From: Methylobacterium sp. E-045
GTDB taxonomy: Bacteria > Pseudomonadota > Alphaproteobacteria > Rhizobiales > Beijerinckiaceae
Length of the DNA stretch: 64,000 nucleotides
NCBI RefSeq assembly: GCF_022829685.1
Contig: NZ_JAKSYE010000085.1
Location: 124,001 to 188,000, forward strand
Direction of reading: 5' to 3'
Every line of letters starts with the position of its first letter. Positions within the stretch are counted from its first letter, which is position 1. Below the pieces are notes generated by a model. The model was not told where the DNA came from and did not search any database. It worked only from the letters and a program-made list of their open reading frames with translations. Of this stretch, positions 1 through 64,000 are shown one piece after another. The position numbers and the translations under genes are program-made.

Positions 1-446
1 ACCGCCGAGAAGGTCTCGATGGGCGAGGTGCCGAGCACCCGCTGCAGGCCGGCCCCGAGGATGCGGGCGAGGGTCTGCATCACCTTGAGATGATACAGGA
101 TGGCGATGAGCGCGGAGACGTAGAGGATCTGCGGCAGCACCCGCAGGGCCAGGATGAAGCCGCTGCCGCCGAACAGCTCGAACATGCGCGGCTCCACGAG
201 GCCGCCGAACAGGAACAGGACGCCGCGGTCGCCGTAGCCGAGCACCGTCTGCACGAGGGTGGCGGCCCCATCGAGGGCCTGCCGCCCGAGCGGTACGAAC
301 AGGACGACCGCCCCGATCGCCACCTGGAGGGCGAGGGCCGCGATCACGACGCGGGGCCGGATCGCCCGGCGGTCGGTGGAGAACAGGATCGCGACGGCGA
401 GAAGCAGCGCGAGGCTCGCACCCGCATGGAACAGTCTGTCGATCAT
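1..446 (-). CDS. Concentrative nucleoside transporter (NupC/CNT family), N-terminal part
   Basis: This is the first 148 codons of a gene that runs off the left edge. Reading from the ATG at 444-446 the protein starts MIDRLFHAGASLALLLAVAI, a first membrane helix. Further hydrophobic segments follow, then the stretches GGLVEPRMFELFGG, VLPQILYVSAL and LGAGLQRVLGTSPIETFSA. These match the N-terminal helices and the LLGTS-E motif region of CNT proteins, which take up nucleosides with H+ or Na+ across the inner membrane. The nucleoside-selective C-terminal half lies outside the window, so substrate cannot be judged. Family assignment is good; no gene symbol is given because the protein is incomplete. 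Confidence 0.8.
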   Translation of the reverse strand, partial: MIDRLFHAGASLALLLAVAILFSTDRRAIRPRVVIAALALQVAIGAVVLFVPLGRQALDGAATLVQTVLGYGDRGVLFLFGGLVEPRMFELFGGSGFILALRVLPQILYVSALIAILYHLKVMQTLARILGAGLQRVLGTSPIETFSA

Positions 447-519
447 CGGGCTCCGCCTTGTCCGAGGCCTGGAGCAAGGTCGATGCCGGGGCAGGCGCGC
501 ATCATGTCGGGGCTCATCC

Positions 520-544
520 GGAACGGGAGGACGTCCGGCGTGTT
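520..544 (+). promoter_or_regulatory. Possible EcfG-type (general stress sigma factor) promoter
   Basis: GGAAC at 520-524 is followed after 16 bases by TGTT at 541-544. Alphaproteobacterial EcfG promoters are GGAAC-N16/17-CGTT, so this is one mismatch away. It lies 54 bases before the start of the 42-residue ORF, a suitable distance. This rests on motif matching only. Confidence 0.3.
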
Positions 545-598
545 GACCGTCAAGCTGCGCCGTAATGCGGCGCATAACCGGTTTGAAGGGATACAGCC

Positions 599-727
599 AT
601 GAGCCTCATCGGACGCCTCGTCACCAAGATCCTCGGCAACGAGAACCGCCCCGTCGTCCGCGACGACCGCAACTACGACTCGAGCAACCCGATCGGCCGC
701 CTCGTGACGAAGATCCTGCGGAAGTAG
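599..727 (+). CDS. 42-residue protein with duplicated IGRLVTKIL segment
   Basis: An ATG at 599 with GAAGGG about eight bases upstream opens a 42-codon frame ending in TAG at 725-727. The nonapeptide IGRLVTKIL occurs twice, near the N-terminus (residues 4-12) and at the C-terminus (about 32-40), joined by a charged Asn/Asp/Arg-rich linker. Each copy would make a short basic amphipathic helix. Presence of an SD sequence, a promoter-like motif upstream and a strong hairpin 16 bases after the stop support real expression. No function is recognised. The last 55 bases overlap, tail to tail, the doubtful C-terminal extension of the racemase-like ORF on the other strand. Confidence 0.6.
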   Translation: MSLIGRLVTKILGNENRPVVRDDRNYDSSNPIGRLVTKILRK

Positions 728-1983
728 GCTCGGCGAACATCTCCTCTCCCCGCACGCGGGGAGAGGGAAGCGACGGCCCCGGCGTCGGCGCGGCGGCAGT
801 CGACGGTGAGACGGGCTCGTCCGACGAATCCACTTCCGGAATCGCCCAACTCCCTGTCGGCTCCGTTCTCTCCCCGGATGGGGAGCCACGACAGTCCTAC
901 ATCTCGCGGGCCGTGCCGTCCTGCCCTCTTCCCCTTGCGGGGCGACGGATGCCCTCTGCAGGCATGAGCGGATGCGTCGATGCGGCGGTGGACATCTGTC
1001 GCTTGGGTACCCGCCCCGAACGTCTGCGCCGGCTCGTGCGCGGATTCTAACCCCTTCGGCCGCAAGCGGACGCTCCGCATCCGACCCGTGTCGGCCGCGG
1101 GGAAGGTCGCCAGAGCCTCCCGACGGCCGTCATGCCTCCTTCGCCTGTCGCGATGGCGCAACGGCCGGACGGTATGGAGCGGCAGGGAAACCTTCAGGCG
1201 GTCGAGCATCGCGCGGAAATCGGCGGCGCTGTAACGCTCGTCCTCCGTCACCAGGGCCAGGACATCACCGCCGCCGGGAACCGCGTGCGGAACGATCGCC
1301 ATGACGGCATCGTGGAGGGGGTCGAACAGCGTCCGGTCCGGCCGCGCTCGCTCGATGAACGCGCGCAGCCACGGCAGATGCGTGCTCGACAACGTCATGG
1401 CCGCGAGGCCGGGATGCTGCCGGTCCAGCGCGTCCAGGAAGGCGTCGACCTTGGCCTGCGTCCGGTCGGGCTCGAACAGGAACGCGCCGCTCTCCACCAG
1501 ATCCACGAGTGGCGAGGCATCCACGAGCCGTACTTGCGCCCTCCGGTCTCCGGCCTGCGCGTCGGCGTAGGCGCGCATCTCCGGGCTCTCGACCATCGAC
1601 CGAACTCCGAGGACGGCGACCGCCCGTGACCCGGCGGAAGCGAGGGCCTCCCCGATGGGCGGGCGAACGCCGAACACCGGGGCGGGGACGATGCCCCCGA
1701 GCTCGTCGAGGACGGTGATCGAGGGAGCGTTCGAGGCGATGAGGATGGCGGCCGGGTCGAAACCCTGCAGGTAGTGGAGGGTGCGCCGCATGATCGTGAG
1801 GAGTTCGGAATGGCCTTTGCCGCCGTAGGGGAAGCTGGCGCGGTCGGCGAAGTAGAGGATGTCCTGATCCGGCAGGAGACGTCGAATGGCGGCGACGGCG
1901 GCGTAGCTGCCGATCCCGGCATCGAAGACGGCGATGGGACGGGTCAGCTCGGGCAACGGCTGACGATCGGCGGAATAGCGCAT
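673..1983 (-). CDS. Glutamate racemase-like protein lacking catalytic cysteines, with aberrant C-terminal extension
   Basis: Residues 15 to about 280 follow the MurI/aspartate-glutamate racemase fold: FDAGIGS (D21), the PYG turn (residues 52-54), LIASNAPSI and LSSTHLPWL. In true glutamate racemases the last two motifs carry the two catalytic cysteines (ACNT and GCTH). Here both are serine (S84 and S200), so normal racemase chemistry is unlikely. The frame is 436 codons, far beyond the usual 260-290. The last ~150 residues are Arg-rich, read through intergenic palindromes and resemble noncoding sequence. Shifting one frame near position 1165-1175 gives a tail ending in ...SRQAKEA with a TGA at 1130-1132, a natural length. 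A frameshift (real or sequencing) is therefore likely, with the original gene at about 1130-1983. Confidence 0.7.
   Translation of the reverse strand: MRYSADRQPLPELTRPIAVFDAGIGSYAAVAAIRRLLPDQDILYFADRASFPYGGKGHSELLTIMRRTLHYLQGFDPAAILIASNAPSITVLDELGGIVPAPVFGVRPPIGEALASAGSRAVAVLGVRSMVESPEMRAYADAQAGDRRAQVRLVDASPLVDLVESGAFLFEPDRTQAKVDAFLDALDRQHPGLAAMTLSSTHLPWLRAFIERARPDRTLFDPLHDAVMAIVPHAVPGGGDVLALVTEDERYSAADFRAMLDRLKVSLPLHTVRPLRHRDRRRRHDGRREALATFPAADTGRMRSVRLRPKGLESAHEPAQTFGAGTQATDVHRRIDASAHACRGHPSPRKGKRAGRHGPRDVGLSWLPIRGENGADRELGDSGSGFVGRARLTVDCRRADAGAVASLSPRAGRGDVRRAYFRRIFVTRRPIGLLES
743..766. terminator. Strong GC hairpin after the 42-residue ORF
   Basis: CCTCTCCCCGC is followed after two bases by its exact reverse complement, an 11-bp arm. 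It lies 16 bases downstream of the small ORF. No T-run follows. Related but looser palindromes occur at 870-885 and around 920-945, so this is probably one member of a dispersed intergenic palindrome family that may also act as a terminator. Confidence 0.5.
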
Positions 1984-2352
1984 GAGGCATGCTCCGTAGG
2001 CTGCTCGACGCCTGTCGGTGAGGTGGACGGTCAGGACAAGCGGAACAGCCTCGCTTTAGCGCAGCCGTCTCACGGTCACCATAGGTCGCGGGCGGGTGGC
2101 GAGGCTCCGCGCGCTTCGAAGCGCGTCCATTCGGAAGCGGACAGGCCGCCCCCCCGAACCCGGTCGTCGGCCTCTGCCTCAACAGCCTGGAAGCGGACCT
2201 GCCGAGGGTCAGCAAGGGGCCGGGAGGGGGCATGGGGTCCATCCGCCAGAGTCCGACCATCCATAGGCATGGGCGGAGAAGAGTGACCTCAGGTTCGTTC
2301 GGGCGAGAAGACGATTCGCGCCGGGCTTTTTCCCAGCGCGAACCCTCTCACC
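1984..2352. other. Gene-free stretch between racemase-like gene and ABC-F gene
   Basis: No credible coding frame is seen in these 369 bases. It should hold the promoter of the racemase-like gene and the end of the ABC-F transcript. A perfect 16-bp palindrome, CGCGCTTCGAAGCGCG, sits at 2110-2125. The adjoining 15-mer GAAGCGCGTCCATTC recurs in the gap upstream of the MFS gene at 55354, suggesting a dispersed intergenic element. Confidence 0.5.
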
Positions 2353-3978
2353 TCACGCCGCCTTGCGCTTGTTCTTCTTCTCCCGACCCTGGCCCGGCGC
2401 GGTCTTTCCCGTCTTCGAACGGTCGAGGACGAAGCGGGCGTAGTCGTCCATGTCGCCGGCGAAGGGCTTCACGGTCCTGTCGGCGGCGAGCCAGAGCCGG
2501 TCGGCCACGAGTTCCATCAGCGAACGGTCGTGGGTGATGAGGATGACGGCGCCGGCGTAATCGTTGAGCGCATCGAGCAAGGCCCGGCGGCTGTCGATGT
2601 CGAGGTGGTTCGTCGGCTCGTCGAGGATGAGCAGGTGGGGCGCCTGCATCGCCACGAGGTTGAGCAGGAGTCTTGCCCGTTCCCCGCCCGAAAGGGCGTC
2701 CACCGTCGTCTCCTGCTTGTCGAAGGCCAGACCGAAGCTCGCGAGCTTGGCCCGCCGCGCCGACTCGCTGTCGTCCGGCCGCTCGCGGCGGATGATGGCG
2801 AGCGGGGTGTCCTTCGGGTCGAGGGCCTCGATCTGGTGCTGGTGGAACCATCCGACCTGCACCCTGCCCTCGCGGACCATGCGCCCGTCGCGCAGTTGCA
2901 GCGCGCCGGCCGCCATCTTGGCGAAGGTGGACTTTCCGGCACCATTCACGCCGAGCAATCCGATCCGGTCGTCCACGTCCAGGGTCAGGTTGAGGTCGCG
3001 CAGCACCGGCTCGTCGTCGCCGTAGCCGATGGTGGCGTCGGTGAGGTGCATGAGCGGCGGCGCCAGGGGACGCTTGGGCGACGGCAGGTGGAACGGAGCC
3101 ACGTGCTCCTCGATGGTGGTGGCGATGGGCTCCATCTTGGCGAGGCGCTTCATGCGCGACTGGGCCTGGGCCGCCTTCGAGGCCGACGCCTTGAACCGGT
3201 CGACGAAGCTCTGGAGATGGGCGCGCTCGGCGTCCTGCTTCATCTTGGTGGAGGCCTGGAGGCGGGCCTTCTCGGCCCTGCGCTTCTCGAAATCGTCGTA
3301 GCCGCCCGTATAGAGTTCGAGCTTCCCGTTGGCGACGTGAAGGATCGCGTCCACCGAGTTGTTCAGGAGCTCGCGGTCGTGGCTGATGATCAGCGCCGAG
3401 TGCGGATAGCGCTTCAGCCGCGCCTCGAGCCAGAGCGCGCCTTCGAGATCGAGGTAGTTGGTGGGCTCGTCGAGGAGCAGCATGTCCGGCTCGGCGAAGA
3501 GCGCGGCGGCGAGCGCCACGCGCATGCGCCAGCCGCCGGAGAATTCCGACATCGGCCGCGTCAGGTCCTCCACCGAGAAGCCGAGGCCGGCCAGGATCTC
3601 GCCCGCCCGCGCCGGGGCGCGGTCGGCGTCGATCTCGATCAACCTGCCGTAGATCTCGCCCATGCGCTCGGGCTCGGCGGTCTCGAGTTCGAGGTTGAGG
3701 GCCTCGCGTTCGAGATCGGCGGCGAGGATCGTGTCGATCAGGCTCACCGGCGTCGCCGGGTGCTCCTGGTCCACCGAGGCGACGCGGGCGGTCTTCGGCA
3801 GCAGGATGGCGCCGCTATCGGGCTGGAACTCGCCGAGGATGATCTTGAACAGGGTCGATTTGCCGACGCCGTTGCGCCCCACGAGGCCGACCTTCGAGCC
3901 GGGAGGCACAGCGACGCTGGCGCGATCGAAGAAGCGCCGGCCCCAGGCGCTGAAGGTGAGGTCTTCGATCTGGATCAT
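2353..3978 (-). CDS. ABC-F family ATPase (ribosome-associated type)
   Basis: The 541-residue soluble protein has two ABC domains and no membrane segments. Walker A motifs are GRNGVGKST (residues 34-42) and GVNGAGKST (about 345). Both domains have an ABC signature (SGGWRMR and SGGERAR) and a Walker B ending LLLDEPTNYLD or LILDEPTNHLD. Between them is a charged helical linker rich in Lys/Arg/Gln, as in the P-site tRNA interaction motif of ABC-F factors. The C-terminus is a basic tail (GREKKNKRKAA). Family members bind the ribosomal E site and relieve stalled translation. It is closest in layout to Uup/YheS/Ettlike proteins; which subfamily cannot be decided by eye. Confidence 0.92.
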   Translation of the reverse strand: MIQIEDLTFSAWGRRFFDRASVAVPPGSKVGLVGRNGVGKSTLFKIILGEFQPDSGAILLPKTARVASVDQEHPATPVSLIDTILAADLEREALNLELETAEPERMGEIYGRLIEIDADRAPARAGEILAGLGFSVEDLTRPMSEFSGGWRMRVALAAALFAEPDMLLLDEPTNYLDLEGALWLEARLKRYPHSALIISHDRELLNNSVDAILHVANGKLELYTGGYDDFEKRRAEKARLQASTKMKQDAERAHLQSFVDRFKASASKAAQAQSRMKRLAKMEPIATTIEEHVAPFHLPSPKRPLAPPLMHLTDATIGYGDDEPVLRDLNLTLDVDDRIGLLGVNGAGKSTFAKMAAGALQLRDGRMVREGRVQVGWFHQHQIEALDPKDTPLAIIRRERPDDSESARRAKLASFGLAFDKQETTVDALSGGERARLLLNLVAMQAPHLLILDEPTNHLDIDSRRALLDALNDYAGAVILITHDRSLMELVADRLWLAADRTVKPFAGDMDDYARFVLDRSKTGKTAPGQGREKKNKRKAA

Positions 3979-4114
3979 GGGTCAGCGGCCATACGCAAGG
4001 GAGATGCGGGGCCGGTGGCCACACGGGGATGGGGCCACTCCTATCGCAGTGCAGCAACGAGCGCGAGGGCGGACGGCGCAGGGCACCACCCCACCGGGGG
4101 ATGGTGCCGGCCCG

Positions 4115-5314
4115 TCAGTTCCGTTCGACGCCGGCGGCGATCGCCTTCACCAGGGGAGCCGTGGGCACGTTCTTGCGCCAGAAGTTCCCGGCCCGGCCGG
4201 TCTCCCGCCCGCTCTCGTAGAGCTGGCGCATGTAGCCGGTGTCGAAGCCTTTCGCCGTCGTGGTGTTCGGCGCGGATTCGTCGATATAGGTCAGGTTGAA
4301 GCCCATGCCGTTGCCGCGGGTGAAGGCATAGGTGGCGGCCAAAGTCGCGCGGCTGCGCGCCCGGCTCGCGGTGGTGAACGAGCGTTCGACGATGGACAGC
4401 GTGTTGTTCTGCGCCACGTCGAATTCCGGCTCCAGCCGCCCGTTGATGATGACGTAGATGTCGGTCTTGTCCGCCGTGCGCAGGCGACCGTCCCGCAGCA
4501 GGAACGACTGCGGCAGGGTGAAGACCGGCGTCACCACCGAGCCGTCCACATGCATCTCCTGGAAGGCCCTGCCTTCGGCCTGTACGTCCAGAAGCTGGGG
4601 CGGGAACACGGCGGGGATGCTGGCGGAGGCCGTCAGCACGTCCGTGAACAGCGCCACGGCGTTGGGTCCGCCATTGGCGGCGATGGCGCCCATGTTCCAG
4701 ATGACCGCGCGCTGGGAATCGAGGTTCGTGGTCACCACGAGGAGGCGACGGCCCTTGGCGTGCTGCTCGGCGATGGCGGCGAGGAGATCCGGCGTCACGT
4801 AACGACGCACGAGGTCGCGGAGACGTCCGTCCCCGAACAGGCCCGATCCGAACACGATGTTCGTCACGCTCGGCGATTGCACCAGGGTCGAGGCGACGCC
4901 GCTGGTGTAGATGTCGGTGAGGGTGGAATCGTAAGCCGAGCCGAGGAAGGCGAAGGGCGCGATCAGGGCGCCGGTGCTCACCCCCGAGACCAGGGCGAAT
5001 TCGGGACGCTTCCCGGATTCCGACCAGCCGTTAAGAATGCCGGCGCCGTAGGCTCCGTCACCGCCGCCGCCCGACAGGGCGAGATAGGCGAAGGCGCGCT
5101 TCGAGCGTTCCGGCCGCGCCACCATTTCGGTGAAGGTGCTCTCCGACGCGTCCGCATAGGCGCGAACGCTGAGATCCATGCCGGCGGGGACCGCCGCCGA
5201 GGCCTGGTCGGCGGTGTAGGCCACACGCGGGATCGAGCCGCAGGCGGCCAGTTGCGCGGCCACGACGAGGGCGGCCGCGCCCTTGACCCATCCGAACCGG
5301 CGAGATGTCGACAT
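4115..5314 (-). CDS. Patatin-like phospholipase, lipoprotein
   Basis: The chosen start at 5314 (MSTSRRFGWVKG) has AGGA upstream and gives a lipoprotein signal ending LAAC, so the 399-residue protein should be lipid-anchored at residue C23 or nearby. The frame stays open upstream but the extra residues look noncoding. The patatin core is clear: glycine-rich oxyanion loop GGGGDGAYGAG, nucleophile motif GVSTG and the catalytic aspartate in DGSV. Patatins are Ser-Asp dyad acyl hydrolases acting on phospholipids. The next gene upstream is divergent and separated by about 410 bases, so it is probably expressed alone. Substrate is unknown. Confidence 0.9.
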   Translation of the reverse strand: MSTSRRFGWVKGAAALVVAAQLAACGSIPRVAYTADQASAAVPAGMDLSVRAYADASESTFTEMVARPERSKRAFAYLALSGGGGDGAYGAGILNGWSESGKRPEFALVSGVSTGALIAPFAFLGSAYDSTLTDIYTSGVASTLVQSPSVTNIVFGSGLFGDGRLRDLVRRYVTPDLLAAIAEQHAKGRRLLVVTTNLDSQRAVIWNMGAIAANGGPNAVALFTDVLTASASIPAVFPPQLLDVQAEGRAFQEMHVDGSVVTPVFTLPQSFLLRDGRLRTADKTDIYVIINGRLEPEFDVAQNNTLSIVERSFTTASRARSRATLAATYAFTRGNGMGFNLTYIDESAPNTTTAKGFDTGYMRQLYESGRETGRAGNFWRKNVPTAPLVKAIAAGVERN

Positions 5315-5726
5315 GACGGGATATCCTGGCGTTCGACCGGCAACCGGCACAGTCAAGCTCACCGATAACGAGCTTGGCCATTCTACCGTTCCGGGCCATG
5401 ACCGGCAATCATCGCCGGTCCAGGCGAGGCCGATCGGCATCTCGCGTGATGGATCAGCAACGGTTTTCAGACCGTGCTCCGACACACGTTCCGCGCCATC
5501 ACCATCGAGCGTCTGGAACGCTGCGGCACACCAAAGCTTGTCGAATGGATGAACCCCCCTACGTCGTTGATATTACCATAAAACGACATCGACTCTCGAC
5601 GATCGCAGGGCATGACCCGGCGTCATGACGAGGCAGCGCGATGTCTCGCGACGGCGGAGCTTCTTCGTCGTGGGCGACGATATCCGCCCGGGCCGCGGGA
5701 CGCGCCGGGCAACACGGGAAGGCAGT
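5315..5726. other. Divergent promoter region between patatin gene and LOV kinase
   Basis: About 410 bases without a supported gene. It must carry promoters in both directions. The stretch 5555-5600 is clearly more AT-rich than its surroundings and contains an imperfect inverted repeat, ACGTCGTT at 5561-5568 and AACGACAT at 5582-5589 (seven of eight pairs), which is a candidate operator or promoter spacer for the light-sensing kinase. Confidence 0.4.
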
Positions 5727-6851
5727 ATGGAAGCGGACGACGCCTGGCACCTCACCGACCGATTGGGGGCCGAGCACGGAAGGGGCGATCCTTTCGCGGC
5801 GGCCATCCGCGCGACGCGCATGGCCATGCTGATCACCGATCCGCGGCAGGCGGACAATCCCATCGTCTTCGTCAACGACGCCTTCCTCAGGATGACCGGC
5901 TACAGCCGCGCCGAGGTCATGGGCCGGAACTGTCGCCTGCTCCAGGGCGAGGAGACCAGTCCCGAGGCGGTGCGCCAGATCCGCGAGGCGATTTCGGCCA
6001 AGCGCGACGTGGCCGTCGACATCCTCAACTACCGCAAGGACGGGAGCCAGTTCTGGAACGCCCTCTATGTCAGCCCCGTGAGCAGCAACGAGGGCGAGAC
6101 CGTGTATTTCTTCGCGTCCCAGCTCGACGTGACGGATCGGATCGACGCGCTCCTGCAGACGCGCAACGAAAAGCTGCATTTCGAGCGTGAGGTGGCCAAG
6201 CGTACGCGGGAACTCACCGAGGCGCTGGCGGCCAAGACCATGCTGGTCCACGAGGTGGACCACCGGGTGAAGAACAACCTCCAGATGATCGCCTCGCTCC
6301 TCACCCTGCAGACGCGGACCGTCACCGACCCCGATGCCAAGGCGTCGCTCAAATCCATGCTCACCCGCGTCGAGGCCCTCGGCACGGTGCATAAGCGCCT
6401 CTACCAGTCCAACGACGTCCGGCGTTTCGATGTCGCCGCCTTCGCGCAGGAACTCGCCGTCGATCTGGTGCGCGGCTCCGGGCGGCAGGGGATCGAACTC
6501 GATGTCGACCTCGTCCCCGTGGAGGTCGCCGTCGAACAGGCGCCCCCGGTAGCCCTGGTGATGAACGAGTTGCTCACCAACGCCCTCAAGCACGCCTTCC
6601 CCCGTGACGCGGGCGGCCGGCTCTCGGTCTCGGTCAGGCCCGAGGGCGGGGAGATCCGCATCACCATCGCCGATGACGGGATCGGCATGCCCCCGGCCGT
6701 CGCCGCCGGCGGCCGGACCTTCGGCAAGCGCCTGGTCGAGAGTCTCGTGCGCCAGCTCAGTGCCGATATCGCCTGGCACCCGGCCAATCCCGGGACGCGG
6801 ATCGAGATTCGCCTGCCCCAGGGTGAGACGGGCCACAGGGAGCAAACGTGA
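5727..6851 (+). CDS. LOV-domain blue-light sensor histidine kinase (HWE/HisKA_2 type)
   Basis: The start at 5727 has GGGAAGG six bases upstream; an in-frame ATG at 5625 is less likely. Residues 20-140 are a LOV domain: GRNCRLLQG with the photo-adduct cysteine at C69, then NYRKDG, FWN, SPVSS and the flavin-contact glutamine in FFASQLDVTD. A short coiled linker leads to HEVDHRVKNNLQ, the dimerisation and phosphoacceptor box of HisKA_2 kinases (likely H179), and an HATPase domain with NELLTNALKHAF, DDGIGMP and GxxLVESLV. No membrane segment, so cytosolic. It should bind FMN, sense blue light and phosphorylate a response regulator, most simply the one encoded next, with which it overlaps by four bases. 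Confidence 0.93.
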   Translation: MEADDAWHLTDRLGAEHGRGDPFAAAIRATRMAMLITDPRQADNPIVFVNDAFLRMTGYSRAEVMGRNCRLLQGEETSPEAVRQIREAISAKRDVAVDILNYRKDGSQFWNALYVSPVSSNEGETVYFFASQLDVTDRIDALLQTRNEKLHFEREVAKRTRELTEALAAKTMLVHEVDHRVKNNLQMIASLLTLQTRTVTDPDAKASLKSMLTRVEALGTVHKRLYQSNDVRRFDVAAFAQELAVDLVRGSGRQGIELDVDLVPVEVAVEQAPPVALVMNELLTNALKHAFPRDAGGRLSVSVRPEGGEIRITIADDGIGMPPAVAAGGRTFGKRLVESLVRQLSADIAWHPANPGTRIEIRLPQGETGHREQT

Positions 6852-7288
6852 ACGAACCTCTCCGGATCGTCGTCGTCGAAGACGAAGCCCTGATCGTGAT
6901 GCAGCTCGAGATCCTGATCGAAGAGGCGGGGCACGAGGTCGTGGGCACGGCCGTGTCCGCGAGGGACGCCGTCGCGGTGGCCCGAAGGACCCGGCCGGAC
7001 ATCGTCCTCATCGACCTGCAGCTGAAGGGCGGCTCCTCGGGCCTCGACGTGGCGAAGGATCTGGCGGACGAGCCCGCGATGATGCTGGTCTTCCTCACGG
7101 CGAATGCCAGCGGCTTCCACGACGACTTCGCCGGCGCGGTGGCGGTGATCGCCAAGCCCTTCTCCGAGGCCATCATCGGCAACACGATGGTCTACCTCGA
7201 GGAATGCATCCGGACGCCGCCGCCCGTCTCGAACCTGCCCTTCGGCCTGCGGCTCGCCCCCGGCTATCTCGACAGTCTCGGCGGCTGA
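6848..7288 (+). CDS. Single-domain response regulator, partner of LOV kinase
   Basis: The GTG start at 6848 overlaps the kinase stop (GTGA), so the two are translationally coupled. The 146-residue protein is one receiver domain: acidic pocket EDE near the start, phosphoacceptor Asp in IVLIDLQL, conserved Thr in FLTANAS and Lys in IAKPFS. After that there is only a ~25-residue proline-containing tail, no DNA-binding or enzymatic output. Such stand-alone receivers usually relay phosphate or bind a target protein. The target is not shown by the sequence. Confidence 0.9.
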   Translation: MNEPLRIVVVEDEALIVMQLEILIEEAGHEVVGTAVSARDAVAVARRTRPDIVLIDLQLKGGSSGLDVAKDLADEPAMMLVFLTANASGFHDDFAGAVAVIAKPFSEAIIGNTMVYLEECIRTPPPVSNLPFGLRLAPGYLDSLGG

Positions 7289-7318
7289 ATCCGGGCCCTC
7301 CCGTCGCGTCAGGCCGCC
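7280..7318. terminator. Inverted repeat spanning two facing stop codons
   Basis: GGCGGCTGA at 7280-7288 pairs with TCA-G-GCCGCC at 7309-7318 with one bulged G, giving a nine-pair stem around a 20-base loop. The TGA and TCA are the stops of the response regulator and of the convergent GGDEF/EAL gene, so this is a candidate bidirectional terminator. No T-run. Confidence 0.4.
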
Positions 7319-10300
7319 CTCTCGGCGCGCGACAACCGGGCGACGACGCCGGACAGGTCCCGCGCCGGCACCGGCTTGCTGAAGAAGAAGCCCTGGACCT
7401 CGTTGCATCCTTCCGCCCGCACGAGGTCGAGCTGCGCCCGGGTCTCCACGCCCTCCGCCGTGATGGTCGTTCCGCGTCTCTCCCCGAGCCCGACGATGGC
7501 ACGCACGATGGCGGCGGTGTCGGCGTCGGCGATCTCGCGGATGAAGGAGCGGTCGATCTTGATCTTGTCGAAGGGAAACTGCCGCAGGTAGCTCAAGGAG
7601 GAGTAGCCCGTCCCGAAATCGTCGAGGGCGATGCGGACGCCGAGGTAGCGCAGGCGGTGCAGGCAGGCGATCACCGCCTCGGTATCCTGGATGAGGACGC
7701 TCTCGGTGATCTCCAGCTCCAGCCTGTCCGCCGCGAGGCCGGACTCCGACAGGGCCTCGATCACGGATTCCTCGAGGCCCGGCTCGCGAAACTGCATCGC
7801 CGACACATTCACCGCGATCCGGGCGGAATGCGTCCAGGACGCGGCCTCGCGGCAGGCTTCCTGCAGAGCCCAATGCCCGAGTTCGACGATCAGGCCGGTT
7901 TCCTCGGCGATCTCCACGACGGTCGAGGGCGGGATCATCCCGCGGCTGGGATGGGGCCAGCGCATCAGCGCCTCGACGCCGCTCACGGTGTTGGTCGCGA
8001 GGTCGACCACGGGCTGGTAATGCAGGGTCAGGTCACCGCGCTGGATGGCCTCGCGCAGCTCGAATCCAAGCTGGATCCGCGCTTCGATCGCCGCGTCCAT
8101 GCTGGCTTCGTAGACCCGGACGGTGTTCCGGCCGGCGGCCTTCGCCCGATAGAGAGCGAGATCGGCATGCCTCAGGAGGGGGTCGGCCTCGAGCCCGTCC
8201 GCCGGGGCATGGGCGATGCCGATGCTGATCCCGATATTGGCCAGGTATCCGTCCAGCTTGACCGGCTGTGCGATGGCGTCGATCACCCTGCGGGCGACCT
8301 CGACCGCCTCGTCGACCCGGCCGAGATCGACGAGGATGATGCCGAACTCGTCGCCGCCGAGGCGGGAGACGACATCGCACGGCCTCAGGACCGCGCGCAG
8401 GCGTTCGGCGACGATCGTCAACAGGGTGTCGCCCGCCAAGTGCCCGAACGTATCGTTGACCGCCTTGAACCGGTCGAGATCGAGGCAGAGCAGAGCCATC
8501 GCGCCGCCGCCGTTCCGCACGGAGCCGAGGGCCTGTTCCAGGCGGTCGTGGAAGACCGACCGGTTGGGCAGCCCGGTGAGGGCATCGTGGCAGGCGAGAT
8601 GGGCGATCCGCTGGTCGGCCTCCTTTCGGGCCGTGATGTCGATATAGGTTCCGACGAAGCGGATCGGGGTGCCGTCGGGGGCGCGCGTGACGACCTTGCC
8701 GCGGGAGTGGAGCCAGATGTAGCCCTCCGCCTTGGTGCGGAGCCGGATCTCGATCTCGAAAGCCGGCCGACGCCCCTCGAAATGTGCGATCGCGGCCTGC
8801 CGGCAACCGTCCAGGTCGTCCGGGTGGATCAGGGAACTGACATACGCGAAGGATGTGCCGAACTCGCCGGGCACGTAGCCGAGCATGTTCTGGGCCCGGT
8901 CGGAGAACAAGACCTCGCCGGTCCGGAAGTCGGCATCCCACAAGCCGTCCCGTCCACTGTCGAGGGCCAGGGCCAGCCGCTCCTCGCTCACACGCAGGCG
9001 TGCATCGCTCGCCCTGACCGCCTCTTCGCTCTCCTTCCGGGCGGTGATGTCGAGGTTCATGCCGACGAAGCGGCAGACCTCGCCCGTCCGTGGATCGAGG
9101 ACGGCGCGGCCGAACCCCTGGAACCAGCGACATTCCCCGGTGGACGGGTGCAGGACGCGAAATTCCACCTTGTGGTTGGTGCGCGTGGCGATGGCCCGGT
9201 TCGCTTCCGCCCGCACCCCCACCAGGTCCTCGGCCGGAACGTTGCGCTCCCACTCCGCCATGGTCATCAGGAGGCCGGCGGCCGGATCCGCCTCGTCGAG
9301 GGGCAATCCCTGCATCCGTGCGCTTTCCTGGGACTGCCAGATCCGGCCGGTGACCAGGTCCCACTCCCAGACCCCCGCCTCCGCCGCATCCTGGGCGAGG
9401 CGCAGCAGGTCGCCGGTGCGCTCCAGCGCGATCCTGGCGGTGATGATGTCGTCGATATCCAAGGCCGTCGCGAGCCATCCGGGCTCTCCGTCGAGGAGGC
9501 GGATCGGGCGCTTGCTCACCTTGTGCCAGCGGTAGACGCCATCGGCGCGGCGGATACGGATCTCGAAGTCGTAATCCTGCCACGCCTCGTGGCGGTCGCG
9601 GACATCGCCGAGGACGCGGCTGCGATCGTCCGGATGATAGGAGTCGAGCCGCTCCGTGACGGAGACGGGGGGCCATTCGTAATAGCGCCCGCAATGACGG
9701 TTGCGGAAGGTGGTGTCGCCGCGGGCGTTCGTGATCCAGACCATCTGAGGAAGAAAATCCGCGAGCAGGCGGTAGGACGCCTCGCTCTCGCGAAGGGAGC
9801 GCTCGGCCTTCTGCCGGGCGGTAATATCGGCGAAGGTATAGACGGTACTGCCGTCGGCCAGGGGCACGCCGCAGAGTTCGAGGAGGGTCCCGTCCCGCTG
9901 CAGGTGCTCGCCGCTGGCGCCCGCCTCGCCATGATCGCGTTTCGCGTCACGGGTCCGCCTGTCCAGGGTGGCCGGCAGCGAGCCGTCCCGTTCGGCGATG
10001 TGGCGGCGGAGGTCGTCGAAGGGGACACCGTCGTGGAGCATTCCCTGGGGCAGGTCGAGGAGCAGGGTCAGGCGCTCGTTATGGACCCTGACCCGGTCGT
10101 CCGGATCGACCATGACGAGGCCCTCGTCGATGCTCTCCAGGGTGACGCGCAGGAGGTCCGTCGTCTCGCGCAGGTGCTGGTCTGAACGCGCCAGTTCGGT
10201 GACGTCGAGGCAGATTCCGGAGATGGCCCGGATGACCCCGGCCGGATCACGCTCGACGATCCCGCGCTCGGCGACCACCCGGCAATCCCCGTCGGGGCGG

Positions 10301-11238
10301 ATGATGCGCGAGCGATGCTGGTAATCGTCGCGCGCGAACGCCCCCGACCCCGTCGCGACGTCGTCGAGATGCCAGCGGACACGCTCCCGGTCCTGGGGAT
10401 GGTAGAAGGCCAGATGCTCGTCGAGGGGAAGGCGCGCGGGATCCGCGGGCGCGCGGCCATGGATCCGCGCCATCCCCGCCGACCATTCGACGCAGGCTGC
10501 GGCGACGTCGATGCGCCAATGTCCGAAACCCGCGATCTCCTCGGCCATGCGCTGAGACGCCAAGGCCGCTTCGAGGTGGGCTTCGCGGCGGGCGAGGACG
10601 GTCGCGACGCGCAGGCGCTCGCGCAGTTCCGCCTCGCGCTCGGCATTGGCTTCGTGGAGGCGCAGGTGCCCGGTGACGATGAGGGCGAGATCCTCGAGCT
10701 GGACCAGGTGTTCGTCCGTGAAATCGGGTCGCGGGACAATGTCGATCAGGCACAGCATGCCGATCCTGGTTCCGGGACGGAACGCGAGGGGCACACCCGC
10801 GTAGAACCGGGCGCGGAGCGCACCCGTCACCAGGGGATGGTCGGCATATCTCGGATCGGCGAGGAGATCGCGAATCACCACCGGCCCGTCGGAGTCGCCC
10901 GCGATGGTGTGTGCGACGAACGCATCGTGCCGGCCCGATGTCGCTCCCCCGGCGCCCGATCCCGCCTTCCGTGCGGGATCGTCGCCCTCGGCGAGGGGGA
11001 CGAGGACGATGGGAACGCGGAACAGGGCTGAGGCGGTGCGGCATACGGCATCGAGATGGAGCTCCGGATCACCATCGCTCGATGGCGTCGAACCTGACCC
11101 GACGGCAATCTTCAGCTCTTCGTCGCCTCGATCGTGTCCTCGATCTTGCACGTCGCACCATCCAGGAAAGTAGCCCGACGCTATCCGCCCTGCCGATAGC
11201 GTCGTTCGACGCTGTGTGACGGACGCTTCGCGGTTCAC
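7309..11238 (-). CDS. GAF-PAS(5)-GGDEF-EAL cyclic-di-GMP signalling protein
   Basis: The 1309-residue soluble protein starts with a GAF domain (about 50-195), then five PAS/PAC modules (about 225-350, 355-480, 485-605, 610-745, 750-880). A GGDEF domain (about 885-1045) and an EAL domain (about 1060-1300) follow. The cyclase motif is intact (RLGGDEF) and preceded by the RPCD inhibitory I-site. The phosphodiesterase keeps EALMRW, NVSAMQF, ELEITES, DDFGTG, KIDRSF, TAEGVET and the QGFFFSKP end, so both activities look possible. The GTG at 11238 gives the longest reading; a GTG at 11151 is an alternative. It is convergent to the LOV kinase pair and may share its biology, but no direct link is visible. 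Ligands of the PAS domains are unknown. Confidence 0.9.
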   Translation of the reverse strand: MNREASVTQRRTTLSAGRIASGYFPGWCDVQDRGHDRGDEELKIAVGSGSTPSSDGDPELHLDAVCRTASALFRVPIVLVPLAEGDDPARKAGSGAGGATSGRHDAFVAHTIAGDSDGPVVIRDLLADPRYADHPLVTGALRARFYAGVPLAFRPGTRIGMLCLIDIVPRPDFTDEHLVQLEDLALIVTGHLRLHEANAEREAELRERLRVATVLARREAHLEAALASQRMAEEIAGFGHWRIDVAAACVEWSAGMARIHGRAPADPARLPLDEHLAFYHPQDRERVRWHLDDVATGSGAFARDDYQHRSRIIRPDGDCRVVAERGIVERDPAGVIRAISGICLDVTELARSDQHLRETTDLLRVTLESIDEGLVMVDPDDRVRVHNERLTLLLDLPQGMLHDGVPFDDLRRHIAERDGSLPATLDRRTRDAKRDHGEAGASGEHLQRDGTLLELCGVPLADGSTVYTFADITARQKAERSLRESEASYRLLADFLPQMVWITNARGDTTFRNRHCGRYYEWPPVSVTERLDSYHPDDRSRVLGDVRDRHEAWQDYDFEIRIRRADGVYRWHKVSKRPIRLLDGEPGWLATALDIDDIITARIALERTGDLLRLAQDAAEAGVWEWDLVTGRIWQSQESARMQGLPLDEADPAAGLLMTMAEWERNVPAEDLVGVRAEANRAIATRTNHKVEFRVLHPSTGECRWFQGFGRAVLDPRTGEVCRFVGMNLDITARKESEEAVRASDARLRVSEERLALALDSGRDGLWDADFRTGEVLFSDRAQNMLGYVPGEFGTSFAYVSSLIHPDDLDGCRQAAIAHFEGRRPAFEIEIRLRTKAEGYIWLHSRGKVVTRAPDGTPIRFVGTYIDITARKEADQRIAHLACHDALTGLPNRSVFHDRLEQALGSVRNGGGAMALLCLDLDRFKAVNDTFGHLAGDTLLTIVAERLRAVLRPCDVVSRLGGDEFGIILVDLGRVDEAVEVARRVIDAIAQPVKLDGYLANIGISIGIAHAPADGLEADPLLRHADLALYRAKAAGRNTVRVYEASMDAAIEARIQLGFELREAIQRGDLTLHYQPVVDLATNTVSGVEALMRWPHPSRGMIPPSTVVEIAEETGLIVELGHWALQEACREAASWTHSARIAVNVSAMQFREPGLEESVIEALSESGLAADRLELEITESVLIQDTEAVIACLHRLRYLGVRIALDDFGTGYSSLSYLRQFPFDKIKIDRSFIREIADADTAAIVRAIVGLGERRGTTITAEGVETRAQLDLVRAEGCNEVQGFFFSKPVPARDLSGVVARLSRAERAA

Positions 11239-11409
11239 GCTACACGGATCAACCTTGCGAGAGTCCTACCTCTTCCCTCGAACCGCCGCCATCATCCGGC
11301 CGATGCGGAACGGAACCCGAGCCCGCCGTTTCGTCGCCGGGAGGGGTCGCACGGCCGAGCTTCCTTTCGCAGGGCGCAATTTCATCGTAACCCTGGGCGA
11401 TCACATCCG

Positions 11410-12180
11410 GTGATGCACCGTTCCCGCCGCCTCGAACCCCGTTCAGCCGCCTTGTTCCTTCCCGGCGAAAGCCATCTCTCCAGCTCGGGCTCCCGTGGCT
11501 TCTCGAGGGTCGACACCTGGGTGTTCGATCTCGACAACACGCTCTACCCCAGCGACGCCCTCGTCTGGCCGCAGGTCGACGAGCGAATCACCCTCTATGT
11601 CATGCAGCTCTACGGGCTTGACGGGATCTCAGCGCGGGCGCTGCAGAAGCATTTCTACCATCGCTACGGCACCACCCTGAAGGCGCTGATGGTGGAGGAG
11701 AACGTCGACCCCTACCACTTCCTCGATTTCGCCCACGACATCGACCATTCGACGATCCGCCTCGACGCGGCTCTGGGCGACGCCATCGAGCAGTTGCCCG
11801 GCCGCAAGCTGATCCTCACCAACGGCTCCCGGCGCCATGCGGAGAAGGTCGCCGCCAAGCTCGGCATCCTCGACCATTTCGAGGACGTGTTCGACATCGC
11901 CGCCGCCGACTTCGTCCCCAAGCCCGAACGCTCCACCTACGAGCGCTTCCTCGACCGGCACCGCGTCGACCCCCACCGCTCGGCCCTGTTCGAGGACATC
12001 GCCCGCAACCTCGTCGTGCCCCACGAGATCGGGATGGCGACGGTTCTGGTCGTGCCCCGCACCATCGATCCGTTCCGCGAGGCTTTCGAGCAGGAAGCGG
12101 TGAAGGAGCCGCACATCGACCACATCACCAACGATCTCGCCGCGTTCCTCTGCGAGCGGGTCCTGCCCGTCCTCGGATGA
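11410..12180 (+). CDS. HAD-family pyrimidine 5'-nucleotidase
   Basis: A HAD hydrolase with motif I VFDLDNTLYP, motif II LTNGSRRH, motif III Lys in FVPKPERSTY and motif IV SALFEDIARNL. The LYPSDALVWPQVDERI stretch and helical cap are typical of the Sdt1/pyrimidine 5'-nucleotidase group found widely in alphaproteobacteria, which dephosphorylate UMP/CMP. GTG at 11410 or ATG at 11413 starts the frame; the first ~35 residues before the HAD core look poorly conserved and the true start is uncertain. The stop overlaps the next gene (ATGA), so the two are co-translated. Confidence 0.87.
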   Translation: MMHRSRRLEPRSAALFLPGESHLSSSGSRGFSRVDTWVFDLDNTLYPSDALVWPQVDERITLYVMQLYGLDGISARALQKHFYHRYGTTLKALMVEENVDPYHFLDFAHDIDHSTIRLDAALGDAIEQLPGRKLILTNGSRRHAEKVAAKLGILDHFEDVFDIAAADFVPKPERSTYERFLDRHRVDPHRSALFEDIARNLVVPHEIGMATVLVVPRTIDPFREAFEQEAVKEPHIDHITNDLAAFLCERVLPVLG

Positions 12181-12596
12181 AAGCCCCCGTCCGGAACTGG
12201 TCCGATCTCCAGGCGCCGTCCCTCGACGACGTGGAGATTCTGGCGCGCGACGCCCTCGCCCGCCTGCCGCCGGAATTCCTCGCCCTGTGCGAGGGCGTGA
12301 CCGTCCACGTGGAGGATTTTCCCGACGACGACACGCTCCGCGAGATGGACTGCGAGAGCGAGTTCGACCTGCTCGGACTGTTCCGGGGCATCGGCCTCGC
12401 GCAGGGCGGCGAGGCGGTGACCGGGCAGCTGCACAACCGGGTCTGGCTCTACCGCAGGCCGCTGCTCGATTACTGGGCGGAGCATGAGGAGACCCTCGGC
12501 CATCTCGTCACCCATGTCCTCGTCCACGAGATCGGCCACCATATGGGCCTGTCCGACGACGACATGGCCGCCATCGAGGCGGCGGCGGACGACTGA
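12177..12596 (+). CDS. Metallopeptidase family protein (short zincin, PF06262 type)
   Basis: The 139-residue protein overlaps the upstream HAD gene by four bases. Near the C-terminus is VLVHEIGHHMGLSDDD, an HExxH zinc motif followed by His and an acidic residue. Together with the GQLHNRVWLYRRPLLDYW segment this is characteristic of the minimal zincin family PF06262. Members are about 120-140 residues, usually without a signal peptide, and have no established substrate. The protein ends in Asp-Asp directly at a palindrome shared with the facing gene. Confidence 0.88.
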   Translation: MKAPVRNWSDLQAPSLDDVEILARDALARLPPEFLALCEGVTVHVEDFPDDDTLREMDCESEFDLLGLFRGIGLAQGGEAVTGQLHNRVWLYRRPLLDYWAEHEETLGHLVTHVLVHEIGHHMGLSDDDMAAIEAAADD

Positions 12597-12607
12597 CGTC
12601 AGTCGTC
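12588..12607. terminator. Perfect 20-bp palindrome covering both stops of a convergent pair
   Basis: Each half reads GACGACTGAC on its own strand. It therefore encodes Asp-Asp-stop for the zincin gene and again for the convergent O-antigen ligase-like gene. The stops are two bases apart. It could fold as a bidirectional terminator hairpin though no T-run is present. Confidence 0.4.
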
Positions 12608-13870
12608 GTTGGCGGGGCGGGGGCTCGCGGCCCGCGGCCTGAGGAGGCTGGCCTTCGGGCGACGGGTGCGGAACTGCCCGCGCTCCACGGCGATGAAGAC
12701 GAGCACCGTGATGGTCAGCGTCGTCACCCACCAGATCACCGTCAGGCCGACGCCGATACAGGCGATGGTGAAGGCGCTGGCGAAGGCCGCCATCGCTCCG
12801 GGTGCGATCGCGCCGGGCGTGGCGGCGGTGGCCGAGCGGCCGCTATGCCGGATCGCCGCGTGGAGGGCGAAGGCGGCGGCGAAGGCGCCGACGATACCGA
12901 GTTCGTACCAGAGTTCGAACAGCATCGTGGTCGGGGCGTTGCTCGGCAGCAGGTTCACGAACCGGCCGCGCGAGGCGGTCTCGAACCCGTGTCCGGTCAC
13001 GAGCCGGACCGGCTCGGTGGTCACCACCTTCTGCCACGCCTTGACGGTGAGGACGCCGGGCGCCGTCGGACCGAAGGCGACGATGCCGATGGGCCGGGCG
13101 ATGAACGGCAGGAACGGCGCGCTCACCAGCAGGCCGCCGCAGACCAGGGCCACCGCGCGCACGCCCACGAGGGGGCGATAGGTCGTGAGGGCGAAGGCCA
13201 CCGCGCCGACGGCCAGCGCCAGGATCTGGGTCACGTTGGACGAGATCGAGAGGGCCAGCGCCACGAGGATCGCCGTGCCGAGGGCCTCCAGGTCACGCCC
13301 GCGCGAGCGCAGCCACGCCACGGAGGGCCAGACCAGCAGGGCGAGGACCGTCAAGCCGCGATCCACCGAACTCTGGTCTTCGGGCATGTTGCGCAGGAGC
13401 GTGTCGCCGAACAGCCCGAACACGATGGAGACGATGGACGCGGCGATGACGCCCAGCGGCAGCAGGTAGAGGTTGGCCGAACGCATCCGGTCCGGCAGGG
13501 CGAGATAGGCGGCCAGGGTCATCAGGATGGTGGCCGTGAGGTTCAGCAGGCGCTCCGTCGCCGGTCCGAGGAACGGCGTCCAGACCAGGGACAGGGCCGA
13601 CCAGAGGACGACGAGCCCCCCCGCCAGGAACGCCGTGGACGTCAGCATACGGCCGGCCGTCACCCGGAGCGGCCGCTGCTTGCCGTCGATGGCGCTGGCG
13701 ATGACGATCAGCGCGATGGCGATGGGGGCCAGGATCACGGTGGCGCGACGGGCCACCTGCGCGGCCACGGGAAGCAGGACGAACAGGCCGAAGAAGCCCA
13801 CCCGCCGGAGCAGGGCCGCCGCGTCGAGGGCCGGATCGATGGAGGGTCGAGAGGTGGGCGCGCGGGCCAT
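12599..13870 (-). CDS. O-antigen ligase/polymerase-like membrane protein
   Basis: A 423-residue polytopic protein with about ten hydrophobic helices and a larger extracytoplasmic loop near residues 270-320 (WQKVVTTEPVRLVTGHGFETASRG) followed by PTTMLFELWYELGIVGA. The G-HG/H...E-G pattern between the loop and the next helix is the Wzy_C signature of WaaL/Wzy and related glycan ligases. The start at 13870 (MARAPTSRP) is preferred over a GTG 30 bases upstream; neither has a clear SD. A second gene of the same family is at 35014. No glycan-synthesis genes are adjacent, so the acceptor and donor are unknown. Confidence 0.75.
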   Translation of the reverse strand: MARAPTSRPSIDPALDAAALLRRVGFFGLFVLLPVAAQVARRATVILAPIAIALIVIASAIDGKQRPLRVTAGRMLTSTAFLAGGLVVLWSALSLVWTPFLGPATERLLNLTATILMTLAAYLALPDRMRSANLYLLPLGVIAASIVSIVFGLFGDTLLRNMPEDQSSVDRGLTVLALLVWPSVAWLRSRGRDLEALGTAILVALALSISSNVTQILALAVGAVAFALTTYRPLVGVRAVALVCGGLLVSAPFLPFIARPIGIVAFGPTAPGVLTVKAWQKVVTTEPVRLVTGHGFETASRGRFVNLLPSNAPTTMLFELWYELGIVGAFAAAFALHAAIRHSGRSATAATPGAIAPGAMAAFASAFTIACIGVGLTVIWWVTTLTITVLVFIAVERGQFRTRRPKASLLRPRAASPRPANDD

Positions 13871-13996
13871 GGTGCGATTGCAGCCGTTCGACGGCGCCAC
13901 GAGGTCGCCCGTGCGCTACCGGTCGAGTCGTAGTGCAGGGAGCCGGTGCGCGCTGTAGATGTCGTGCAACACCCGTGCTTCCTCCGCCGCGTGCAT

Positions 13997-14515
13997 TCAG
14001 GCGGTCTTCGGTTGTCGCCGGCCCGGAACCAGCCGCCGGCCGACATCCGTCAGCACGCGCCAGCCGGCCCAGGTGGCCAGGAACCCGAGAAATCCGGCGA
14101 TGATCCCGTCGGCGCTCGCCGGAACCGCGGGCACGTAATCCTGGTAGGTCGCGCGGGCCAGCGCCATGTCGGGATCGCGCAGCAGCGCCGCGAAACGGCC
14201 CATCGGACCGCCCGCCTCGGCGAGAGCCTGCTTCTGCGCGTCGAGACGCTGCAAGCGCTCGATATCGGCGCGGGCCGCTTCGCCGCGTCGCGCCACAAGG
14301 GCGTCGCCGTTGCCGCGCAGGCGGTCGACGGCCCCCTGACGATTGGTCCCGCTCGCGGCGGCGTCCGCGTCGAGGGCGGCGATGGAGCGCCGCAACTCGT
14401 CGAGGGTGCCTCCGAGCCGCTGCGTATATTGCTGCGCGAATTCGGGCCCCTGCGCGGCGACGATGCCGCCGAGGAGGCCGAGGGCGAGACCGAGGGTCCG
14501 GATCACACGCAGCAC
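13997..14515 (-). CDS. DUF2937 family protein
   Basis: The 172-residue protein begins with a hydrophobic helix (LGLALGLLGGIVAAQG), then GPEFAQQYTQRLGGTLDELR, the hallmark of DUF2937. A central charged helical region (residues 35-120) follows, then a C-terminal hydrophobic helix ASADGIIAGFLGFLATWAGW. It is probably an inner-membrane protein with a periplasmic coiled segment. No function is known for the family. It is transcribed away from the WD40 gene group but on the same strand, with a block of 45-bp repeats between them. Confidence 0.8.
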   Translation of the reverse strand: MLRVIRTLGLALGLLGGIVAAQGPEFAQQYTQRLGGTLDELRRSIAALDADAAASGTNRQGAVDRLRGNGDALVARRGEAARADIERLQRLDAQKQALAEAGGPMGRFAALLRDPDMALARATYQDYVPAVPASADGIIAGFLGFLATWAGWRVLTDVGRRLVPGRRQPKTA

Positions 14516-14545
14516 GTTTCACCCCTCAACACGTCGTCAGACAAA

Positions 14546-14670
14546 AGGCCGAGCCGCGTGGCGGTTCCCGAGCGGCCGGATTGCGCAGGAAGGGGCCGCT
14601 CCATGGCGGTTCAAGAACGGTCCGATGGCGCACGGAAGGGCGGCCTCGTGGCGGTTCCCGAACGGTCAGG
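14546..14670. repeat. Three degenerate 45-bp tandem repeats
   Basis: Copies begin at 14546, 14591 and 14636 (the last is partial). Each contains a core like GTGGCGGTTCCCGAACGG, spaced exactly 45 bases apart, followed by a GATGGCGCACGG-like part. Because the period is a multiple of three, one forward frame reads repeated AAxWRFPNGxxAHGR units, but no SD or plausible gene accompanies it. The array fills the gap between the DUF2937 gene and the 88-residue gene and touches the latter's stop codon. Confidence 0.8.
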
Positions 14671-14932
14671 GGAGGTCCGCCAAAGCGGCTTGCACCTCCG
14701 CCCGCGTCACCTCGGCCAAGGGTTTGGCCACCTTCGCGGCCTGCGTCTTCCGCCCCGGCCTCATGACGAGGATGACCGTCTCCAGGCCAGGACAGGAGGG
14801 GTCCGGGCACAGGATCTCGTTGACCTTCACCACGGTCTCGGGCGCGACGAGGGCGCGGATCCACTCGTCGACCCGGCGTCGGGCGCTGTCGTCGGCCGGT
14901 TCGCGCCGGCGTCCGAGGCCGAAAAGAGCCAT
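14666..14932 (-). CDS. Conserved 88-residue protein with CPDPSCPG motif
   Basis: The frame starts seven bases after the WD40 gene ends, so it is probably its operon partner. After a short basic start (MALFGLGRRRE) come a helical stretch and EILCPDPSCPGLETVILVM, then a basic, Ala-rich C-terminus (PGRKTQAAKVAKPLAEV). The two cysteines six residues apart could bind metal or form a disulphide. No function recognised. Its 3' end coincides with the last copy of the 45-bp repeat, which may have altered the extreme C-terminus. Confidence 0.72.
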   Translation of the reverse strand: MALFGLGRRREPADDSARRRVDEWIRALVAPETVVKVNEILCPDPSCPGLETVILVMRPGRKTQAAKVAKPLAEVTRAEVQAALADLP

Positions 14933-14939
14933 CGCCGCC

Positions 14940-15947
14940 TCAACCCGGCAGGGTCAGGATGCCGGCCATGCCGCCGGCACAGCCGAAGGCGAGCCGGCCG
15001 CCGCGCCCGTCCCAGGCCAGGGCCGAGATCGCTCCGCTCTTGGTGGCGGGCCGGACCAGCAGTTCCGAGGCATCGGCGAAGCGCACGAGCAGGATGCAGC
15101 CGTCCTCGTAGCCGATGGCGAGGACCAGGGCCTTGGGGTGGAACGCCACCCGCGTGACGCGGGCCGGGCGGATGCCGCATTCGCGCGGCGCCTTGCCGGT
15201 GGGGCCTTCCTTCGAATCGAACGGCCAGATGATGGCGGCTTCCGCGCCGCTGGTGGCGAGCCAGTTGCCGTCCCCCGACCAGCTCACCGAGCGGACCTTG
15301 CCGGGATAGCCCGACATCCGCATGTGGCCGCGGTCGGGCTGCAGGCGCCAGCCGTGGAGGGAATTCTCCTGCATCGTCGTCACGACGAAGCGGCCGTCCG
15401 GCGACCAGGTCACGTCGAGATGCGAGCCCTTCCACTCGACGAAATCGGGGGCGGTCTCGAGATTCGGGTACCAGAGGGTGGCGCCATTGTAATGCGCCAC
15501 GGCGAGGCGGTAGCCCTTGGGCGCGAAGGCAAGCCCCCGCGCCGTGGACGGCGCCGCGAAGATTTTCTCCCGGCCCTTGGCATCGCGGGCGACGACGTTG
15601 CGGCCGGCGGCATAGGCGATGGCACCATCGGAATGGAGGGCCAGGGCATCGATCCAGGCTCCACCCTTGGCGGCGGCCACCTCGGTCATGTCGCCGTCGG
15701 CCGCGACGGCCACGATGCGTCCGTCGTCGCCGCCCGTCACGATCCGCCGCCCGTCGCCCGACGCCACCAGGATGCCGGCATCCGGGTGAGCCTCCACGCG
15801 CCGGGTCGCATGGGGACCGACCAGCATCACGGCACCGTCGCCCAGTGCCAGGGCCAGGACGTCCTTCAGCCAGACGGCCCCGGAGACATGCGCACCGGCC
15901 TCCAGTGGAACGACGTGATCGACGAGTGAGGGAGCGCTGGCGCTCAT
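14940..15947 (-). CDS. WD40 repeat beta-propeller protein
   Basis: A 335-residue protein made of repeated blades, with units such as ILVASGDGRRIVTGGDDG, LDVTWSPDGRFVVTTMQENSLHGW, RSVSWSGDGNWLATSGAEAAIIW and TRVAFHPKALVLAIGYEDGCILL. About seven blades fit the length. There is no signal peptide, so it is a cytosolic interaction scaffold. It is followed at seven bases by the 88-residue CPDPSCPG protein and preceded by the DUF1275 gene 14 bases away. In many alphaproteobacteria a similar WD40 gene sits beside a CobW-type GTPase; none is in this window. Confidence 0.85.
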   Translation of the reverse strand: MSASAPSLVDHVVPLEAGAHVSGAVWLKDVLALALGDGAVMLVGPHATRRVEAHPDAGILVASGDGRRIVTGGDDGRIVAVAADGDMTEVAAAKGGAWIDALALHSDGAIAYAAGRNVVARDAKGREKIFAAPSTARGLAFAPKGYRLAVAHYNGATLWYPNLETAPDFVEWKGSHLDVTWSPDGRFVVTTMQENSLHGWRLQPDRGHMRMSGYPGKVRSVSWSGDGNWLATSGAEAAIIWPFDSKEGPTGKAPRECGIRPARVTRVAFHPKALVLAIGYEDGCILLVRFADASELLVRPATKSGAISALAWDGRGGRLAFGCAGGMAGILTLPG

Positions 15948-15961
15948 CGGCTAGGAACCTC

Positions 15962-16633
15962 TCAGGACGCAGAGGCGGCATCCGGCGCCGATTTCAGCAC
16001 CGTCATGACCGTCGCGACCAAGGTGAGACAACCGGCGATGCCGGCGGGAATGGCGAGGGCATACAACGCGAAGCGGCCATAGGCGACCGCCCCAAGCAGG
16101 GAACCGCACAGCAGCGCGAGCCAGACGACGCCATCGCCCACCCAGCCGAAGCGGGGTCCGCGCCCCGCCAGGGCCGAAGCGAGCTTCTGGCCGGTGCTGA
16201 ACAGGGCTCCCGTCACGAAGGTGGTGCCGGCCCGGAACCCCTGGACATGGGCGAGAGCGGCGTTCTGCGCGCCCATGGCAAGGGCGAGAAGCAGCGAGGC
16301 GTGGCCGGGGCTCGGATCTTCCACCGCCGTGAGATAGGCGCCGGATATCAGGACGGTCTCGAAGCCGAGGAGCACCGGAGTGCTCCACCGGGCCGGGGTG
16401 AGGGCCGAAAGGCCGCCGCCGCACAGGGCGCCGAGCATGAAGGCCGCGATCAGGAGGCCCGGCAGGATCGCCAGAAGCGGCGTGTGGTGCCCTAGCGCCA
16501 CGGCGAGCTGGGTCGTGTTGCCGCTCATGAACGAGGTGTACAGGCCGCCGAGCCGGATGAACCCGAGAGCGTCCACGTAGCCCGCGAGGGCCGTGAGGAT
16601 GAGGCCGAAGCCGAGATGCCAGTTGCGGCTCAT
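15962..16633 (-). CDS. DUF1275 (YoaK) family membrane protein
   Basis: The start at 16633 (MSRNWHLGFGLILTALAGY) gives 223 residues; longer readings add a hydrophilic, noncoding-looking stretch. The YVDALGFIRLGGLYTSFMSGNTTQL segment is the diagnostic first part of DUF1275, followed by six or so helices and the conserved AMGAQNAAL and TFVTGAL motifs. Members are inner-membrane proteins of unknown transport role. It lies just upstream of the WD40 gene on the same strand. Confidence 0.88.
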   Translation of the reverse strand: MSRNWHLGFGLILTALAGYVDALGFIRLGGLYTSFMSGNTTQLAVALGHHTPLLAILPGLLIAAFMLGALCGGGLSALTPARWSTPVLLGFETVLISGAYLTAVEDPSPGHASLLLALAMGAQNAALAHVQGFRAGTTFVTGALFSTGQKLASALAGRGPRFGWVGDGVVWLALLCGSLLGAVAYGRFALYALAIPAGIAGCLTLVATVMTVLKSAPDAASAS

Positions 16634-16842
16634 GACAGGGACCGGCTCATGGCAACGCGCGATGCCTCGACGCTGTGGTTCGTCCCGGGACGACCGGTAC
16701 CGGCCCGGTAGGGTTAAGGCATTGCTTACCAAGTCCGCGCAATTCGAATGAACAGGATCGAACATCGAAGCCGTAAGCCCCGTTGGTGTGACGATCCGGC
16801 GTCGGGATGGTCATTCCAGGCCGGGTGAGTTGGAGTTGCGTC

Positions 16843-17271
16843 ATGATCCCTGTCGCTTACGCTGCCTTTGCGCTGCCGAACTTCGGCTCCGTCCGCGGAT
16901 CCGAAACCGTCCTGGTGGTGGAGGATGAAGCCATGGTGTGCGAACTGGCCGTCGAAGCCCTCATCGACGAAGGCTACCGCGTCCTCAGCGCCGCCGACGC
17001 CGAGGAGGCCGAGGATATCCTGGCGCGGGAACGCGTCGACCTGCTCTTCACCGATATCGATTTGGCCCGCAATACCAATGGCCTTTCCCTCGCCCGCCAG
17101 GCGCGGCGCCTGCGTCCGAACCTCCCGGTGATCTACACGTCGGGCGGACGCGGGAGTCTCTCGCAGGCGGATGCGGTGACGGAATCAATCTTCGTGCCGA
17201 AGCCCTACCGCCCGAGCCAGATCACCGCCCTCGCCAACGGCCTCCTCCGCCGTTTCTCCCACTACGCCTGA
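16843..17271 (+). CDS. Stand-alone response regulator
   Basis: The ATG at 16843 has GGAG eight bases upstream; an ATG at 16807 is also in frame. The 142 residues form one receiver domain with VVEDEAMV, phosphoacceptor Asp in LLFTDIDLA, Ser in IYTSGGRG and Lys in FVPKPYRPSQI. The LARNTNGLSLARQARRLRPNLPVIYTSG pattern is that of the short receivers paired with HWE kinases in alphaproteobacteria. No output domain and no adjacent kinase, so its partner is elsewhere. Confidence 0.88.
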   Translation: MIPVAYAAFALPNFGSVRGSETVLVVEDEAMVCELAVEALIDEGYRVLSAADAEEAEDILARERVDLLFTDIDLARNTNGLSLARQARRLRPNLPVIYTSGGRGSLSQADAVTESIFVPKPYRPSQITALANGLLRRFSHYA

Positions 17272-17311
17272 GCGCAACCGCGCCCCCATCCCTTCCGGAG
17301 CCCCTTCCCCC

Positions 17312-17695
17312 ATGCGCACCCTGCTCGCCACCGCTCTCGTCCTCTTCGCCACGACGCTCAGCGCCTACACGACAGGAAACGCCAGGGCTGCGTGCGACGT
17401 GAAGGGCGCGAAGCTCGAAGAGGCGATCGCCGGCAAGTCCGAGCTTCGCGAGACCGCCAACAAGCAAGCGGTGCGCGACCTGCGCACCCTGCGCGACGCC
17501 GCGATCATCCTGGAGACGTACAAGTACGAGGGCGAATGCGATCGCCTCGTCGCGATCATCAAAGCACTGGCCACCAATCCCGAGAAGGCGATCGAGCAGA
17601 GCGGCGACACCGACGAGGAGAAGGCGGAGGACCTGATGGAGGCCCGCCAGCCGAAGGCGTCCCCCGGCGACGCCGTTCCCGCCAAGTCGAAGTAA
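17312..17695 (+). CDS. Small secreted protein of unknown function
   Basis: The 127-residue product starts with a signal peptide (MRTLLATALVLFATTLSAYT, probable cleavage after NARA). The mature part is mostly helical and charged, with two cysteines (AACDVKG and GECDRLV) that could form one disulphide, and an acidic, proline-ending tail (TDEEKAEDLMEARQPK). It follows the response regulator by 40 bases on the same strand. No family recognised. Confidence 0.75.
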   Translation: MRTLLATALVLFATTLSAYTTGNARAACDVKGAKLEEAIAGKSELRETANKQAVRDLRTLRDAAIILETYKYEGECDRLVAIIKALATNPEKAIEQSGDTDEEKAEDLMEARQPKASPGDAVPAKSK

Positions 17696-17846
17696 CCCAC
17701 CCCGCGAGATGTGGAACGCGTCGTCGAGGGAACACTCGCACGACAAGGACGCTTGCACCGCTGGCCATGCCGAATCCTCTCGGCGGGTCAGTGCGGCCGG
17801 ACCACGACGGCCGCAATTTCCCTCAGTCTGAAAGGATCGATCGAGC

Positions 17847-18926
17847 ATGGGCACGGATACGGCAACGCGCGGATCGAGCCTCTCCCACGCGCCGAGCGAC
17901 CTGCCCTCGGTCATCCTCGACGATTACAACATCGAACTGAAGAATGGCGAGGGCTTCGTCGGCGACCGCGTATCGAAGAAAGCCTTCCGCGATCTCGTGG
18001 AGGATTGGCGCGAAAAGCTGCGCAAGCTCGGCCCCGATCCCCTGGGCGCGAAGGCGAGCCACGATTTCAGCAAGCGACGCCTCGACGATCTCCTGATCGA
18101 CGGCCCCCCACTCGCCGCCGGCGTGGTCTTCGGCGCGATCGAGGAATTCGCCCAGGAACTCGCGACCGTCGTGCGGCGCTTCCTGCGCCAGAAGGGGTGG
18201 CGTGATACGCAGAGCATCGTCGTCGGCGGCGGTTTCAGCGACAGCCTCGCCGGACGGCTCGCCATCGACCGGGCCAGCGTGATCCTCCGTGCTGGCGGGC
18301 TCGCCCTGAACCTCGAACCCATCCGCCATCATCCGGACGAGGCCGGTTTGATCGGAGCCGTCCACCTCGCACCCTCCTGGATCTTCTCCGGCTACGAAAG
18401 CCTTCTCGCCGTCGATATCGGGGGCAGCAACATCCGGGCGGGGGTCGTCACCACGAACCTGAAGAAGGCCTCTGACCTCTCGCGCGCCGAGATCTGGCGT
18501 TCGGAGCTATGGCGCCACCGCGACGAGGATCCGGCCCCGAGCCGCGACGAGGCGGTCGACCGCCTGATCGCGATGCTGAACGACCTGATCTCGCGAGCGG
18601 AACGCTCGCGCCTGAAACTCGCGCCCTTCATCGGCATCGGCTGCCCCGGCGTCATCGCCGCCGACGGGACCATCGAACGCGGCGGCCAGAACCTGCCCGG
18701 CAATTGGGAGAGCAGCCGCTTCAACCTCGCAGAACGGCTCGTGGAGGCCATACCCACCATTGGGGATCACGACACCGTGGTGCTGATGCACAACGACGCC
18801 GTGGTGCAGGGCCTCTCGGCCATGTCGGACATGAAGGGCGTCGCGCGGTGGGGCGTGCTCACCATCGGCACCGGCCTCGGCAATGCCCGCTTCACCAACC
18901 GCCGGCTCCCCGACAATATGCATTGA
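17847..18926 (+). CDS. ROK-family protein with apparently permuted domain order
   Basis: The second half (residues ~192-359) carries the ROK N-terminal lobe: LAVDIGGSNIRAG phosphate loop, GIGCPG, HNDAVV (the catalytic Asp) and TIGTGLG. It then stops 15 residues later, where normal ROK proteins continue with a zinc motif and a C-terminal helix pair. The missing part seems to be in front: residues ~95-185 contain FAQELATVVRRFL, SIVVGGGFSDSLAG and DEAGLIGAVHLAP. These correspond to the ROK C-terminal lobe (…LDPDVVVLGGG… and …GAA.L). No CxCGxxGCxE zinc motif is seen. It is probably a sugar kinase or a kinase-derived regulator; substrate unknown. Confidence 0.8.
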   Translation: MGTDTATRGSSLSHAPSDLPSVILDDYNIELKNGEGFVGDRVSKKAFRDLVEDWREKLRKLGPDPLGAKASHDFSKRRLDDLLIDGPPLAAGVVFGAIEEFAQELATVVRRFLRQKGWRDTQSIVVGGGFSDSLAGRLAIDRASVILRAGGLALNLEPIRHHPDEAGLIGAVHLAPSWIFSGYESLLAVDIGGSNIRAGVVTTNLKKASDLSRAEIWRSELWRHRDEDPAPSRDEAVDRLIAMLNDLISRAERSRLKLAPFIGIGCPGVIAADGTIERGGQNLPGNWESSRFNLAERLVEAIPTIGDHDTVVLMHNDAVVQGLSAMSDMKGVARWGVLTIGTGLGNARFTNRRLPDNMH

Positions 18927-18932
18927 TGAGCG

Positions 18933-18958
18933 CACCGCGCGGCCCTCAATGCGCGGTG
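18933..18958. terminator. Hairpin between convergent ROK and DUF2939 genes
   Basis: CACCGCGC at 18933-18940 pairs perfectly with GCGCGGTG at 18951-18958 across a ten-base loop. It starts seven bases after the ROK gene's stop codon and lies in the convergent gap, so a bidirectional terminator is plausible despite the lack of a T-run. Confidence 0.5.
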
Positions 18959-19052
18959 TCCACGGCTTGGCGCATCGCCCGAGAACCGGCGAGCCTGATG
19001 CTTTCGCTTCCTCCGGCCTTCAGGCGTCGCGCGTCGTCCGGCGCAAGACCGC

Positions 19053-19727
19053 TCAGCGCAGGGCGGGCGTCGGTGCGGCTTCCTGTTCTGGACGGCTGTG
19101 CGCCCGGGCGACCTTGCTGGCGATACGGTTGCGCAGGTCGTTCGGCAGCTCGATCTCCACCAGCCGCCACGACCATCCCCGCAGGCGGAGGCGAAGGCGG
19201 AACCGCTGCGACCGGGACGCTTCGGGAGGCACGGCGATGACGATGGTGCGAAATCCCCGCATCTCCGAGGAGAGGTAGTACGGGATCAGCCGGGAGATCG
19301 TGTCGATCCTCAATCCGGCAGGGACACCAATCTTGCGCTCGGAGTCCGAACCGGTGCCATCGCCGCTGAGGGGGCCGATATCCAAGGATTGCGGAATGCC
19401 GTCATCGAGGAGATCGATGACCGACTGTGCCGTAACCAGGGATTCGGTCAAGGGTTCGGCCAGGGCAGCAGCGGCTTCGATCAGCCTCTGCCGATCCCGC
19501 GAGAGTTCGACCTCGGCACCAGGCTCACCTCTCGGCTGAGAGGCGGCGGTCGAGATCTGCCGGATCATGGATTGGCGCAGGATGCGGAAGTTGACGTGTC
19601 GCTCGACGTAGCCGACGTCCCTCGCCTGCACCGCAGAAGCGAGGTCATAGAGCATCCAGAACGGGGTCAGCGTAAAGACGAACCACGTCAGAAACAGGGA
19701 AATCGGGATCCACCACAATCGCATCAT
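19053..19727 (-). CDS. DUF2939 family membrane-anchored protein
   Basis: The 224-residue protein begins with one hydrophobic helix ([22 protein letters not shown]), followed by [21 protein letters not shown], the hallmark of DUF2939 (a periplasmic domain of unknown role). A basic, Arg-rich region closes the protein. Its ATG overlaps the stop of rppH (ATGA at 19727-19724), so it is translated after rppH. Confidence 0.82.
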
Positions 19728-20284
19728 TGCGACGAGGTAGCCCTCTGCGCCTGCTCACTCCACGCGGCCAAGCCCGCGAACTGCGCGATCACGGCCTCGT
19801 AGACCGGCCGCTTGAACGGCACGATGAGGTCGGCCAACCCGTCCATGGGCTCCCAACACCAGGAATCGAACTCGGATTTGTGCAGTCCGCCTCCGGGTGA
19901 AAGCACGTCGATCTCAGCCTCGTCCCCGACGAGACCGAAGGCGAACCACTTTTGAGTCTGTCCGCGATAGCGACCCTTCCAGGCCTGTTTCAGCACGGCG
20001 GGCGGCAGGTCGTAGGCGAGCCAGCCGGGCGTCTCCCCGAGGAGCACGACCGAGCCGGCCGAGACGTTGGTCTCCTCGTGCAGTTCACGCAGAGCCGCCG
20101 CGAGAGGAGCCTCGCCCTCATCGATCCCGCCCTGCGGCATTTGCCAGGCGCGGTCGCCCTTCACGTGCTCCGGCCCGGCCTCCTGACGGCGACGACCGAT
20201 GAAGACGTGCCCCCGGGGGGCAATCAACATGATTCCGACGCAGGGCCGATACGGCAGGTCGGGTTCGGGACCAGTGAGCTTCAT
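19724..20284 (-). CDS. rppH: RNA pyrophosphohydrolase (Nudix)
   Basis: RppH removes pyrophosphate from the 5' end of triphosphorylated mRNA and so triggers decay. The 186-residue protein has [10 protein letters not shown] near its start, [12 protein letters not shown] and the Nudix box continuing as LREL-EET, then TQKWFAF and [12 protein letters not shown], all typical of alphaproteobacterial RppH (also called IalA/NudH). The start at 20284 ([12 protein letters not shown]) is preferred to 20296. The downstream DUF2939 gene overlaps its stop. Confidence 0.92.
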
Positions 20285-20415
20285 CGGCGGGACCATAGGT
20301 CAGGGCGGCGATGGCCCGCAATGCGGCGAGGGGCAGTTCATGAGGCAATCGCATCGATGTGCCCCCTTTTGCGCCGCCGACCGGCCTCCTTCGCCGGCAA
20401 AACCCCGGTGCCGAC

Positions 20416-21213
20416 TCAGCCCGGCGGAGGATCGGGGGACTCGACCTCGCCCCTGCGCTGAAGGATCAGCGCCACGAACCAGCACAGGGAGGCCCAGGCC
20501 GCGCCGATGCACCAGCCGGCCAGCACGTCGCTCGGCCAATGTACGCCGAGATAGATCCGGCTCGCCCCCACGAGGAGCGTCGTTCCAACTCCGAGCAGGA
20601 GGATCAAAACCTTCACCGAACGATTCTGATCCACGCGGGCCAGCAGCGTCGCCAGGGTCAGGTAGGCGATGGCCGACATCATCGCGTGCCCGCTGGGGAA
20701 GCTCGCGGTGAACACGTCCATGCCGTGGGGGACGAGATCCGGCCGCGGCCGGTGGTAGAACATCTTCAGCACCGTCGAGATTAGCAATCCCCCGCCGATG
20801 GCGCCCAACACGAAGGCGGCGATGCGATGCCGCCGGGTGAGCGCAAGGTAGGCGACGGCGCTCAAGGTGACGAAGGTGATGGTGAAGACGCTGCCGAGGC
20901 CCGTGATGTCGCGCATCGTCTCCTCGAGCCAGCGAGGCCCGATCGGGTCCGACAGGTCGGTGGGGTTGCGCAGGGCGAGCAGGATCTTGCGGTCGAGCGC
21001 CTCGGTAGACCCTTCCCCCACCTCGTCGGCGAGGAAGAAGAAGGCGTAGCCGAGGAAGCTCACGCTCAACAAAGCCACGAGGGGGCCGACCTCGTTGAGG
21101 CGCAGACGCAGCCACAGGGCCGTGGCCTGGCTGAACAGCGGATGCTGGAGATAGGTTGGGGGCGGCGCCTTCATGCTGCGGTCTTCGTCATTGGTTCGTC
21201 GTCCCTCGCTCAT
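20416..21213 (-). CDS. PAP2-family phosphatase, membrane
   Basis: The start at 21213 (MSEGRRTNDEDR) overlaps the stop of the upstream 2H phosphoesterase (ATGA). The 265-residue protein has about six helices and the three PAP2 motifs: KMFYHRPRPD, FPSGHAMMSAI and SRIYLGVHWPSDVLAG with the catalytic histidines. Members dephosphorylate phosphatidic acid, undecaprenyl diphosphate or related lipids at the outer face of the inner membrane. Which lipid is used cannot be read from the sequence. Confidence 0.9.
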   Translation of the reverse strand: MSEGRRTNDEDRSMKAPPPTYLQHPLFSQATALWLRLRLNEVGPLVALLSVSFLGYAFFFLADEVGEGSTEALDRKILLALRNPTDLSDPIGPRWLEETMRDITGLGSVFTITFVTLSAVAYLALTRRHRIAAFVLGAIGGGLLISTVLKMFYHRPRPDLVPHGMDVFTASFPSGHAMMSAIAYLTLATLLARVDQNRSVKVLILLLGVGTTLLVGASRIYLGVHWPSDVLAGWCIGAAWASLCWFVALILQRRGEVESPDPPPG

Positions 21214-21746
21214 CGATGCCGCCCGAAGGCGAAGCGTCCCCGCTGTTGCCACGGGCCACCGAGGTAGCGCCAGAGGATCAGCCCCGGTGAGGTGAATCGG
21301 AACGGCTCGAAATCGCGCTCCAGCGTGTGATGCAGGGTGCGGGCGACATCCGGCGCGACCTTGTTCTGAACGGTGACGTGAGGCCGCCATCCCTGCCGGT
21401 CCTGCGCCGTCAGGGCCTCCGCATAGCGCCGGGCGATCTCGTCGCGAAGCCGGGACAGGGCGTCGGAGGCGAGGGCGAAGGCGACGCCGCGCCCCATGAA
21501 GCGAAGGTCGGTGACGGCGACCTCCGCCGGCTCCCGCTCCGCCGTGAGTTCGGAGAGGGTCGCGGCGATGCCCTCCTCTTCCAGGCCCGGCAGATGGTGG
21601 AACAGGGTGGCGTGGGCCGGAATGACGTTGAGCTTTTGTGGGAAATGCCGCCGTCTCAGCCCATCGAAATGCGCGAAGGTCTCCGGGTCCATCTCCAGGG
21701 TGAGGATCAGAGGATCGGCCGTGGGTGCATCGGGCAAAGTGCTCAT
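21210..21746 (-). CDS. 2H phosphoesterase (2'-5' RNA ligase-like)
   Basis: The 178-residue protein from ATG 21746 contains the two HxT motifs of the family, HATLFHHLPG and HVTVQNKV, about 75 residues apart. RNA 2',3'-cyclic phosphodiesterases (ThpR) share this arrangement, but length and spacing also fit other alphaproteobacterial 2H proteins, so the substrate is open. It is translationally coupled to the downstream PAP2 gene through a four-base overlap. Confidence 0.82.
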   Translation of the reverse strand: MSTLPDAPTADPLILTLEMDPETFAHFDGLRRRHFPQKLNVIPAHATLFHHLPGLEEEGIAATLSELTAEREPAEVAVTDLRFMGRGVAFALASDALSRLRDEIARRYAEALTAQDRQGWRPHVTVQNKVAPDVARTLHHTLERDFEPFRFTSPGLILWRYLGGPWQQRGRFAFGRHR

Positions 21747-21851
21747 CGCCGGCAAACCGTACGGAAGCAGACCTGTTCCCGCCATTTTGCTCTTTCCGAC
21801 AGGCCGTTCATGGCTCATCTCGCTATCGGAGAGACTGCCGGGAGACGAAAG

Positions 21852-22829
21852 ATGGGATTGCTGGTCGACGGCGCCTGGCAGGATGCCTGGTACGACACCA
21901 AGGAGACCGGCGGTCGCTTCAAGCGAACGGACGCCAAGTTCCGCAACTGGGTCACCGCCGACGGCGGTCCCGGCCCGTCCGGCGAGGGCGGATTTCCGGG
22001 GCAGGCCGGCCGCTATCACCTCTACGTCTCGCTCTCCTGCCCCTGGGCGCATCGCACCCTCATCGTGCGTGCCCTGAAGGGGCTGGAGGAGGCGATCACG
22101 GTCTCGGTGGTCGATCCGCATATGGGATCGGAAGGCTGGATCTTCGGCGATTCACCGGGCGCCACGCCCGACTCGGTGAACGGCACGAACCGCCTCTACG
22201 AGGTCTATCTCAAGGCGGTGCCGGACTTCACCGGCCGCGTCACCGTCCCCGTCCTATGGGACAAGCAGCGCCGGACCATCGTCTCGAACGAATCGTCCGA
22301 GATCATTCGCATGCTGAACGACGCGTTCGGCGGCACCGGCCCCGACCTCTGTCCGGAAGCCTTGCGCGGCGAGATCGATGCGGTGAACACGCGCGTCTAC
22401 GATGCCGTCAACAACGGGGTCTACAAGGCCGGCTTCGCGACGACGCAGGACGCGTACGAGGAAGCCTTCGACGCCCTGTTCGCCGAACTCGATTCCCTCG
22501 ACGAGCGGCTGGGCAGGGGCCGGTACCTGTGCGGCGTGGCGCTGACAGAGGCCGACATCCGCCTGTTCACCACCCTGGTGCGGTTCGATCCGGTCTATGT
22601 CGGGCACTTCAAGTGCAACCTGCGCCGGATCGCCGACTATCCGAACCTGTCGCATTACCTGCGCGACCTCTATGCCTTGCCCGGCATCGCCGCCACGGTG
22701 AACCTCAGTCACATCAAGCAGCACTATTATGGAAGCCATCCGACCGTGAATCCGACGGGGATCGTGCCCAAAGGTCCCGAGCTCGATCTCGACGCGCCCA
22801 ACGACAGGGCATTACGCTTCGGACCATAA
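21852..22829 (+). CDS. yqjG: Glutathionyl-hydroquinone reductase (Xi-class GST)
   Basis: The start at 21852 (MGLLVDGAWQD) has GGAG seven bases upstream. The 325-residue protein has the Xi-class catalytic motif YVSLSCPWAHR, with the active Cys in CPWA. It also has VSVVDPHM, TVPVLWDK, NESSEIIRMLN in the glutathione site, and a long all-helical C-terminal domain including RFDPVYVGHFKCN and HYYGSHPTVNPTGIVPKGP. These enzymes reduce glutathionyl-hydroquinones using glutathione. It diverges from the 2H phosphoesterase gene with only ~105 bases between. Confidence 0.93.
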   Translation: MGLLVDGAWQDAWYDTKETGGRFKRTDAKFRNWVTADGGPGPSGEGGFPGQAGRYHLYVSLSCPWAHRTLIVRALKGLEEAITVSVVDPHMGSEGWIFGDSPGATPDSVNGTNRLYEVYLKAVPDFTGRVTVPVLWDKQRRTIVSNESSEIIRMLNDAFGGTGPDLCPEALRGEIDAVNTRVYDAVNNGVYKAGFATTQDAYEEAFDALFAELDSLDERLGRGRYLCGVALTEADIRLFTTLVRFDPVYVGHFKCNLRRIADYPNLSHYLRDLYALPGIAATVNLSHIKQHYYGSHPTVNPTGIVPKGPELDLDAPNDRALRFGP

Positions 22830-22888
22830 CGCCGCGACCTTCGCGACATTGCCCTCGACAGACGCGACGACGGACATACATCAGCGCC

Positions 22889-23365
22889 ATGAAGACACGA
22901 TTCACCACCGTCCTGCCCGTCCTCGCCCTACTCGTCGCCGCGGGGAGTCCTGCGGGCGCCCAAACCGCGATCAAGCTCGAAGGCACCTGCGAAAAGCTGA
23001 TCGTGGCGGGATTGGACATTACCCAGAATTGCAAGGACACGATGATGAACACCGTGGCCCGCAACCGGACGAGTTTCGACTTCTCCGCCTGGGACGGCCG
23101 CTCCCTTAGCTTCAGCGGCAGCGGGGCCCAGCAGGAGCGGACGGAGGAAACCGACGCGCTCCAGCCGATCAATCTCGTCGTTCCCGGCGAGAAGACCGAC
23201 GAGGGCGTGGTTCGCGGACCGCTCGCGGCCGTCGGATCCTGCAGCTTCAGCAATCCGCAGGAGGGCAAGACGGCGATCACCTGCGAGGCGACCTCCGCCA
23301 AGGGACGCTACGAAGCCCGCTTCGTCACGGACGCGAAGGCGCCCCCCGGCGCGCCAAAACCCTGA
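22889..23365 (+). CDS. Secreted protein with two disulphide-type cysteine pairs, unknown function
   Basis: ATG at 22889 opens a 158-residue protein with a signal peptide (MKTRFTTVLPVLALLVAAGS, probable cleavage AGA/QTA). The mature part has four cysteines (GTCEKL, QNCKDT, GSCSFS, ITCEAT) and beta-rich segments (TSFDFSAWDGRSLSFSGSG), and a Pro-rich tail. It lies 60 bases after yqjG on the same strand. I recognise no family. Confidence 0.75.
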   Translation: MKTRFTTVLPVLALLVAAGSPAGAQTAIKLEGTCEKLIVAGLDITQNCKDTMMNTVARNRTSFDFSAWDGRSLSFSGSGAQQERTEETDALQPINLVVPGEKTDEGVVRGPLAAVGSCSFSNPQEGKTAITCEATSAKGRYEARFVTDAKAPPGAPKP

Positions 23366-23541
23366 GGCGGTGCTTCAGTGCGACGGCCGAGAAGCCGATG
23401 CGTGCATGCCGGGATGGTGCGAATAGCCCGAGTACCGCTCTGGTCCGGTTGAGCCGGGGCGCCCATCTAGGGCAACGACGAATCTGATCGGCCACCGGCG
23501 GCACCCGTGCCGTCGATCCGAGTGCGAGAGTTGAGGACGGC

Positions 23542-24471
23542 ATGCTGAACGACGTTTCCACCCCCGGGGTGAGTCCCGCTGGCGGTCCCGCGAATCTCAT
23601 CAAGGACGTCACCACCGCGACGTTCCGCGACGAGGTCATCACCGCCTCCCTGCAACAGCCGGTGCTGGTGGATTTCTGGGCGACGTGGTGCGGCCCCTGC
23701 AAGCAGCTGACTCCCCTGCTGGAGAAGGCTGTGACCGCCGCGAAGGGCGCCGTCATCCTCGCCAAAGTGAACATCGACGAGAATCCGGCGATCTGGTCGC
23801 AGATCAGCCAGCAACTCGGACTGCAATCCATTCCCGCCGTCATTGCCATCGACAAGGGCCGTCCCGTGGACGGGTTCGTCGGCGCCCTGCCGGAAAGCGA
23901 GATCAAGGAATTCATCGCCCGGCTCGCCGGTCCCGCCGGCCCGACGCCGGTGGAGGCGATGATGATCGAGGCGGAGGTGGCTCTCGGCGAAGGTGATCTC
24001 GCCGGAGCCTCCGAACTCTATGCCGCAGTGCTCAGCGAAGAGCCCGGAAACCTCGTGGCCTTGGCCGCTCTTGCCAAGATCCAGCTCGATTCCGGCGAGG
24101 TCGCCAATGCCCGCCAGATCCTGGACATGGCGCCCCCCGAAAAGACCGGCGACCCGGCCCTGGCTGGAATCCGCGCGGCGGTGGAGCTCGCGGAGCAGGC
24201 GGCGTCCCTCGGCGATCTCGGCGTGTTCCAGAAGCGCATTGCCGCCGATCCTGCCGATTTTCAAGCCCGGTTCGACTTCGCCCTCGGTCTCAACGGTCTC
24301 GGCAAGCGCGACGAGGCGGTGGATGAGCTGATCGAGATTGAGCGGCGGGACAAGACCTGGAACGACGGGGCAGCCCGCAAGCAGCTTCTCACGTTTTTCG
24401 AGGCCTGGGGCCTCATGGACAAGGCTTCGATCCGGGGCCGGCGGCGACTGTCGACGCTGGTCTTCGCATGA
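23542..24471 (+). CDS. Thioredoxin-like protein with TPR tail (YbbN/CnoX type)
   Basis: The 309-residue protein has a thioredoxin domain in residues ~30-135 with the redox motif WCGPC, preceded by VLVDFWAT, and cis-Pro in SIPAVIAI. The remainder is helical TPR-like repeats (EAEVALGEGDLAGASELYAAVL, AALAKIQLDSGEVANARQIL, QARFDFALGLNGLGKRDEAVDEL). This is the layout of the chaperone-like thioredoxin YbbN/CnoX, which protects proteins under oxidative stress; here a true CxxC is kept. GAGGA precedes the start by about five bases. The LON-domain gene follows 28 bases later. Confidence 0.9.
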   Translation: MLNDVSTPGVSPAGGPANLIKDVTTATFRDEVITASLQQPVLVDFWATWCGPCKQLTPLLEKAVTAAKGAVILAKVNIDENPAIWSQISQQLGLQSIPAVIAIDKGRPVDGFVGALPESEIKEFIARLAGPAGPTPVEAMMIEAEVALGEGDLAGASELYAAVLSEEPGNLVALAALAKIQLDSGEVANARQILDMAPPEKTGDPALAGIRAAVELAEQAASLGDLGVFQKRIAADPADFQARFDFALGLNGLGKRDEAVDELIEIERRDKTWNDGAARKQLLTFFEAWGLMDKASIRGRRRLSTLVFA

Positions 24472-24499
24472 CGCATCAACGCCGGGGCGGAGAGACGCG

Positions 24500-25168
24500 A
24501 TGAGCACCCATGCGGGCTACAAGGGACCGGGCGACTGCCCCGGCGTCATCCCCGTCTTCCCCCTGCCCGGCGCGCTGCTCCTGCCCCGTGGGCAGATGCC
24601 CCTCAACATTTTCGAGCCGCGCTACCTCGCCATGGTGGATGATGCCCTGCGGACCGACCGCGTCATCGGCATGATTCAGCCCGACGTGGAGAGCGGATCG
24701 TCGCCGATGACGCCCAAGCTCTTCCGGGTCGGCTGCATCGGCCGGATCACACAGTTCGCCGAGACCGGCGACGGGCGCTACCTCATATCGCTCACTGGGA
24801 TCAGTCGGTTCCGTGTGGAGAGCGAGCTTGCCACCACCACCCGTTACCGGCGCTGCCAGGTCTCCTATGGCGACTTCCTCAGCGACTTCGAGCCGCGAGC
24901 CGGCGAGGAGGCGGTGGATCGCGAGGGCGTCCTGAAGGCGCTGAAGGACTTCGTCGAAGTGAACGACCTCAAGGTCGATTGGGCCGGCATCGACGAGGCG
25001 CCGAACGAGGCCCTAGTCAACGCCCTCTGCATGATGAGCCCGTTCGGCTCGCGCGAAAAACAGGCGATGCTGGAGGCGGCCGACCTCAAGACCCGCGCCG
25101 AGGTCTTGATTGCGGTGACTGAGATGGAGTTGGTGCGCGGATCGGGGTCCGAGCCGACCCTGCAGTGA
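24500..25168 (+). CDS. LON peptidase N-terminal-domain protein
   Basis: The 222-residue protein from ATG 24500 contains only the substrate-binding N-terminal domain of Lon ([34 protein letters not shown], then [10 protein letters not shown] and ISRFRVE); no ATPase or protease domain follows. Stand-alone LON-domain proteins are common in alphaproteobacteria between a thioredoxin and a Trm112-like gene, as here. Biochemical role unknown; a client-binding role is inferred from the Lon homology. Confidence 0.9.
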
Positions 25169-25193
25169 ATCCGCGACGCAAGGACAGAGTACG

Positions 25194-25397
25194 ATGACCG
25201 ACGAGATCCCCACCGCCGTGGAAGCCACGCGGGTCGACCCGAAGCTCCTCGAGCTCCTGGTCTGTCCCCTGACCAAGCAGACTCTGGAATACGATTCCGT
25301 GCGCCAGGAACTCGTCAGCCGTTCGGCCAAGCTCGCCTACCCGATCCGGGACGGTATTCCGATCATGCTGCCCGAAGAGGCGCGGCCCCTCGACTGA
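25194..25397 (+). CDS. Trm112-family (UPF0434) protein
   Basis: A 67-residue protein with [17 protein letters not shown] and [18 protein letters not shown], the compact Trm112/YcaR fold. Bacterial members usually have zinc cysteines; only one Cys is visible here, so metal binding is probably lost. AGGA precedes the start. It is third in the thioredoxin/LON/Trm112 run, 25 bases after the LON gene. Trm112 proteins in other lineages activate methyltransferases; no partner is evident here. Confidence 0.9.
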
Positions 25398-25407
25398 GCC
25401 GGCATTC

Positions 25408-26406
25408 GTGACCCGATCCAAGAACACCGCCCTGCCGCGCGTGGCCATCGTCGCCACGGGCGGCACCATCGCCATGAAGAACGACCCCGAGACCGGCGCC
25501 CCCGTTCCGGCTTTGTCGGGGGCCGACCTGGTGGCGGCGGTGCCGGGCCTCGCCGGGCTCGCGACCATCGAGGTGGTGGAGTTCGCCAACCTGCCGAGCG
25601 CCTATATGGGTCCGGCCCTCTGGCCCGCCCTGACCCGCACGGTGGAGGGCCTGCTGACGCGGGACGACATCGCCGGCTCGGTGGTCCTCCACGGCACCGA
25701 CACCCTCGACCAGACCGCTTACTTTCTCGACCTGACCCTCATCGGCGACAAGCCGGTGGTGGTGATCGGTGCGCAGCGCAACGCCTCCGATCCGGACGGC
25801 GACGGCGGCCGCAACCTGCTCAACGCCGTGCGGCAGATCCTGGCACCGGGGGCCCGCGACATGGGCGTGACGGTGACCCTCAACCACAACATCAACGCCG
25901 CCCGTGAAGTGCGGAAGACCCATACCAACAACGTCGAGACCTTCAATTCCGGCACCATTGGGTTCCTCGGCACCGTGGACGAGGACCGCGTGGTCTTCTC
26001 GCGGAAATCCCTGCGGCGCCAGACTTTGCCGCTTCCGGAGGCATTGCCCCGTATCGACGTGGTGCCGATGGTGGCCGGTGCCGACGGCTCCCAACTTCGC
26101 CACGCCGTGGAGAGCGGTGCCGACGCCGTGGTGCTCGCTGCCTACGGCTTCGGCAACGTCAACGATGCCCTCCACGATGCGGTGGTCGAGGTCGCCGCGC
26201 AGGGCGTGGTGGTGATCGTGGCGAGCCAGCTGGCCGATGGCCGCGCGCTGCCCGTCTACGGCTTCAAGGGCGGCGGCCAGACTCTGCGCGAGGCCGGGGC
26301 GGTCTTCGCCGACGATCTGTCGCCGGACAAGGCACGGGTTCTGGCGCTGCTCGCCCTGCCGATCACCCGCGAGCGCGCGGCGTTGCAGGCGTTCTACGAC
26401 CGCTGA
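25408..26406 (+). CDS. L-asparaginase (class 1/2 fold)
   Basis: Starts with GTG at 25408, ten bases after the Trm112 stop. The 332-residue protein has both catalytic threonines in their motifs, VATGGTIAMKND near the N-terminus and VVLHGTDTLDQTAYFLDL. It also has the substrate-binding GAQRNASDPDGDGGRNLLNAV and the conserved VVLAAYGFGNV region. No signal peptide, so a cytoplasmic form. It hydrolyses Asn to Asp and ammonia; some homologues prefer glutamine. Confidence 0.9.
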   Translation: MTRSKNTALPRVAIVATGGTIAMKNDPETGAPVPALSGADLVAAVPGLAGLATIEVVEFANLPSAYMGPALWPALTRTVEGLLTRDDIAGSVVLHGTDTLDQTAYFLDLTLIGDKPVVVIGAQRNASDPDGDGGRNLLNAVRQILAPGARDMGVTVTLNHNINAAREVRKTHTNNVETFNSGTIGFLGTVDEDRVVFSRKSLRRQTLPLPEALPRIDVVPMVAGADGSQLRHAVESGADAVVLAAYGFGNVNDALHDAVVEVAAQGVVVIVASQLADGRALPVYGFKGGGQTLREAGAVFADDLSPDKARVLALLALPITRERAALQAFYDR

Positions 26407-26415
26407 GAAGACGCG

Positions 26416-26442
26416 CGGAACGATGCGACGGCTGACGTTCCG
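26416..26442 (+). terminator. Hairpin after asparaginase gene
   Basis: CGGAACG at 26416-26422 pairs with CGTTCCG at 26436-26442 over a 13-base loop, and GCCTTT follows. It starts ten bases after the stop codon. The remaining ~260 bases up to the next gene show no coding frame and are AT-richer around 26510-26660, consistent with a promoter. Confidence 0.4.
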
Positions 26443-26705
26443 GCCTTTGCGCCGAAGCGCGAGCGTAGCGCCGTGCGCAGATTATCCACTTCCCGGCAAC
26501 AGCCAAGTTTAACCGCCTCACCCCTGCCAGTCATCACAGGTTCAGATCCGCTCGTTTATTATCCTGATCTTCGAATTTGGCTCTCGTCACAATCCTGCCG
26601 CCTCGACATGTATCCTGTGATCACTCTTCATTGAACGTCTTCTCGGGATAAAGTCGGGCCGTCATGGGCCGGATCGAACCGGGCGTTTTTACCGAAGGAT
26701 GATGC

Positions 26706-27098
26706 ATGTCCAACTCCGCCGCTCTGCTTCTTCTCGGAGCCAGCCTGTCCTCGGCCGTCATGCTGCCGGCTGCCGCGCGCGACGCCGGCACATTCAACGG
26801 GGCGTGGTCGGTGGACCTCGTGACCGAGAGCGGCATGGTCTGCGACAGCCGCTACAGCTACTCGGTCTCGGTGCAGGAGGGGCAGGTCCGCCTCGCCTCC
26901 GGGCCGAGCGCAAGCCTCACGGGCCGAGTGGGCGCGGACGGCACCCTGGGCCTTAGTGTATCAAACGGCACCGCCACGGGTGCGGTCTCGGGCCGCCTCC
27001 TGTCGAATTCCGGCAGCGGCACCTGGAAGGTGTCGTCCCTGTGCTCGGGCCGCTGGACGGCGCGGCGTCAGGCGACGCGCACCGCCCAGGCGTACTAG
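26706..27098 (+). CDS. Small secreted beta-rich protein of unknown function
   Basis: The 130-residue protein has a signal peptide (AALLLLGASLSSAVMLPAAA). The mature part is rich in Gly/Ser/Thr with short beta segments (FNGAWSVDLVTESGMVCDSRYSYSV, LTGRVGADGTLGLSV, GAVSGRLLSNSGSGTWKVSSLCSGRWTARR). Two cysteines likely form a disulphide. The GxW...V...G...C...Y pattern resembles small periplasmic proteins common in Methylobacterium-type genomes. Function unknown. Its stop is three bases from the stop of the convergent STAS-like gene. Confidence 0.75.
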   Translation: MSNSAALLLLGASLSSAVMLPAAARDAGTFNGAWSVDLVTESGMVCDSRYSYSVSVQEGQVRLASGPSASLTGRVGADGTLGLSVSNGTATGAVSGRLLSNSGSGTWKVSSLCSGRWTARRQATRTAQAY

Positions 27099-27101
27099 TT
27101 T

Positions 27102-27461
27102 TCAAGCCGCGGCGAGCCAGCTCCGGGCCTCGTCGATATGGGCGCGGTCGAAGGTCTTGATCTGGGCCGGCGAGACCTTGCCGAACGTGTCGGCAACCAT
27201 CCGCAGCCAGGACGCATCCGTGACCAGGGCAACGTGACTGACGCCCTTCATCATGGCGAGGCCGAAGCGAACGTCCTTGAAGAACGCGGCCGGCTCCATG
27301 CCCTTGAACTCGCGCACGTCCTCCAGCAGCTTGAGCTTGCCGCCCTTGTCGAGATCGGCCTGCATGGCGGTGATGACGGTGTTCATATCCTGATCGGTGA
27401 TCTGGCCGTCGACGACGATCTCGGCGACGTTCGAGTCCGGTGTCTTGGTGTAGGTCAGCAT
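27102..27461 (-). CDS. SpoIIAA/STAS-like protein
   Basis: The start at 27461 (MLTYTKTPDSNVAEI) has GGAG about nine bases upstream. The 119-residue protein matches the SpoIIAA-like family PF11964: beta-strand GQITDQDM, KLKLLEDVREFKGMEP, then FKDVRFGLAMMKGVSHVALVTDASWLRM and a C-terminal AHIDEARSWLAA. Family members are small cytosolic proteins of unclear role. No neighbouring anti-sigma factor is present. Confidence 0.85.
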   Translation of the reverse strand: MLTYTKTPDSNVAEIVVDGQITDQDMNTVITAMQADLDKGGKLKLLEDVREFKGMEPAAFFKDVRFGLAMMKGVSHVALVTDASWLRMVADTFGKVSPAQIKTFDRAHIDEARSWLAAA

Positions 27462-27512
27462 GCAGCACTCCTGGTCGGGTCGAACGCTACCCAAGCGAAC
27501 GTCGAGCCAGAC

Positions 27513-29699
27513 TTATAGGAAACTCTGAGGGTCCACGTCGATGGCGACCTTCACGTTGCCGCGAACCTTCGGACCGCGCCCAAGCCAATCGCGCAGGTAG
27601 GCCTGGAGATCGACGGCCCGCTCGGTCTTCACAAGCAGCCTGAACCGGTAGCGCCCACGGATCAGCGCGAGGGGTGCCTCGGCCGGCCCCAGCACCATGA
27701 CGCCCTGCGGCGGTTCGGCGGCGCGCGCCAGGGCCTGCCCATGCGCCTCCGCCACCTCGCGCTCGTTGGCCGAGACGATGAGGGCGGCGAGCCGCCCGAA
27801 CGGGGGCAGGCCGGCGGCCTCTCGCGAGGCGATTTCCTCCTCGTAGAACCGGGTTGCATCGCCGGAGAGCAGGGCTGCGATCACCGGATGATCGGGCTGG
27901 TAGGTCTGGACCAGGGCCCGGCCCGGCTTGTCGCCGCGCCCGGCACGGCCCGTCACCTGCTGGAGGAGCTGGAAGGTGCGTTCGGCGGCGCGGGGATCGC
28001 CGGAGGTCAGGCCGATATCGGCGTCGAGCACGCCGACCAGGGTCAGATGCGGGAAGTTGTGGCCCTTGGCGACGAGCTGGGTGCCGATGACGATGTCGCA
28101 TTCCCCGTCGGCGACACTCTGCAGTTCGGCCCGCAGACGCTCGGCCCCGCCGGGAAAGTCGGAGGAGAGCACGATCACGCGCTTGTCGGGAAACAGCTCC
28201 GTCACTTCCTCGGCGATGCGCTCCACCCCCGGCCCGCAGGGGGTGAGGTTGTTGAAGGTGCCGCATTCAGTGCAGGCGTCGGGCCGGCGCTCGGCATAGC
28301 CGCATTGGTGGCAGACCAGCGCCCGGCGGAAGCGATGCTCCACCAGCCAGGTCGAGCAGTTGCGGCACTGGTAGCGGTGGCCGCAGGCCCGGCACAGGGT
28401 CAGCGGCGCATAGCCACGACGGTTGAGGAACAGCAGCGCCTGATCGCCGGCCTCGATGGTGGCGCGCACGGCGTTGACCAGGAGCGGGGCGAGGAAGCGG
28501 CCCTTCTCCGGCTTGTCGAGGCGCATGTCGATGGCGTGGATGTCCGGCAGCCGCCGTCCGCCGAACCGCTCGGGCAGCACGATATGGGCGTAGCGCCCCT
28601 TCTCGGCATTGACCTTGGTCTCGATGGACGGGGTCGCCGAGGCGAGGACCACCGGGCAATTCTCGAGACGGCCGCGCACCACCGCCATGTCGCGCGCGTG
28701 GTAATGGACCCCATCCTCCTGCTTGTAGGCGGCCTCGTGTTCCTCGTCGACGACGACGAGGCCGAGATCGCTGAACGGCAGGAACAGCGCCGAGCGGGCG
28801 CCGACCACCACCGCGACTTCGCCCGCCGCCACCCCGGCGCGCAGGCGCTCGCGCCGCCTCGATCCGATACCCGAATGCCAGGTCGCCGGGCGGACGCCGA
28901 AGCGCTCGGCGAACCGGTCGAGAAACTGCGCCGTGAGCGCGATCTCCGGCATCAGGATGAGCGCCTGGTGCCCGCGCCGGACGGCTTCGGCCACGGCCTC
29001 GAAATAGACCTCCGTCTTTCCCGAGCCGGTGACGCCTTCGAGGAGGATCGTCGGCGCTTTCCCCCCGGCCCCATCCTCGAAGACGGGATAGGCGAGGCCG
29101 ATGAGGTCGCGGGCGGCCTGGTCTTGTGCCTCCGACAGAGGCACGCGCTCGTGGTCCGGGTCGGGCGGCAGCGCCACCGGCTCCGGCGCCAGTGCCACCG
29201 CCTCCAGAGCGCCGTCATCGATCAGGCCATCGACCACGCTGAGCGAGACGCCGGCCTCCCTGGCGAGCGCGCTCTTGCCGCGCATCGCCCCATCCCCGGC
29301 CACGGCGAGGACCTTCATCCGTGCCGGCGTCGGACGGGCGGGGGGCTTGCCCGTTTCCCGCACGCCGATGCGGGACGTCTCGCCGCGGGCCGCCTCGTCG
29401 GGCAGGCGCAGGGCCATGGCCAAAGCCGAGCCCTTCGGGGCCAGGGTGTAGCGGGCGAGCCAGTCGACGAGTTCGCGCAACGGCTCCGAGAGAGGGGGCG
29501 CCTCGATCCGGCCGGTGATCGGCCTCAGGTTCGAGCCGCCGGGGCTCTCCGATACCTGCCAGACCACCCCCACAGTCTCGCGCGGCCCGAGCGGTACCTG
29601 CACCACGTCGCCGGGCGCCAGGATCACCCCGGCGGGCACGGCGTAGCTGTAGGCGTTGTCGAGCGCGAGGGGGATCAGGATGTCGGCGACGCTGGGCAT
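27513..29699 (-). CDS. priA: Primosomal protein N' (replication restart helicase PriA)
   Basis: PriA recognises stalled forks and reloads DnaB. The start at 29699 (MPSVADILIPLALDN) gives 728 residues; the upstream frame is noncoding. The order is a 3'-DNA-binding domain, a winged-helix-like segment, a helicase domain with Walker A GVTGSGKTEVY, DEEH box, SATPS and QVTGRAGRGDKPG. The zinc-binding loops between them are intact: CRACGHRYQCRNC and CHQCGYAERRPDACTECG. It stands alone, between the STAS-like gene and an MFS gene, all on one strand. Confidence 0.95.
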   Translation of the reverse strand: MPSVADILIPLALDNAYSYAVPAGVILAPGDVVQVPLGPRETVGVVWQVSESPGGSNLRPITGRIEAPPLSEPLRELVDWLARYTLAPKGSALAMALRLPDEAARGETSRIGVRETGKPPARPTPARMKVLAVAGDGAMRGKSALAREAGVSLSVVDGLIDDGALEAVALAPEPVALPPDPDHERVPLSEAQDQAARDLIGLAYPVFEDGAGGKAPTILLEGVTGSGKTEVYFEAVAEAVRRGHQALILMPEIALTAQFLDRFAERFGVRPATWHSGIGSRRRERLRAGVAAGEVAVVVGARSALFLPFSDLGLVVVDEEHEAAYKQEDGVHYHARDMAVVRGRLENCPVVLASATPSIETKVNAEKGRYAHIVLPERFGGRRLPDIHAIDMRLDKPEKGRFLAPLLVNAVRATIEAGDQALLFLNRRGYAPLTLCRACGHRYQCRNCSTWLVEHRFRRALVCHQCGYAERRPDACTECGTFNNLTPCGPGVERIAEEVTELFPDKRVIVLSSDFPGGAERLRAELQSVADGECDIVIGTQLVAKGHNFPHLTLVGVLDADIGLTSGDPRAAERTFQLLQQVTGRAGRGDKPGRALVQTYQPDHPVIAALLSGDATRFYEEEIASREAAGLPPFGRLAALIVSANEREVAEAHGQALARAAEPPQGVMVLGPAEAPLALIRGRYRFRLLVKTERAVDLQAYLRDWLGRGPKVRGNVKVAIDVDPQSFL

Positions 29700-29725
29700 G
29701 GGCTCTTCTGCTTGGGAACCATGTT

Positions 29726-30919
29726 CTATGTACGTACTCTCTCGCCGGATCGCGAACGATCGCCGCGCGCCAGACCGATCGCCATCGGCAAGGCGGCGAG
29801 GCTGACGCAACTCATGACCCAGAACGCCGACGCCCCGTAAGCGGCGAAGAGCGGGCCCGAGGCGAGGGTGAACAGGGCCGAAGACAGGCCGAGGCCGAGG
29901 GGACCGTAGAGGGTCAGCGCGGTGGCGGTGAGATCCGGCGGCACGCAGCGGCCGATCTCCTTCAGGCAGGCGAGGTGGAGGAGCGCGAAGGTGAGCCCAT
30001 GCAGGCACTGGCTCACGATCAGCGCCGGGAGCGCCACGGTCTCGGCACCGATCCCCCACCGCAATGCCCCGGCGAGGGCGGCCAGCCCGATGGCCCGGCC
30101 CGGATTCAGTCGCGCCAGGATCCACGGCCCGGCGACGAGGAAGACGAGGATCTCCGCCGCCACCGCCTCCGACCACAGCAGCCCGGCAATCCCGGCCGGG
30201 ATGGAATTCCGGCTCCACAGGATCATCGCGAAGGCATCGTGCATGGCATGCGCGCCCATGACGAGGGAGGCCGCCAGGACGACGCGGCGGAAGCGCCGGT
30301 TCGCCAGCACGTCCGAGAAGCCCCGCCGCGGCGCCGTTCTCACGGCCTCCTCCGGTGCACCGTCCGCCGGAAGTCCATTCGCCACAAGACCGGCAGCGAG
30401 GAAGAGGCTGCCCCCGACAAGGATCGCGGCCTCGATCCCGAGTCCCGGTACAAGCCAGCCGACGAGGCTCGTTGCGAGGATGAAAGCGGCCGAGCCGTCG
30501 CCCCTCACCCAGCCGTATACGAAGCGTCCGCCGTTCCGCGAGGCGGCCAGGGCGAGGGCGTCACTGAATGGCGCCAGGGGCGCGGTGAGGACGGCATAGG
30601 CGAGGCCGACGACGAGCAGGTCGGCGAATCCCGTAGCAGCGAGATGGCCGAAGGCGGCAAGCCCCGCGAGCGCGGCCGCGCCGGCCAGGACCGGGCGGAC
30701 GATCCCCCGCCGGTCGGCGATCCGTCCGGCGAGCGGTCCCGCCACCATCCGCACCACGATCGCGAGGGCGAGGAGCCAGGCGATCTCGTGTGCGGGCAAC
30801 CCGCGCCGTTCGAGGAACAGCGGCAGGAACGGCGAGAGCGCCCCGTATCCGGCATAGAGCGTGACGAACAGGGTAAGATGGCCGGCCAGCCGTCGACGAT
30901 CGTCGGTTCGGTTGCTCAC
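29726..30919 (-). CDS. MFS transporter
   Basis: From GTG 30919 (VSNRTDDRRRLAGHL) the protein has 397 residues and about twelve helices. It contains LSPFLPLFLERRGLPAHEIAWLLA, the loop GPLAGRIADRRG, and APLAPFSDALAL. The arrangement resembles the HcaT/phenylpropionate-permease-like MFS_1 group. Longer readings would overlap the start of the divergent lipase gene and begin with hydrophilic, unlikely sequence. Substrate cannot be assigned. It ends 26 bases before priA starts. Confidence 0.82.
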   Translation of the reverse strand: MSNRTDDRRRLAGHLTLFVTLYAGYGALSPFLPLFLERRGLPAHEIAWLLALAIVVRMVAGPLAGRIADRRGIVRPVLAGAAALAGLAAFGHLAATGFADLLVVGLAYAVLTAPLAPFSDALALAASRNGGRFVYGWVRGDGSAAFILATSLVGWLVPGLGIEAAILVGGSLFLAAGLVANGLPADGAPEEAVRTAPRRGFSDVLANRRFRRVVLAASLVMGAHAMHDAFAMILWSRNSIPAGIAGLLWSEAVAAEILVFLVAGPWILARLNPGRAIGLAALAGALRWGIGAETVALPALIVSQCLHGLTFALLHLACLKEIGRCVPPDLTATALTLYGPLGLGLSSALFTLASGPLFAAYGASAFWVMSCVSLAALPMAIGLARGDRSRSGERVRT

Positions 30920-31031
30920 GCGAGTGTGGCCGGCATCGTGCGTTTCCTCGCTTGCCTCGTGGCGGTCGTCGGCACTACCTGCGACCGCCGCCCCGGCGAA
31001 TGTCGGGCGATGCGCTGCGGGGAGCAACCCG

Positions 31032-31775
31032 ATGACGGCTTTGCCACTCGACCTCCACCCAGGGAGCGCGGACGCGGGGAAGACGGACGGTGCGGAGGGC
31101 ATCGTGCTGCTTCACGGCATCGCGCGCCGCTCGGCCTCCCTCGCTCGGATGGAACGTGCATTTCGCGCCGAGGGGTACCAGACCCTCAACCTCGACTACC
31201 CCGGGCGAAAGGCCACGCTGCAGACGATCGTCGAGGGCGCCGCGCCAGCGGTAGCGGCGTTCGCGTCCGGGCTGCGCCGCCTGCATTTCGTCACCCATTC
31301 CATGGGCGGGCTCGTGGCGCGGGGGATCATCACCCGGTATCGCCCCGCCAATCTCGGCCGCGTGGTGATGCTGGGACCGCCAAACGGTGGCAGCGAAGTC
31401 GCGGACTTTCTCCATTGGATGAGGCCGTACCGGATGTTCTTCGGGCCGGCGGGCGCGCAACTCACCACCCACCGCTCGCCGGCCCTCACCGCGCTCCTCG
31501 GCGATGTCGATTTTCCCTTGGGGGTCATCGCGGCGGACCGCTCGATCTGGCTGATCGAATCCTTCCTGATCCTGCCCCGTCCCAACGACGGGCGCGTGAG
31601 CGTGGCGCGGACGCGGGTCTCCGGCATGACCGACCATCTCACCCTTCACACCACCCACGACCTGATTCTCCTGAACCGCGCCGCGATCACGGCCTCCCTG
31701 CGCTTCATCCGGCACGGCCGCTTCCAAGACACACCGGGCGAGGAGTCGGCACAGGGTGCCGCAACGGCCCGGTGA
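31032..31775 (+). CDS. Alpha/beta hydrolase (lipase-like)
   Basis: ATG at 31032 with GGGAG upstream. The 247-residue protein has IVLLHGIARRSASL (oxyanion loop), the nucleophile motif FVTHSMGGLVARG, then GPPNGGSEVADFL, and a late His in MTDHLTLH or HTTHDLILL. The Asp is probably in the VIAADRS region. No signal peptide, so cytosolic esterase/lipase of the alpha/beta-hydrolase fold. Substrate unknown. It diverges from the MFS gene. Confidence 0.85.
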   Translation: MTALPLDLHPGSADAGKTDGAEGIVLLHGIARRSASLARMERAFRAEGYQTLNLDYPGRKATLQTIVEGAAPAVAAFASGLRRLHFVTHSMGGLVARGIITRYRPANLGRVVMLGPPNGGSEVADFLHWMRPYRMFFGPAGAQLTTHRSPALTALLGDVDFPLGVIAADRSIWLIESFLILPRPNDGRVSVARTRVSGMTDHLTLHTTHDLILLNRAAITASLRFIRHGRFQDTPGEESAQGAATAR

Positions 31776-31916
31776 GGCGTCGCGACCGCTTGTGGCGGGA
31801 CCGTAAAGAGGGCCGGAGGCCGGCGGTTGCCGTTGCCGCTCCGGCATAGGCCCCCTATCTGTGACGGCGCATCGGCACGCCGTTCGCTTCGACTGGCGCG
31901 TCCATCGGGAGACCTC

Positions 31917-32777
31917 ATGCGGTTGCCAAGCTCCACCCTCGCCATCGCATTCGGCGCCCTTGCCGCTTCCGCGGGCTTTGCCGAGGCCGCGCCGATGCGA
32001 TTGGCCGGCCACCGCGCGGTGTACGACCTCTCGCTGGCCGAAAGTCGGGGCGCGCGGGCGGTGGAGAGCGCGCGGGGACGCATCGTCCTCGATTTCAGCG
32101 GCGATGCCTGCAAGGGCTACACGATGCAGACCCGGCAGGTGACGGAGCTCGATAGCGGCGAGACCGGCAAGCGCCTCTCCGATCTGCGCAACACCACCTT
32201 CGAGGGCGGGGACGGCCACAGTTTCCGCTTCAAGACCAACACCGTGCTCAACGGCAGCGGATCCACCTCGGTGGATGGAACGGCAGAGAACGGCCCCGAG
32301 TCTCTGAAGGTGAAGCTGAAGGAACCCAAGCGCGACCAATACACCGAGACCGGTCCCGTGCTGTTCCCGACCCTCCACATGCGCCGGATGATCGAAGCGG
32401 CACAGGCCGGCGAGACGACGATGTCGGCCAAGGTGTTCGACGGGTCGGACGACGGCCGCAAGATCTTCGACACGCTCGCCGTGATCGGCAAACCGATCAC
32501 GGCCGAAGAGACGGCCAAGGATGGCGGCGCCGACAGGGACAAGCCCCTGCGGGAGGGCGAGATGGCGGCGATGCGGCGCTGGCCGGTGACCTTGAGCTAT
32601 TTCACCCCCGGACAGGGCGAGCGCACCCCCGTCTACGTCCTCACCTTCCTCCTCTACGAGAATGGTGTCAGCGGCGGGCTCAGTCTGAATTACGGCGACT
32701 TCACCATCGCCGGCGACCTCAGCCGCCTCGAGCTTCACAAGGTCGAGGCGAAGACGGAGACCGAGTGCAAGCCCTGA
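31917..32777 (+). CDS. eipB: EipB family cell-envelope integrity protein (DUF1849)
   Basis: ATG at 31917 has GGGAG upstream. The 286-residue protein has a signal peptide (LAIAFGALAASAGFAEAA) and then AGHRAVYDLSLAES. The two cysteines that form the EipB disulphide in Brucella are conserved in position: GDACKGYT (C65) and TECKP four residues from the end. VLFPTLHM, FDGSDDGRK and MRRWPVTLSYF complete the match. EipB is a periplasmic spiral beta-barrel needed for envelope integrity. It is followed by a strong hairpin before the convergent DUF3572 gene. Confidence 0.87.
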   Translation: MRLPSSTLAIAFGALAASAGFAEAAPMRLAGHRAVYDLSLAESRGARAVESARGRIVLDFSGDACKGYTMQTRQVTELDSGETGKRLSDLRNTTFEGGDGHSFRFKTNTVLNGSGSTSVDGTAENGPESLKVKLKEPKRDQYTETGPVLFPTLHMRRMIEAAQAGETTMSAKVFDGSDDGRKIFDTLAVIGKPITAEETAKDGGADRDKPLREGEMAAMRRWPVTLSYFTPGQGERTPVYVLTFLLYENGVSGGLSLNYGDFTIAGDLSRLELHKVEAKTETECKP

Positions 32778-32784
32778 CACGTCA

Positions 32785-32812
32785 CGCCGTCCGGCACCCG
32801 TGAAGGACGGCG
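32785..32812. terminator. Hairpin between eipB and DUF3572 gene
   Basis: CGCCGTCC at 32785-32792 pairs exactly with GGACGGCG at 32805-32812 over a 12-base loop, starting eight bases after the eipB stop. It is in a convergent gap and lacks a clear T-run. Confidence 0.5.
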
Positions 32813-32874
32813 GGTTGAATACCCTCGCAGGATGCGGGGCGCACCCTCACGTTGACCGCCCCGGCGCTTCCTTT

Positions 32875-33180
32875 TCATCCGAATTCGACATCTGGATCGG
32901 GCGGACCGAGCCGACGCCAGGCGGCGGCGATCCGTTCGGGCTTCACGTCGAGGGCCGTCGCACAGGCGATCAGCACTGCCTCGTCGCCCATGAGATGATC
33001 GAGGACCGCCGCGAGGAAGGCCGGATCGGTGGCGCTTTCCCGCACTGTGTCGGGTGTCAAACCGGAGGAGGCCATAAAGGGCAGGAGTCTGTCGCCGTCC
33101 TCGGCGAGCCATCCGAGCACCGAGATGGCGAGGAGTTCGGCGGAGTCTTCGGGACGGTCGGATTTGCGTTTCGTCAACAT
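32875..33180 (-). CDS. DUF3572 family protein
   Basis: A 101-residue helical, acidic protein containing AELLAISVLGWLAEDGDRLLPFMASSGL and LDHLMGDEAVLIACATAL, the DUF3572 pattern. In alphaproteobacteria this gene commonly sits divergent to divK, as it does here (76 bases between starts). Its role is unknown; the conserved location suggests a link to cell-cycle signalling, but this is inference. Confidence 0.87.
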   Translation of the reverse strand: MLTKRKSDRPEDSAELLAISVLGWLAEDGDRLLPFMASSGLTPDTVRESATDPAFLAAVLDHLMGDEAVLIACATALDVKPERIAAAWRRLGPPDPDVEFG

Positions 33181-33256
33181 GTATCCCTTAGGTTCTCATC
33201 AAGCGGGACGCCGGTCCTTCCAGAATGCGCCGCCAGCCTGCCGGGAACAATGAGCC

Positions 33257-33634
33257 ATGCCGAAGACCGTGCTCATCGTCGAGGACAACGAACTCAACAT
33301 GAAGCTCTTCAACGATCTGTTGGAAGGGCACGGCTATGCGACACTCAAGACCGCCAATGGGATCGAGGCGATCGAGCTCGCCCGCGCCCACCGGCCCGAC
33401 CTGATCCTGATGGACATCCAGCTTCCCGAGGTCTCCGGCCTCGAAGTCACCAAATGGCTGAAGGAAGACGACGACCTCAAGCATATCCCCGTCATCGCCA
33501 TCACGGCCTTCGCCATGAAGGGTGACGAGGAACGCATCCGCGAAGGCGGCTGCGAAGCGTATCTCTCGAAACCGATCTCCGTGGCGAAGTTTCTCGCCAC
33601 CGTCCGCCTCTACCTCGGCGACGGAGCCCGTTGA
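33257..33634 (+). CDS. divK: Cell-cycle response regulator DivK
   Basis: DivK is the single-receiver regulator that, when phosphorylated by DivJ and dephosphorylated by PleC, controls the CckA-CtrA pathway. The 125-residue protein has [23 protein letters not shown], phosphoacceptor Asp in [13 protein letters not shown], Thr in [21 protein letters not shown] and Lys in YLSKPISV, nearly identical to Caulobacter DivK. It is 57 bases upstream of pleD, the usual operon. Confidence 0.95.
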
Positions 33635-33691
33635 TGAGGGCCACCGTCCACAGGGTCGATCCGTCGAACCCGTCAGAATCCGCGAGGAACG

Positions 33692-35065
33692 ATGTCGGCC
33701 CGCATCCTGATCGTCGATGATCTCTTTCCGAACGTGAAGCTGCTCGAGACAAAGCTGTCCCTCGAGTATTTCGACGTTCTGGCGGCCATGAACGGGCCGG
33801 ATGCCATCTCGATCTGCGAGAAGGGCCTGTGCGACCTCGTCCTGCTCGACGTGATGATGCCCGGAATGGACGGATTCGAGGTGTGCCGCCGGCTCAAGCG
33901 CAATCCAGCCACCGCCCATCTCCCCGTGGTGATGGTGACGGCCCTCGATCAGCCGTCGGACCGGCTCCGGGGCCTCGACGCAGGGGCCGACGACTTCCTG
34001 ACGAAGCCGATCGACGACACCGCCCTGTTCGCGCGGGTGCGCAACCTCGTCCGGCTGAAGGCGGTCACCGATGAACTGCGCGACAGGGCGCGGGCCTCGC
34101 GGGAGTTCGGGATCGGCGATCCCCTCGCCCTCGCCGCCGCCGGGGACGGCCAGAACGCGTCGATCCTGCTGGTGGAGGACCGGAAGAACTCGGCCGAGCG
34201 GCTTTCCGCGGCCTTGAACCAGCACCATCGGGTCACGGTCGTGGCGGACCCGCACGACGCGATGATTCTCGCCACCGAGGGGGATTTCGAACTGACTCTC
34301 GTCAGCCTCGACCTCCAGGGATTCGACGGCCTGCGCCTCTGCAGCCAGGTCCTGTCCCTCGACCGTACCCGCACCATGCCGGTGATGATGATCGCGGAGG
34401 AGAACGACAAGGCACGGGTGATCCGCGGACTCGAATTCGGCGTGCACGACTATCTCATGCGACCGGTGGACCGGAACGAACTCGTGGCCCGCGTGCGCAC
34501 CCAGGTGCGGCGCAGCCGTTACTCGGACACCCTGCGCGGCGCCGTCCAGGCCTCGATGGAGATGGCGGTCACAGACGGGCTCACCGGGCTTCATAACCGG
34601 CGCTACCTCGACGGCCATCTCGCCGTGCTGTTCGATGACGCCGCCCTGCGCCACCGTAACGTCTCGATGCTGATGCTCGATATCGACCGGTTCAAGTCGA
34701 TCAACGACACCTATGGTCACGAAGCGGGCGACGAGGTGCTCCGCGCCTTCGCCGGCCGCGTCCGGCTTCACACCCGCGTCGTCGACATCGTCGCCCGCTA
34801 TGGCGGCGAAGAGGTTGTCATCATCCTCCCCGACTCTGAGCCGGAGGCGGCCCATGTCATCGCGGAGCGTATTCGGGAGCGCATCGAAGCCGTCCCGTTC
34901 CCGATCGACCAGGAGACACGGGAGATTCACGTCACCGTGTCCATCGGGGTGGCGTGCCGCCATACCGACGACAAGGGACCGTCCGACATGCTCAGGCGTG
35001 CCGATCTCGCCCTCTACCGCGCCAAATCCTCCGGCCGGAACCGGGTCGAGGCCGAAGCCGCCTGA
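33692..35065 (+). CDS. pleD: Diguanylate cyclase response regulator PleD
   Basis: PleD makes c-di-GMP at the stalked pole in Caulobacter. The 457-residue protein has two receiver domains: the first with the Asp in LVLLDVMMPGMDGFE, the second a degenerate adaptor receiver with LVEDRKNS. A GGDEF domain begins at about residue 285 (MAVTDGLTGLHNRRYLDGHL). The active-site signature reads GGEEV instead of the usual GGEEF, preceded by the I-site RVVD. A GAATC (CcrM-type GANTC) site lies at 33676-33680 just before the gene. The last 52 bases overlap the end of the convergent O-antigen ligase-like gene. Confidence 0.92.
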   Translation: MSARILIVDDLFPNVKLLETKLSLEYFDVLAAMNGPDAISICEKGLCDLVLLDVMMPGMDGFEVCRRLKRNPATAHLPVVMVTALDQPSDRLRGLDAGADDFLTKPIDDTALFARVRNLVRLKAVTDELRDRARASREFGIGDPLALAAAGDGQNASILLVEDRKNSAERLSAALNQHHRVTVVADPHDAMILATEGDFELTLVSLDLQGFDGLRLCSQVLSLDRTRTMPVMMIAEENDKARVIRGLEFGVHDYLMRPVDRNELVARVRTQVRRSRYSDTLRGAVQASMEMAVTDGLTGLHNRRYLDGHLAVLFDDAALRHRNVSMLMLDIDRFKSINDTYGHEAGDEVLRAFAGRVRLHTRVVDIVARYGGEEVVIILPDSEPEAAHVIAERIRERIEAVPFPIDQETREIHVTVSIGVACRHTDDKGPSDMLRRADLALYRAKSSGRNRVEAEAA

Positions 35066-36288
35066 AGAAGGCAAGGCGCGCCGGGGGCCATCGCGGCCTC
35101 GCGCGTCCAGGCGATGGCTGCGCCGACGGCCGCGATCCACCAGCCCTGCCAGGCGCCGTGCTCCACGAAGGCCACCGCCGTGCAGGAGGCGACGAGCCCG
35201 AGGGCGACCACGCCTTCCCCGCGCGGCAGGCGCCCGATGAGCCCCACCATCATCATCAGGATAGCGCCGATCAGGATCGCGCCGACGATACCGAGTTCGG
35301 CCCAGATCTGCAGGAAGATGTTGTGCGGATGGCCCACCGCCAGCATCGGCCGCAGGCCCGGCTCGATCCGTGCGGCGACGGGCGTCTCGATGAATCGTGC
35401 CGACGTCCCGAACCCGGCCCCTTTCCAGGGATCGACGGCCACGGCCGCGCCGAAGCTGCGGGCGATGGCGACCCGCGCCCGCGAACTGCTCTGTACCAGC
35501 CGGTCGTGAACAGCCTCGGGCATGACTTTCTGGAGGATATCCCCCTCCACCGGCGCGAGGATGAGCGAGAGGGCCAGCACGCCCCCCACGATCGCGAGTC
35601 CGACCCGCCGCGGGGTCAGGACGGCGACGAGGGACATGACGGCCCCGGCTGCGAGACCCATGGCGGCGGCGCCGCTGATCGATCGCAGGATCGCCCCCGT
35701 ACTGACCACGAGCACGAGGAGCGCCGCGATCCCATGCCCGCGCCGGTAAAGGAGATAGGCCAAAGGACCCATGATGGGCAGGATCGTCAGCGCGGGACGG
35801 TTGAAGACGAACAGCGCCACCCGAGAGCCCATCGCCCGATGGAGGGGAAGATGGGTGGCCAGGGCTACGACGATGTAGAGGCCGGCAAGCGCGATGGACC
35901 AGGCGGCGAGCCGGGGCGTGAAGGCCGGCATATTGCCGGGCGCGAGGCGGGCGAGGAGATAGGCCCCCGCAACCGTCGGGAGGAATTCCTCGATGTTGCG
36001 CCAGGATAGGTCCTGCACCGGGCTCCAGGCGATGCTCACCAGCGACCAGACGACAAATCCGAGGGCGGCGAGGCCGATCGGCGTGACAAGCGGCCTCACG
36101 ACGAACCGCATCGTGCCGCGGGCATCCTCGATCAGCCCCGCGACGACGAAGAACATAGCGGCGATGCCGACGACGGTCGGGCTCGACCGGTTGGCGAGGG
36201 CCATAGCCACGGGGAGGACGGCGAGCGTGACGGCACCGGCGACGCGCAGGCGCGCGACCGTCTCCGCTCGAGGAGGGAGACCTGACAT
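35014..36288 (-). CDS. O-antigen ligase/polymerase-like membrane protein (second copy)
   Basis: The 424-residue polytopic protein has about ten helices and a Wzy_C core: WKGAGFGTSARFIET, then GHPHNIFLQIWAELGIVGAILIG, in which the H-N-x5-E-G arrangement matches WaaL/Wzy-type ligases. MPEAVHDRLVQSSSRARVAI forms the long periplasmic loop before it. It is a distant relative of the protein at 12599-13870. Its stop lies 52 bases inside the 3' end of pleD on the other strand. No polysaccharide genes are adjacent. Confidence 0.8.
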   Translation of the reverse strand: MSGLPPRAETVARLRVAGAVTLAVLPVAMALANRSSPTVVGIAAMFFVVAGLIEDARGTMRFVVRPLVTPIGLAALGFVVWSLVSIAWSPVQDLSWRNIEEFLPTVAGAYLLARLAPGNMPAFTPRLAAWSIALAGLYIVVALATHLPLHRAMGSRVALFVFNRPALTILPIMGPLAYLLYRRGHGIAALLVLVVSTGAILRSISGAAAMGLAAGAVMSLVAVLTPRRVGLAIVGGVLALSLILAPVEGDILQKVMPEAVHDRLVQSSSRARVAIARSFGAAVAVDPWKGAGFGTSARFIETPVAARIEPGLRPMLAVGHPHNIFLQIWAELGIVGAILIGAILMMMVGLIGRLPRGEGVVALGLVASCTAVAFVEHGAWQGWWIAAVGAAIAWTREAAMAPGAPCLLQAASASTRFRPEDLAR

Positions 36289-36309
36289 TGGAGAGGTCGG
36301 GTGGAGCGG

Positions 36310-36903
36310 CTACTGAAGTTCGTGGCCGCGCTTGCCCATCTCGGCACGCACGCGGACCATCATGTATTCGGACACCCCTTGGGTCCAGTTCTGCATCGCC
36401 TGGACGATCTCGTCGAGCACCTGCGGCTGGGTCTCGACGTAGCGCTTGCCCGCCGCCGAATGGAAGAAGGCGACGATCTCGGTGAGCTCGGCTTCGGACA
36501 GGCGGCTCGCATAGATCTTGGCCGCCGTCTCGATCATCATCTGCTTCTGCAGTTCCATCTCCGGCGCCAGGGAGGTGAGAACCTCATCGAGATCCTTGGT
36601 CAGGTCCGGGCGAGTGATGGCCGCCTGCTTGATCTGCTGGCCGAAGGACGGAAGAATCGAGTCGAACGAGCGGGCGATGCCGGAGCTGAGGGTAACCTCC
36701 CGCGCCAGGGCCAGATGGTTCGGCGTGTAGGCCGGCTGCTGGGCCGCGGGCGTGGAGGGAGTTGGCGCGGCGGGCTTGGCGCCGGGCTTGCCCGGCGCGG
36801 CCGGCTTCTGCGCCTGGGCCTGGCCGGCGGTCGGCGCCGAGACCGAAAGAATTCCGGCGAGGACGGAGCCGGTCAGGACGGTGGAGAGGCGGCGGCGGGA
36901 CAT
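36310..36903 (-). CDS. DUF2059 family secreted protein
   Basis: The 197-residue protein has a signal peptide (SVLAGILSVSAPTAGQA), a Pro/Ala/Gln-rich spacer (residues 30-58) and then the DUF2059 helical domain with ELTEIVAFFHSAAGKRYVE. In Rhizobiales a DUF2059 gene usually follows rpiA, as here (57 bases after it). Periplasmic; function unknown. Confidence 0.88.
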   Translation of the reverse strand: MSRRRLSTVLTGSVLAGILSVSAPTAGQAQAQKPAAPGKPGAKPAAPTPSTPAAQQPAYTPNHLALAREVTLSSGIARSFDSILPSFGQQIKQAAITRPDLTKDLDEVLTSLAPEMELQKQMMIETAAKIYASRLSEAELTEIVAFFHSAAGKRYVETQPQVLDEIVQAMQNWTQGVSEYMMVRVRAEMGKRGHELQ

Positions 36904-36959
36904 GGCGAACGCTCCGGAAAGGCGTGTCGATCAGGACATCGAAGGAGGGTGGAGGCGCG

Positions 36960-37670
36960 TCAGATCGCGCCGATACTGGTGACGTGCGCCTGCCCGTCAC
37001 GGGCCTCCGCCAGGATCGCGCCGGTGGCGAGACCGAGGAACAGACCGTGCTCGACCACGCCGGGCACCGCCCAGAGCGCGGCGGACAGACGTTCCGGATC
37101 GGCGATGGCCTTCAGATGCGCGTCGAGGATGAGGTGGCCGCCATCGGTCACGAAGGGCGCGCCGCCAGGGCCGGACCGGAGAATGAGATCGCCCGCGCAA
37201 CCGGCGCTCTCGATGGCCCGGCCGACGGCGATGCGGGTGGCGCCGAGGCCGAACGGGTTGACCTCCACCGGCAGCGGAAACGCGCCGAGGGTCGCCACCG
37301 ATTTCGCCGCGTCGGCGATCACCACCATGCGGCGGCTGGCGAAGGCCACGATTTTCTCGCGCAGGAGCGCGCCGCCGCCGCCCTTCACCAGACGCATCCG
37401 TGCGTCGATCTCGTCGGCGCCGTCGATGGTCAGGTCGAGTTCGGGCAGATCTTCAAGAGTGGCCAGGGGAATGCCGACACGCTCGGCGGCAATGCGCGTC
37501 GCCTCCGAGGTCGGAACGCCCGTCACCTTGAGTCCGTCGCGCACCCGCGCGCCGAGAAGTTCCACGAACACGTTGGCGGTGCTGCCGGTCCCGATGCCGA
37601 GCCGCATCCCGTCCTCGACGAGATCGAGGGCACGGGCGGCGGCGGCGCGACGCAGGTCGGGACCGCTCAC
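36960..37670 (-). CDS. rpiA: Ribose-5-phosphate isomerase A
   Basis: RpiA interconverts ribose-5-phosphate and ribulose-5-phosphate in the pentose-phosphate pathway. The likely start is GTG 37670 ([15 protein letters not shown]), giving 236 residues, the usual length. Motifs: [57 protein letters not shown] (catalytic Lys and Glu) and [12 protein letters not shown] longer reading upstream is Arg-rich and noncoding-looking. Confidence 0.93.
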
Positions 37671-37818
37671 GAGGAAGCCCCGTTCATCGGGAGGGAGGGG
37701 GCGAGATGCATGGGCAGGCTCTCGGGCTACGGGCTGGGCCGCTGAAAGTCCGGTGGCCCTAGCACGGCTGGCAACGCCGTCCAACGCGGCTGTTGCCGAA
37801 CGTCCGCACCGATCGCCC

Positions 37819-38385
37819 TCAGGGGCGGGTGTTCTGGGGCGGCGTGGCACTCGGCCCCGCGCGGCCGGGCGCCTGCCCCGTGGCCACGGCTTCCTCGGGA
37901 CCGCTGGCGGCCGGGTTCGCCTGGGCGGTGCATACCACCGCCTCCTTCTGGAGTTGGACGTAGCAGATGCTCATCTCGCCGGTGCGGTAGTTCACCCGGA
38001 ACACCCCGGCCTCGCGGGTGTGGCGGGACGCAACGAGACCGTATTCGGACGGAGCCTGGGCGCTGGCGCCCTCGCCGGAACCGTAGCAGACGGTGAGGCC
38101 GACGCTGCCCACCGCGCCCTCGCGCAGGCCGTACTGGCAGGAGGTGACTTCGCCCGTGACCTTGTCGACGCGGTAGACCCGGTTGAGGTCGATCTGCGGC
38201 GCGGGAACGAATTCGAAGGAGGCAGCGGAGGCCCCTCCTGCCGTCAAGGCGAGGAAGGCCAGCGCGATCCCGGCCCGGCATCCCGTGGCCTTGCCGTGCC
38301 ATCCCCCCGGACGGGCGGATGCGGCGGGAACGGCGGATATGAACGCACGGTCGGTCGGCAGGGTCGAACGCATGGTCGCCTTCAT
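37819..38385 (-). CDS. Secreted protein with two YRxxxxTGExxxC repeats
   Basis: From ATG 38385 ([10 protein letters not shown]) the protein has 188 residues; the signal helix ([16 protein letters not shown]) begins near residue 36, so the true start may be nearer to it. The mature part has two similar units, [19 protein letters not shown] and [15 protein letters not shown], each with a cysteine, plus further cysteines in LTVCYGSG and AVVCTAQ. A Pro/Ala-rich tail follows. No family known to me; periplasmic or secreted. Confidence 0.72.
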
Positions 38386-38676
38386 GTCCTGATGCAGACG
38401 GGGGAATCTTGCAGGGGAAATCGTGCAGGGGGAATCTCGCGACCGCTCCCCTATAGCGGCCTTGCGGCGCAACCGTGACCCGCTCGCGGCGACCTTGATC
38501 GCATCATGGCCGGATTCTACAGCATCATGGCACGGAGAAAAGCTCGACTGGTGCGATAAGCCTTTGCGCGCGCATCGGATTTTTCTCGGCACCCGGCCTC
38601 CGCTGCCCGGCCCGCCGTGATGCCGTCATCCAAGTCGGGATCAGCCCACGCCATTCCCTCAATTTTGCGAGTCCTC

Positions 38677-39366
38677 ATGCCAAGCCTGCCGCCTATCGTC
38701 GTGTTCGACCTCGACGGAACCCTCGCCGAGACCGCGGGCGACCTCGTCGGCACCCTCAACGCGATCCTCGCCCGCGAGGGACTGCCGACTCTTCCCCTCG
38801 AGCGGGCCCGCGACATGATCGGCGCCGGAGCAAAGGCGCTGATCCAGCGCGGCTTCGAGGCCGCCGGCGAGCCCATCGACGACGCCCGCCTGCAGACGCT
38901 CTTCGTCGATTTCCTCGACCATTACGGCCGGCATCTGAGCGAGCATTCCTACCTGTTCCCCGGCGTCGAGACGGCCCTCAACATGCTGAGCGCACGCGGC
39001 TTCCTCTTGGCGGTGTGCACCAACAAGGTCGAGGCCCATGCCAAGCAGTTGCTCGAAGAACTCGGCATCGCCGGCCGCTTCGCCGCCATCTGCGGTCGCG
39101 ACACGTTTCCGGTCTACAAGCCCAACCCGGCCCATATCACCCTCACCGTCGAGCAGGCGAAGGGCGATGTCACGCGTGCGGTGATGGTGGGCGATTCCCG
39201 CGCCGACATCGATGCGGCGAAGGCGGCGGGGATTCCGGTCATCGCGGTGCCGTTCGGCTATACCGACCTGCCGGTAGAGCAGCTCGGCCCGACGCGGGTG
39301 ATCCAGCATTTCGACGAGTTGGTGGGGGCGGTCGATGCCCTCGTCCCGACTTCCGCCGTGGCCTGA
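38677..39366 (+). CDS. gph: Phosphoglycolate phosphatase (HAD)
   Basis: Gph clears 2-phosphoglycolate. The 229-residue protein from ATG 38677 has HAD motif I VVFDLDGTLAET, motif II AVCTNK, motif III Lys in VYKPNPAHI and motif IV MVGDSRADIDAAKAAG. It also has the four-helix cap of the Gph group (MIGAGAKALIQRGFE). The start has no strong SD. Its stop is six bases from the 3' end of the opposing tRNA gene. Confidence 0.88.
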   Translation: MPSLPPIVVFDLDGTLAETAGDLVGTLNAILAREGLPTLPLERARDMIGAGAKALIQRGFEAAGEPIDDARLQTLFVDFLDHYGRHLSEHSYLFPGVETALNMLSARGFLLAVCTNKVEAHAKQLLEELGIAGRFAAICGRDTFPVYKPNPAHITLTVEQAKGDVTRAVMVGDSRADIDAAKAAGIPVIAVPFGYTDLPVEQLGPTRVIQHFDELVGAVDALVPTSAVA

Positions 39367-39372
39367 GGGGAA

Positions 39373-39447
39373 TGGTGGGCGCGACAGGGATCGAACCTGT
39401 GACCCTTCGCGTGTGAAGCGAATGCTCTCCCGCTGAGCTACGCACCC
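39373..39447 (-). tRNA. tRNA-Val (CAC)
   Basis: The reverse strand folds as a 75-base cloverleaf including an encoded CCA. Acceptor GGGTGCG pairs with CGCGCCC, D arm contains AGCTCAGCGGGAGAGC, anticodon stem TTCGC/GCGAA encloses loop TTCACAC with anticodon CAC, and the T arm has GGTTCGATCC. It reads GTG valine codons. No flanking direct repeats or integrase were seen. Confidence 0.95.
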
Positions 39448-39622
39448 GGACCGAGGGCCTTCTAGGGCGAGGCCCACGCGCCCGTCAAGGGCCTCTGTCG
39501 CCTCGCCCCTCGGCAACTTGCCGGGGCGGCATCCGATGAGCTTCGGCGGCTCACCACCGGACCCGGTCTTCGACGAGGCGGACGGTCCTCCCCCCTCGTC
39601 CGACAGGGTACGGCCCGGGAGA

Positions 39623-41344
39623 CTAACCGCCCCTCGGACCGCCCTCCGCCGAGCCGAGGCGCAGGAGCAGCGCCACCGGGATCAGGCCGACGACGACGAT
39701 GAGCAGGGCGGCGACCGCACCGTCCTCGTAGGTGCCGCGCACGGCCTCCCCGTAGAGATGGGTCGCCAGGGTCTCGACGTTGAGCGGGCGCAGGAGCAGG
39801 GTTGCCGGCAGTTCCTTGACGCAGTCGACGAAGACGAGGAGCGCGCCGCTGAGCAGAGCCGGCCAGGTTATCGGCAGGTGCACCCGCATCAGCGTGCCGG
39901 CGGCCCCCCGACCGAGCATGCGTCCCGCCTCCCCGAGGGAGTCCGGCACCTTCGCCAGGCCCGCCTCGCAGGTCCCGACGCCGACCGCGAGGAAGCGCAC
40001 GAGATAGGCGATGACGAGGGCGCCGCCCGCGCCGACGCCGATGATCGCCGGGGCGACGCCGAAGAGCGCCGTAGTGATGCGGGACAGGGAGGCATCGGCG
40101 AGGGCCAGCGGACCGAGGAGCCCAATCGCCAGGATCGCTCCGGGGAGCGCGTAGCCGAGGGCGGCGATGCGGATTAGTCCCTGCCCGAAACGTCGCGCGA
40201 CGAGCCGCGGACCGGCGGCGACGAGAAATCCGCAAGCAGCCGCGAGAAGGGTGGCGAGGCCGGCATAGAGCAGGGTGTTGCCCGCCTCGGCGATGACGCC
40301 CCGGGGAAATCCGAGCCTGGTGATGCGGGCGATGGCGGAATGGACGAGATAGGCCGCCGGGATCAGGAAGCCGATGGCGATGGGGACGATGCCGAGACAG
40401 AAGGCAGCCATGGCCGAAGCAGCGGACAGGCGATGGCGGGCCATGCTGCGCTGGCGCCGGGCCGTGCCGGCATAGCCGCGCCCGCGCCGTCCCCAGCGCT
40501 CGGTTGCCAGGAGCAGGAGCACCATCGCCAGCATGACCAGGGCGATCTGCGCCGCGCCGGGCAGGTCGGAGCGGTTGATCCAAGTGGCATAGACCTGCAC
40601 CGTGAGCGTGCGCACGCCGAGAAATTCGGCGGCGCCGATGTCGTTGAGCGTCTCCATCAGGGCGAGGCTGGTGCCGAGGGCGATGGCGGGGCGCGCCAGC
40701 GGCAGGGCGACACGGAAGAAGACCGCCGTCGGCGACCGCCCCAGGATGCGCGCCGCCTCGATGAGCGTGCCCGCCTGCATCAGGAACAGCGCCCGCGTCG
40801 GCAGGTAGACATACGGGTAGAGCACGAAGCCGAGGAGCAGGATGCAGCCCGGCAGGGACCGGATCTCCGGCAGCAGCAGATCCTTCGGCCGCACGACGCC
40901 GAGAGCATCGCGCAGGGCGGTCTGGATCGGGCCGATGGGGTGAAGCAGATCGAGATAGGCGAAGGCGACGATGTAGGTCGGCACCGCCAGTGGCAGCAGC
41001 AGCCCGACTTCCAAGAGACGGCGCCCGCGGAACTCGTAGGCCGAGACGAGCCAGGCCGAGCCGACCCCGAGCATGACGACGACGAGGCCGACACCGCCCA
41101 GAAGCAGGGCCGTGGTGATCGTCGCCTGGGGCAGGACATGCTCCAGCAGATGTGGCCAGACCTCGCTCGACCCGCCCGCCGCAGTCAGCGCCAGGGACGC
41201 CACCGGGCTGAGGATCAGGGCCGCCAGGGCGAGGGCTCCCGCCGCCCAGGCGACAGGCCAGGCGCGCAAGCGCTGCGCCGCCCTCGGAGCGGCATCGGAA
41301 CCGATCGCAGCCTGCGATCGGGCGAGTTCGACGACGGCAGACAT
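39623..41344 (-). CDS. fbpB: Ferric-iron ABC transporter permease (fused, FbpB type)
   Basis: The 573-residue inner-membrane protein is a tandem fusion of two permease halves, each with about six helices and an EAA loop: EAARILGRSPTAVFFRVALPLARPAI in the first and EAGRMLGRGAAGTLMRVHLPITWPAL in the second. Two-fold fused permeases of this size belong to Fe3+ importers (FbpB/HitB/SfuB). It is third in the operon, 11 bases after fbpA. It forms the channel that works with the ATPase at 42510. Confidence 0.9.
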   Translation of the reverse strand: MSAVVELARSQAAIGSDAAPRAAQRLRAWPVAWAAGALALAALILSPVASLALTAAGGSSEVWPHLLEHVLPQATITTALLLGGVGLVVVMLGVGSAWLVSAYEFRGRRLLEVGLLLPLAVPTYIVAFAYLDLLHPIGPIQTALRDALGVVRPKDLLLPEIRSLPGCILLLGFVLYPYVYLPTRALFLMQAGTLIEAARILGRSPTAVFFRVALPLARPAIALGTSLALMETLNDIGAAEFLGVRTLTVQVYATWINRSDLPGAAQIALVMLAMVLLLLATERWGRRGRGYAGTARRQRSMARHRLSAASAMAAFCLGIVPIAIGFLIPAAYLVHSAIARITRLGFPRGVIAEAGNTLLYAGLATLLAAACGFLVAAGPRLVARRFGQGLIRIAALGYALPGAILAIGLLGPLALADASLSRITTALFGVAPAIIGVGAGGALVIAYLVRFLAVGVGTCEAGLAKVPDSLGEAGRMLGRGAAGTLMRVHLPITWPALLSGALLVFVDCVKELPATLLLRPLNVETLATHLYGEAVRGTYEDGAVAALLIVVVGLIPVALLLRLGSAEGGPRGG

Positions 41345-41355
41345 CGGCCGGAGCT

Positions 41356-42375
41356 TCAGTTGTCGAAGCCCACCGTATCCACCAGCAGGCTCGCCGCCTT
41401 GCGGTTACGGGCGATCTCGGCCAGGGGCACGGTATCGATGGTCAGCGGGCCGAGCGCCGTGAGTTGGGGGTCGATCGGCGCACCCGCCTTCACCGGATAC
41501 TCGAAATTGGCTTTCGCATAGAGGCCCTGGCCTTCGTCGGAGACGAGGTATTCGAGAAGCTTGACCGCTTCGTCCCGGTTCGGTGCGCTCTTCGCGACCA
41601 CGGCGCCGGAGACGTTCACATGGGTGCCGCCGCTGGTGAATATCGGCAGCACGACCTTGATCCCGTCGCCCCATTTCTGCTGGTCCGGGCCTCCCTTGCC
41701 CGAGCGCATCAGCCCGACATAGTACGAATTGCCGAGCCCGATGGCGCAGGTTCCGGCCAGGATGTCGCGGGCGACGTCGCGATCGCCGCCGGCCGGCTTG
41801 CGCGCGAGGTTGGCCTTCACCCCCGTCAGCCAGGCCTTCGCCTTCTCCGGCCCATGCTTGACGATGTAATGGGCGATGAGCGCCGTGTTGTAAGGGTGCT
41901 GGCCCGCGCGCAGGCAGAGCTTGCCCTTCCATTTCGGGTCGGCGAGATCCTCGTAAGTCAGGGCCTTCTCCGAGAGGTCCTTGTCGGCATAGGCGACGCG
42001 GGCGCGCATGGAGAGGGCGTACCAGAAGCCGCCGGCATCGCGCAGGGGTGCCGGAACGGCGGCCTCCAGGGATTCCGTACGCACCGCCTGGGCGAGGCCG
42101 CGATCGACGAGCTCGATGAGATTGCCGATATCGACGGTCATCAGCACGTCCGCCTTCGACCGTTCGCCCTCGGAGGCCACGCGCTCGGCGAGGCCCTTCT
42201 CGACGAAGACGGTATTGACGGTGACGCCGCTCTTGGCGGTGTAGGCATCGAGCAAGGGCTTGATCAGGCCGGGCTCGCGGGTGGTGTAGATGTTGACCTC
42301 GGCGGCCGTCGCTCCGGCGATCCAGGCAAAGGTCGTCGCACCGCCGACCAGACATTTCGAGACCCAACCGACCAT
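41356..42375 (-). CDS. fbpA: Ferric-iron ABC transporter substrate-binding protein
   Basis: GAGGG upstream is nine bases from the ATG at 42375 but only one from the ATG at 42384, so 42375 (MVGWVSKCLVG) is preferred, giving 339 residues. A signal peptide ends around ATAA/EVN. Mature motifs fit periplasmic Fe3+-binding proteins: EVNIYTTREPGLIKPLLDAY, GEGERSKADVLMTVD-like and the iron-ligand tyrosine pair in IGLGNSYYVGLM. Iron uptake is the most likely role; related proteins bind thiamine or other anions, but the Tyr pair favours iron. Confidence 0.9.
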   Translation of the reverse strand: MVGWVSKCLVGGATTFAWIAGATAAEVNIYTTREPGLIKPLLDAYTAKSGVTVNTVFVEKGLAERVASEGERSKADVLMTVDIGNLIELVDRGLAQAVRTESLEAAVPAPLRDAGGFWYALSMRARVAYADKDLSEKALTYEDLADPKWKGKLCLRAGQHPYNTALIAHYIVKHGPEKAKAWLTGVKANLARKPAGGDRDVARDILAGTCAIGLGNSYYVGLMRSGKGGPDQQKWGDGIKVVLPIFTSGGTHVNVSGAVVAKSAPNRDEAVKLLEYLVSDEGQGLYAKANFEYPVKAGAPIDPQLTALGPLTIDTVPLAEIARNRKAASLLVDTVGFDN

Positions 42376-42509
42376 GACGTCCATCCCTCTTCTCGTCGCG
42401 AGGGGTTCTGGGCCGCATCTTCACGGGAAAAGCAAGAGCTATGTCATCAGATTATTATCGTTGAAAACTGTATTTCTGGATACTGACAAGCACGGATAGA
42501 CAGGGTCGG

Positions 42510-43589
42510 TTAATCCAGTCCGGCAGGAAAAACCAACCACTCTCCTTTGGCCAGCACTAGCCCGACACGATCGCCCTCCCCCGCGGCTGTCTCTTCGGCG
42601 ACCGTGAGGCGGAACGGTTCGGGAAGTCCCTCCGCTGCCAGGGTCAGCTCCGCCACGGGGCCGAGGAAACGGCGGCGGATCACCCGCGCCGGATGCCCGG
42701 ATTCGGGGCCCGACAGGCCGATCGCCTCGGGCCTGACGCAGGCGGTGACCGGCGCGCCGTTCGCGAACCCGGGCGCCGGAGCCGCCCCGAGCGGCGTGGC
42801 TGCCGCGCCGTTCGCGCAGCGGGAATGAAAGGTAATGAGATCGCCGAAGAAATTCGCGGCGAAGTGCGAAAGCGGGCGCCGATAGCATTCCGCGCCGGTG
42901 CCGATCTGGACGATGCGCCCGCCCCGCATCAGGACGATGCGGTCGCTCACCAGCAAGGCCTCCTCCGGATCGTGCGTCACCAGGAGCGCGGTGGCCCCGG
43001 TGGCGCGCAGGACCTCGACCGTGTCGGCCCGCACCCGGTCGCGATTGCGCCGGTCGAGATTCGAAAACGGCTCGTCGAGAAGCATCACGCGCGGCCCCGG
43101 CGCCAGGGCGCGGGCGAGCGCCACGCGCTGGCTCTCACCGCCCGACAACGAGCCGGGATAACTCGCGGCCCGGTCGGCGAGGCCGACCTGTTCCAGTCGC
43201 GCCCTGGCGACGGCCTCGGCCTCATCGGAGCGGAGCCGGTGGAGACCGAAGCGAACGTTCTGCATGACGGTGAGATGGGGGAACAGGGCATAATCTTGAA
43301 ACATCAGGCCGACGCCGCGCTCTTCCGGCGGTACCCGGGCACTCATCGCCTGTCCATCGAGAAGGACGAGGCCGCCGCTCGGCTGTTCGAGGCCTGCCAC
43401 CGCCCTCAACAGGGTGCTCTTGCCGCAACCGGAATCACCGAGAAGCGCGATGATTTCTCCCGCCCGAACCGCGAGGGAGACGTCGTCGAGGGCGTGCTTG
43501 TGGCCAAAATCGACGCTGAGCCCACGCGTCTCGAGGCGCGGCGGCACCTCGCCGGGGCAACGTCCCTCGGTCGGATCGGTCGCAGCCAT
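42510..43589 (-). CDS. fbpC: Ferric-iron ABC transporter ATPase
   Basis: The 359-residue ATPase from ATG 43589 (GAGGAA upstream) has Walker A GDSGCGKST, Q-loop FQDYALFPH, signature LSGGESQRVALARAL, Walker B VMLLDEPFSNLD and switch THDPEEAL. After the ABC domain is a TOBE-like C-terminal domain (ACVRPEAIGL), as in FbpC/PotA-type proteins. It is the first gene of the fbpC-fbpA-fbpB set and is divergent to gcrA. Confidence 0.9.
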   Translation of the reverse strand: MAATDPTEGRCPGEVPPRLETRGLSVDFGHKHALDDVSLAVRAGEIIALLGDSGCGKSTLLRAVAGLEQPSGGLVLLDGQAMSARVPPEERGVGLMFQDYALFPHLTVMQNVRFGLHRLRSDEAEAVARARLEQVGLADRAASYPGSLSGGESQRVALARALAPGPRVMLLDEPFSNLDRRNRDRVRADTVEVLRATGATALLVTHDPEEALLVSDRIVLMRGGRIVQIGTGAECYRRPLSHFAANFFGDLITFHSRCANGAAATPLGAAPAPGFANGAPVTACVRPEAIGLSGPESGHPARVIRRRFLGPVAELTLAAEGLPEPFRLTVAEETAAGEGDRVGLVLAKGEWLVFPAGLD

Positions 43590-43971
43590 GACCTGTTCCT
43601 CACTTCTCGGCTCGTGGTGAAACACGCGCTTCTCGCCCGATCCTCCGTCAGGTCAAGGGGAGGACGGGGCCGTGGAAGGGGCGGTGGGAAGCGGACGAGG
43701 ATCGCACCGTCGCGCTTACCGCAGAACCGCGTCCGTGCCGGCTCCTTCGTGGTGCATCCGAACCGGCCCGACGGTTTGCCGGTGGAAAGTCCCCCCCTCC
43801 TCCCAGGCGCTCTTGCATCCGTGTCGAGGCGTCCTGTACGGTTCTTATCGTCGTCGTAAGGGTGCCCTGCGCGACCACCATCTGTATGGCAGCGGGCGGA
43901 GTGGCCATGCGCGGTGTCGCAGGGATCGTCCAGTGTCGGTCGGGGGAATCGAGCGGATGTCGGAGGGGGCG
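43590..43971. other. Divergent region between fbpC and gcrA
   Basis: About 380 bases without a supported gene. It must contain the fbpC promoter (reading left) and the gcrA promoter (reading right). A GAATC site, the target of the CcrM methylase that works with GcrA, is at 43946-43950, 22 bases before the gcrA start. I could not recognise a Fur, Irr or RirA operator by eye. Confidence 0.4.
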
Positions 43972-44496
43972 ATGACGGATACCGGTGCGGGCTGGACGGA
44001 CGAACGTGTCGACGTGCTGCGGCGTCTCTGGGACGAGGGACTGAGCGCGAGCCAGATCGCCGCGCAGCTCGGTGGCGTCACCCGCAACGCCGTCATCGGC
44101 AAGGTCCACCGGCTGGGTCTGTCGGGCCGCGTGAAGGCGGCGGATTCGCCCGGCAATGGCCGGAAGAAGCCCGCCATCCGCGAAGCCGAGACCGACAACG
44201 TCATGGAGCTGGCGGCCGCGGCCGACCCCGTCGCGGCGCCGAATCTGCTGTTTCCCGAGACCAATGCGGTGGTCGCCACCCAGAGCACGCCGCTGGCCGT
44301 GTCCAAGCGCGTGACCATCATGGATCTGCGCGAATCCATGTGTCGCTGGCCCCTCGGCGATCCGACTTCGCCGGAGTTCCACTATTGCGGCGACCGTTCG
44401 ATCACCGGTCTTCCCTATTGCACCCACCACGCCGAGATCGCGTATCAGCCCGCCGCCGAGCGCAAGCGCGACCGCCGGGTCGGCGGTTTCCGCTGA
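43972..44496 (+). CDS. gcrA: Cell-cycle transcriptional regulator GcrA
   Basis: GcrA binds sigma-70 RNA polymerase and activates promoters with methylated GANTC. The 174-residue protein from ATG 43972 (GGAGG five bases upstream; a second ATG at 43957 is possible) begins MTDTGAGWTDERVDVLRRLW, then GLSASQIAAQLGGVTRNAVIGKVHRLGL, the GcrA helix-turn-helix. A linker leads to the conserved C-terminal MCRWPLGDPTSPEFHYCGDRS and YCTHHAEIAYQP, whose cysteines are family features. Confidence 0.94.
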   Translation: MTDTGAGWTDERVDVLRRLWDEGLSASQIAAQLGGVTRNAVIGKVHRLGLSGRVKAADSPGNGRKKPAIREAETDNVMELAAAADPVAAPNLLFPETNAVVATQSTPLAVSKRVTIMDLRESMCRWPLGDPTSPEFHYCGDRSITGLPYCTHHAEIAYQPAAERKRDRRVGGFR

Positions 44497-44734
44497 GGCG
44501 ATCGCACACGGCTCTTTGCCGACGGTCACCTCGGGCGGTGACGGATCCCGCCCTGTCGCAGGCCGGGCGAGCACGCGTCACCACTTGATCCGATGAGCGT
44601 AGACTCCGTCCTGCAGTGCGTGGCGGAGGATAGGATCATCATCACCCTCTCCGCGACGAGCGAGAGAGATCGGGCGGTCGTGAAAGCTTTCGACCCCATC
44701 GACTGACACCACGACGCGCTTTTCAGGGAAAGCC

Positions 44735-44750
44735 CCCCGCCCTGGCGGGG
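44735..44750 (-). terminator. GC hairpin after aminotransferase gene
   Basis: CCCCGCC at 44735-44741 pairs with GGCGGGG at 44744-44750 over a two-base loop. It lies 30 bases past the aminotransferase stop; on that strand a GGCTTT follows. The gcrA stop is 240 bases away on the other strand. Confidence 0.45.
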
Positions 44751-44780
44751 CGAGGGGATGCACCGGGAAGGTGGCTCGGG

Positions 44781-46058
44781 TCAGGCCGCCGATCGGGTCT
44801 CGAGTCCGGCGAGGAGGATGCAGAGCGCGATCCCCTCCGCCGCCGCCTTCACGTCCGAGAGCGAGGGGAAGGTCGGTGCGAGGCGCAATGTGCGGTCGTG
44901 CGGGTCGCGTCCGTAGGGGGAGGTCGCACCAGCTGGCGTCAGGGCGATGCCGGCCTCCTTGGCCAGCGCCACGGTCCGCTGCGCCGCGCCATCCACCGTA
45001 TCGACGGTGATGAAGTAACCGCCTTCGGGCTTCGTCCAGGTCGCCGCGCCGGTTCCGCCGAGCCGGGCCTCCAGGGCGTCGAGGACGGCCTGGAATTTGG
45101 GTGCAATGAGAGCGCGCTGTTTCTCCATATGCGCCTCGATGCCGGCCATGTCCTTCAGGAAGCGGACGTGGCGCAACTGGTTGAGCTTGTCCGGCCCGAT
45201 GGTGCGGAAGAAGGAACGGCCGAGGAACCAGCGCACGTTCTCCGGCGAAGAGGCGAACACGGCGATGCCCGCTCCCGCCAGGGTCACCTTTGAGGTCGAG
45301 GCGAAGATGAAAGGCCGGTCGGGATGGCCGGCTTCCTCGCAGAGGGCGAGGATGTCCGCGAGGGGGTGGCGCGTGGCGGTGAGGTGGTGGACGGTATAGG
45401 CGTTGTCCCAGAACAGCCGGAAATCCGGGGCGCCGGTTTTCATGGCGGCGAGACGCCGGACGGTCTCGTCGGAATAGGTTTCTCCGCTCGGGTTGGCGTA
45501 TTTCGGCACGCACCACGTGCCCTTCACGGCCGGATCCGCGGCCAGCTTCTCGACGACATCCATGTCCGGTCCCTGACCGGTCATGGGCACGGGTAGCATG
45601 CGGATGCCCAGGGCCTCGCAGATGGCGAAGTGACGGTCGTAGCCCGGGACGGGACAGAGGAAGACCGGCTCCTCCTCCTTCGACCAGGGCTTTACCGAGC
45701 CGGGCACGCCCTTCAGCAGAGCCCAGGCGATGCAATCGTGCATCAGCGCAAGGCTCGAATTGTCGCCGATGACGATCTGGGCCGCCGGCGCCTGCACCAT
45801 CGGCGCGAACAGGGCGCGTGCCTCGGGCAGACCCTGGAGGCCGCCATAGTTGCGCGCATCGTCACCCGCCTCGGCGAAATGGTCTCCGTTGCCCGGCAGC
45901 GCCATCATCGCGCTCGACAGGTCGAGCTGCTCCGGCGCCGGCTTGCCGCGGGTCATGTCGAGCTTGAGACCGCGGCTTTTGAAGGCCTCGTAGGCCTCGC
46001 GCGTCTTCGCATGAAGGGCGTCGCGGGCGGCGGGATCGAGGGAAGCCAAACTCGTCAT
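44781..46058 (-). CDS. Aminotransferase class I (aspartate aminotransferase-like, subgroup Ic)
   Basis: The 425-residue PLP enzyme from ATG 46058 (MTSLASLDPAARDALHA) has RNYGGLQGLPEARALF near the substrate pocket, the cofactor motifs PNPSGE-like KYANPSGETY and DNAYTVHHL. The Schiff-base Lys is in FASTSKVTLAGAGIAVF, and the conserved Arg in TLRLAPTFPS. The long N-terminus (LKLDMTRGKPAPEQLDLS) is typical of the Corynebacterium-type AspT group (Ic). It transaminates aspartate or a related amino acid with 2-oxoglutarate. It is followed upstream by a ROK kinase gene 70 bases away. Confidence 0.88.
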   Translation of the reverse strand: MTSLASLDPAARDALHAKTREAYEAFKSRGLKLDMTRGKPAPEQLDLSSAMMALPGNGDHFAEAGDDARNYGGLQGLPEARALFAPMVQAPAAQIVIGDNSSLALMHDCIAWALLKGVPGSVKPWSKEEEPVFLCPVPGYDRHFAICEALGIRMLPVPMTGQGPDMDVVEKLAADPAVKGTWCVPKYANPSGETYSDETVRRLAAMKTGAPDFRLFWDNAYTVHHLTATRHPLADILALCEEAGHPDRPFIFASTSKVTLAGAGIAVFASSPENVRWFLGRSFFRTIGPDKLNQLRHVRFLKDMAGIEAHMEKQRALIAPKFQAVLDALEARLGGTGAATWTKPEGGYFITVDTVDGAAQRTVALAKEAGIALTPAGATSPYGRDPHDRTLRLAPTFPSLSDVKAAAEGIALCILLAGLETRSAA

Positions 46059-46127
46059 GGGATTACGCTCACGTCGTTGTGTGATTGTCCCCGTCCATAG
46101 CGGCAACGGGGCAGGATGGGGAGAGGT

Positions 46128-47048
46128 TCAGGCGGGGATGCCCCATAACCAAGCTGCACCCCGCACGCCGGATGCGTCGCCGTGGCGGCTCACCCGGATC
46201 GGTGTCCCGCATTCTCCGGAAAAGACGTGCGGAAGGATCGATCCTGCCAGATCGACCGATAACTCCGGCACCGTCGACAATCCGCCGCCGAGGACCACCA
46301 CGTCGGGGTCGAGGATGTTGATCACGCCCGCCATTGCACGCGCGAGACGCTCCCGATAGCGGCCGATGCTTTCACATGCGGCGGCATCGCCGGTACGCGC
46401 GGCGGCGATGACGGATTCACCGGTCTGAGCGATCGTCCCGGTCCGCCGGGCATGGTCTGCGGCGAGGCCGGGGCCGGAGAGCCAGGTCTCGATACAGCCA
46501 TCCCGGCCGCAATAGCAGGCGGGACCGGGCCGTTCGTCATCGCGAGGTGCGGGAAGCGGGTTGTGTCCCCATTCGCCGGCAATGCGGTTGGCGCCCGACA
46601 GGGCGACCCCGTCGATGGCGATGCCGGAGCCGACGCCGGTCCCGAGGATGATGGCCCAGACGACCCCTGCGCCGGCGCCCGCACCGTCCACCGCCTCTGA
46701 AACAGCGAGGCAATTGGCATCGTTCTCGGCGCGGACCGGGCGGCCGAGCCGTGCCTCGAGATCGATGACGAAGGGCCTGCCGTTCAGCCAGACCGAGTTG
46801 GCGTTTTTCACGAGGCTGGTGCCTGGCGTGATCGCGCCCGGCATGCCGATGCCGACGCTGCCGACGCCGCCGGCATCGCGCTCCAGGCGCAGAACGAGCG
46901 CCGCGATCGCCTCGAGGGTGGCCGCGTAATCGTTCCGCGGGGTCGGGATCCGCCCTTCTGCGCGCACGGCTCCGCCGGCATCGAGGGCGATGCCGGCGAT
47001 CTTGGTGCCGCCGAGGTCGATCCCGATGCGCAGCCGCGCCGGGTCCAC
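46128..47048 (-). CDS. ROK-family sugar kinase (N-acetylglucosamine/fructose kinase-like)
   Basis: Starts with GTG at 47048. The 306-residue protein shows the standard ROK order: phosphate loop RIGIDLGGTKIAGIAL, GIGMPG, catalytic Asp in ENDANCLAVSEA, ILGTGVGSG, EWGH and the zinc site CYCGRDGCIETWLSG. The C-terminal LDPDVVVLGGGLSTVPEL closes it. The GH...C-x-C-G-x-x-G-C-x-E motif marks glucokinase/NagK/fructokinase groups; the sugar cannot be decided. It serves as the reference for the rearranged ROK protein at 17847. Confidence 0.9.
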   Translation of the reverse strand: MDPARLRIGIDLGGTKIAGIALDAGGAVRAEGRIPTPRNDYAATLEAIAALVLRLERDAGGVGSVGIGMPGAITPGTSLVKNANSVWLNGRPFVIDLEARLGRPVRAENDANCLAVSEAVDGAGAGAGVVWAIILGTGVGSGIAIDGVALSGANRIAGEWGHNPLPAPRDDERPGPACYCGRDGCIETWLSGPGLAADHARRTGTIAQTGESVIAAARTGDAAACESIGRYRERLARAMAGVINILDPDVVVLGGGLSTVPELSVDLAGSILPHVFSGECGTPIRVSRHGDASGVRGAAWLWGIPA

Positions 47049-47057
47049 GACGCGGCT

Positions 47058-48449
47058 CTACTGCGCGGCGACGGCCGGACGGGGAGCGGACTCCTGGTCC
47101 ATGTTCGGCGCATGGTCCGAAATGTCGGTGCCGATGGAGAAGGGATGCGCCATGACCTGGTTCAGCTTCTCCTGATCGAGTTCACCCTCCCAGCGGCTGA
47201 CCACCACGGTGGCGACGCCGTTGCCGATGAGGTTGGTGATCGCCCGGCACTCCGACATGAACTTGTCGACACCCAGGATCAGGGTCATGGCGGCCACCGG
47301 CACCGGGTTGTTGGGGATGGCGCTGAGCGTGGCGGCGAGGGTGATGAAGCCGGCACCCGTGACACCGGAAGCCCCCTTCGAGGTCAGCATCGCCACGAGG
47401 ATGATGGTGGCGTACTGGCCGAACGATAGGTCCGCGCCCACGGCCTGAGCCAGGAACAGGGATGCCAGCGTCATGTAGATGTTGGTGCCATCGAGATTGA
47501 ACGAGTAGCCCGTGGGGATGACGAGACCTACGACGGAATCCGAGGCGCCGAGGCGGCGCATCTTCGTCATCATGTGCGGCAGCACCGTCTCGGAGGAGGA
47601 GGTGCCGAGCACGATGAGGAGTTCGTCCTTGATGTAGGCCAGGAACCTGAAGATCGAGAAACCGGCCACGCGGGCGATGGCGCCGAGAACCAGGATCACG
47701 AACAGGAAGGCGGTCACGTAGAAGGTACCGACGAGCCAGGCGAGATCGATGACCTTGCCGATGCCGTACTGGCCGATGGTGAAGGCCATGGCGCCGAAGG
47801 CACCGATGGGGGCAAGCTTCACCACGAGGCCGATGATGCGGAAGAAGATCTGGCCCGCCGTGTCGATCGCGTGCGTGATCGCTTCGCCGCGCTTGCCCAT
47901 GCCGGTCACGACGACGCCGGTGAGGATCGAGATCAGCAGGACCTGAAGCAGGTCGCCCGTGGCGAAGGCGTCGAAGAAGCTCTTCGGGATCAGCGCCATG
48001 ATGTGGCCGGTGACGGAATCGTCGGCGGCGATCTTGGCGTATTTCTCCACCGATTTACCGTCGAGCTTGCTCACATCGGCATTGAAACCGGCACCCGGCT
48101 TCACAACCTCACCGACAAGCACACCGATGAGCAATGCGATGGTGGAGACGACCTCGAAATAGACCAGCGCCTTCAGACCGACGCGACCGACCTTCTTCAG
48201 GTCGCCGATCGAGGCTATACCGTGCACGATGGTACAGAAGATGATCGGTGCGATCATCATCTTGATCAGCGCAATGAAGGCGTCGCCCAACCACTTGACG
48301 GACTTGCCCCATTCGGGGTGCAGATATCCGAGCAGGATGCCGAGCGCGATGGCGATCAGCACCTGGATGTAGAGGACCTTGTACCAAGGCTCGTGAGGTG
48401 TCGGTGCTGCCGGCGCGCTGCCTCCGGCATGGACGGTGGTCTGAGCCAT
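47058..48449 (-). CDS. dctA: C4-dicarboxylate/H+ symporter DctA
   Basis: DctA imports succinate, fumarate and malate with protons or Na+. The 463-residue protein has eight or so helices, and motifs [38 protein letters not shown] [31 protein letters not shown] and [19 protein letters not shown] with the dicarboxylate-binding Asn/Asp. It ends nine bases before the ROK kinase, so the two are probably co-transcribed. It could also carry malonate for the nearby malonate genes, which is speculation. Confidence 0.95.
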
Positions 48450-48678
48450 GTTCCCTCACAGGCGCCTCTTCGGGCGCACGCTCGTCTGTCTTGGCGAGAC
48501 GCTAGCGAGTTTAATCCCTCGCCTCAACGAGGCCATGAGAGATAATCTTTGTTTCCCGCCGAAACCGTGAGGATGGGCCGCTTCTGTAACGCGATAAGGC
48601 TAGACCGCGTTACTGTGTGCGATTGTCGTGGACTGACCCTGCCGGAAATGAGCCAAGCCCATCTCCGGCTTTGTTCCT

Positions 48679-49560
48679 TCAGGTCTGGGGAGTCCGGCGG
48701 GGACGCACGGTCCAGCGCTCGAACTCGGCGGCCGGATCGTCGTCGCGGCCGCTGGCGCGGGCCGGCTGGGACGCTCCAAGAGCCTGGGACAGGCTTTCGA
48801 TCACGTCGTCGATCCGGGCGTCGCTGCGGAGCGGGGGCTCGGAGGCGGGCGCTTCCTCGGCCGCCGGCTCTTCAGTGCGCTCTTCGACGGCAGGCTGGGG
48901 TGTAGGCTCTTCCACCGGGACGGAAGCGGGCACGGCGGCCTTGGCGGACAGAGTTGCGGCGCGGCGGTTCGCCCGGAGGGTCGCCTCGTCCTCGGTGGCC
49001 TTCGGCGGCGGGGCATTGAAGCGACCGAAGCCGAAGCGCGGCTCGAGCAGATCGAGGATCGCTTCGAGGGCGGCGTTGTTCAGGGGAACCTCACCCGATT
49101 GCGGTACCCCCTGGATCGCCACGGAATGGCGGTCATAGGCAGGATTCTCGGACACGTCCTCGCCGAACCAGGCCGGAGGCACGAAGGCTGCGGCCTGGGC
49201 GGGGTCGTCGAACAGGACGCTGAGCAGGTCGAGGGCGCCCGGTGTCGCGTAGCGGTCAACGAGTGCCTCACGGCCGTTGCCGAGGGCGAGCACCGCGCGA
49301 TCATAGATCGCCTTGCCGGAGCACACATCGAGGAGCGCGTCGCCATGGGCGCGGGGAACCTCCGTGCGCTCCTCGCTCGACGTTCCGTCCGGAGCCGTCG
49401 TGACGAGGACGAGATGGCAGTTCTGGCCGTCGACCCGCACATAGGACGTACGTCCGGCCTGGGGAGCGAAATAGCCCTCGGTGATCTTCGAGCCGCCCCG
49501 TTCCTTCCGGATCAGGCGGACGAGTGAGGGTGCGACCAGGAACCGACGAACGACACTCAT
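48679..49560 (-). CDS. Degenerate CYTH-domain protein with acidic Pro/Ala-rich tail
   Basis: Start ATG at 49560 with GGGAGAGAG upstream gives 293 residues. The first ~160 residues resemble a CYTH fold: RRFLVAPSL, KITEGYFAPQAGRTSYVRVDG, EERTEV, LLDVCSGKAIYDRAV and AFVPPAWFGEDVSENPAYD. However, the ExExK signature that binds metal and triphosphate is replaced (SVVRRFLV). The next ~110 residues are Glu/Pro/Ala-rich and probably disordered, ending in a short conserved-looking DARIDDVIESLSQALG. It is probably a catalytically inactive adaptor or ligand-binding version; no neighbours help. Function unknown. Confidence 0.7.
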   Translation of the reverse strand: MSVVRRFLVAPSLVRLIRKERGGSKITEGYFAPQAGRTSYVRVDGQNCHLVLVTTAPDGTSSEERTEVPRAHGDALLDVCSGKAIYDRAVLALGNGREALVDRYATPGALDLLSVLFDDPAQAAAFVPPAWFGEDVSENPAYDRHSVAIQGVPQSGEVPLNNAALEAILDLLEPRFGFGRFNAPPPKATEDEATLRANRRAATLSAKAAVPASVPVEEPTPQPAVEERTEEPAAEEAPASEPPLRSDARIDDVIESLSQALGASQPARASGRDDDPAAEFERWTVRPRRTPQT

Positions 49561-49853
49561 GTACTCTCTCCCCCGGATCGGCTCATCACGGCAGGCTGTC
49601 CCTCGAGAGCGCCACGCCATGGGCGCAAGGTCGAGCGCCGTTCGAAGCCATATCCTGTTTCGGCTACGACGGAACGCCCGGCCTGTGGAAACCGGCCGGC
49701 ACGGACCGTCCGAATTTGGAAACTTTCCCACCGCGCACCGCCGATGGCGCGCAAAGCGGAAGACGACACGCCCTCGACTAAGAAAAAATAGGACTAAATC
49801 AAGGCCGCCCTCGAAAGGCCGACCCCAATTTTTATCCTTTCATACCAATGTGC

Positions 49854-50261
49854 TCAGACATTTGGCTCGAAGCGCAGTGAAATGCCGTTCATGCAATAGC
49901 GCAGCCCCGTCGGCGCCGGGCCATCATCGAAGACATGGCCGAGATGACCTTTGCAGCTGGCGCAATGCACTTCAGTTCTCACCATCCAGTGGCTCCGATC
50001 GGATTTCGTCTCCACCGCGCCGTCGATGGGATCGAAGAAGCTCGGCCAGCCGGTGCCGGATTCGAATTTCGTGGTGTTCTCGAACAGCGGCGCGTCGCAG
50101 CCGGCGCAGTGAAACGTGCCCGGACGCTTCTCGGCGTTGAGACAGCTCGTCCCCGCCCGCTCCGTGCCGTGCTCGCGCAGAACCCGGTACTGGTCCGGCG
50201 TGAGGATCTCGCGCCACTCGGCCTCGCTGCGCTGGACGGTGCTTGACTGGATCTCGCTCAT
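49854..50261 (-). CDS. msrB: Peptide methionine (R)-S-oxide reductase
   Basis: MsrB reduces methionine-R-sulfoxide with thioredoxin. The 135-residue protein from ATG 50261 has two CxxC zinc motifs (FHCAGCDAPLF and HCASCKGHLGHVF), FESGTGWPSFFDPI and the catalytic Cys in RYCMNGISL. A further Cys in GTSCLNAEKRPG may be the resolving one. Standalone domain, cytosolic. Confidence 0.94.
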   Translation of the reverse strand: MSEIQSSTVQRSEAEWREILTPDQYRVLREHGTERAGTSCLNAEKRPGTFHCAGCDAPLFENTTKFESGTGWPSFFDPIDGAVETKSDRSHWMVRTEVHCASCKGHLGHVFDDGPAPTGLRYCMNGISLRFEPNV

Positions 50262-50325
50262 GGATGGCCTCCGGTTCATCGGGATCTGCAAGGAAATAGG
50301 GTTCCCGAGGCCGTCCCGCACCCTG

Positions 50326-51480
50326 TCACGCCGCCGCGCCGATCGTGTCGGCCATCCGCGCCTGACGCTCGCCCATCGGCTTTTCCGGGCCGGTCGTGGT
50401 GTCGCGTGCGGTCTGATGCTCCATCTCGGCATTGATCTCGGCACCGAGGAGCACGATCGTCGTCGAGATCCAGATCCAGGTCATGAAGCCGATGGCGGCA
50501 CCGAGCGAGCCGTAGGTCTCGTTGTAATTGCCGAAGCTGCCGACGTACCAGGAGAACAGGATGGAGGCGGCGAGCCAGAGCAGGCCCGCCACGGCGCCTC
50601 CGGTACCGACCCAGCGCCAGCGCGGCCGCTCGCGGCTCGGGCCGTAGCGGTAGAGCAGCGAGAGGCCGCCCAGGAGGACGACGAGCAGGAACGGCCAGCG
50701 CAGGAGGGCGATGAGCCTTGCCCCCTGCCCGAACCCGAAGAAGTTGAAGATCACCGGCAGCACGACGATGCTGGTGAGCGCCAGGATGGTGAAGAGGAGC
50801 GCCCCGACGGTGAAGGTCAGGGAGCGCAGGTTCAGCATCACGAAGGAGCGCTTCTCCTCCTCCTCGTAGACCACGTTCAGGGCGTCGAACATCGCCTTCA
50901 TGGCGGCATTGGCACTCCAGAGCGACAGGACGAGGCTAGAGAAGAAGGTCAGGCCCAGGGTGCCGTTATCCTTGGCGGCGATCCGCTTCACCTGCTCGCC
51001 GATGATGTCGATGGCGCTGGAGGGCAACACGCCCTGCATGCTGGAGAGGTGCTCGTTGATGGCGCCCACATCGGCCACGAGGCCGTAGCAGGAGACCAGG
51101 GCGGCGATGGCGGGGAACAGCGACAGCAGGGTGAAGAACGTGACCCCGGCGGCGACCGCGAGCACGCGGTCCTTGTTGAATTCCAGGTAGACGCGGACGG
51201 CGATGTCCTTCCAGCCGGCACGGGTGATCTCGGTCGGGCTCCCCGCCGTCCGGCCGCGATGGGCCTGCGTCGCTGCCACCCATTCGGCGCTGCGCCCGCT
51301 ATGCGAGCGGGCGCCCTCGTCGCGGCGCGGCGCGGGTTCGCTTTCGTCCTGCGGCCGGCGGCGCGACCGGGGCGCCAGCGACAGGGCGAGGAGGGCCGCC
51401 CCCATGGCAAGGGTCCAGGTCAGGGACTGGGAAGAGCCCGATTCTCCGGGCTCGGGATGGTGACGCTGAGACGAAGGCAT
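50326..51480 (-). CDS. YihY/BrkB family membrane protein
   Basis: The 384-residue protein starts with a variable, Arg/Ser-rich ~85-residue region holding one weak helix. The conserved core follows: FNKDRVLAVAAGVTFFTLLSLFPAIAALVS, LWSANAAMKAMFDALNVVYEEEEKR, GFMTWIWISTTIVLLGAEINAE, with about six helices. The family was once called ribonuclease BN; its real role (efflux or envelope) is unsettled. It follows the malonyl-CoA synthetase on the same strand with ~90 bases between. Confidence 0.88.
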   Translation of the reverse strand: MPSSQRHHPEPGESGSSQSLTWTLAMGAALLALSLAPRSRRRPQDESEPAPRRDEGARSHSGRSAEWVAATQAHRGRTAGSPTEITRAGWKDIAVRVYLEFNKDRVLAVAAGVTFFTLLSLFPAIAALVSCYGLVADVGAINEHLSSMQGVLPSSAIDIIGEQVKRIAAKDNGTLGLTFFSSLVLSLWSANAAMKAMFDALNVVYEEEEKRSFVMLNLRSLTFTVGALLFTILALTSIVVLPVIFNFFGFGQGARLIALLRWPFLLVVLLGGLSLLYRYGPSRERPRWRWVGTGGAVAGLLWLAASILFSWYVGSFGNYNETYGSLGAAIGFMTWIWISTTIVLLGAEINAEMEHQTARDTTTGPEKPMGERQARMADTIGAAA

Positions 51481-51567
51481 GACGGCAACCGGAAGGGAGA
51501 CGGCGCGAGCTTGGCCGTTCGATGACGAAAACCGCCGTCCCGCCGAAGCGTTCCGTCGCCCCGGCCG

Positions 51568-53088
51568 TCAGGCCCGATAGAGCCCGGCATGTTCCTCGCG
51601 CAGGAGGTTCTTCTGCACCTTGCCCATGGCGTTGCGCGGCAACTCGTCGGCGAAGAGGATGCGCTTGGGGCATTTGAATCGGGCGAGCCGCCCCTCGAGG
51701 ATGCTCAGAATCTCCCGCTCCCCCGGCGCATCCGGGCGGGCGACGACGATGGCCGTGACGCCCTCGCCGAAATCGGGATGGGCGAGACCGATCACGGCGG
51801 ATTCGATCACGCCCGGCAGCACGTCGATCTCGTTCTCCACTTCCTTCGGGTAGACGTTGTAGCCGCCGGTGATGATGAGGTCCTTGCCGCGCCCGACGAT
51901 ATGGACGTAGCCGCGCTCGTCGACCTTGCCGAGATCGCCGGTGATGAAGAAGCCGTCCGCCTTGAACTCGGCCGCCGTCTTCTCGGGCATGCGCCAATAG
52001 CCCTGGAACACGTTCGGCCCCTTCACCTCGATCATCCCCACCGCATCGGCGGACAGCGCCCGGCCGGTCTCGGGATCGACCACCCTGAGCGACACGCCCG
52101 GAAGCGGTAGGCCCACCGTGCCGGCGATGCGCTCGCCGTCATAGGGGTTCGAAGTGTTCATGTTGGTCTCGGTCATGCCGTAGCGTTCGAGGATGGCGTG
52201 GCCGGTGCGGGCCTGCCACTCCCGGTGCGTCTCAGCGAGGAGCGGCGCCGAGCCGGAGACGAACAGGCGGATCGCTGCCACCGCCTCCGGGTTCAGACCG
52301 GGCTCCCTCAGAAGCCGGGTATAGAAGGTCGGCACGCCCATCATCGCCGTGGCCCGCGCCAGGAGCGGAAGCACCTGCTTCGGGTCGAATTTCGGCAGGA
52401 AGATCGCGGTGGCGCCGGCGAGCAGTACGATGTTGGTGGCCACGAACAGCCCGTGGGTGTGGAACACCGGCAAAGCGTGGATCAGCACGTCGTCGGCCGT
52501 GAAACGCCAGGCCTTCACCAACGTCAGGGCGTTGGAGGCGAGGTTGTCGTGGCTGAGCATGGCGCCCTTGGAGCGCCCGGTGGTGCCGGAGGTGTAGAGG
52601 ATCGCCGCGAGATCGTCGGGGCCGCGCTCGACATCGGCGAAGTCGGTGCAGGCTGCGTCTGCCGCTTCCGCCATGCTGCCGCGCCCCGCCCCATCGAGGG
52701 TGCGCAGAGCCGGCACTTTCGCCTCGGCGGCGACCGCCTCAAGCGCGGCGTGCCGGGCGGGATCGCAGACGAACAGGGTCGGCTCGGCATCCGATAGGAA
52801 ATACGCGATCTCGGGGGCCGTGTAGGCAGTGTTGAGCGGCAGGAAGACGGCGCCGGCGCGAACGGCGCCGAGATAGAGGAACACGACCTCGGCGCTCTTC
52901 TCGACCTGGACGGCCACGCGGTCGCCCGTCTTCACCCCGAGGGCCGTGAGGGCGGAGGCATAGGCGGCCGAGCGGTCGAGCATCTCGGCATAGGTGATCC
53001 GCGCGCCGTCGCCGGTCTCGAGGAAGGTCCGGGCGGCGGGATCGGCAGGCAGGCTCGCCCGGATGAGGTCGAAGAGATGGTTACGCAT
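51568..53088 (-). CDS. matB: Malonyl-CoA synthetase (MatB)
   Basis: MatB activates malonate with ATP and CoA. From ATG 53088 the protein has 506 residues, a standard acyl-CoA-synthetase: P-loop LYTSGTTGRSKGAMLSH, ERYGMTETNMNTSNPYDGERIAG, TGDLGKVDERGYVHIVGRGKDLIITGG and the catalytic Lys in PRNAMGKVQKNLLRE. The MTETNMNTSNPYDGERIAGTVG region is the malonyl-CoA synthetase type, and it is paired with malonyl-CoA decarboxylase 54 bases away, which fits. No malonate carrier gene (matC) or matR regulator is next to the pair. Confidence 0.9.
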   Translation of the reverse strand: MRNHLFDLIRASLPADPAARTFLETGDGARITYAEMLDRSAAYASALTALGVKTGDRVAVQVEKSAEVVFLYLGAVRAGAVFLPLNTAYTAPEIAYFLSDAEPTLFVCDPARHAALEAVAAEAKVPALRTLDGAGRGSMAEAADAACTDFADVERGPDDLAAILYTSGTTGRSKGAMLSHDNLASNALTLVKAWRFTADDVLIHALPVFHTHGLFVATNIVLLAGATAIFLPKFDPKQVLPLLARATAMMGVPTFYTRLLREPGLNPEAVAAIRLFVSGSAPLLAETHREWQARTGHAILERYGMTETNMNTSNPYDGERIAGTVGLPLPGVSLRVVDPETGRALSADAVGMIEVKGPNVFQGYWRMPEKTAAEFKADGFFITGDLGKVDERGYVHIVGRGKDLIITGGYNVYPKEVENEIDVLPGVIESAVIGLAHPDFGEGVTAIVVARPDAPGEREILSILEGRLARFKCPKRILFADELPRNAMGKVQKNLLREEHAGLYRA

Positions 53089-53142
53089 GACGTCGTCCAA
53101 CCGTGATCGAACGGACAGCCGTGGCCGGACGACGCCCCGAAA

Positions 53143-54549
53143 TCAAGCCTCTGCCAGGGCGACGGCGCGAATCGGCGGCAGGTTGGACCTCAGTTCGCGG
53201 CTCACGGTGCTCGACGCCGCCACGGTGCCGAGATTGGCATAGGTCTCGTGATTCTTTTCGATGGCCGAGAGATCGTAAAGGTAATTGACCATCAACCCAC
53301 GCGACTGGGCGAGCCCCTTGGGCGAGACATCGCCCAGGAAATTCAGTCGCTCCAGGCGCGCGCCGTTGCCGAGATGGAAGCGGGCCACGGGGTCGAGGGG
53401 CTTGCCGCGCTCGTTCTTGGCCCGCAGGAAATAGGCGGCCGCCGCCGGGATCATGGCTTTCTTCACCGCATCGGACTTGGCCTTGTCGGCGTGCCAGCCC
53501 GGCTCGTCGATGGCCCGCAGAGCCTCGATATCGTCACGGGTCAGCCCCTGGGGCGAATCGGAGCGGCGCTCACGGTCGAGCCAGGCGGAGAAGCCGGGCA
53601 CCGGCGAGAGCGTGACGAAGGTCTTGAGGCTCGGGATCTCGCGGGCGAGATCCTCCACCACCTGCTTGATCAGGAAATTGCCGAACGTGACGCCGGCAAG
53701 GCCCTTCTGGCAGTTCGAGATCGAGTAGAAAATCGCGGTTGTGGCGGCCCGGGTGGGCAGGGGCTCGCGCCCATGCGCAAGGATCGGCGCGATGGCCGGC
53801 GCGATGCCGCCCGTGAGCGCCACCTCGACGAAGATCAGCGGCTCGTCCTGCAAGGCCGGATGGAAGAAGGCGAAGCAGCGCCGGTCGGTGGGTTCGATGC
53901 GTCGGCGCAGTTCGTCCCAGCCCGCGATCTCGTGCACCGCCTCGTAGCGGATGATCTTCTCGAGGATATGGGCCGGGGTGGTCCAGTCGATGTGGCGCAG
54001 CACCAGGAATCCCCGGTTGAACCACGACGCGAACAGATGTTCGAAATCGCTGTCGAGGCTGTCGACGGCATCGATGAGGTCGGGGTCGGCCTCGTTCCCG
54101 CGTAGATCCTTGCGCAGGACGAAGAGGTCCTCCCGCATCCGCACCAAAGCGAGGGTGCCGTTGCGGGCGAGGTTGAGCCGGCGGATGAGCTCCTGACTGC
54201 GTGGCTCGGCCGCCTCGTGCAGCACGCCGAGGGCGGCGCGGGTCGGATCCCGGCGGTAGGCGGCGATGGCATCGTCCACCACCTCGTGATCGGCACCGAA
54301 GACGGTGGCGATCCCCTGCAGGAAGACGAGCCGTTCGGCCCGCGCGAGGCTGGCGTAGCGCTCCAGGATCAGGCGGGCGAGGGCTACACCCGACGCCTCG
54401 CCGCGCCGGGAGATCAGATCCTCGCAGAGCTTGATGAGTTCCTGGGCGTTGGCTTTGGAGGCGAGGTCGCCGCGGCCGATTCCGATGAGATCGCGACCAC
54501 GGTCGCTGATGGTCTGAAGCAGGTCGCCGAAAAACGAGATCGCCGCCAT
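53143..54549 (-). CDS. matA: Malonyl-CoA decarboxylase
   Basis: Converts malonyl-CoA to acetyl-CoA and CO2. The 468-residue protein has the MCD fold: an all-helical N-terminal part (residues 1-160) and the GNAT-like catalytic part with FFHPALQDEPLIFVEVALT, FYSISNCQKGLAGVTFGNFLIKQV, KTFVTLSPVPGF and the late FHLGNGARLERLNFLGD. The catalytic His-Ser pair is within these last motifs (HLGNGA and STVSREL). With matB it makes a malonate-to-acetyl-CoA route. Confidence 0.93.
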   Translation of the reverse strand: MAAISFFGDLLQTISDRGRDLIGIGRGDLASKANAQELIKLCEDLISRRGEASGVALARLILERYASLARAERLVFLQGIATVFGADHEVVDDAIAAYRRDPTRAALGVLHEAAEPRSQELIRRLNLARNGTLALVRMREDLFVLRKDLRGNEADPDLIDAVDSLDSDFEHLFASWFNRGFLVLRHIDWTTPAHILEKIIRYEAVHEIAGWDELRRRIEPTDRRCFAFFHPALQDEPLIFVEVALTGGIAPAIAPILAHGREPLPTRAATTAIFYSISNCQKGLAGVTFGNFLIKQVVEDLAREIPSLKTFVTLSPVPGFSAWLDRERRSDSPQGLTRDDIEALRAIDEPGWHADKAKSDAVKKAMIPAAAAYFLRAKNERGKPLDPVARFHLGNGARLERLNFLGDVSPKGLAQSRGLMVNYLYDLSAIEKNHETYANLGTVAASSTVSRELRSNLPPIRAVALAEA

Positions 54550-54772
54550 GGCTCGCCGCCTGCTCCTTGACCCTGCCGCAGGTTCCGCGAGATGCCGATC
54601 CTGCGGAACGCAACGCCTGCGCGTCGCAGTCTATGTCGCGGTGCGACCGAGGGCCAGGGCCTTGACCGCGGGACCATGCCGCAGTCGATGCCGGACAGGT
54701 GAATGGGGCGACGAATAGAAACCGTGTTTCCCGACGTCCGGCATCCGCTGACGGGAGTGATACCCTGATGTA

Positions 54773-54967
54773 TCAGCCTTGAGCGGCCTCGATGGCGACA
54801 CGATCGGCCCGCTCGCGCCAGTCCTCGACACCGTGCTGGCGCGCGAAACGAAGTTCCGCCGCGCGTTGAGCCCGGCCAGGGTCACGCGCCCGTGAAATCT
54901 CGACGCATCCAACCGTGAACGGCACGCCGAGAATTTGCTTGGCGAAGCTGACTCGGTAATTCGGCAT
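54773..54967 (-). CDS. Small conserved-looking protein, 64 residues
   Basis: ATG at 54967 with GGAG seven bases upstream. The sequence MPNYRVSFAKQILGVPFTV is followed by GCVEISRARDPGRAQRAAELRF and a charged helix (QHGVEDWRERADRVAIEA). Composition and SD are gene-like. No family recognised; longer readings of the same frame upstream look noncoding. Confidence 0.65.
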   Translation of the reverse strand: MPNYRVSFAKQILGVPFTVGCVEISRARDPGRAQRAAELRFARQHGVEDWRERADRVAIEAAQG

Positions 54968-55353
54968 TGCAAACTCCGTTGTCGATACGCGGTGTTGCCC
55001 CCGGGACTTGAAGACCGACTCGTCTCGACAGTCCAGAGTGTGGCAGAACGACTTGGCTCCTGCCAAGTGGGACTTCGTCACGGAGACGTGCCAAGGACGT
55101 GCCAAGTCTTTATCCCATAACGGTTCGTATATGGGGATCGCCGCATCCGATGGAAGGCTGTGGCCGAACACGGCCCGCCCTCGGACGTGGGACCATTTCG
55201 CGCGCCCGCGGGTTGCTCCCGCACGCCGCCGCCCCTAACCGGAAGCGCGTCCATTCCGCCGCCCACGGACCCGCCCCATCGGATGAGGAACAGATCATTG
55301 CTTTTTCATCGGCTCGGCGCGACGGGCGGCACCCTTCCGGTACGAGCGTGACC
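54968..55353. other. Divergent region between the 64-residue gene and the MFS gene
   Basis: About 385 bases with no supported gene, carrying promoters in both directions. GACGTGCCAAG occurs twice in direct succession around 55085-55106 (GACGTGCCAAGGACGTGCCAAG). The 15-mer GAAGCGCGTCCATTC at about 55244-55258 is shared with the gap near 2119. Confidence 0.4.
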
Positions 55354-56541
55354 ATGCAACCCGATACCGGTTCCGGCCACGGTTTCACCGCCAGGGCGCG
55401 CTTCGGCCTGACCCTGATCGCCGGCGGCGCCGTCGCAAACATCTATTATAACCAGCCCCTCCTCGCGGTTCTGGTGAGCGAGTTCGGCGAGCGCGCCGCG
55501 CTCCTCGTTCCCACCGCATGTCTGGTGGGCTACGGCCTGGGCATTCTCGGCCTCGTGCCCCTCGGAGATGCGTGGCCGAGACGGACGCTCATCGTGGGGC
55601 AACTGCTCGGCCTGAGCGTCGCGCTCCTCGGCGCAGCCCTGGCGCCGAGCCTCGCCTTCCTGACGATCGCCTGCCTCCTCATCGGGTTCCTCTCCTCGGC
55701 CGCACAGCAGGCGGTCCCCTTCGCCGCCGAACTCGCGCCGGACGAGAGCCGCGGCCGGATGGTCGGGCAGGTGATGACGGGGCTGCTCGCCGGCATCCTC
55801 CTCGCCCGGACGGTGAGCGGCTTCGTGGGCGCGCATTTCGGCTGGCGCGCGGTGTTCTTCGCCGCTTCTGTCGTGGCCCTGGTCATCGCGGCCGTGGCGG
55901 CCGCGACCCTGCCGAAGACGAGGCAGACCAAGCCGTTGCGCTACCGCGCGCTGATGCTGTCGATCCTGCACCTCGTGAAGACGCAGCCGATCCTGCGCAA
56001 CGCCAGCCTTTCGCAGGGCCTGCTGTTCGCGAGCTTCAACGCGTTCTGGGCGACGCTGGCGCTTCTGGTCGAGGCCCCGCCCTTTGATCTCACCGCCGCC
56101 GGCGCCGGCCTGTTCGGGGTGATCGGGGTCTGCGGCGCCTTCGTCGCCCCCCTCTCGGGGCGCTACACCGACCGGAAGGGCGCCCGGCCGGTGGTCGTCA
56201 CGGGGGGCACCCTCGTCCTCGCCTCGTTCCTCGTGCTGTGGCTCGGGGGCGAGGTCTCGCTGGTGGCGGTGGCCATCGGCGTCCTCCTCATCGATATCGG
56301 CCTCAACGGCGCGCTCATCGCCAACCAGACCCGGGCCTACGCCCTCGTTCCCGGCGCCAGGGGCCGGGTCAACACCGTGCTGTTCACGGTGATGTTCGTG
56401 TTCGGGGCGCTCGGGGCCTTCGCCGGCTCGCAGGCTTTCCTGATGGCAGGGTGGCCCGGCGTCTGTGCGGTCGGCGCCCTGCTCTCGGGCGGGGGCCTCC
56501 TCGTGGCGATCTTCGACCGGTCGCGGACGAAGTCCGCCTGA
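55354..56541 (+). CDS. MFS transporter (drug/solute efflux type)
   Basis: From ATG 55354 (a GTG six bases earlier is possible) the protein has 395 residues and twelve helices. It has IYYNQPLLAVLVSEFGERAALL, GLVPLGDAWPRRTLI in the motif-A loop, and GLLAGILLARTVSGFVG (motif C-like). YYNQPLL and the ARTVSG motif are typical of YnfM/AraJ-like DHA-type exporters. Substrate unknown. It ends in direct contact with the stop of the convergent cobC. Confidence 0.88.
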   Translation: MQPDTGSGHGFTARARFGLTLIAGGAVANIYYNQPLLAVLVSEFGERAALLVPTACLVGYGLGILGLVPLGDAWPRRTLIVGQLLGLSVALLGAALAPSLAFLTIACLLIGFLSSAAQQAVPFAAELAPDESRGRMVGQVMTGLLAGILLARTVSGFVGAHFGWRAVFFAASVVALVIAAVAAATLPKTRQTKPLRYRALMLSILHLVKTQPILRNASLSQGLLFASFNAFWATLALLVEAPPFDLTAAGAGLFGVIGVCGAFVAPLSGRYTDRKGARPVVVTGGTLVLASFLVLWLGGEVSLVAVAIGVLLIDIGLNGALIANQTRAYALVPGARGRVNTVLFTVMFVFGALGAFAGSQAFLMAGWPGVCAVGALLSGGGLLVAIFDRSRTKSA

Positions 56542-56549
56542 TCAGACGG
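56534..56549. terminator. Palindromic junction of two abutting stop codons
   Basis: The MFS gene stop (TGA at 56539-56541) and the cobC stop (TCA at 56542-56544) touch, and the flanks extend the symmetry to 16 bases with one mismatched pair (CCGCCTGA/TCAGACGG). Only the TGA/TCA part is forced by the genes. A weak bidirectional hairpin is possible. Confidence 0.3.
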
Positions 56550-57561
56550 GTTTGAGGACGCGGGACAGGCGGCACCATTCGCCCTTGTCGGCCGGCAAGC
56601 CGAAGCGCAGCCAGTGCGGGATGGCCTCGAACCGGCGGACATAGATCCCGGCCTCGCCGAGGCGGCGGAACAGGTCCGGCGCGTCATCGAACGCGGCCGT
56701 GCGGAACAGGCAGGTGCCGCCGACAACGCGCCCTCCCCGGCAGGCCAGCAGCCGATCGAGGCGCAGCGCATCGGCGTGGCGGGCAAGCGCCGCCTCACGG
56801 AGCCAGGGCGTATCGGCCAGGGCCGAGCGGCCAAGGGCGAGCGCCGGCCCCGGCACCGCCCAAGGCCCCAGCGCCTGCGCGATCCGCCGGGCGAGCGCCG
56901 GTTCGGTGAGGGCGAAGCCGAGGCGGATTCCGGCGAGGCCATAGGTCTTTCCGAAAGAACGCAGCACGATCAGACCCCGCTCCACGCGCGGCGCGAGGGA
57001 TTCGACCGATTCCAGGTCGATGAAGGCCTCGTCCACGACGAGCCAGCCTCCGCGCCGGGCGAGCCGTCCCGCGAGGTCGAGGAGCGCGGAGGCCTCCCAG
57101 GTCCGGCCATCGGGATTGTTCGGGTTGACCACTACGACGACGTCCACCTCCCCGGCCTGTGCCGGATCGCCCACCATCGTCACCGCATGGCCGCCCCGAA
57201 GCCAGGCCGCCTCGTGCTCGGCATAGGTCGGGCCGATGACGGCCACCCGCGAATGGGGCCTCAGACGAGGGAGCGTCTCGATGAGGATCTGCGTGCCGGG
57301 AGCCGCCACCACCTGGTCCGGATCGGCGACGCCATAGGCGCGGGCGGCGGCTGCGAGCAGAGCGTGGAGGTCGGCACGCGAGGGAAGCCGCCGGAACGCG
57401 CTGGCTTCCATCGGCGGACAAGGATACGGGACCGGATTGATCCCGGTGGAAAGGTCGATCCAGGGCTGCTCGGAATGCGGGAACAGCACCTGAGCGGCAT
57501 CGAGATCGCCCCCATGGGCGATGGTCCGACTCCGCTCGCCCGCCTCCTCCGTCCCGCTCAT
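56542..57561 (-). CDS. cobC: Threonine-phosphate decarboxylase (cobalamin pathway)
   Basis: This PLP enzyme makes (R)-1-amino-2-propanol phosphate for the nucleotide loop of cobalamin. The 339-residue protein has HGGDLDAAQVLFP and WIDLSTGINPVPYP at the N-terminus, VVVNPNNPDGRT, VVDEAFID, the Schiff-base Lys in VLRSFGKTYGLAGIRLGF and a C-terminal WLRFGLPADK. The DLSTGINP motif is characteristic of CobC/CobD-type enzymes. It is divergent to cbiB with only 44 bases between starts, so the two share a promoter region. Confidence 0.93.
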   Translation of the reverse strand: MSGTEEAGERSRTIAHGGDLDAAQVLFPHSEQPWIDLSTGINPVPYPCPPMEASAFRRLPSRADLHALLAAAARAYGVADPDQVVAAPGTQILIETLPRLRPHSRVAVIGPTYAEHEAAWLRGGHAVTMVGDPAQAGEVDVVVVVNPNNPDGRTWEASALLDLAGRLARRGGWLVVDEAFIDLESVESLAPRVERGLIVLRSFGKTYGLAGIRLGFALTEPALARRIAQALGPWAVPGPALALGRSALADTPWLREAALARHADALRLDRLLACRGGRVVGGTCLFRTAAFDDAPDLFRRLGEAGIYVRRFEAIPHWLRFGLPADKGEWCRLSRVLKPV

Positions 57562-57605
57562 CGCGCTCCCATCACCCTGCCGCACCGAAACCGAATCCCG
57601 AACAG

Positions 57606-58607
57606 ATGACCTGGACCGCCCTTGCCCATCCGCCGGATACGCTCGTGGTGCTGGGTCTCGCCCTCGCGATCGAGGCGGCGGCTGGCTATCCGGACCGGCT
57701 CTACAGGGCGGTGGGCCATCCTGTCACCTGGATCGGCCGGGTGATCGGCGGGCTCGACCGGACGCTCAATACGGGCAGCGAGGCGAGGCGCCGCGCTGCC
57801 GGCATCGTCGGCCTTCTCAGCGTTCTGTCGGTCGTCGGGGCGGTATCGATGGCGGCGACGGCGCTCGCCGCCGCGGCCGGTCATCTGCCTGCCGTGATCT
57901 TGCTCGGCCTCGCCTGCGCGAGCCTTCCGGCACAGCGCAGCCTCCACGACCATGTGGCCCGCGTCGCTATGGGCCTGCGTGCCGAGGGGCTGGCGGGCGG
58001 GAGACGCGAGGTCTCGATGATCGTCGGGCGCAACCCGGAGAGCCTCGACGAGGCCGGTATCTGCCGCGCCGCCATCGAGAGCCTGTCCGAGAACTTCTCC
58101 GACGGCATCGTCGCCCCGGCATTCTGGATCGGGATCGGTGGCCTGCCGGGAGGCGCGCTCTACAAGGCGATCAACACCGCCGACAGCATGATCGGCCACC
58201 GCACGCCCCGGCACGAAGCCTATGGCTGGGCTTCGGCGCGCCTCGACGATCTCGTCAACCTTCCGGCCTCGCGGCTCTCGGCGGGGTTGATCGTAGCGGC
58301 TTGCCTCCTCCATCCCGGCGCTTCCGCGGCGGGCGCGTTCCGCGCCGTCCGGCGCGACGCCGGCCGGCATCGTTCACCCAATGCCGGCTGGCCCGAGGCG
58401 GCGATGGCAGGCGCGCTCGGCCTGAGGCTGGCGGGGCCGCGCATGTACGGCGCCGAGATCGTGGACGATGCCTGGATGGGCGATGGCCGGGCCGAGGCGG
58501 GCGCCCAGGATGTCGAGCGGGCGCTGGTCCTGTATCGCATCGCCTGCGCGCTTCTGTTCGGATGTGTCGCGCTCGGCGCCTCTATACTCAAGGTTGTTTT
58601 TCTATAA
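57606..58607 (+). CDS. cbiB: Adenosylcobinamide-phosphate synthase (CbiB)
   Basis: This inner-membrane enzyme attaches aminopropanol phosphate to adenosylcobyric acid. The 333-residue protein has several helices and the CbiB motifs RLYRAVGHPVTWIGRVIGGLD, VGRNPESLDEAGICRAAIESLSENFSDGIVAPAFW, the KAINTADSMIGHR loop and FGWASARLDDLVN-like YGWASARLDDL. Gene symbols differ by species (cobD in the alphaproteobacterial scheme). Start ATG 57606. Confidence 0.93.
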   Translation: MTWTALAHPPDTLVVLGLALAIEAAAGYPDRLYRAVGHPVTWIGRVIGGLDRTLNTGSEARRRAAGIVGLLSVLSVVGAVSMAATALAAAAGHLPAVILLGLACASLPAQRSLHDHVARVAMGLRAEGLAGGRREVSMIVGRNPESLDEAGICRAAIESLSENFSDGIVAPAFWIGIGGLPGGALYKAINTADSMIGHRTPRHEAYGWASARLDDLVNLPASRLSAGLIVAACLLHPGASAAGAFRAVRRDAGRHRSPNAGWPEAAMAGALGLRLAGPRMYGAEIVDDAWMGDGRAEAGAQDVERALVLYRIACALLFGCVALGASILKVVFL

Positions 58608-58641
58608 TTTCGAATACTGGCATTCTAAGAGGCGGGCTGCG

Positions 58642-59709
58642 ATGATACGGACTGGTCTTCTGGCGATCCTGCTCCTTCACGGAGCCGCCGCGCCCGCCCT
58701 CGCGGCGGGAGGGGCAATGCACGACCTCGTGCCCGTCGATCCTCCCTACAGGGTGACGTCCGGCCTCAACGGCAAAGACGGCAAGGCCGCCAAGGACATC
58801 AGTGGCATCGCCTGCATGCCGCCGAGAGAGGGCAAGCGCCGCTGTCTGGTGGTCAACGACGAGAATACCGGCGCGCAGTTCATCACCATCGACGGGCACA
58901 CGATCACGCCCGGCGCCGACATCGACCTCGTCGGCGGGGGACCGAACCCGAACACGCTGGGCACCCCGCCTTCGAAGAACAGCTGCTCGGGCGGCGAGGG
59001 CAAGTTCGACGATCTCGACGGCGAGGGCGTCGCCTATGCCGCTCCCTACTTCTACGTGGTCGGCTCGCATGGCTGCTCGCGCGGCAAGGCGAAGTTCAAG
59101 CTCTCCACCTTCGTGCTGGCGCGCATCCGGGTCGATGCGAGCGGCGAACCGGTGGGACCGGGAGCAGTGGAGACCACGTACCGCCTCGGTGACGCCCTCG
59201 GACTGGCACAGACCGTCAGCGCCTACTACACCCAGGATCTTCAGACCGATGACGGCGACGCGACGCCCAACGGACTGAACATCGAGGGCGTCGCCGTCGA
59301 CGGGATGCGGCTGTTCGCCGGGCTGCGCGCGCCGTCCCATGACGGCAAGACCTTCGTCGTCGAGGCGGATGTGGGAGCCTTGTTCGCGCAGGGTCACGAG
59401 CCGCTCAAGGCGGCCCCACAGGTGATCCCCCTCTCCGTCGGACTTGGTGCCGGCATCCGTGACCTTGCGATCCTGCCGGATGGGCGTCTCCTCGTCCTCA
59501 CCGGGCCGGCGCAGGGGCAGACCGATGTGCCCTACAGCCTGTTCGCGGCCGGTGCCTCCGTCAACGCGAAACTCGAGCCGATCGGACGTCTCACCGGGGC
59601 GCAGAAGGGCGCGAAAGCGGAAGGTGTCGCGGTTCTGGGCGACAAGCGGATCCTCGTCATGTTCGACAGCGTCAAGGATGGCGGGCCGCTCGAATATAGG
59701 CTGCCCTGA
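58642..59709 (+). CDS. DUF3616 family secreted protein
   Basis: The 355-residue protein has a signal peptide (GLLAILLLHGAAAPALA). The mature part is a probable beta-propeller with conserved DISGIACMP, KFDDLDGEGVAYAAPYFYVVGSHG, NIEGVAVDGMRLFAGLRAPSHDGKTFVVEAD, AGIRDLAILPDGRLLVLTGPAQG and KAEGVAVLGDKRILVMFD. This is the DUF3616 pattern. Periplasmic; function unknown. It follows cbiB by 34 bases and may be co-transcribed, but a link to cobalamin is not established. Confidence 0.85.
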   Translation: MIRTGLLAILLLHGAAAPALAAGGAMHDLVPVDPPYRVTSGLNGKDGKAAKDISGIACMPPREGKRRCLVVNDENTGAQFITIDGHTITPGADIDLVGGGPNPNTLGTPPSKNSCSGGEGKFDDLDGEGVAYAAPYFYVVGSHGCSRGKAKFKLSTFVLARIRVDASGEPVGPGAVETTYRLGDALGLAQTVSAYYTQDLQTDDGDATPNGLNIEGVAVDGMRLFAGLRAPSHDGKTFVVEADVGALFAQGHEPLKAAPQVIPLSVGLGAGIRDLAILPDGRLLVLTGPAQGQTDVPYSLFAAGASVNAKLEPIGRLTGAQKGAKAEGVAVLGDKRILVMFDSVKDGGPLEYRLP

Positions 59710-59718
59710 CGGGTCAGG
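59705..59718. terminator. Short inverted repeat across two facing stops
   Basis: CCTGA at 59705-59709 and TCAGG at 59714-59718 surround a four-base loop. They contain the stops of the DUF3616 gene and of the convergent MFS gene. Short and without a T-run, so only a weak terminator candidate. Confidence 0.3.
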
Positions 59719-61057
59719 CCGAGCGGGGCGCGGTGGCGGGTGCGGCAATGCTCCGGCGCGCCGCGTCCCGGCGCAGGGCGGACAGCACCACGAACATCAG
59801 GCTCGCTCCGCAGGCGAGGCAGGCGGCGAGGAAGAACATCGGTACGAGGTCGCTGCCGGTGCGGTCGCGGATGAAGGGCACGGCGTTCTGCGAAATGAAG
59901 CCGCCGAGATTGCCCACCGAGTTGATGGCGGCGATGCCGGCGGCGGCGCTCGCCCCCTTCAGGAAGGTGGCCGGCAGGGACCAGAATACCGGCTGGGCCG
60001 AGAACACCCCCGCTGCCGCCACGCAGAGGCAGGCGAATTTGAGCACCGCCCCCGGCAGCACCACGCTGAGCACCAGGGCGAGAGCCGCGACGAGGCCCGG
60101 CACCACCACGTGCCAGACCTGATCACCCGAGCGGGCCGCCCGGCGCGGCACCCACCACAGGGCGACGGCCGTGATCAGCCAGGGGATGATGTTGATGAAG
60201 CCGTTGACGGTGTTCGACACCTCGAAGCTGCGCACCACGGTGGGAAGCCAATAGCTCAGACCATAGGCCGCAAGCGGGAAGGCGATGTAGACCGAGGCCA
60301 GCATCCAGACCCGTCGGTCGAGGAGCGCGGCGAAGGGGTTGCCGTGCTCCACCTGCCCCCCGGTCTCGCGTTCGAAGGCGAGGGTGCGGGCGAGCCAGTC
60401 GCGCGCCTCGCGAGACAGCCACGGCGCCTGTTCCGGCCCGTCGGGTAGGATGCGCAGGACCACGACGGCGAGGATCAGCGCCGGAATGCCCGTCGCCACG
60501 AAGACCCATTGCCAGCCCTTGAGGCCGAGGAGACCGTCGAGGTCGAGGAGGGCACCGCCGATGGCCGCGCCGACCGCGTTGGCCAGCGCGCTCGCGATCA
60601 TGAACCAGCCGATCATGCGAGCCCGGTGCGATTGCGGGAACCACAGGGTGAGGGCGAACAGCACGCCGGGGAAGAACCCCGCTTCCGCCACACCGAGGAG
60701 GAACCGCAGGATGTAGAACATCGCGGTGTTCTGGGTGAACCCGAGCAGGATCGTGATCACGCCCCAGGTCAGCATGATCCGGGCGAACCAGCGCTTCGCG
60801 CCGACGCGCTCCAGGATGACGTTGGCGGGAACCTCGAACAGGAAATAGCCGAGGAAGAACAACGACGCCCCGAGCCCATAGGCGGTCTCGCTCAAGGACA
60901 GGTCGCCGACCATCTGGAGCTTGGCGAAGGAGATGTTCTGCCGGTCGATATAGGCGATCAGGTACATCAGCCCGAGGAGCGGCATCAGCCGCAGGGTCAC
61001 GGTCCTGACCGTCTCGTGCGCGAGGCGCGCATCGACCTGCGGGGGCGGCGGCGTCAT
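59714..61057 (-). CDS. MFS transporter, ACS (anion:cation symporter) family
   Basis: The 447-residue protein has twelve helices. It opens with RLMPLLGLMYLIAYIDRQNISFAKLQM, has the FEVPANVILERVGAKRWFARIMLTWG loop and VAEAGFFPGVLFALTLWFP. These are hallmarks of the tartrate/phthalate/hexuronate ACS group, which carry organic anions with H+. Substrate unknown. It lies 67 bases after cobQ on the same strand. Confidence 0.9.
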   Translation of the reverse strand: MTPPPPQVDARLAHETVRTVTLRLMPLLGLMYLIAYIDRQNISFAKLQMVGDLSLSETAYGLGASLFFLGYFLFEVPANVILERVGAKRWFARIMLTWGVITILLGFTQNTAMFYILRFLLGVAEAGFFPGVLFALTLWFPQSHRARMIGWFMIASALANAVGAAIGGALLDLDGLLGLKGWQWVFVATGIPALILAVVVLRILPDGPEQAPWLSREARDWLARTLAFERETGGQVEHGNPFAALLDRRVWMLASVYIAFPLAAYGLSYWLPTVVRSFEVSNTVNGFINIIPWLITAVALWWVPRRAARSGDQVWHVVVPGLVAALALVLSVVLPGAVLKFACLCVAAAGVFSAQPVFWSLPATFLKGASAAAGIAAINSVGNLGGFISQNAVPFIRDRTGSDLVPMFFLAACLACGASLMFVVLSALRRDAARRSIAAPATAPRSA

Positions 61058-61124
61058 CGACGGTTTCCTCGGGGCTCGCCCCTCGAACGGGGGCCTGACG
61101 GGCCGAGCCTACGCCGCAAAACCG

Positions 61125-62585
61125 CTATCGCGCCAGCGCCAGCAGGCGGTCGCAATCGACATGGGCCTCGATGTGTCGCGCCAGTTCGTCGAGGACGCGC
61201 TCGACACCGCTCTCGTAGGAATGGCCGTCCGAGGCCGCACCCAGGCGCGCGAGCCAGGCGGCCCGCTGCCGGTCGTCGGAGAAGAGGCCGTGGACGTAAG
61301 TGCCGCTGACCCGCCCGTCGCTCGAGACCGCCCCATCCGCCCGACCGTCGGCGAAGCGGAGTAGCGGCGTCGCCGTGTCCGGACCGGCCGTGTCGCCGAC
61401 ATGCATCTCGTAGCCGTTGAACGGCAGGTCGTCGGCGAGCGTCCGGCCTCTTACCGCTTCGAGCCGCTTCAGCGGTGTCATCACCGTCTCCACGTCGAGC
61501 AGGCCGAGCCCGGCCACGCTGCGCGGTTCGCCCTCGATCCCGTGCGGATCGCTCAAGGTGCGGCCGAGCATCTGATAGCCGCCGCAGAGGCCGAGCACAT
61601 GGCCGCCGCGACGGATATGGGCCTGGATGTCCACGTCCCAGCCCTCGCGGCGCAGGGCGTCGAGATCGTCGATCGTGGTCTTCGAGCCCGGCAACAGGAC
61701 GAGGGCGGCGTCGCCCGGAATCGCCTCGCCGGGCCGGACCAGCACGACCTCCACCTCCGGCTCCGCCCGCAACGGGTCGAGGTCGTCGAAATTGGCGATG
61801 CGCGGCAGGACCGGCACCGCGATCCGGATCCGCGTTCGAGCGGAGGAAGCGGAGCCGGCAAGACCGAGCATGTCTTCGGCCGGCAATCGGGCGGCAAGGG
61901 GGAAATGTGGCACGAGTCCGAGCGCCGGCCATCCGGTATGCTGCGTCACGATGGCCATGCCGTCAGCGAACAGGCTCGGGTCGCCCCGGAAGCGGTTGAC
62001 GATGAACCCGGCGATCATCGCCGCATCCGCGGCGTCGATCACAGCCCTGGTGCCGACGAGGCTGGCGATGACGCCGCCCCGGTCGATGTCTCCGAGCAGG
62101 ATCACGGGCGTGTCGGTGGCCCGTGCGAAGCCCATATTGGCGATGTCGCCCCGGCGCAGGTTGACCTCGGAAGCCGAGCCGGCGCCTTCCACGATCACAA
62201 GATCGGCCTGAGCCTTCAGGTGCGAAAAACTCTCCAGCACGGATGCCAGGAGGCGTGGTTTCCACGACTGGTAATCCCTGGCCTTCGCCGTACCGACCAT
62301 CCGGCCCTGGACTACCACCTGCGAGCCGGTCTCGCTCTGGGGCTTCAGCAGCACCGGGTTCATATGGATGGAAAGCGCCGCGCGGCAGGCCCGCGCCTGC
62401 AGCGCCTGGGCTCGGCCGATCTCGCCGCCATCGGCGGTGACGGCAGCGTTGTTCGACATGTTCTGTGGCTTGAACGGCCTCACGGCGAAGCCGCGCCGCG
62501 TGAAGGCGCGGCACAGGCCGGCCACGATCAGCGACTTGCCGACATCCGAGCCGGTGCCCTGGATCATGATGGCACGGGCGGTCAT
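61125..62585 (-). CDS. cobQ: Cobyric acid synthase
   Basis: CobQ amidates four side chains of adenosylcobyrinic acid a,c-diamide. The 486-residue protein from ATG 62585 has the ATP-binding [64 protein letters not shown] and [16 protein letters not shown]. The type-1 glutaminase half has the catalytic Cys in [11 protein letters not shown] and the late His in [11 protein letters not shown]. It is 58 bases after the UbiC-like gene. Confidence 0.95.
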
Positions 62586-62643
62586 GCGATCAGGTCTCGC
62601 CGGGTGTGCCGATGGAACATCGGCGAGCCCTAGCACGGTCGCG

Positions 62644-63351
62644 TCAGGGCCGCGACGGCGGGGCCGCGCCGCAGGCGGGGTCGGCAGGCCGCGCAGCCCG
62701 ATAAAAATCGAGGATGGCAGAGCCGTAGGTTTCCACCACCTCCGAGAACGGCACTCGCTCCGCCGTGAACAGGACGGCGCGATGGCTGAACAGGCGATCG
62801 GGAATCGCGAGATCGCCGCAAACGGATGCGGCCGGAGGGGCCTGGTCCCAACCGGGCGGCAGGGGCTGCCAGAGACGGTCTGCCCCGAGGGTCTGGCGGG
62901 TGGTGCCCAGCGCCTGGACCGCCCTGCCGAACGGTGTGTCCGTGGTCTCGAGCAGGCGGTTCATCTCCGGCGTCAGCCGCTCGGGCACGTACCAATTGTC
63001 GGCTTCCGAGAGGACGTGGTCGCCACAGGCGAGCCGCACCCGGCGATATTTCAGCGGCGTCTCCGGCCCGGCTTGGAGCCGCTGGCGTGTCTCCTGGGAC
63101 GCTGGCTTCTCCACCCCCCTCAGCAGCGTCGCCGTGAGTCGCGGGACCTCCGCCATGCCGTGCTCGGAACACCAGCCCTCCAGCGTCGCCGTAGCGCTTC
63201 GGCTCGCCAGGAGCCGCGCGTTCAGCCCCTCCATCACCGCCAGCGCCTCGACGCGGCCGAGATAGGTGTCCGGCCAGGACGTCACGGGTTGGGCGGAGGC
63301 TGCCGTCGCCATTATGGCAAGAAGACCGAACGAAAAGTGGGCAGTCCGCAT
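62644..63351 (-). CDS. Secreted UbiC-like (chorismate lyase-fold) protein in the cob operon
   Basis: The start codon at 63351 shares one base with the cobO stop (TGATG). The 235-residue protein has a signal peptide ([22 protein letters not shown]). The middle resembles chorismate lyase: [25 protein letters not shown] and [17 protein letters not shown] parallel UbiC's RREVLLCGDGQP, VIP and TPLGRYLF segments. The C-terminus [28 protein letters not shown] resembles the UbiC/UTRA end. No pathway reason for a periplasmic chorismate lyase is known, so the ligand may differ. Homology is by eye and moderate. Confidence 0.6.
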
Positions 63352-63971
63352 CAGAACTCTATTCCCTCCTGCGCCTTCACGCCGGCCGAGAAATGGTGCT
63401 TCACGCTGCCCATCTCCGTGACGAGGTCGGCTGCCGCGATGAGGGCCGGCTTGGCGTTGCGGCCGGTGACGATGACGTGGAGATCGGGCCGGCGTGCGCG
63501 GAAGGCCGCCACCACGGCGTCCACGGGCAGGTAATCGTAGCGCAGGGCGATGTTGAGCTCGTCGAGGAGGACGAGGCGGATGGTCGGGTCGGCCATCAGT
63601 TCCTCGGCCTTGGCCCAGGCGTGCTCGGCGGCGGCGATGTCGCGGGCCTTGTCCTGCGTCTCCCAGGTGAAGCCCTCGCCGAGCGTATGCCACTCGATCC
63701 GGTCGCCGAAGGCCTTCAGCGCGTGCTTCTCGCCCGTGTCCCAGGCGCCCTTGATGAACTGGACCACGCCGACCCGCCAGCCATGGCCGAGCGCCCGCAG
63801 GGCGAGGCCGAGACCGGCCGTGGTCTTGCCCTTGCCGGGGCCGGTATTGACGATGAGAAGCCCCTTCTCGATCGTCTTGCCCGCCACCTCGGCGTCCTGG
63901 ACGGCCTTGCGCCTCTCCATCTTCTCGCGGTGCCGGTCGGCCTCCGGATCGCTGATGTCTGGGTCGCTCAT
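63351..63971 (-). CDS. cobO: Cob(I)yrinic acid a,c-diamide adenosyltransferase
   Basis: CobO transfers the adenosyl group from ATP to the corrin. The 206-residue protein has the P-loop NTGPGKGKTTAGLGLALRALGHGW, then VVQFIKGAWDTGEKHAL, FTWETQDKARDIAAAEHAW, VLLDELNIALRYDYLPV and VTGRNAKPALIAAADLVTEM. The N-terminal HREKMERRKAVQDAEV helix is typical. CGGAG precedes the ATG at 63971. It continues into the UbiC-like gene and cobQ. Confidence 0.95.
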   Translation of the reverse strand: MSDPDISDPEADRHREKMERRKAVQDAEVAGKTIEKGLLIVNTGPGKGKTTAGLGLALRALGHGWRVGVVQFIKGAWDTGEKHALKAFGDRIEWHTLGEGFTWETQDKARDIAAAEHAWAKAEELMADPTIRLVLLDELNIALRYDYLPVDAVVAAFRARRPDLHVIVTGRNAKPALIAAADLVTEMGSVKHHFSAGVKAQEGIEF

Positions 63972-64000
63972 GCGGCTGCTCCGGATTGGGGTTTCACGAT

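Follow-up and report, generated by a model that had tools for sequence, protein, structure and literature searches.

Does a gene of Methylobacterium sp. E-045 encode a ROK-family sugar kinase whose two halves have exchanged places, or do its motifs only appear to be rearranged? The question is raised by an open reading frame within the window (the whole stretch of 64,000 nucleotides that was analysed), in which the sequence-only reading had placed the motifs of a ROK protein's end ahead of those of its beginning. Natural circular permutants of enzymes are uncommon. The evidence points to a sugar kinase of the ROK family (ASKHA fold) that has been circularly permuted in nature, with a probability of about 0.87 in our estimation.

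Open Reading Frame and Motif Layout

The frame starts with ATG and contains no internal stops; a search with its product gives a single match in its own genome (E of 0.001 or better). The features discussed below are as follows.

17847–18926 (+): probable circularly permuted ROK protein; open reading frame and translation, 359 aa
17880–18395 (+): equivalent of the ROK C-terminal part, residues 12–183; profile alignment, best support at residues 66–177
17928–17936 (+): N28-x-E30, possible ExGH counterpart by eye; invariant in 34 aligned sequences
17952–17969 (+): GFVGDR, residues 36–41, no cysteines; about at the zinc-loop place of ordinary ROK (doubled alignment)
18219–18242 (+): VVGGGFSD, adenosine motif; aligned to VVLGGG of ROK
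18345–18359 (+): GLIGA, C-terminal helix of the ROK fold; profile alignment and 34-sequence alignment
18378–18401 (+): linker, residues 178–185; between aligned stretches ending at 177 and beginning at 186
18414–18431 (+): DIGGSN, phosphate-1 loop; invariant in the 34 apart from T/S
18633–18650 (+): GIGCPG loop; 34-sequence alignment
18789–18797 (+): HND with D317; invariant in the 34
18867–18887 (+): GTGLGNA, phosphate-2 hairpin, followed by the new C-terminus; invariant in the 34
46128–47048 (−): ordinary ROK kinase (fructokinase-like), comparison protein; Pfam 2–291 of 294, E = 9.5e-75

The swapped order is confirmed in the translation: VVGGGFSD (residues 125–132) and GLIGA (167–171), with which a ROK protein ends, come first, and DIGGSN (190–195), GIGCPG (263–268), HND (315–317) and GTGLGNA (341–347), with which it begins, come last, the chain ending at residue 359, 12 residues past GTGLGNA. 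What was once the C-terminal part, with the GLIGA helix as its last element, now comes ahead of the former N-terminal part (residues 186–352), whose first element is the DIGGS strand. About 8 residues link the two, and the ancestral chain has been cut open beyond the phosphate-2 hairpin (GTGLGNARFTNR). The linker, residues 178–185, connects the former C-terminus with the former N-terminus. Residues 12–183 correspond to the ROK C-terminal part, i.e., the segment after the phosphate-2 hairpin, the adenosine motif and the C-terminal helix.

The GGG of the adenosine motif is invariant in the 34 aligned sequences and, like HND, is found at all 122 loci of the survey described below. DIGG[TS] is present at 118 of these loci (the remaining four have DVGG), and GTGxGN at 120. 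D317 is presumably the counterpart of the ROK catalytic Asp. In GFVGDR, residues G36, F37, G39 and D40 are invariant in the 34 sequences. E30 is not retained in a distant member (L103).

Profile Evidence for the Proposed Permutation

The Pfam ROK profile (PF00480) matches residues 187–353 of the window protein at profile positions 2–143 of 294 only. The score of 27.5 bits, against a curated cut-off of 22.9, is reached over half of the profile, and in a six-frame search of the genome the protein scores 20.7 bits, under the same cut-off. A match to the whole PF00480 profile in normal order was not found for this protein. The kinase at 46128–47048, named earlier as an example of the standard order, is indeed a real, full-length ROK protein, with the correction that it is encoded on the minus strand; its top NCBIfam model is fructokinase PRK09557 (380.8 bits, under the cut-off of 443).

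Profiles of 43 permuted sequences and 37 ordinary ROKs were compared by hhalign. In native order 130 columns align (ROK 7–140, score 80.5, E = 1.1e-10). When the permuted profile is doubled, 292 columns align (ROK 7–304 of 306, score 112.8, E = 2.9e-14), the path running from DIGG past GTGLG and on into the next copy's first half. The profile rotated at residue 184 gives a nearly end-to-end ROK alignment (E = 2.2e-15), and of 22 cut points tried, those at 180–184 score highest (112.9 and 112.6), with lower values on either side. The proposed circular permutation is thereby supported, since native order aligns one half of ROK and the doubled or rotated profile nearly all of it.

Shuffling of the first-half columns (60 shuffles) yields a maximum of 82.6 for the rotated profile and 22.9 for the first half alone, and the reversed first half scores 18.4 against ROK. 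An ordinary ROK profile rotated likewise falls from 960.9 to 498.9 and loses half of its alignment; the scores of this control are inflated because its two subsets share one sequence.

Taken alone, residues 1–183 align at 66–177 with ROK 199–304 (score 55.3, E = 1.2e-7). Residues 1–65 are unaligned in this comparison and are placed, with gaps, in the doubled alignment only. The displaced part had been assigned to residues ~95–185; its presence stands and its extent does not, as significant alignment covers 66–177 and the start is probably near residue 12.

Curated libraries agree weakly with this assignment, but at the right place of ROK and NanK. The NanK model aligns residues 106–175 of the full window protein to its positions 219–286 of 288 (E = 0.058). 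Among 34 first-half fragments, Pfam ROK matches 9 (best E = 1.7e-4) and NanK NF047821 matches 13 (best E = 0.0014). In ten fragments viewed in detail, all under the curated cut-offs, three ROK matches run from profile position 181 or 190 to 292 or 293 and seven NanK matches from 203–219 to 286 of 288 or 291. A sequence search of the PDB with the first-half profile puts E. coli NanK on top (residues 221–286, E = 0.16). Single weak library matches prove little, because some fragments also match unrelated families: GrdB-like (11 of 34, best E = 0.02), ChrR (2 of 34, 4e-4) and FGGY_C (3 of 34, 0.028). The window protein's own first-half fragment has no match in Pfam or NCBIfam.

Predicted Structure

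The AlphaFold model of the full protein (34 sequences) has a pLDDT of 86.8 and a pTM of 0.85. In Foldseek it aligns with ROK kinases (e.g., 2yhy, 4htl) over 138–171 columns only (TMq 0.30–0.32). The longest reasonable sequential alignment is with MreB (8aam; 309 columns, TMq 0.33, rmsd 6.3), which may be explained by the resemblance of the two domains of the fold to each other; several Hsp70 and exopolyphosphatase chains, also of this fold, likewise align over greater lengths than ROK, with rmsd of 10–17. There is no good full-length Foldseek match to the full model, and the sequential Foldseek comparison fails to set ROK apart.

Residues 12–184 modelled alone (pLDDT 77.7, pTM 0.73; last 23 residues under 50) find ROK proteins as eight of the nine top PDB matches (seven distinct entries), with TMq of 0.37–0.47 and weak E of 0.02–0.12. 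The exception, at rank 7, is UDP-glucose dehydrogenase. 3vov, NanK and Mlc are ROK by title or well-known name; the other entries we take to be ROK. The halves of the permuted protein match ROK structures separately.

These results bear on the notion that a ROK N-lobe is fused to an unrelated N-terminal domain which mimics the motifs by chance. Such a fusion would account for the failure of Pfam to recognise residues 1–186 of the window protein, in the whole chain or as a fragment, and for the weak matches of some fragments to unrelated models. The first half does, however, match the ROK C-terminus by the shuffle-controlled profile, by curated models and by fold. The fusion was rejected on the ROK C-terminal profile matches and the ROK structures found with the 12–184 model, and is regarded as very improbable; an unrelated domain at residues 95–185, the outcome that would have spoken against the permutation, did not appear.

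Conservation and Spread

A scan of species genomes gave at least 561 relatives among the 597 pattern matches listed, of which 80 were kept; a single open frame is present in all 81 loci. The nearest named relatives among the matches listed are in Methylobacterium bullatum (96% identity) and Methylobacterium sp. Leaf91 (95%).

Motif order was followed over 122 loci (121 distinct sequences), which are not independent: many are from Bradyrhizobium, and the window gene is included twice (L001, L094). A weak partial match in B. barranii (L148) was excluded. By a strict first-occurrence test the order is kept at 104 loci; the 18 failures are due to an earlier spurious GLxG-like match (12) or a missing regex (6). 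By a relaxed sequential test it is kept at 119 of the 122, seven of them on plasmid records, so the search for homologues of identical order, suggested as a check, came out positive. Three loci fail the relaxed test. L162, which departs from the pattern in nothing but the loop ahead of CPG, and L161, a fragment short at the N-terminus, keep the order by eye; L157 ends early, before GTGLG. In the draft genomes of L157 and L161 an in-frame TAG is seen, and the gene there may be decaying or misassembled.

A frameshift, an assembly fault or a pseudogene of an ordinary ROK could also produce a rearranged reading, as such faults are common in draft genomes and the present assembly consists of 135 contigs. 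The motif order at 119 of 122 loci speaks against both frameshift and assembly fault. In both halves, substitutions fall on third codon positions 1.4 to 3.4 times as often as on first or second positions, judged from 7 of the 33 possible pairs. The genome-wide Pfam ROK search (E of 0.001 or better) finds two places, the half-match of the window and the ordinary kinase; no ordinary C-lobe is thus detected in another frame after 18926, the outcome that the sequence-only reading had named as speaking against the permutation. The frameshift was rejected on the retained order and the lack of a detected downstream C-lobe, and explanations of this kind are scarcely credible.

In a sample of 398 genomes from the phylum, 41 gave a match at E of 0.001 or better: 22 of the 41 encode permuted proteins of full length, in 5 cases outside the class, and 19 show weak similarity in the N-lobe region, such as an ordinary ROK would also produce. 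Sixteen of 385 genomes sampled from the class matched at E of 1e-10. The gene is on 206 plasmid records (204 cover at least 80%), mainly of Rhizobium (111) and Sinorhizobium (79), with a Roseateles record also in the count; among the records listed, the annotation is 'ROK family protein', 'hypothetical protein' or none. In viral contigs, 22 stretches fit the pattern and none is a relative. Since many related bacteria retain the rearranged protein undamaged, it is a real, and probably a working, natural variant.

Two genomes of the order (G200, G217) carry two full-length permuted copies each. Many Bradyrhizobium loci, e.g., L062 and L053, have a lysine/aspartate-rich tail of ~20–40 residues after GTGLGNARFTNR.

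Genomic Neighbourhood and Promoter

The gene's neighbours in the window, namely a response regulator, a small unknown protein, a protein with DUF2939 and a NUDIX hydrolase, give no functional hint. The small protein directly upstream (17312–17695, +) has a signal-like N-terminus by eye and no Pfam match. A WD40 beta-propeller protein, of a kind not common in bacteria, is encoded at 14940–15947 (−).

Four annotated Rhizobiaceae loci were examined, together with two further loci without annotation. In three of the four (L114, L147 and L150) the gene is divergent from otsB (trehalose-phosphatase), and these lie on p42c of Rhizobium etli, a Shinella plasmid and pRL10 of R. johnstonii; in the fourth, S. 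meliloti Ak57 (L145), it is divergent from the M42 peptidase gene of the osmoprotectant NAGGN system. The Ak57 plasmid is labelled pSymA in its record; in S. meliloti 2011 (L146) the gene is carried by pSymB. On a Bradyrhizobium plasmid a ferritin-like gene adjoins, with PRC-barrel and Hsp20 genes further away.

A sigma-EcfG-like promoter (GGAAC-N16-18-CGTT) was found at 9 of 88 loci, searched from 300 bases before to 30 after the start; random windows of those loci give a mean of 0.5 and a maximum of 3 in 200 sets, a control that ignores relatedness. Seven plasmid loci among the 88 were added by hand. The carriers (L114, L115, L145, L146, L149, L150, L012, L013, L017) are the six Rhizobiaceae loci except that of Shinella (five, including two of S. 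meliloti), the Bradyrhizobium plasmid locus, Stella and two MAGs. The motif sits 60–106 bases before the annotated or matched start, with one extra copy at 259. At two other Bradyrhizobium loci only a looser variant with GTT is present, and the promoter is absent from most of the 88. In the window, both the otsB or osmoprotectant neighbour and the promoter are absent.

The published R. etli sigma-EcfG1 motif is GGAAC-N16-CGTT, according to the available text of PMC3892343; relative to this spacer, the Sinorhizobium copies agree (N16), and those of R. etli and R. johnstonii are one base longer (N17). Control of otsB by sigma-EcfG is reported for B. diazoefficiens in the available text of PMC8092242. 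A word search finds no 'ROK' in the main text of either paper.

The largest non-overlapping neighbour clusters over 80 loci comprise 49, 48 and 43 loci (rplU, GNAT and a DMT transporter by eye). Among 24 loci viewed, they are confined to Bradyrhizobium and close kin. A conserved operon was rejected, since the Methylobacterium, Stella and Roseomonas loci among these 24 do not share the clusters.

Predicted Function and Proposed Mechanism

In many ROK proteins the sugar site is shaped by the zinc motif CxCGxxGCxE, which is typical but not universal in the family, together with the His of ExGH. The zinc motif is found in none of the 122 permuted sequences, and by one regex it is also absent from 14 of 68 ordinary ROK regions. 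The ExGH His is absent in the permuted protein, where N28-x-E30 may stand in for this sugar-binding motif, an equivalence drawn by eye.

An ATP-dependent kinase is the likeliest reading of the sequence, because the phosphate loops, the adenosine GGG and the Asp of HND are kept. The permutant could have been born of one event of duplication and trimming, after which the two lobes would assemble the same ATP and sugar cleft. Phosphates would be held by DIGG and GTGLG and adenosine by GGG, and D317 would serve as the catalytic base in phosphorylating a hexose-like sugar. In rhizobia, the osmolyte genes that adjoin the gene and the sigma-EcfG-type promoter suggest a stress-time kinase, which could, e.g., make glucose-6-phosphate for trehalose synthesis.

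Alternatively, the permuted fold could be real and the kinase activity lost, leaving a sensor or regulator of sugar or nucleotide. Many ROK proteins are regulators, and the missing zinc motif and ExGH His would be in keeping with this, as would the failure to find a conserved operon and a promoter found at only 9 of 88 loci. Against it, all 34 aligned sequences keep the phosphate loops, adenosine motif and catalytic Asp unchanged, nearly all of the 122 have them, and Pfam shows no second domain in the window protein, which consequently has no recognised HTH. The loss of kinase activity is thus considered unlikely, and the ATP-dependent kinase is preferred.

Significance

A description of a ROK permutation was not found in open-access PubMed Central, where the papers that came up deal with other subjects by their titles, and absence there is no proof of novelty. 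In its available text, a classification of kinases admits permutation within fold groups and does not contain the term 'ROK' (PMC1079889); the words 'circular permutation' also occur in PMC2876114, among the papers listed for glucokinase and hexokinase. We tentatively propose, as a possibility with somewhat less than even odds, that no natural circular permutation has been recognised before in a sugar kinase of the ASKHA fold, and that the protein is a working enzyme, widespread in proteobacteria and concealed by the name 'ROK family protein', which the rhizobial general stress response has recruited for the synthesis of compatible solutes such as trehalose.

A permutant of a kinase fold whose two lobes close on each other is informative about the chain connections that the actin-like fold requires, and provides a ready natural experiment on a catalytic hinge with different termini. 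Half of such a protein may be all that a standard profile search recognises, and the label given is then that of an ordinary one; a whole subfamily with a substrate of its own, possibly a stress-related one, may thus have stayed unseparated.

Comparison with Known Systems

With the ROK family PF00480 (glucokinase, NanK, NagK, fructokinase) the permuted protein shares DIGG, the CPG loop, ND, GTGxG, GGG and GLxGA, and both of its halves align to ROK. Unlike in ordinary ROK proteins, the halves are swapped, the new termini lie after the phosphate-2 hairpin, the zinc motif is missing throughout and many Bradyrhizobium permutants have lysine-rich tails.

Ranking of 68 single ROK regions did not identify the ancestor of the permutant; against the rotated profile (hhalign) they align mostly over the N-lobe only, with zinc-type regions ranked first. 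Zinc-less ROKs that resemble polyphosphate glucokinase may be the closest ordinary relatives. Polyphosphate/ATP-glucokinase-like ROKs without the zinc motif (NF045942; relatives L164, L165) are not permuted. NF045942 is the best NCBIfam match of the N-lobe (E = 3.7e-5, 23.6 bits), its equivalog cut-off of 250 not being reached; L164 has NDAxxQGL and GTGxGxAxF stretches in common with the permuted protein. Against a small profile of six such sequences the N-lobe scores 88.7, and the first half scores 17.5, not significant beside a shuffle maximum of 19.8. Such an origin is a lead only, because the N-lobe is suggestive and the other half unsupported.

Human hexokinase I (1dgk), a tandem duplication of the ASKHA fold with two kinase domains per chain, is not close in sequence to the permuted protein. 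The model aligns with it over 357 columns (rmsd 34 Å, TMq 0.27), which could be interpreted as the trace that a permutant would leave along a tandem repeat.
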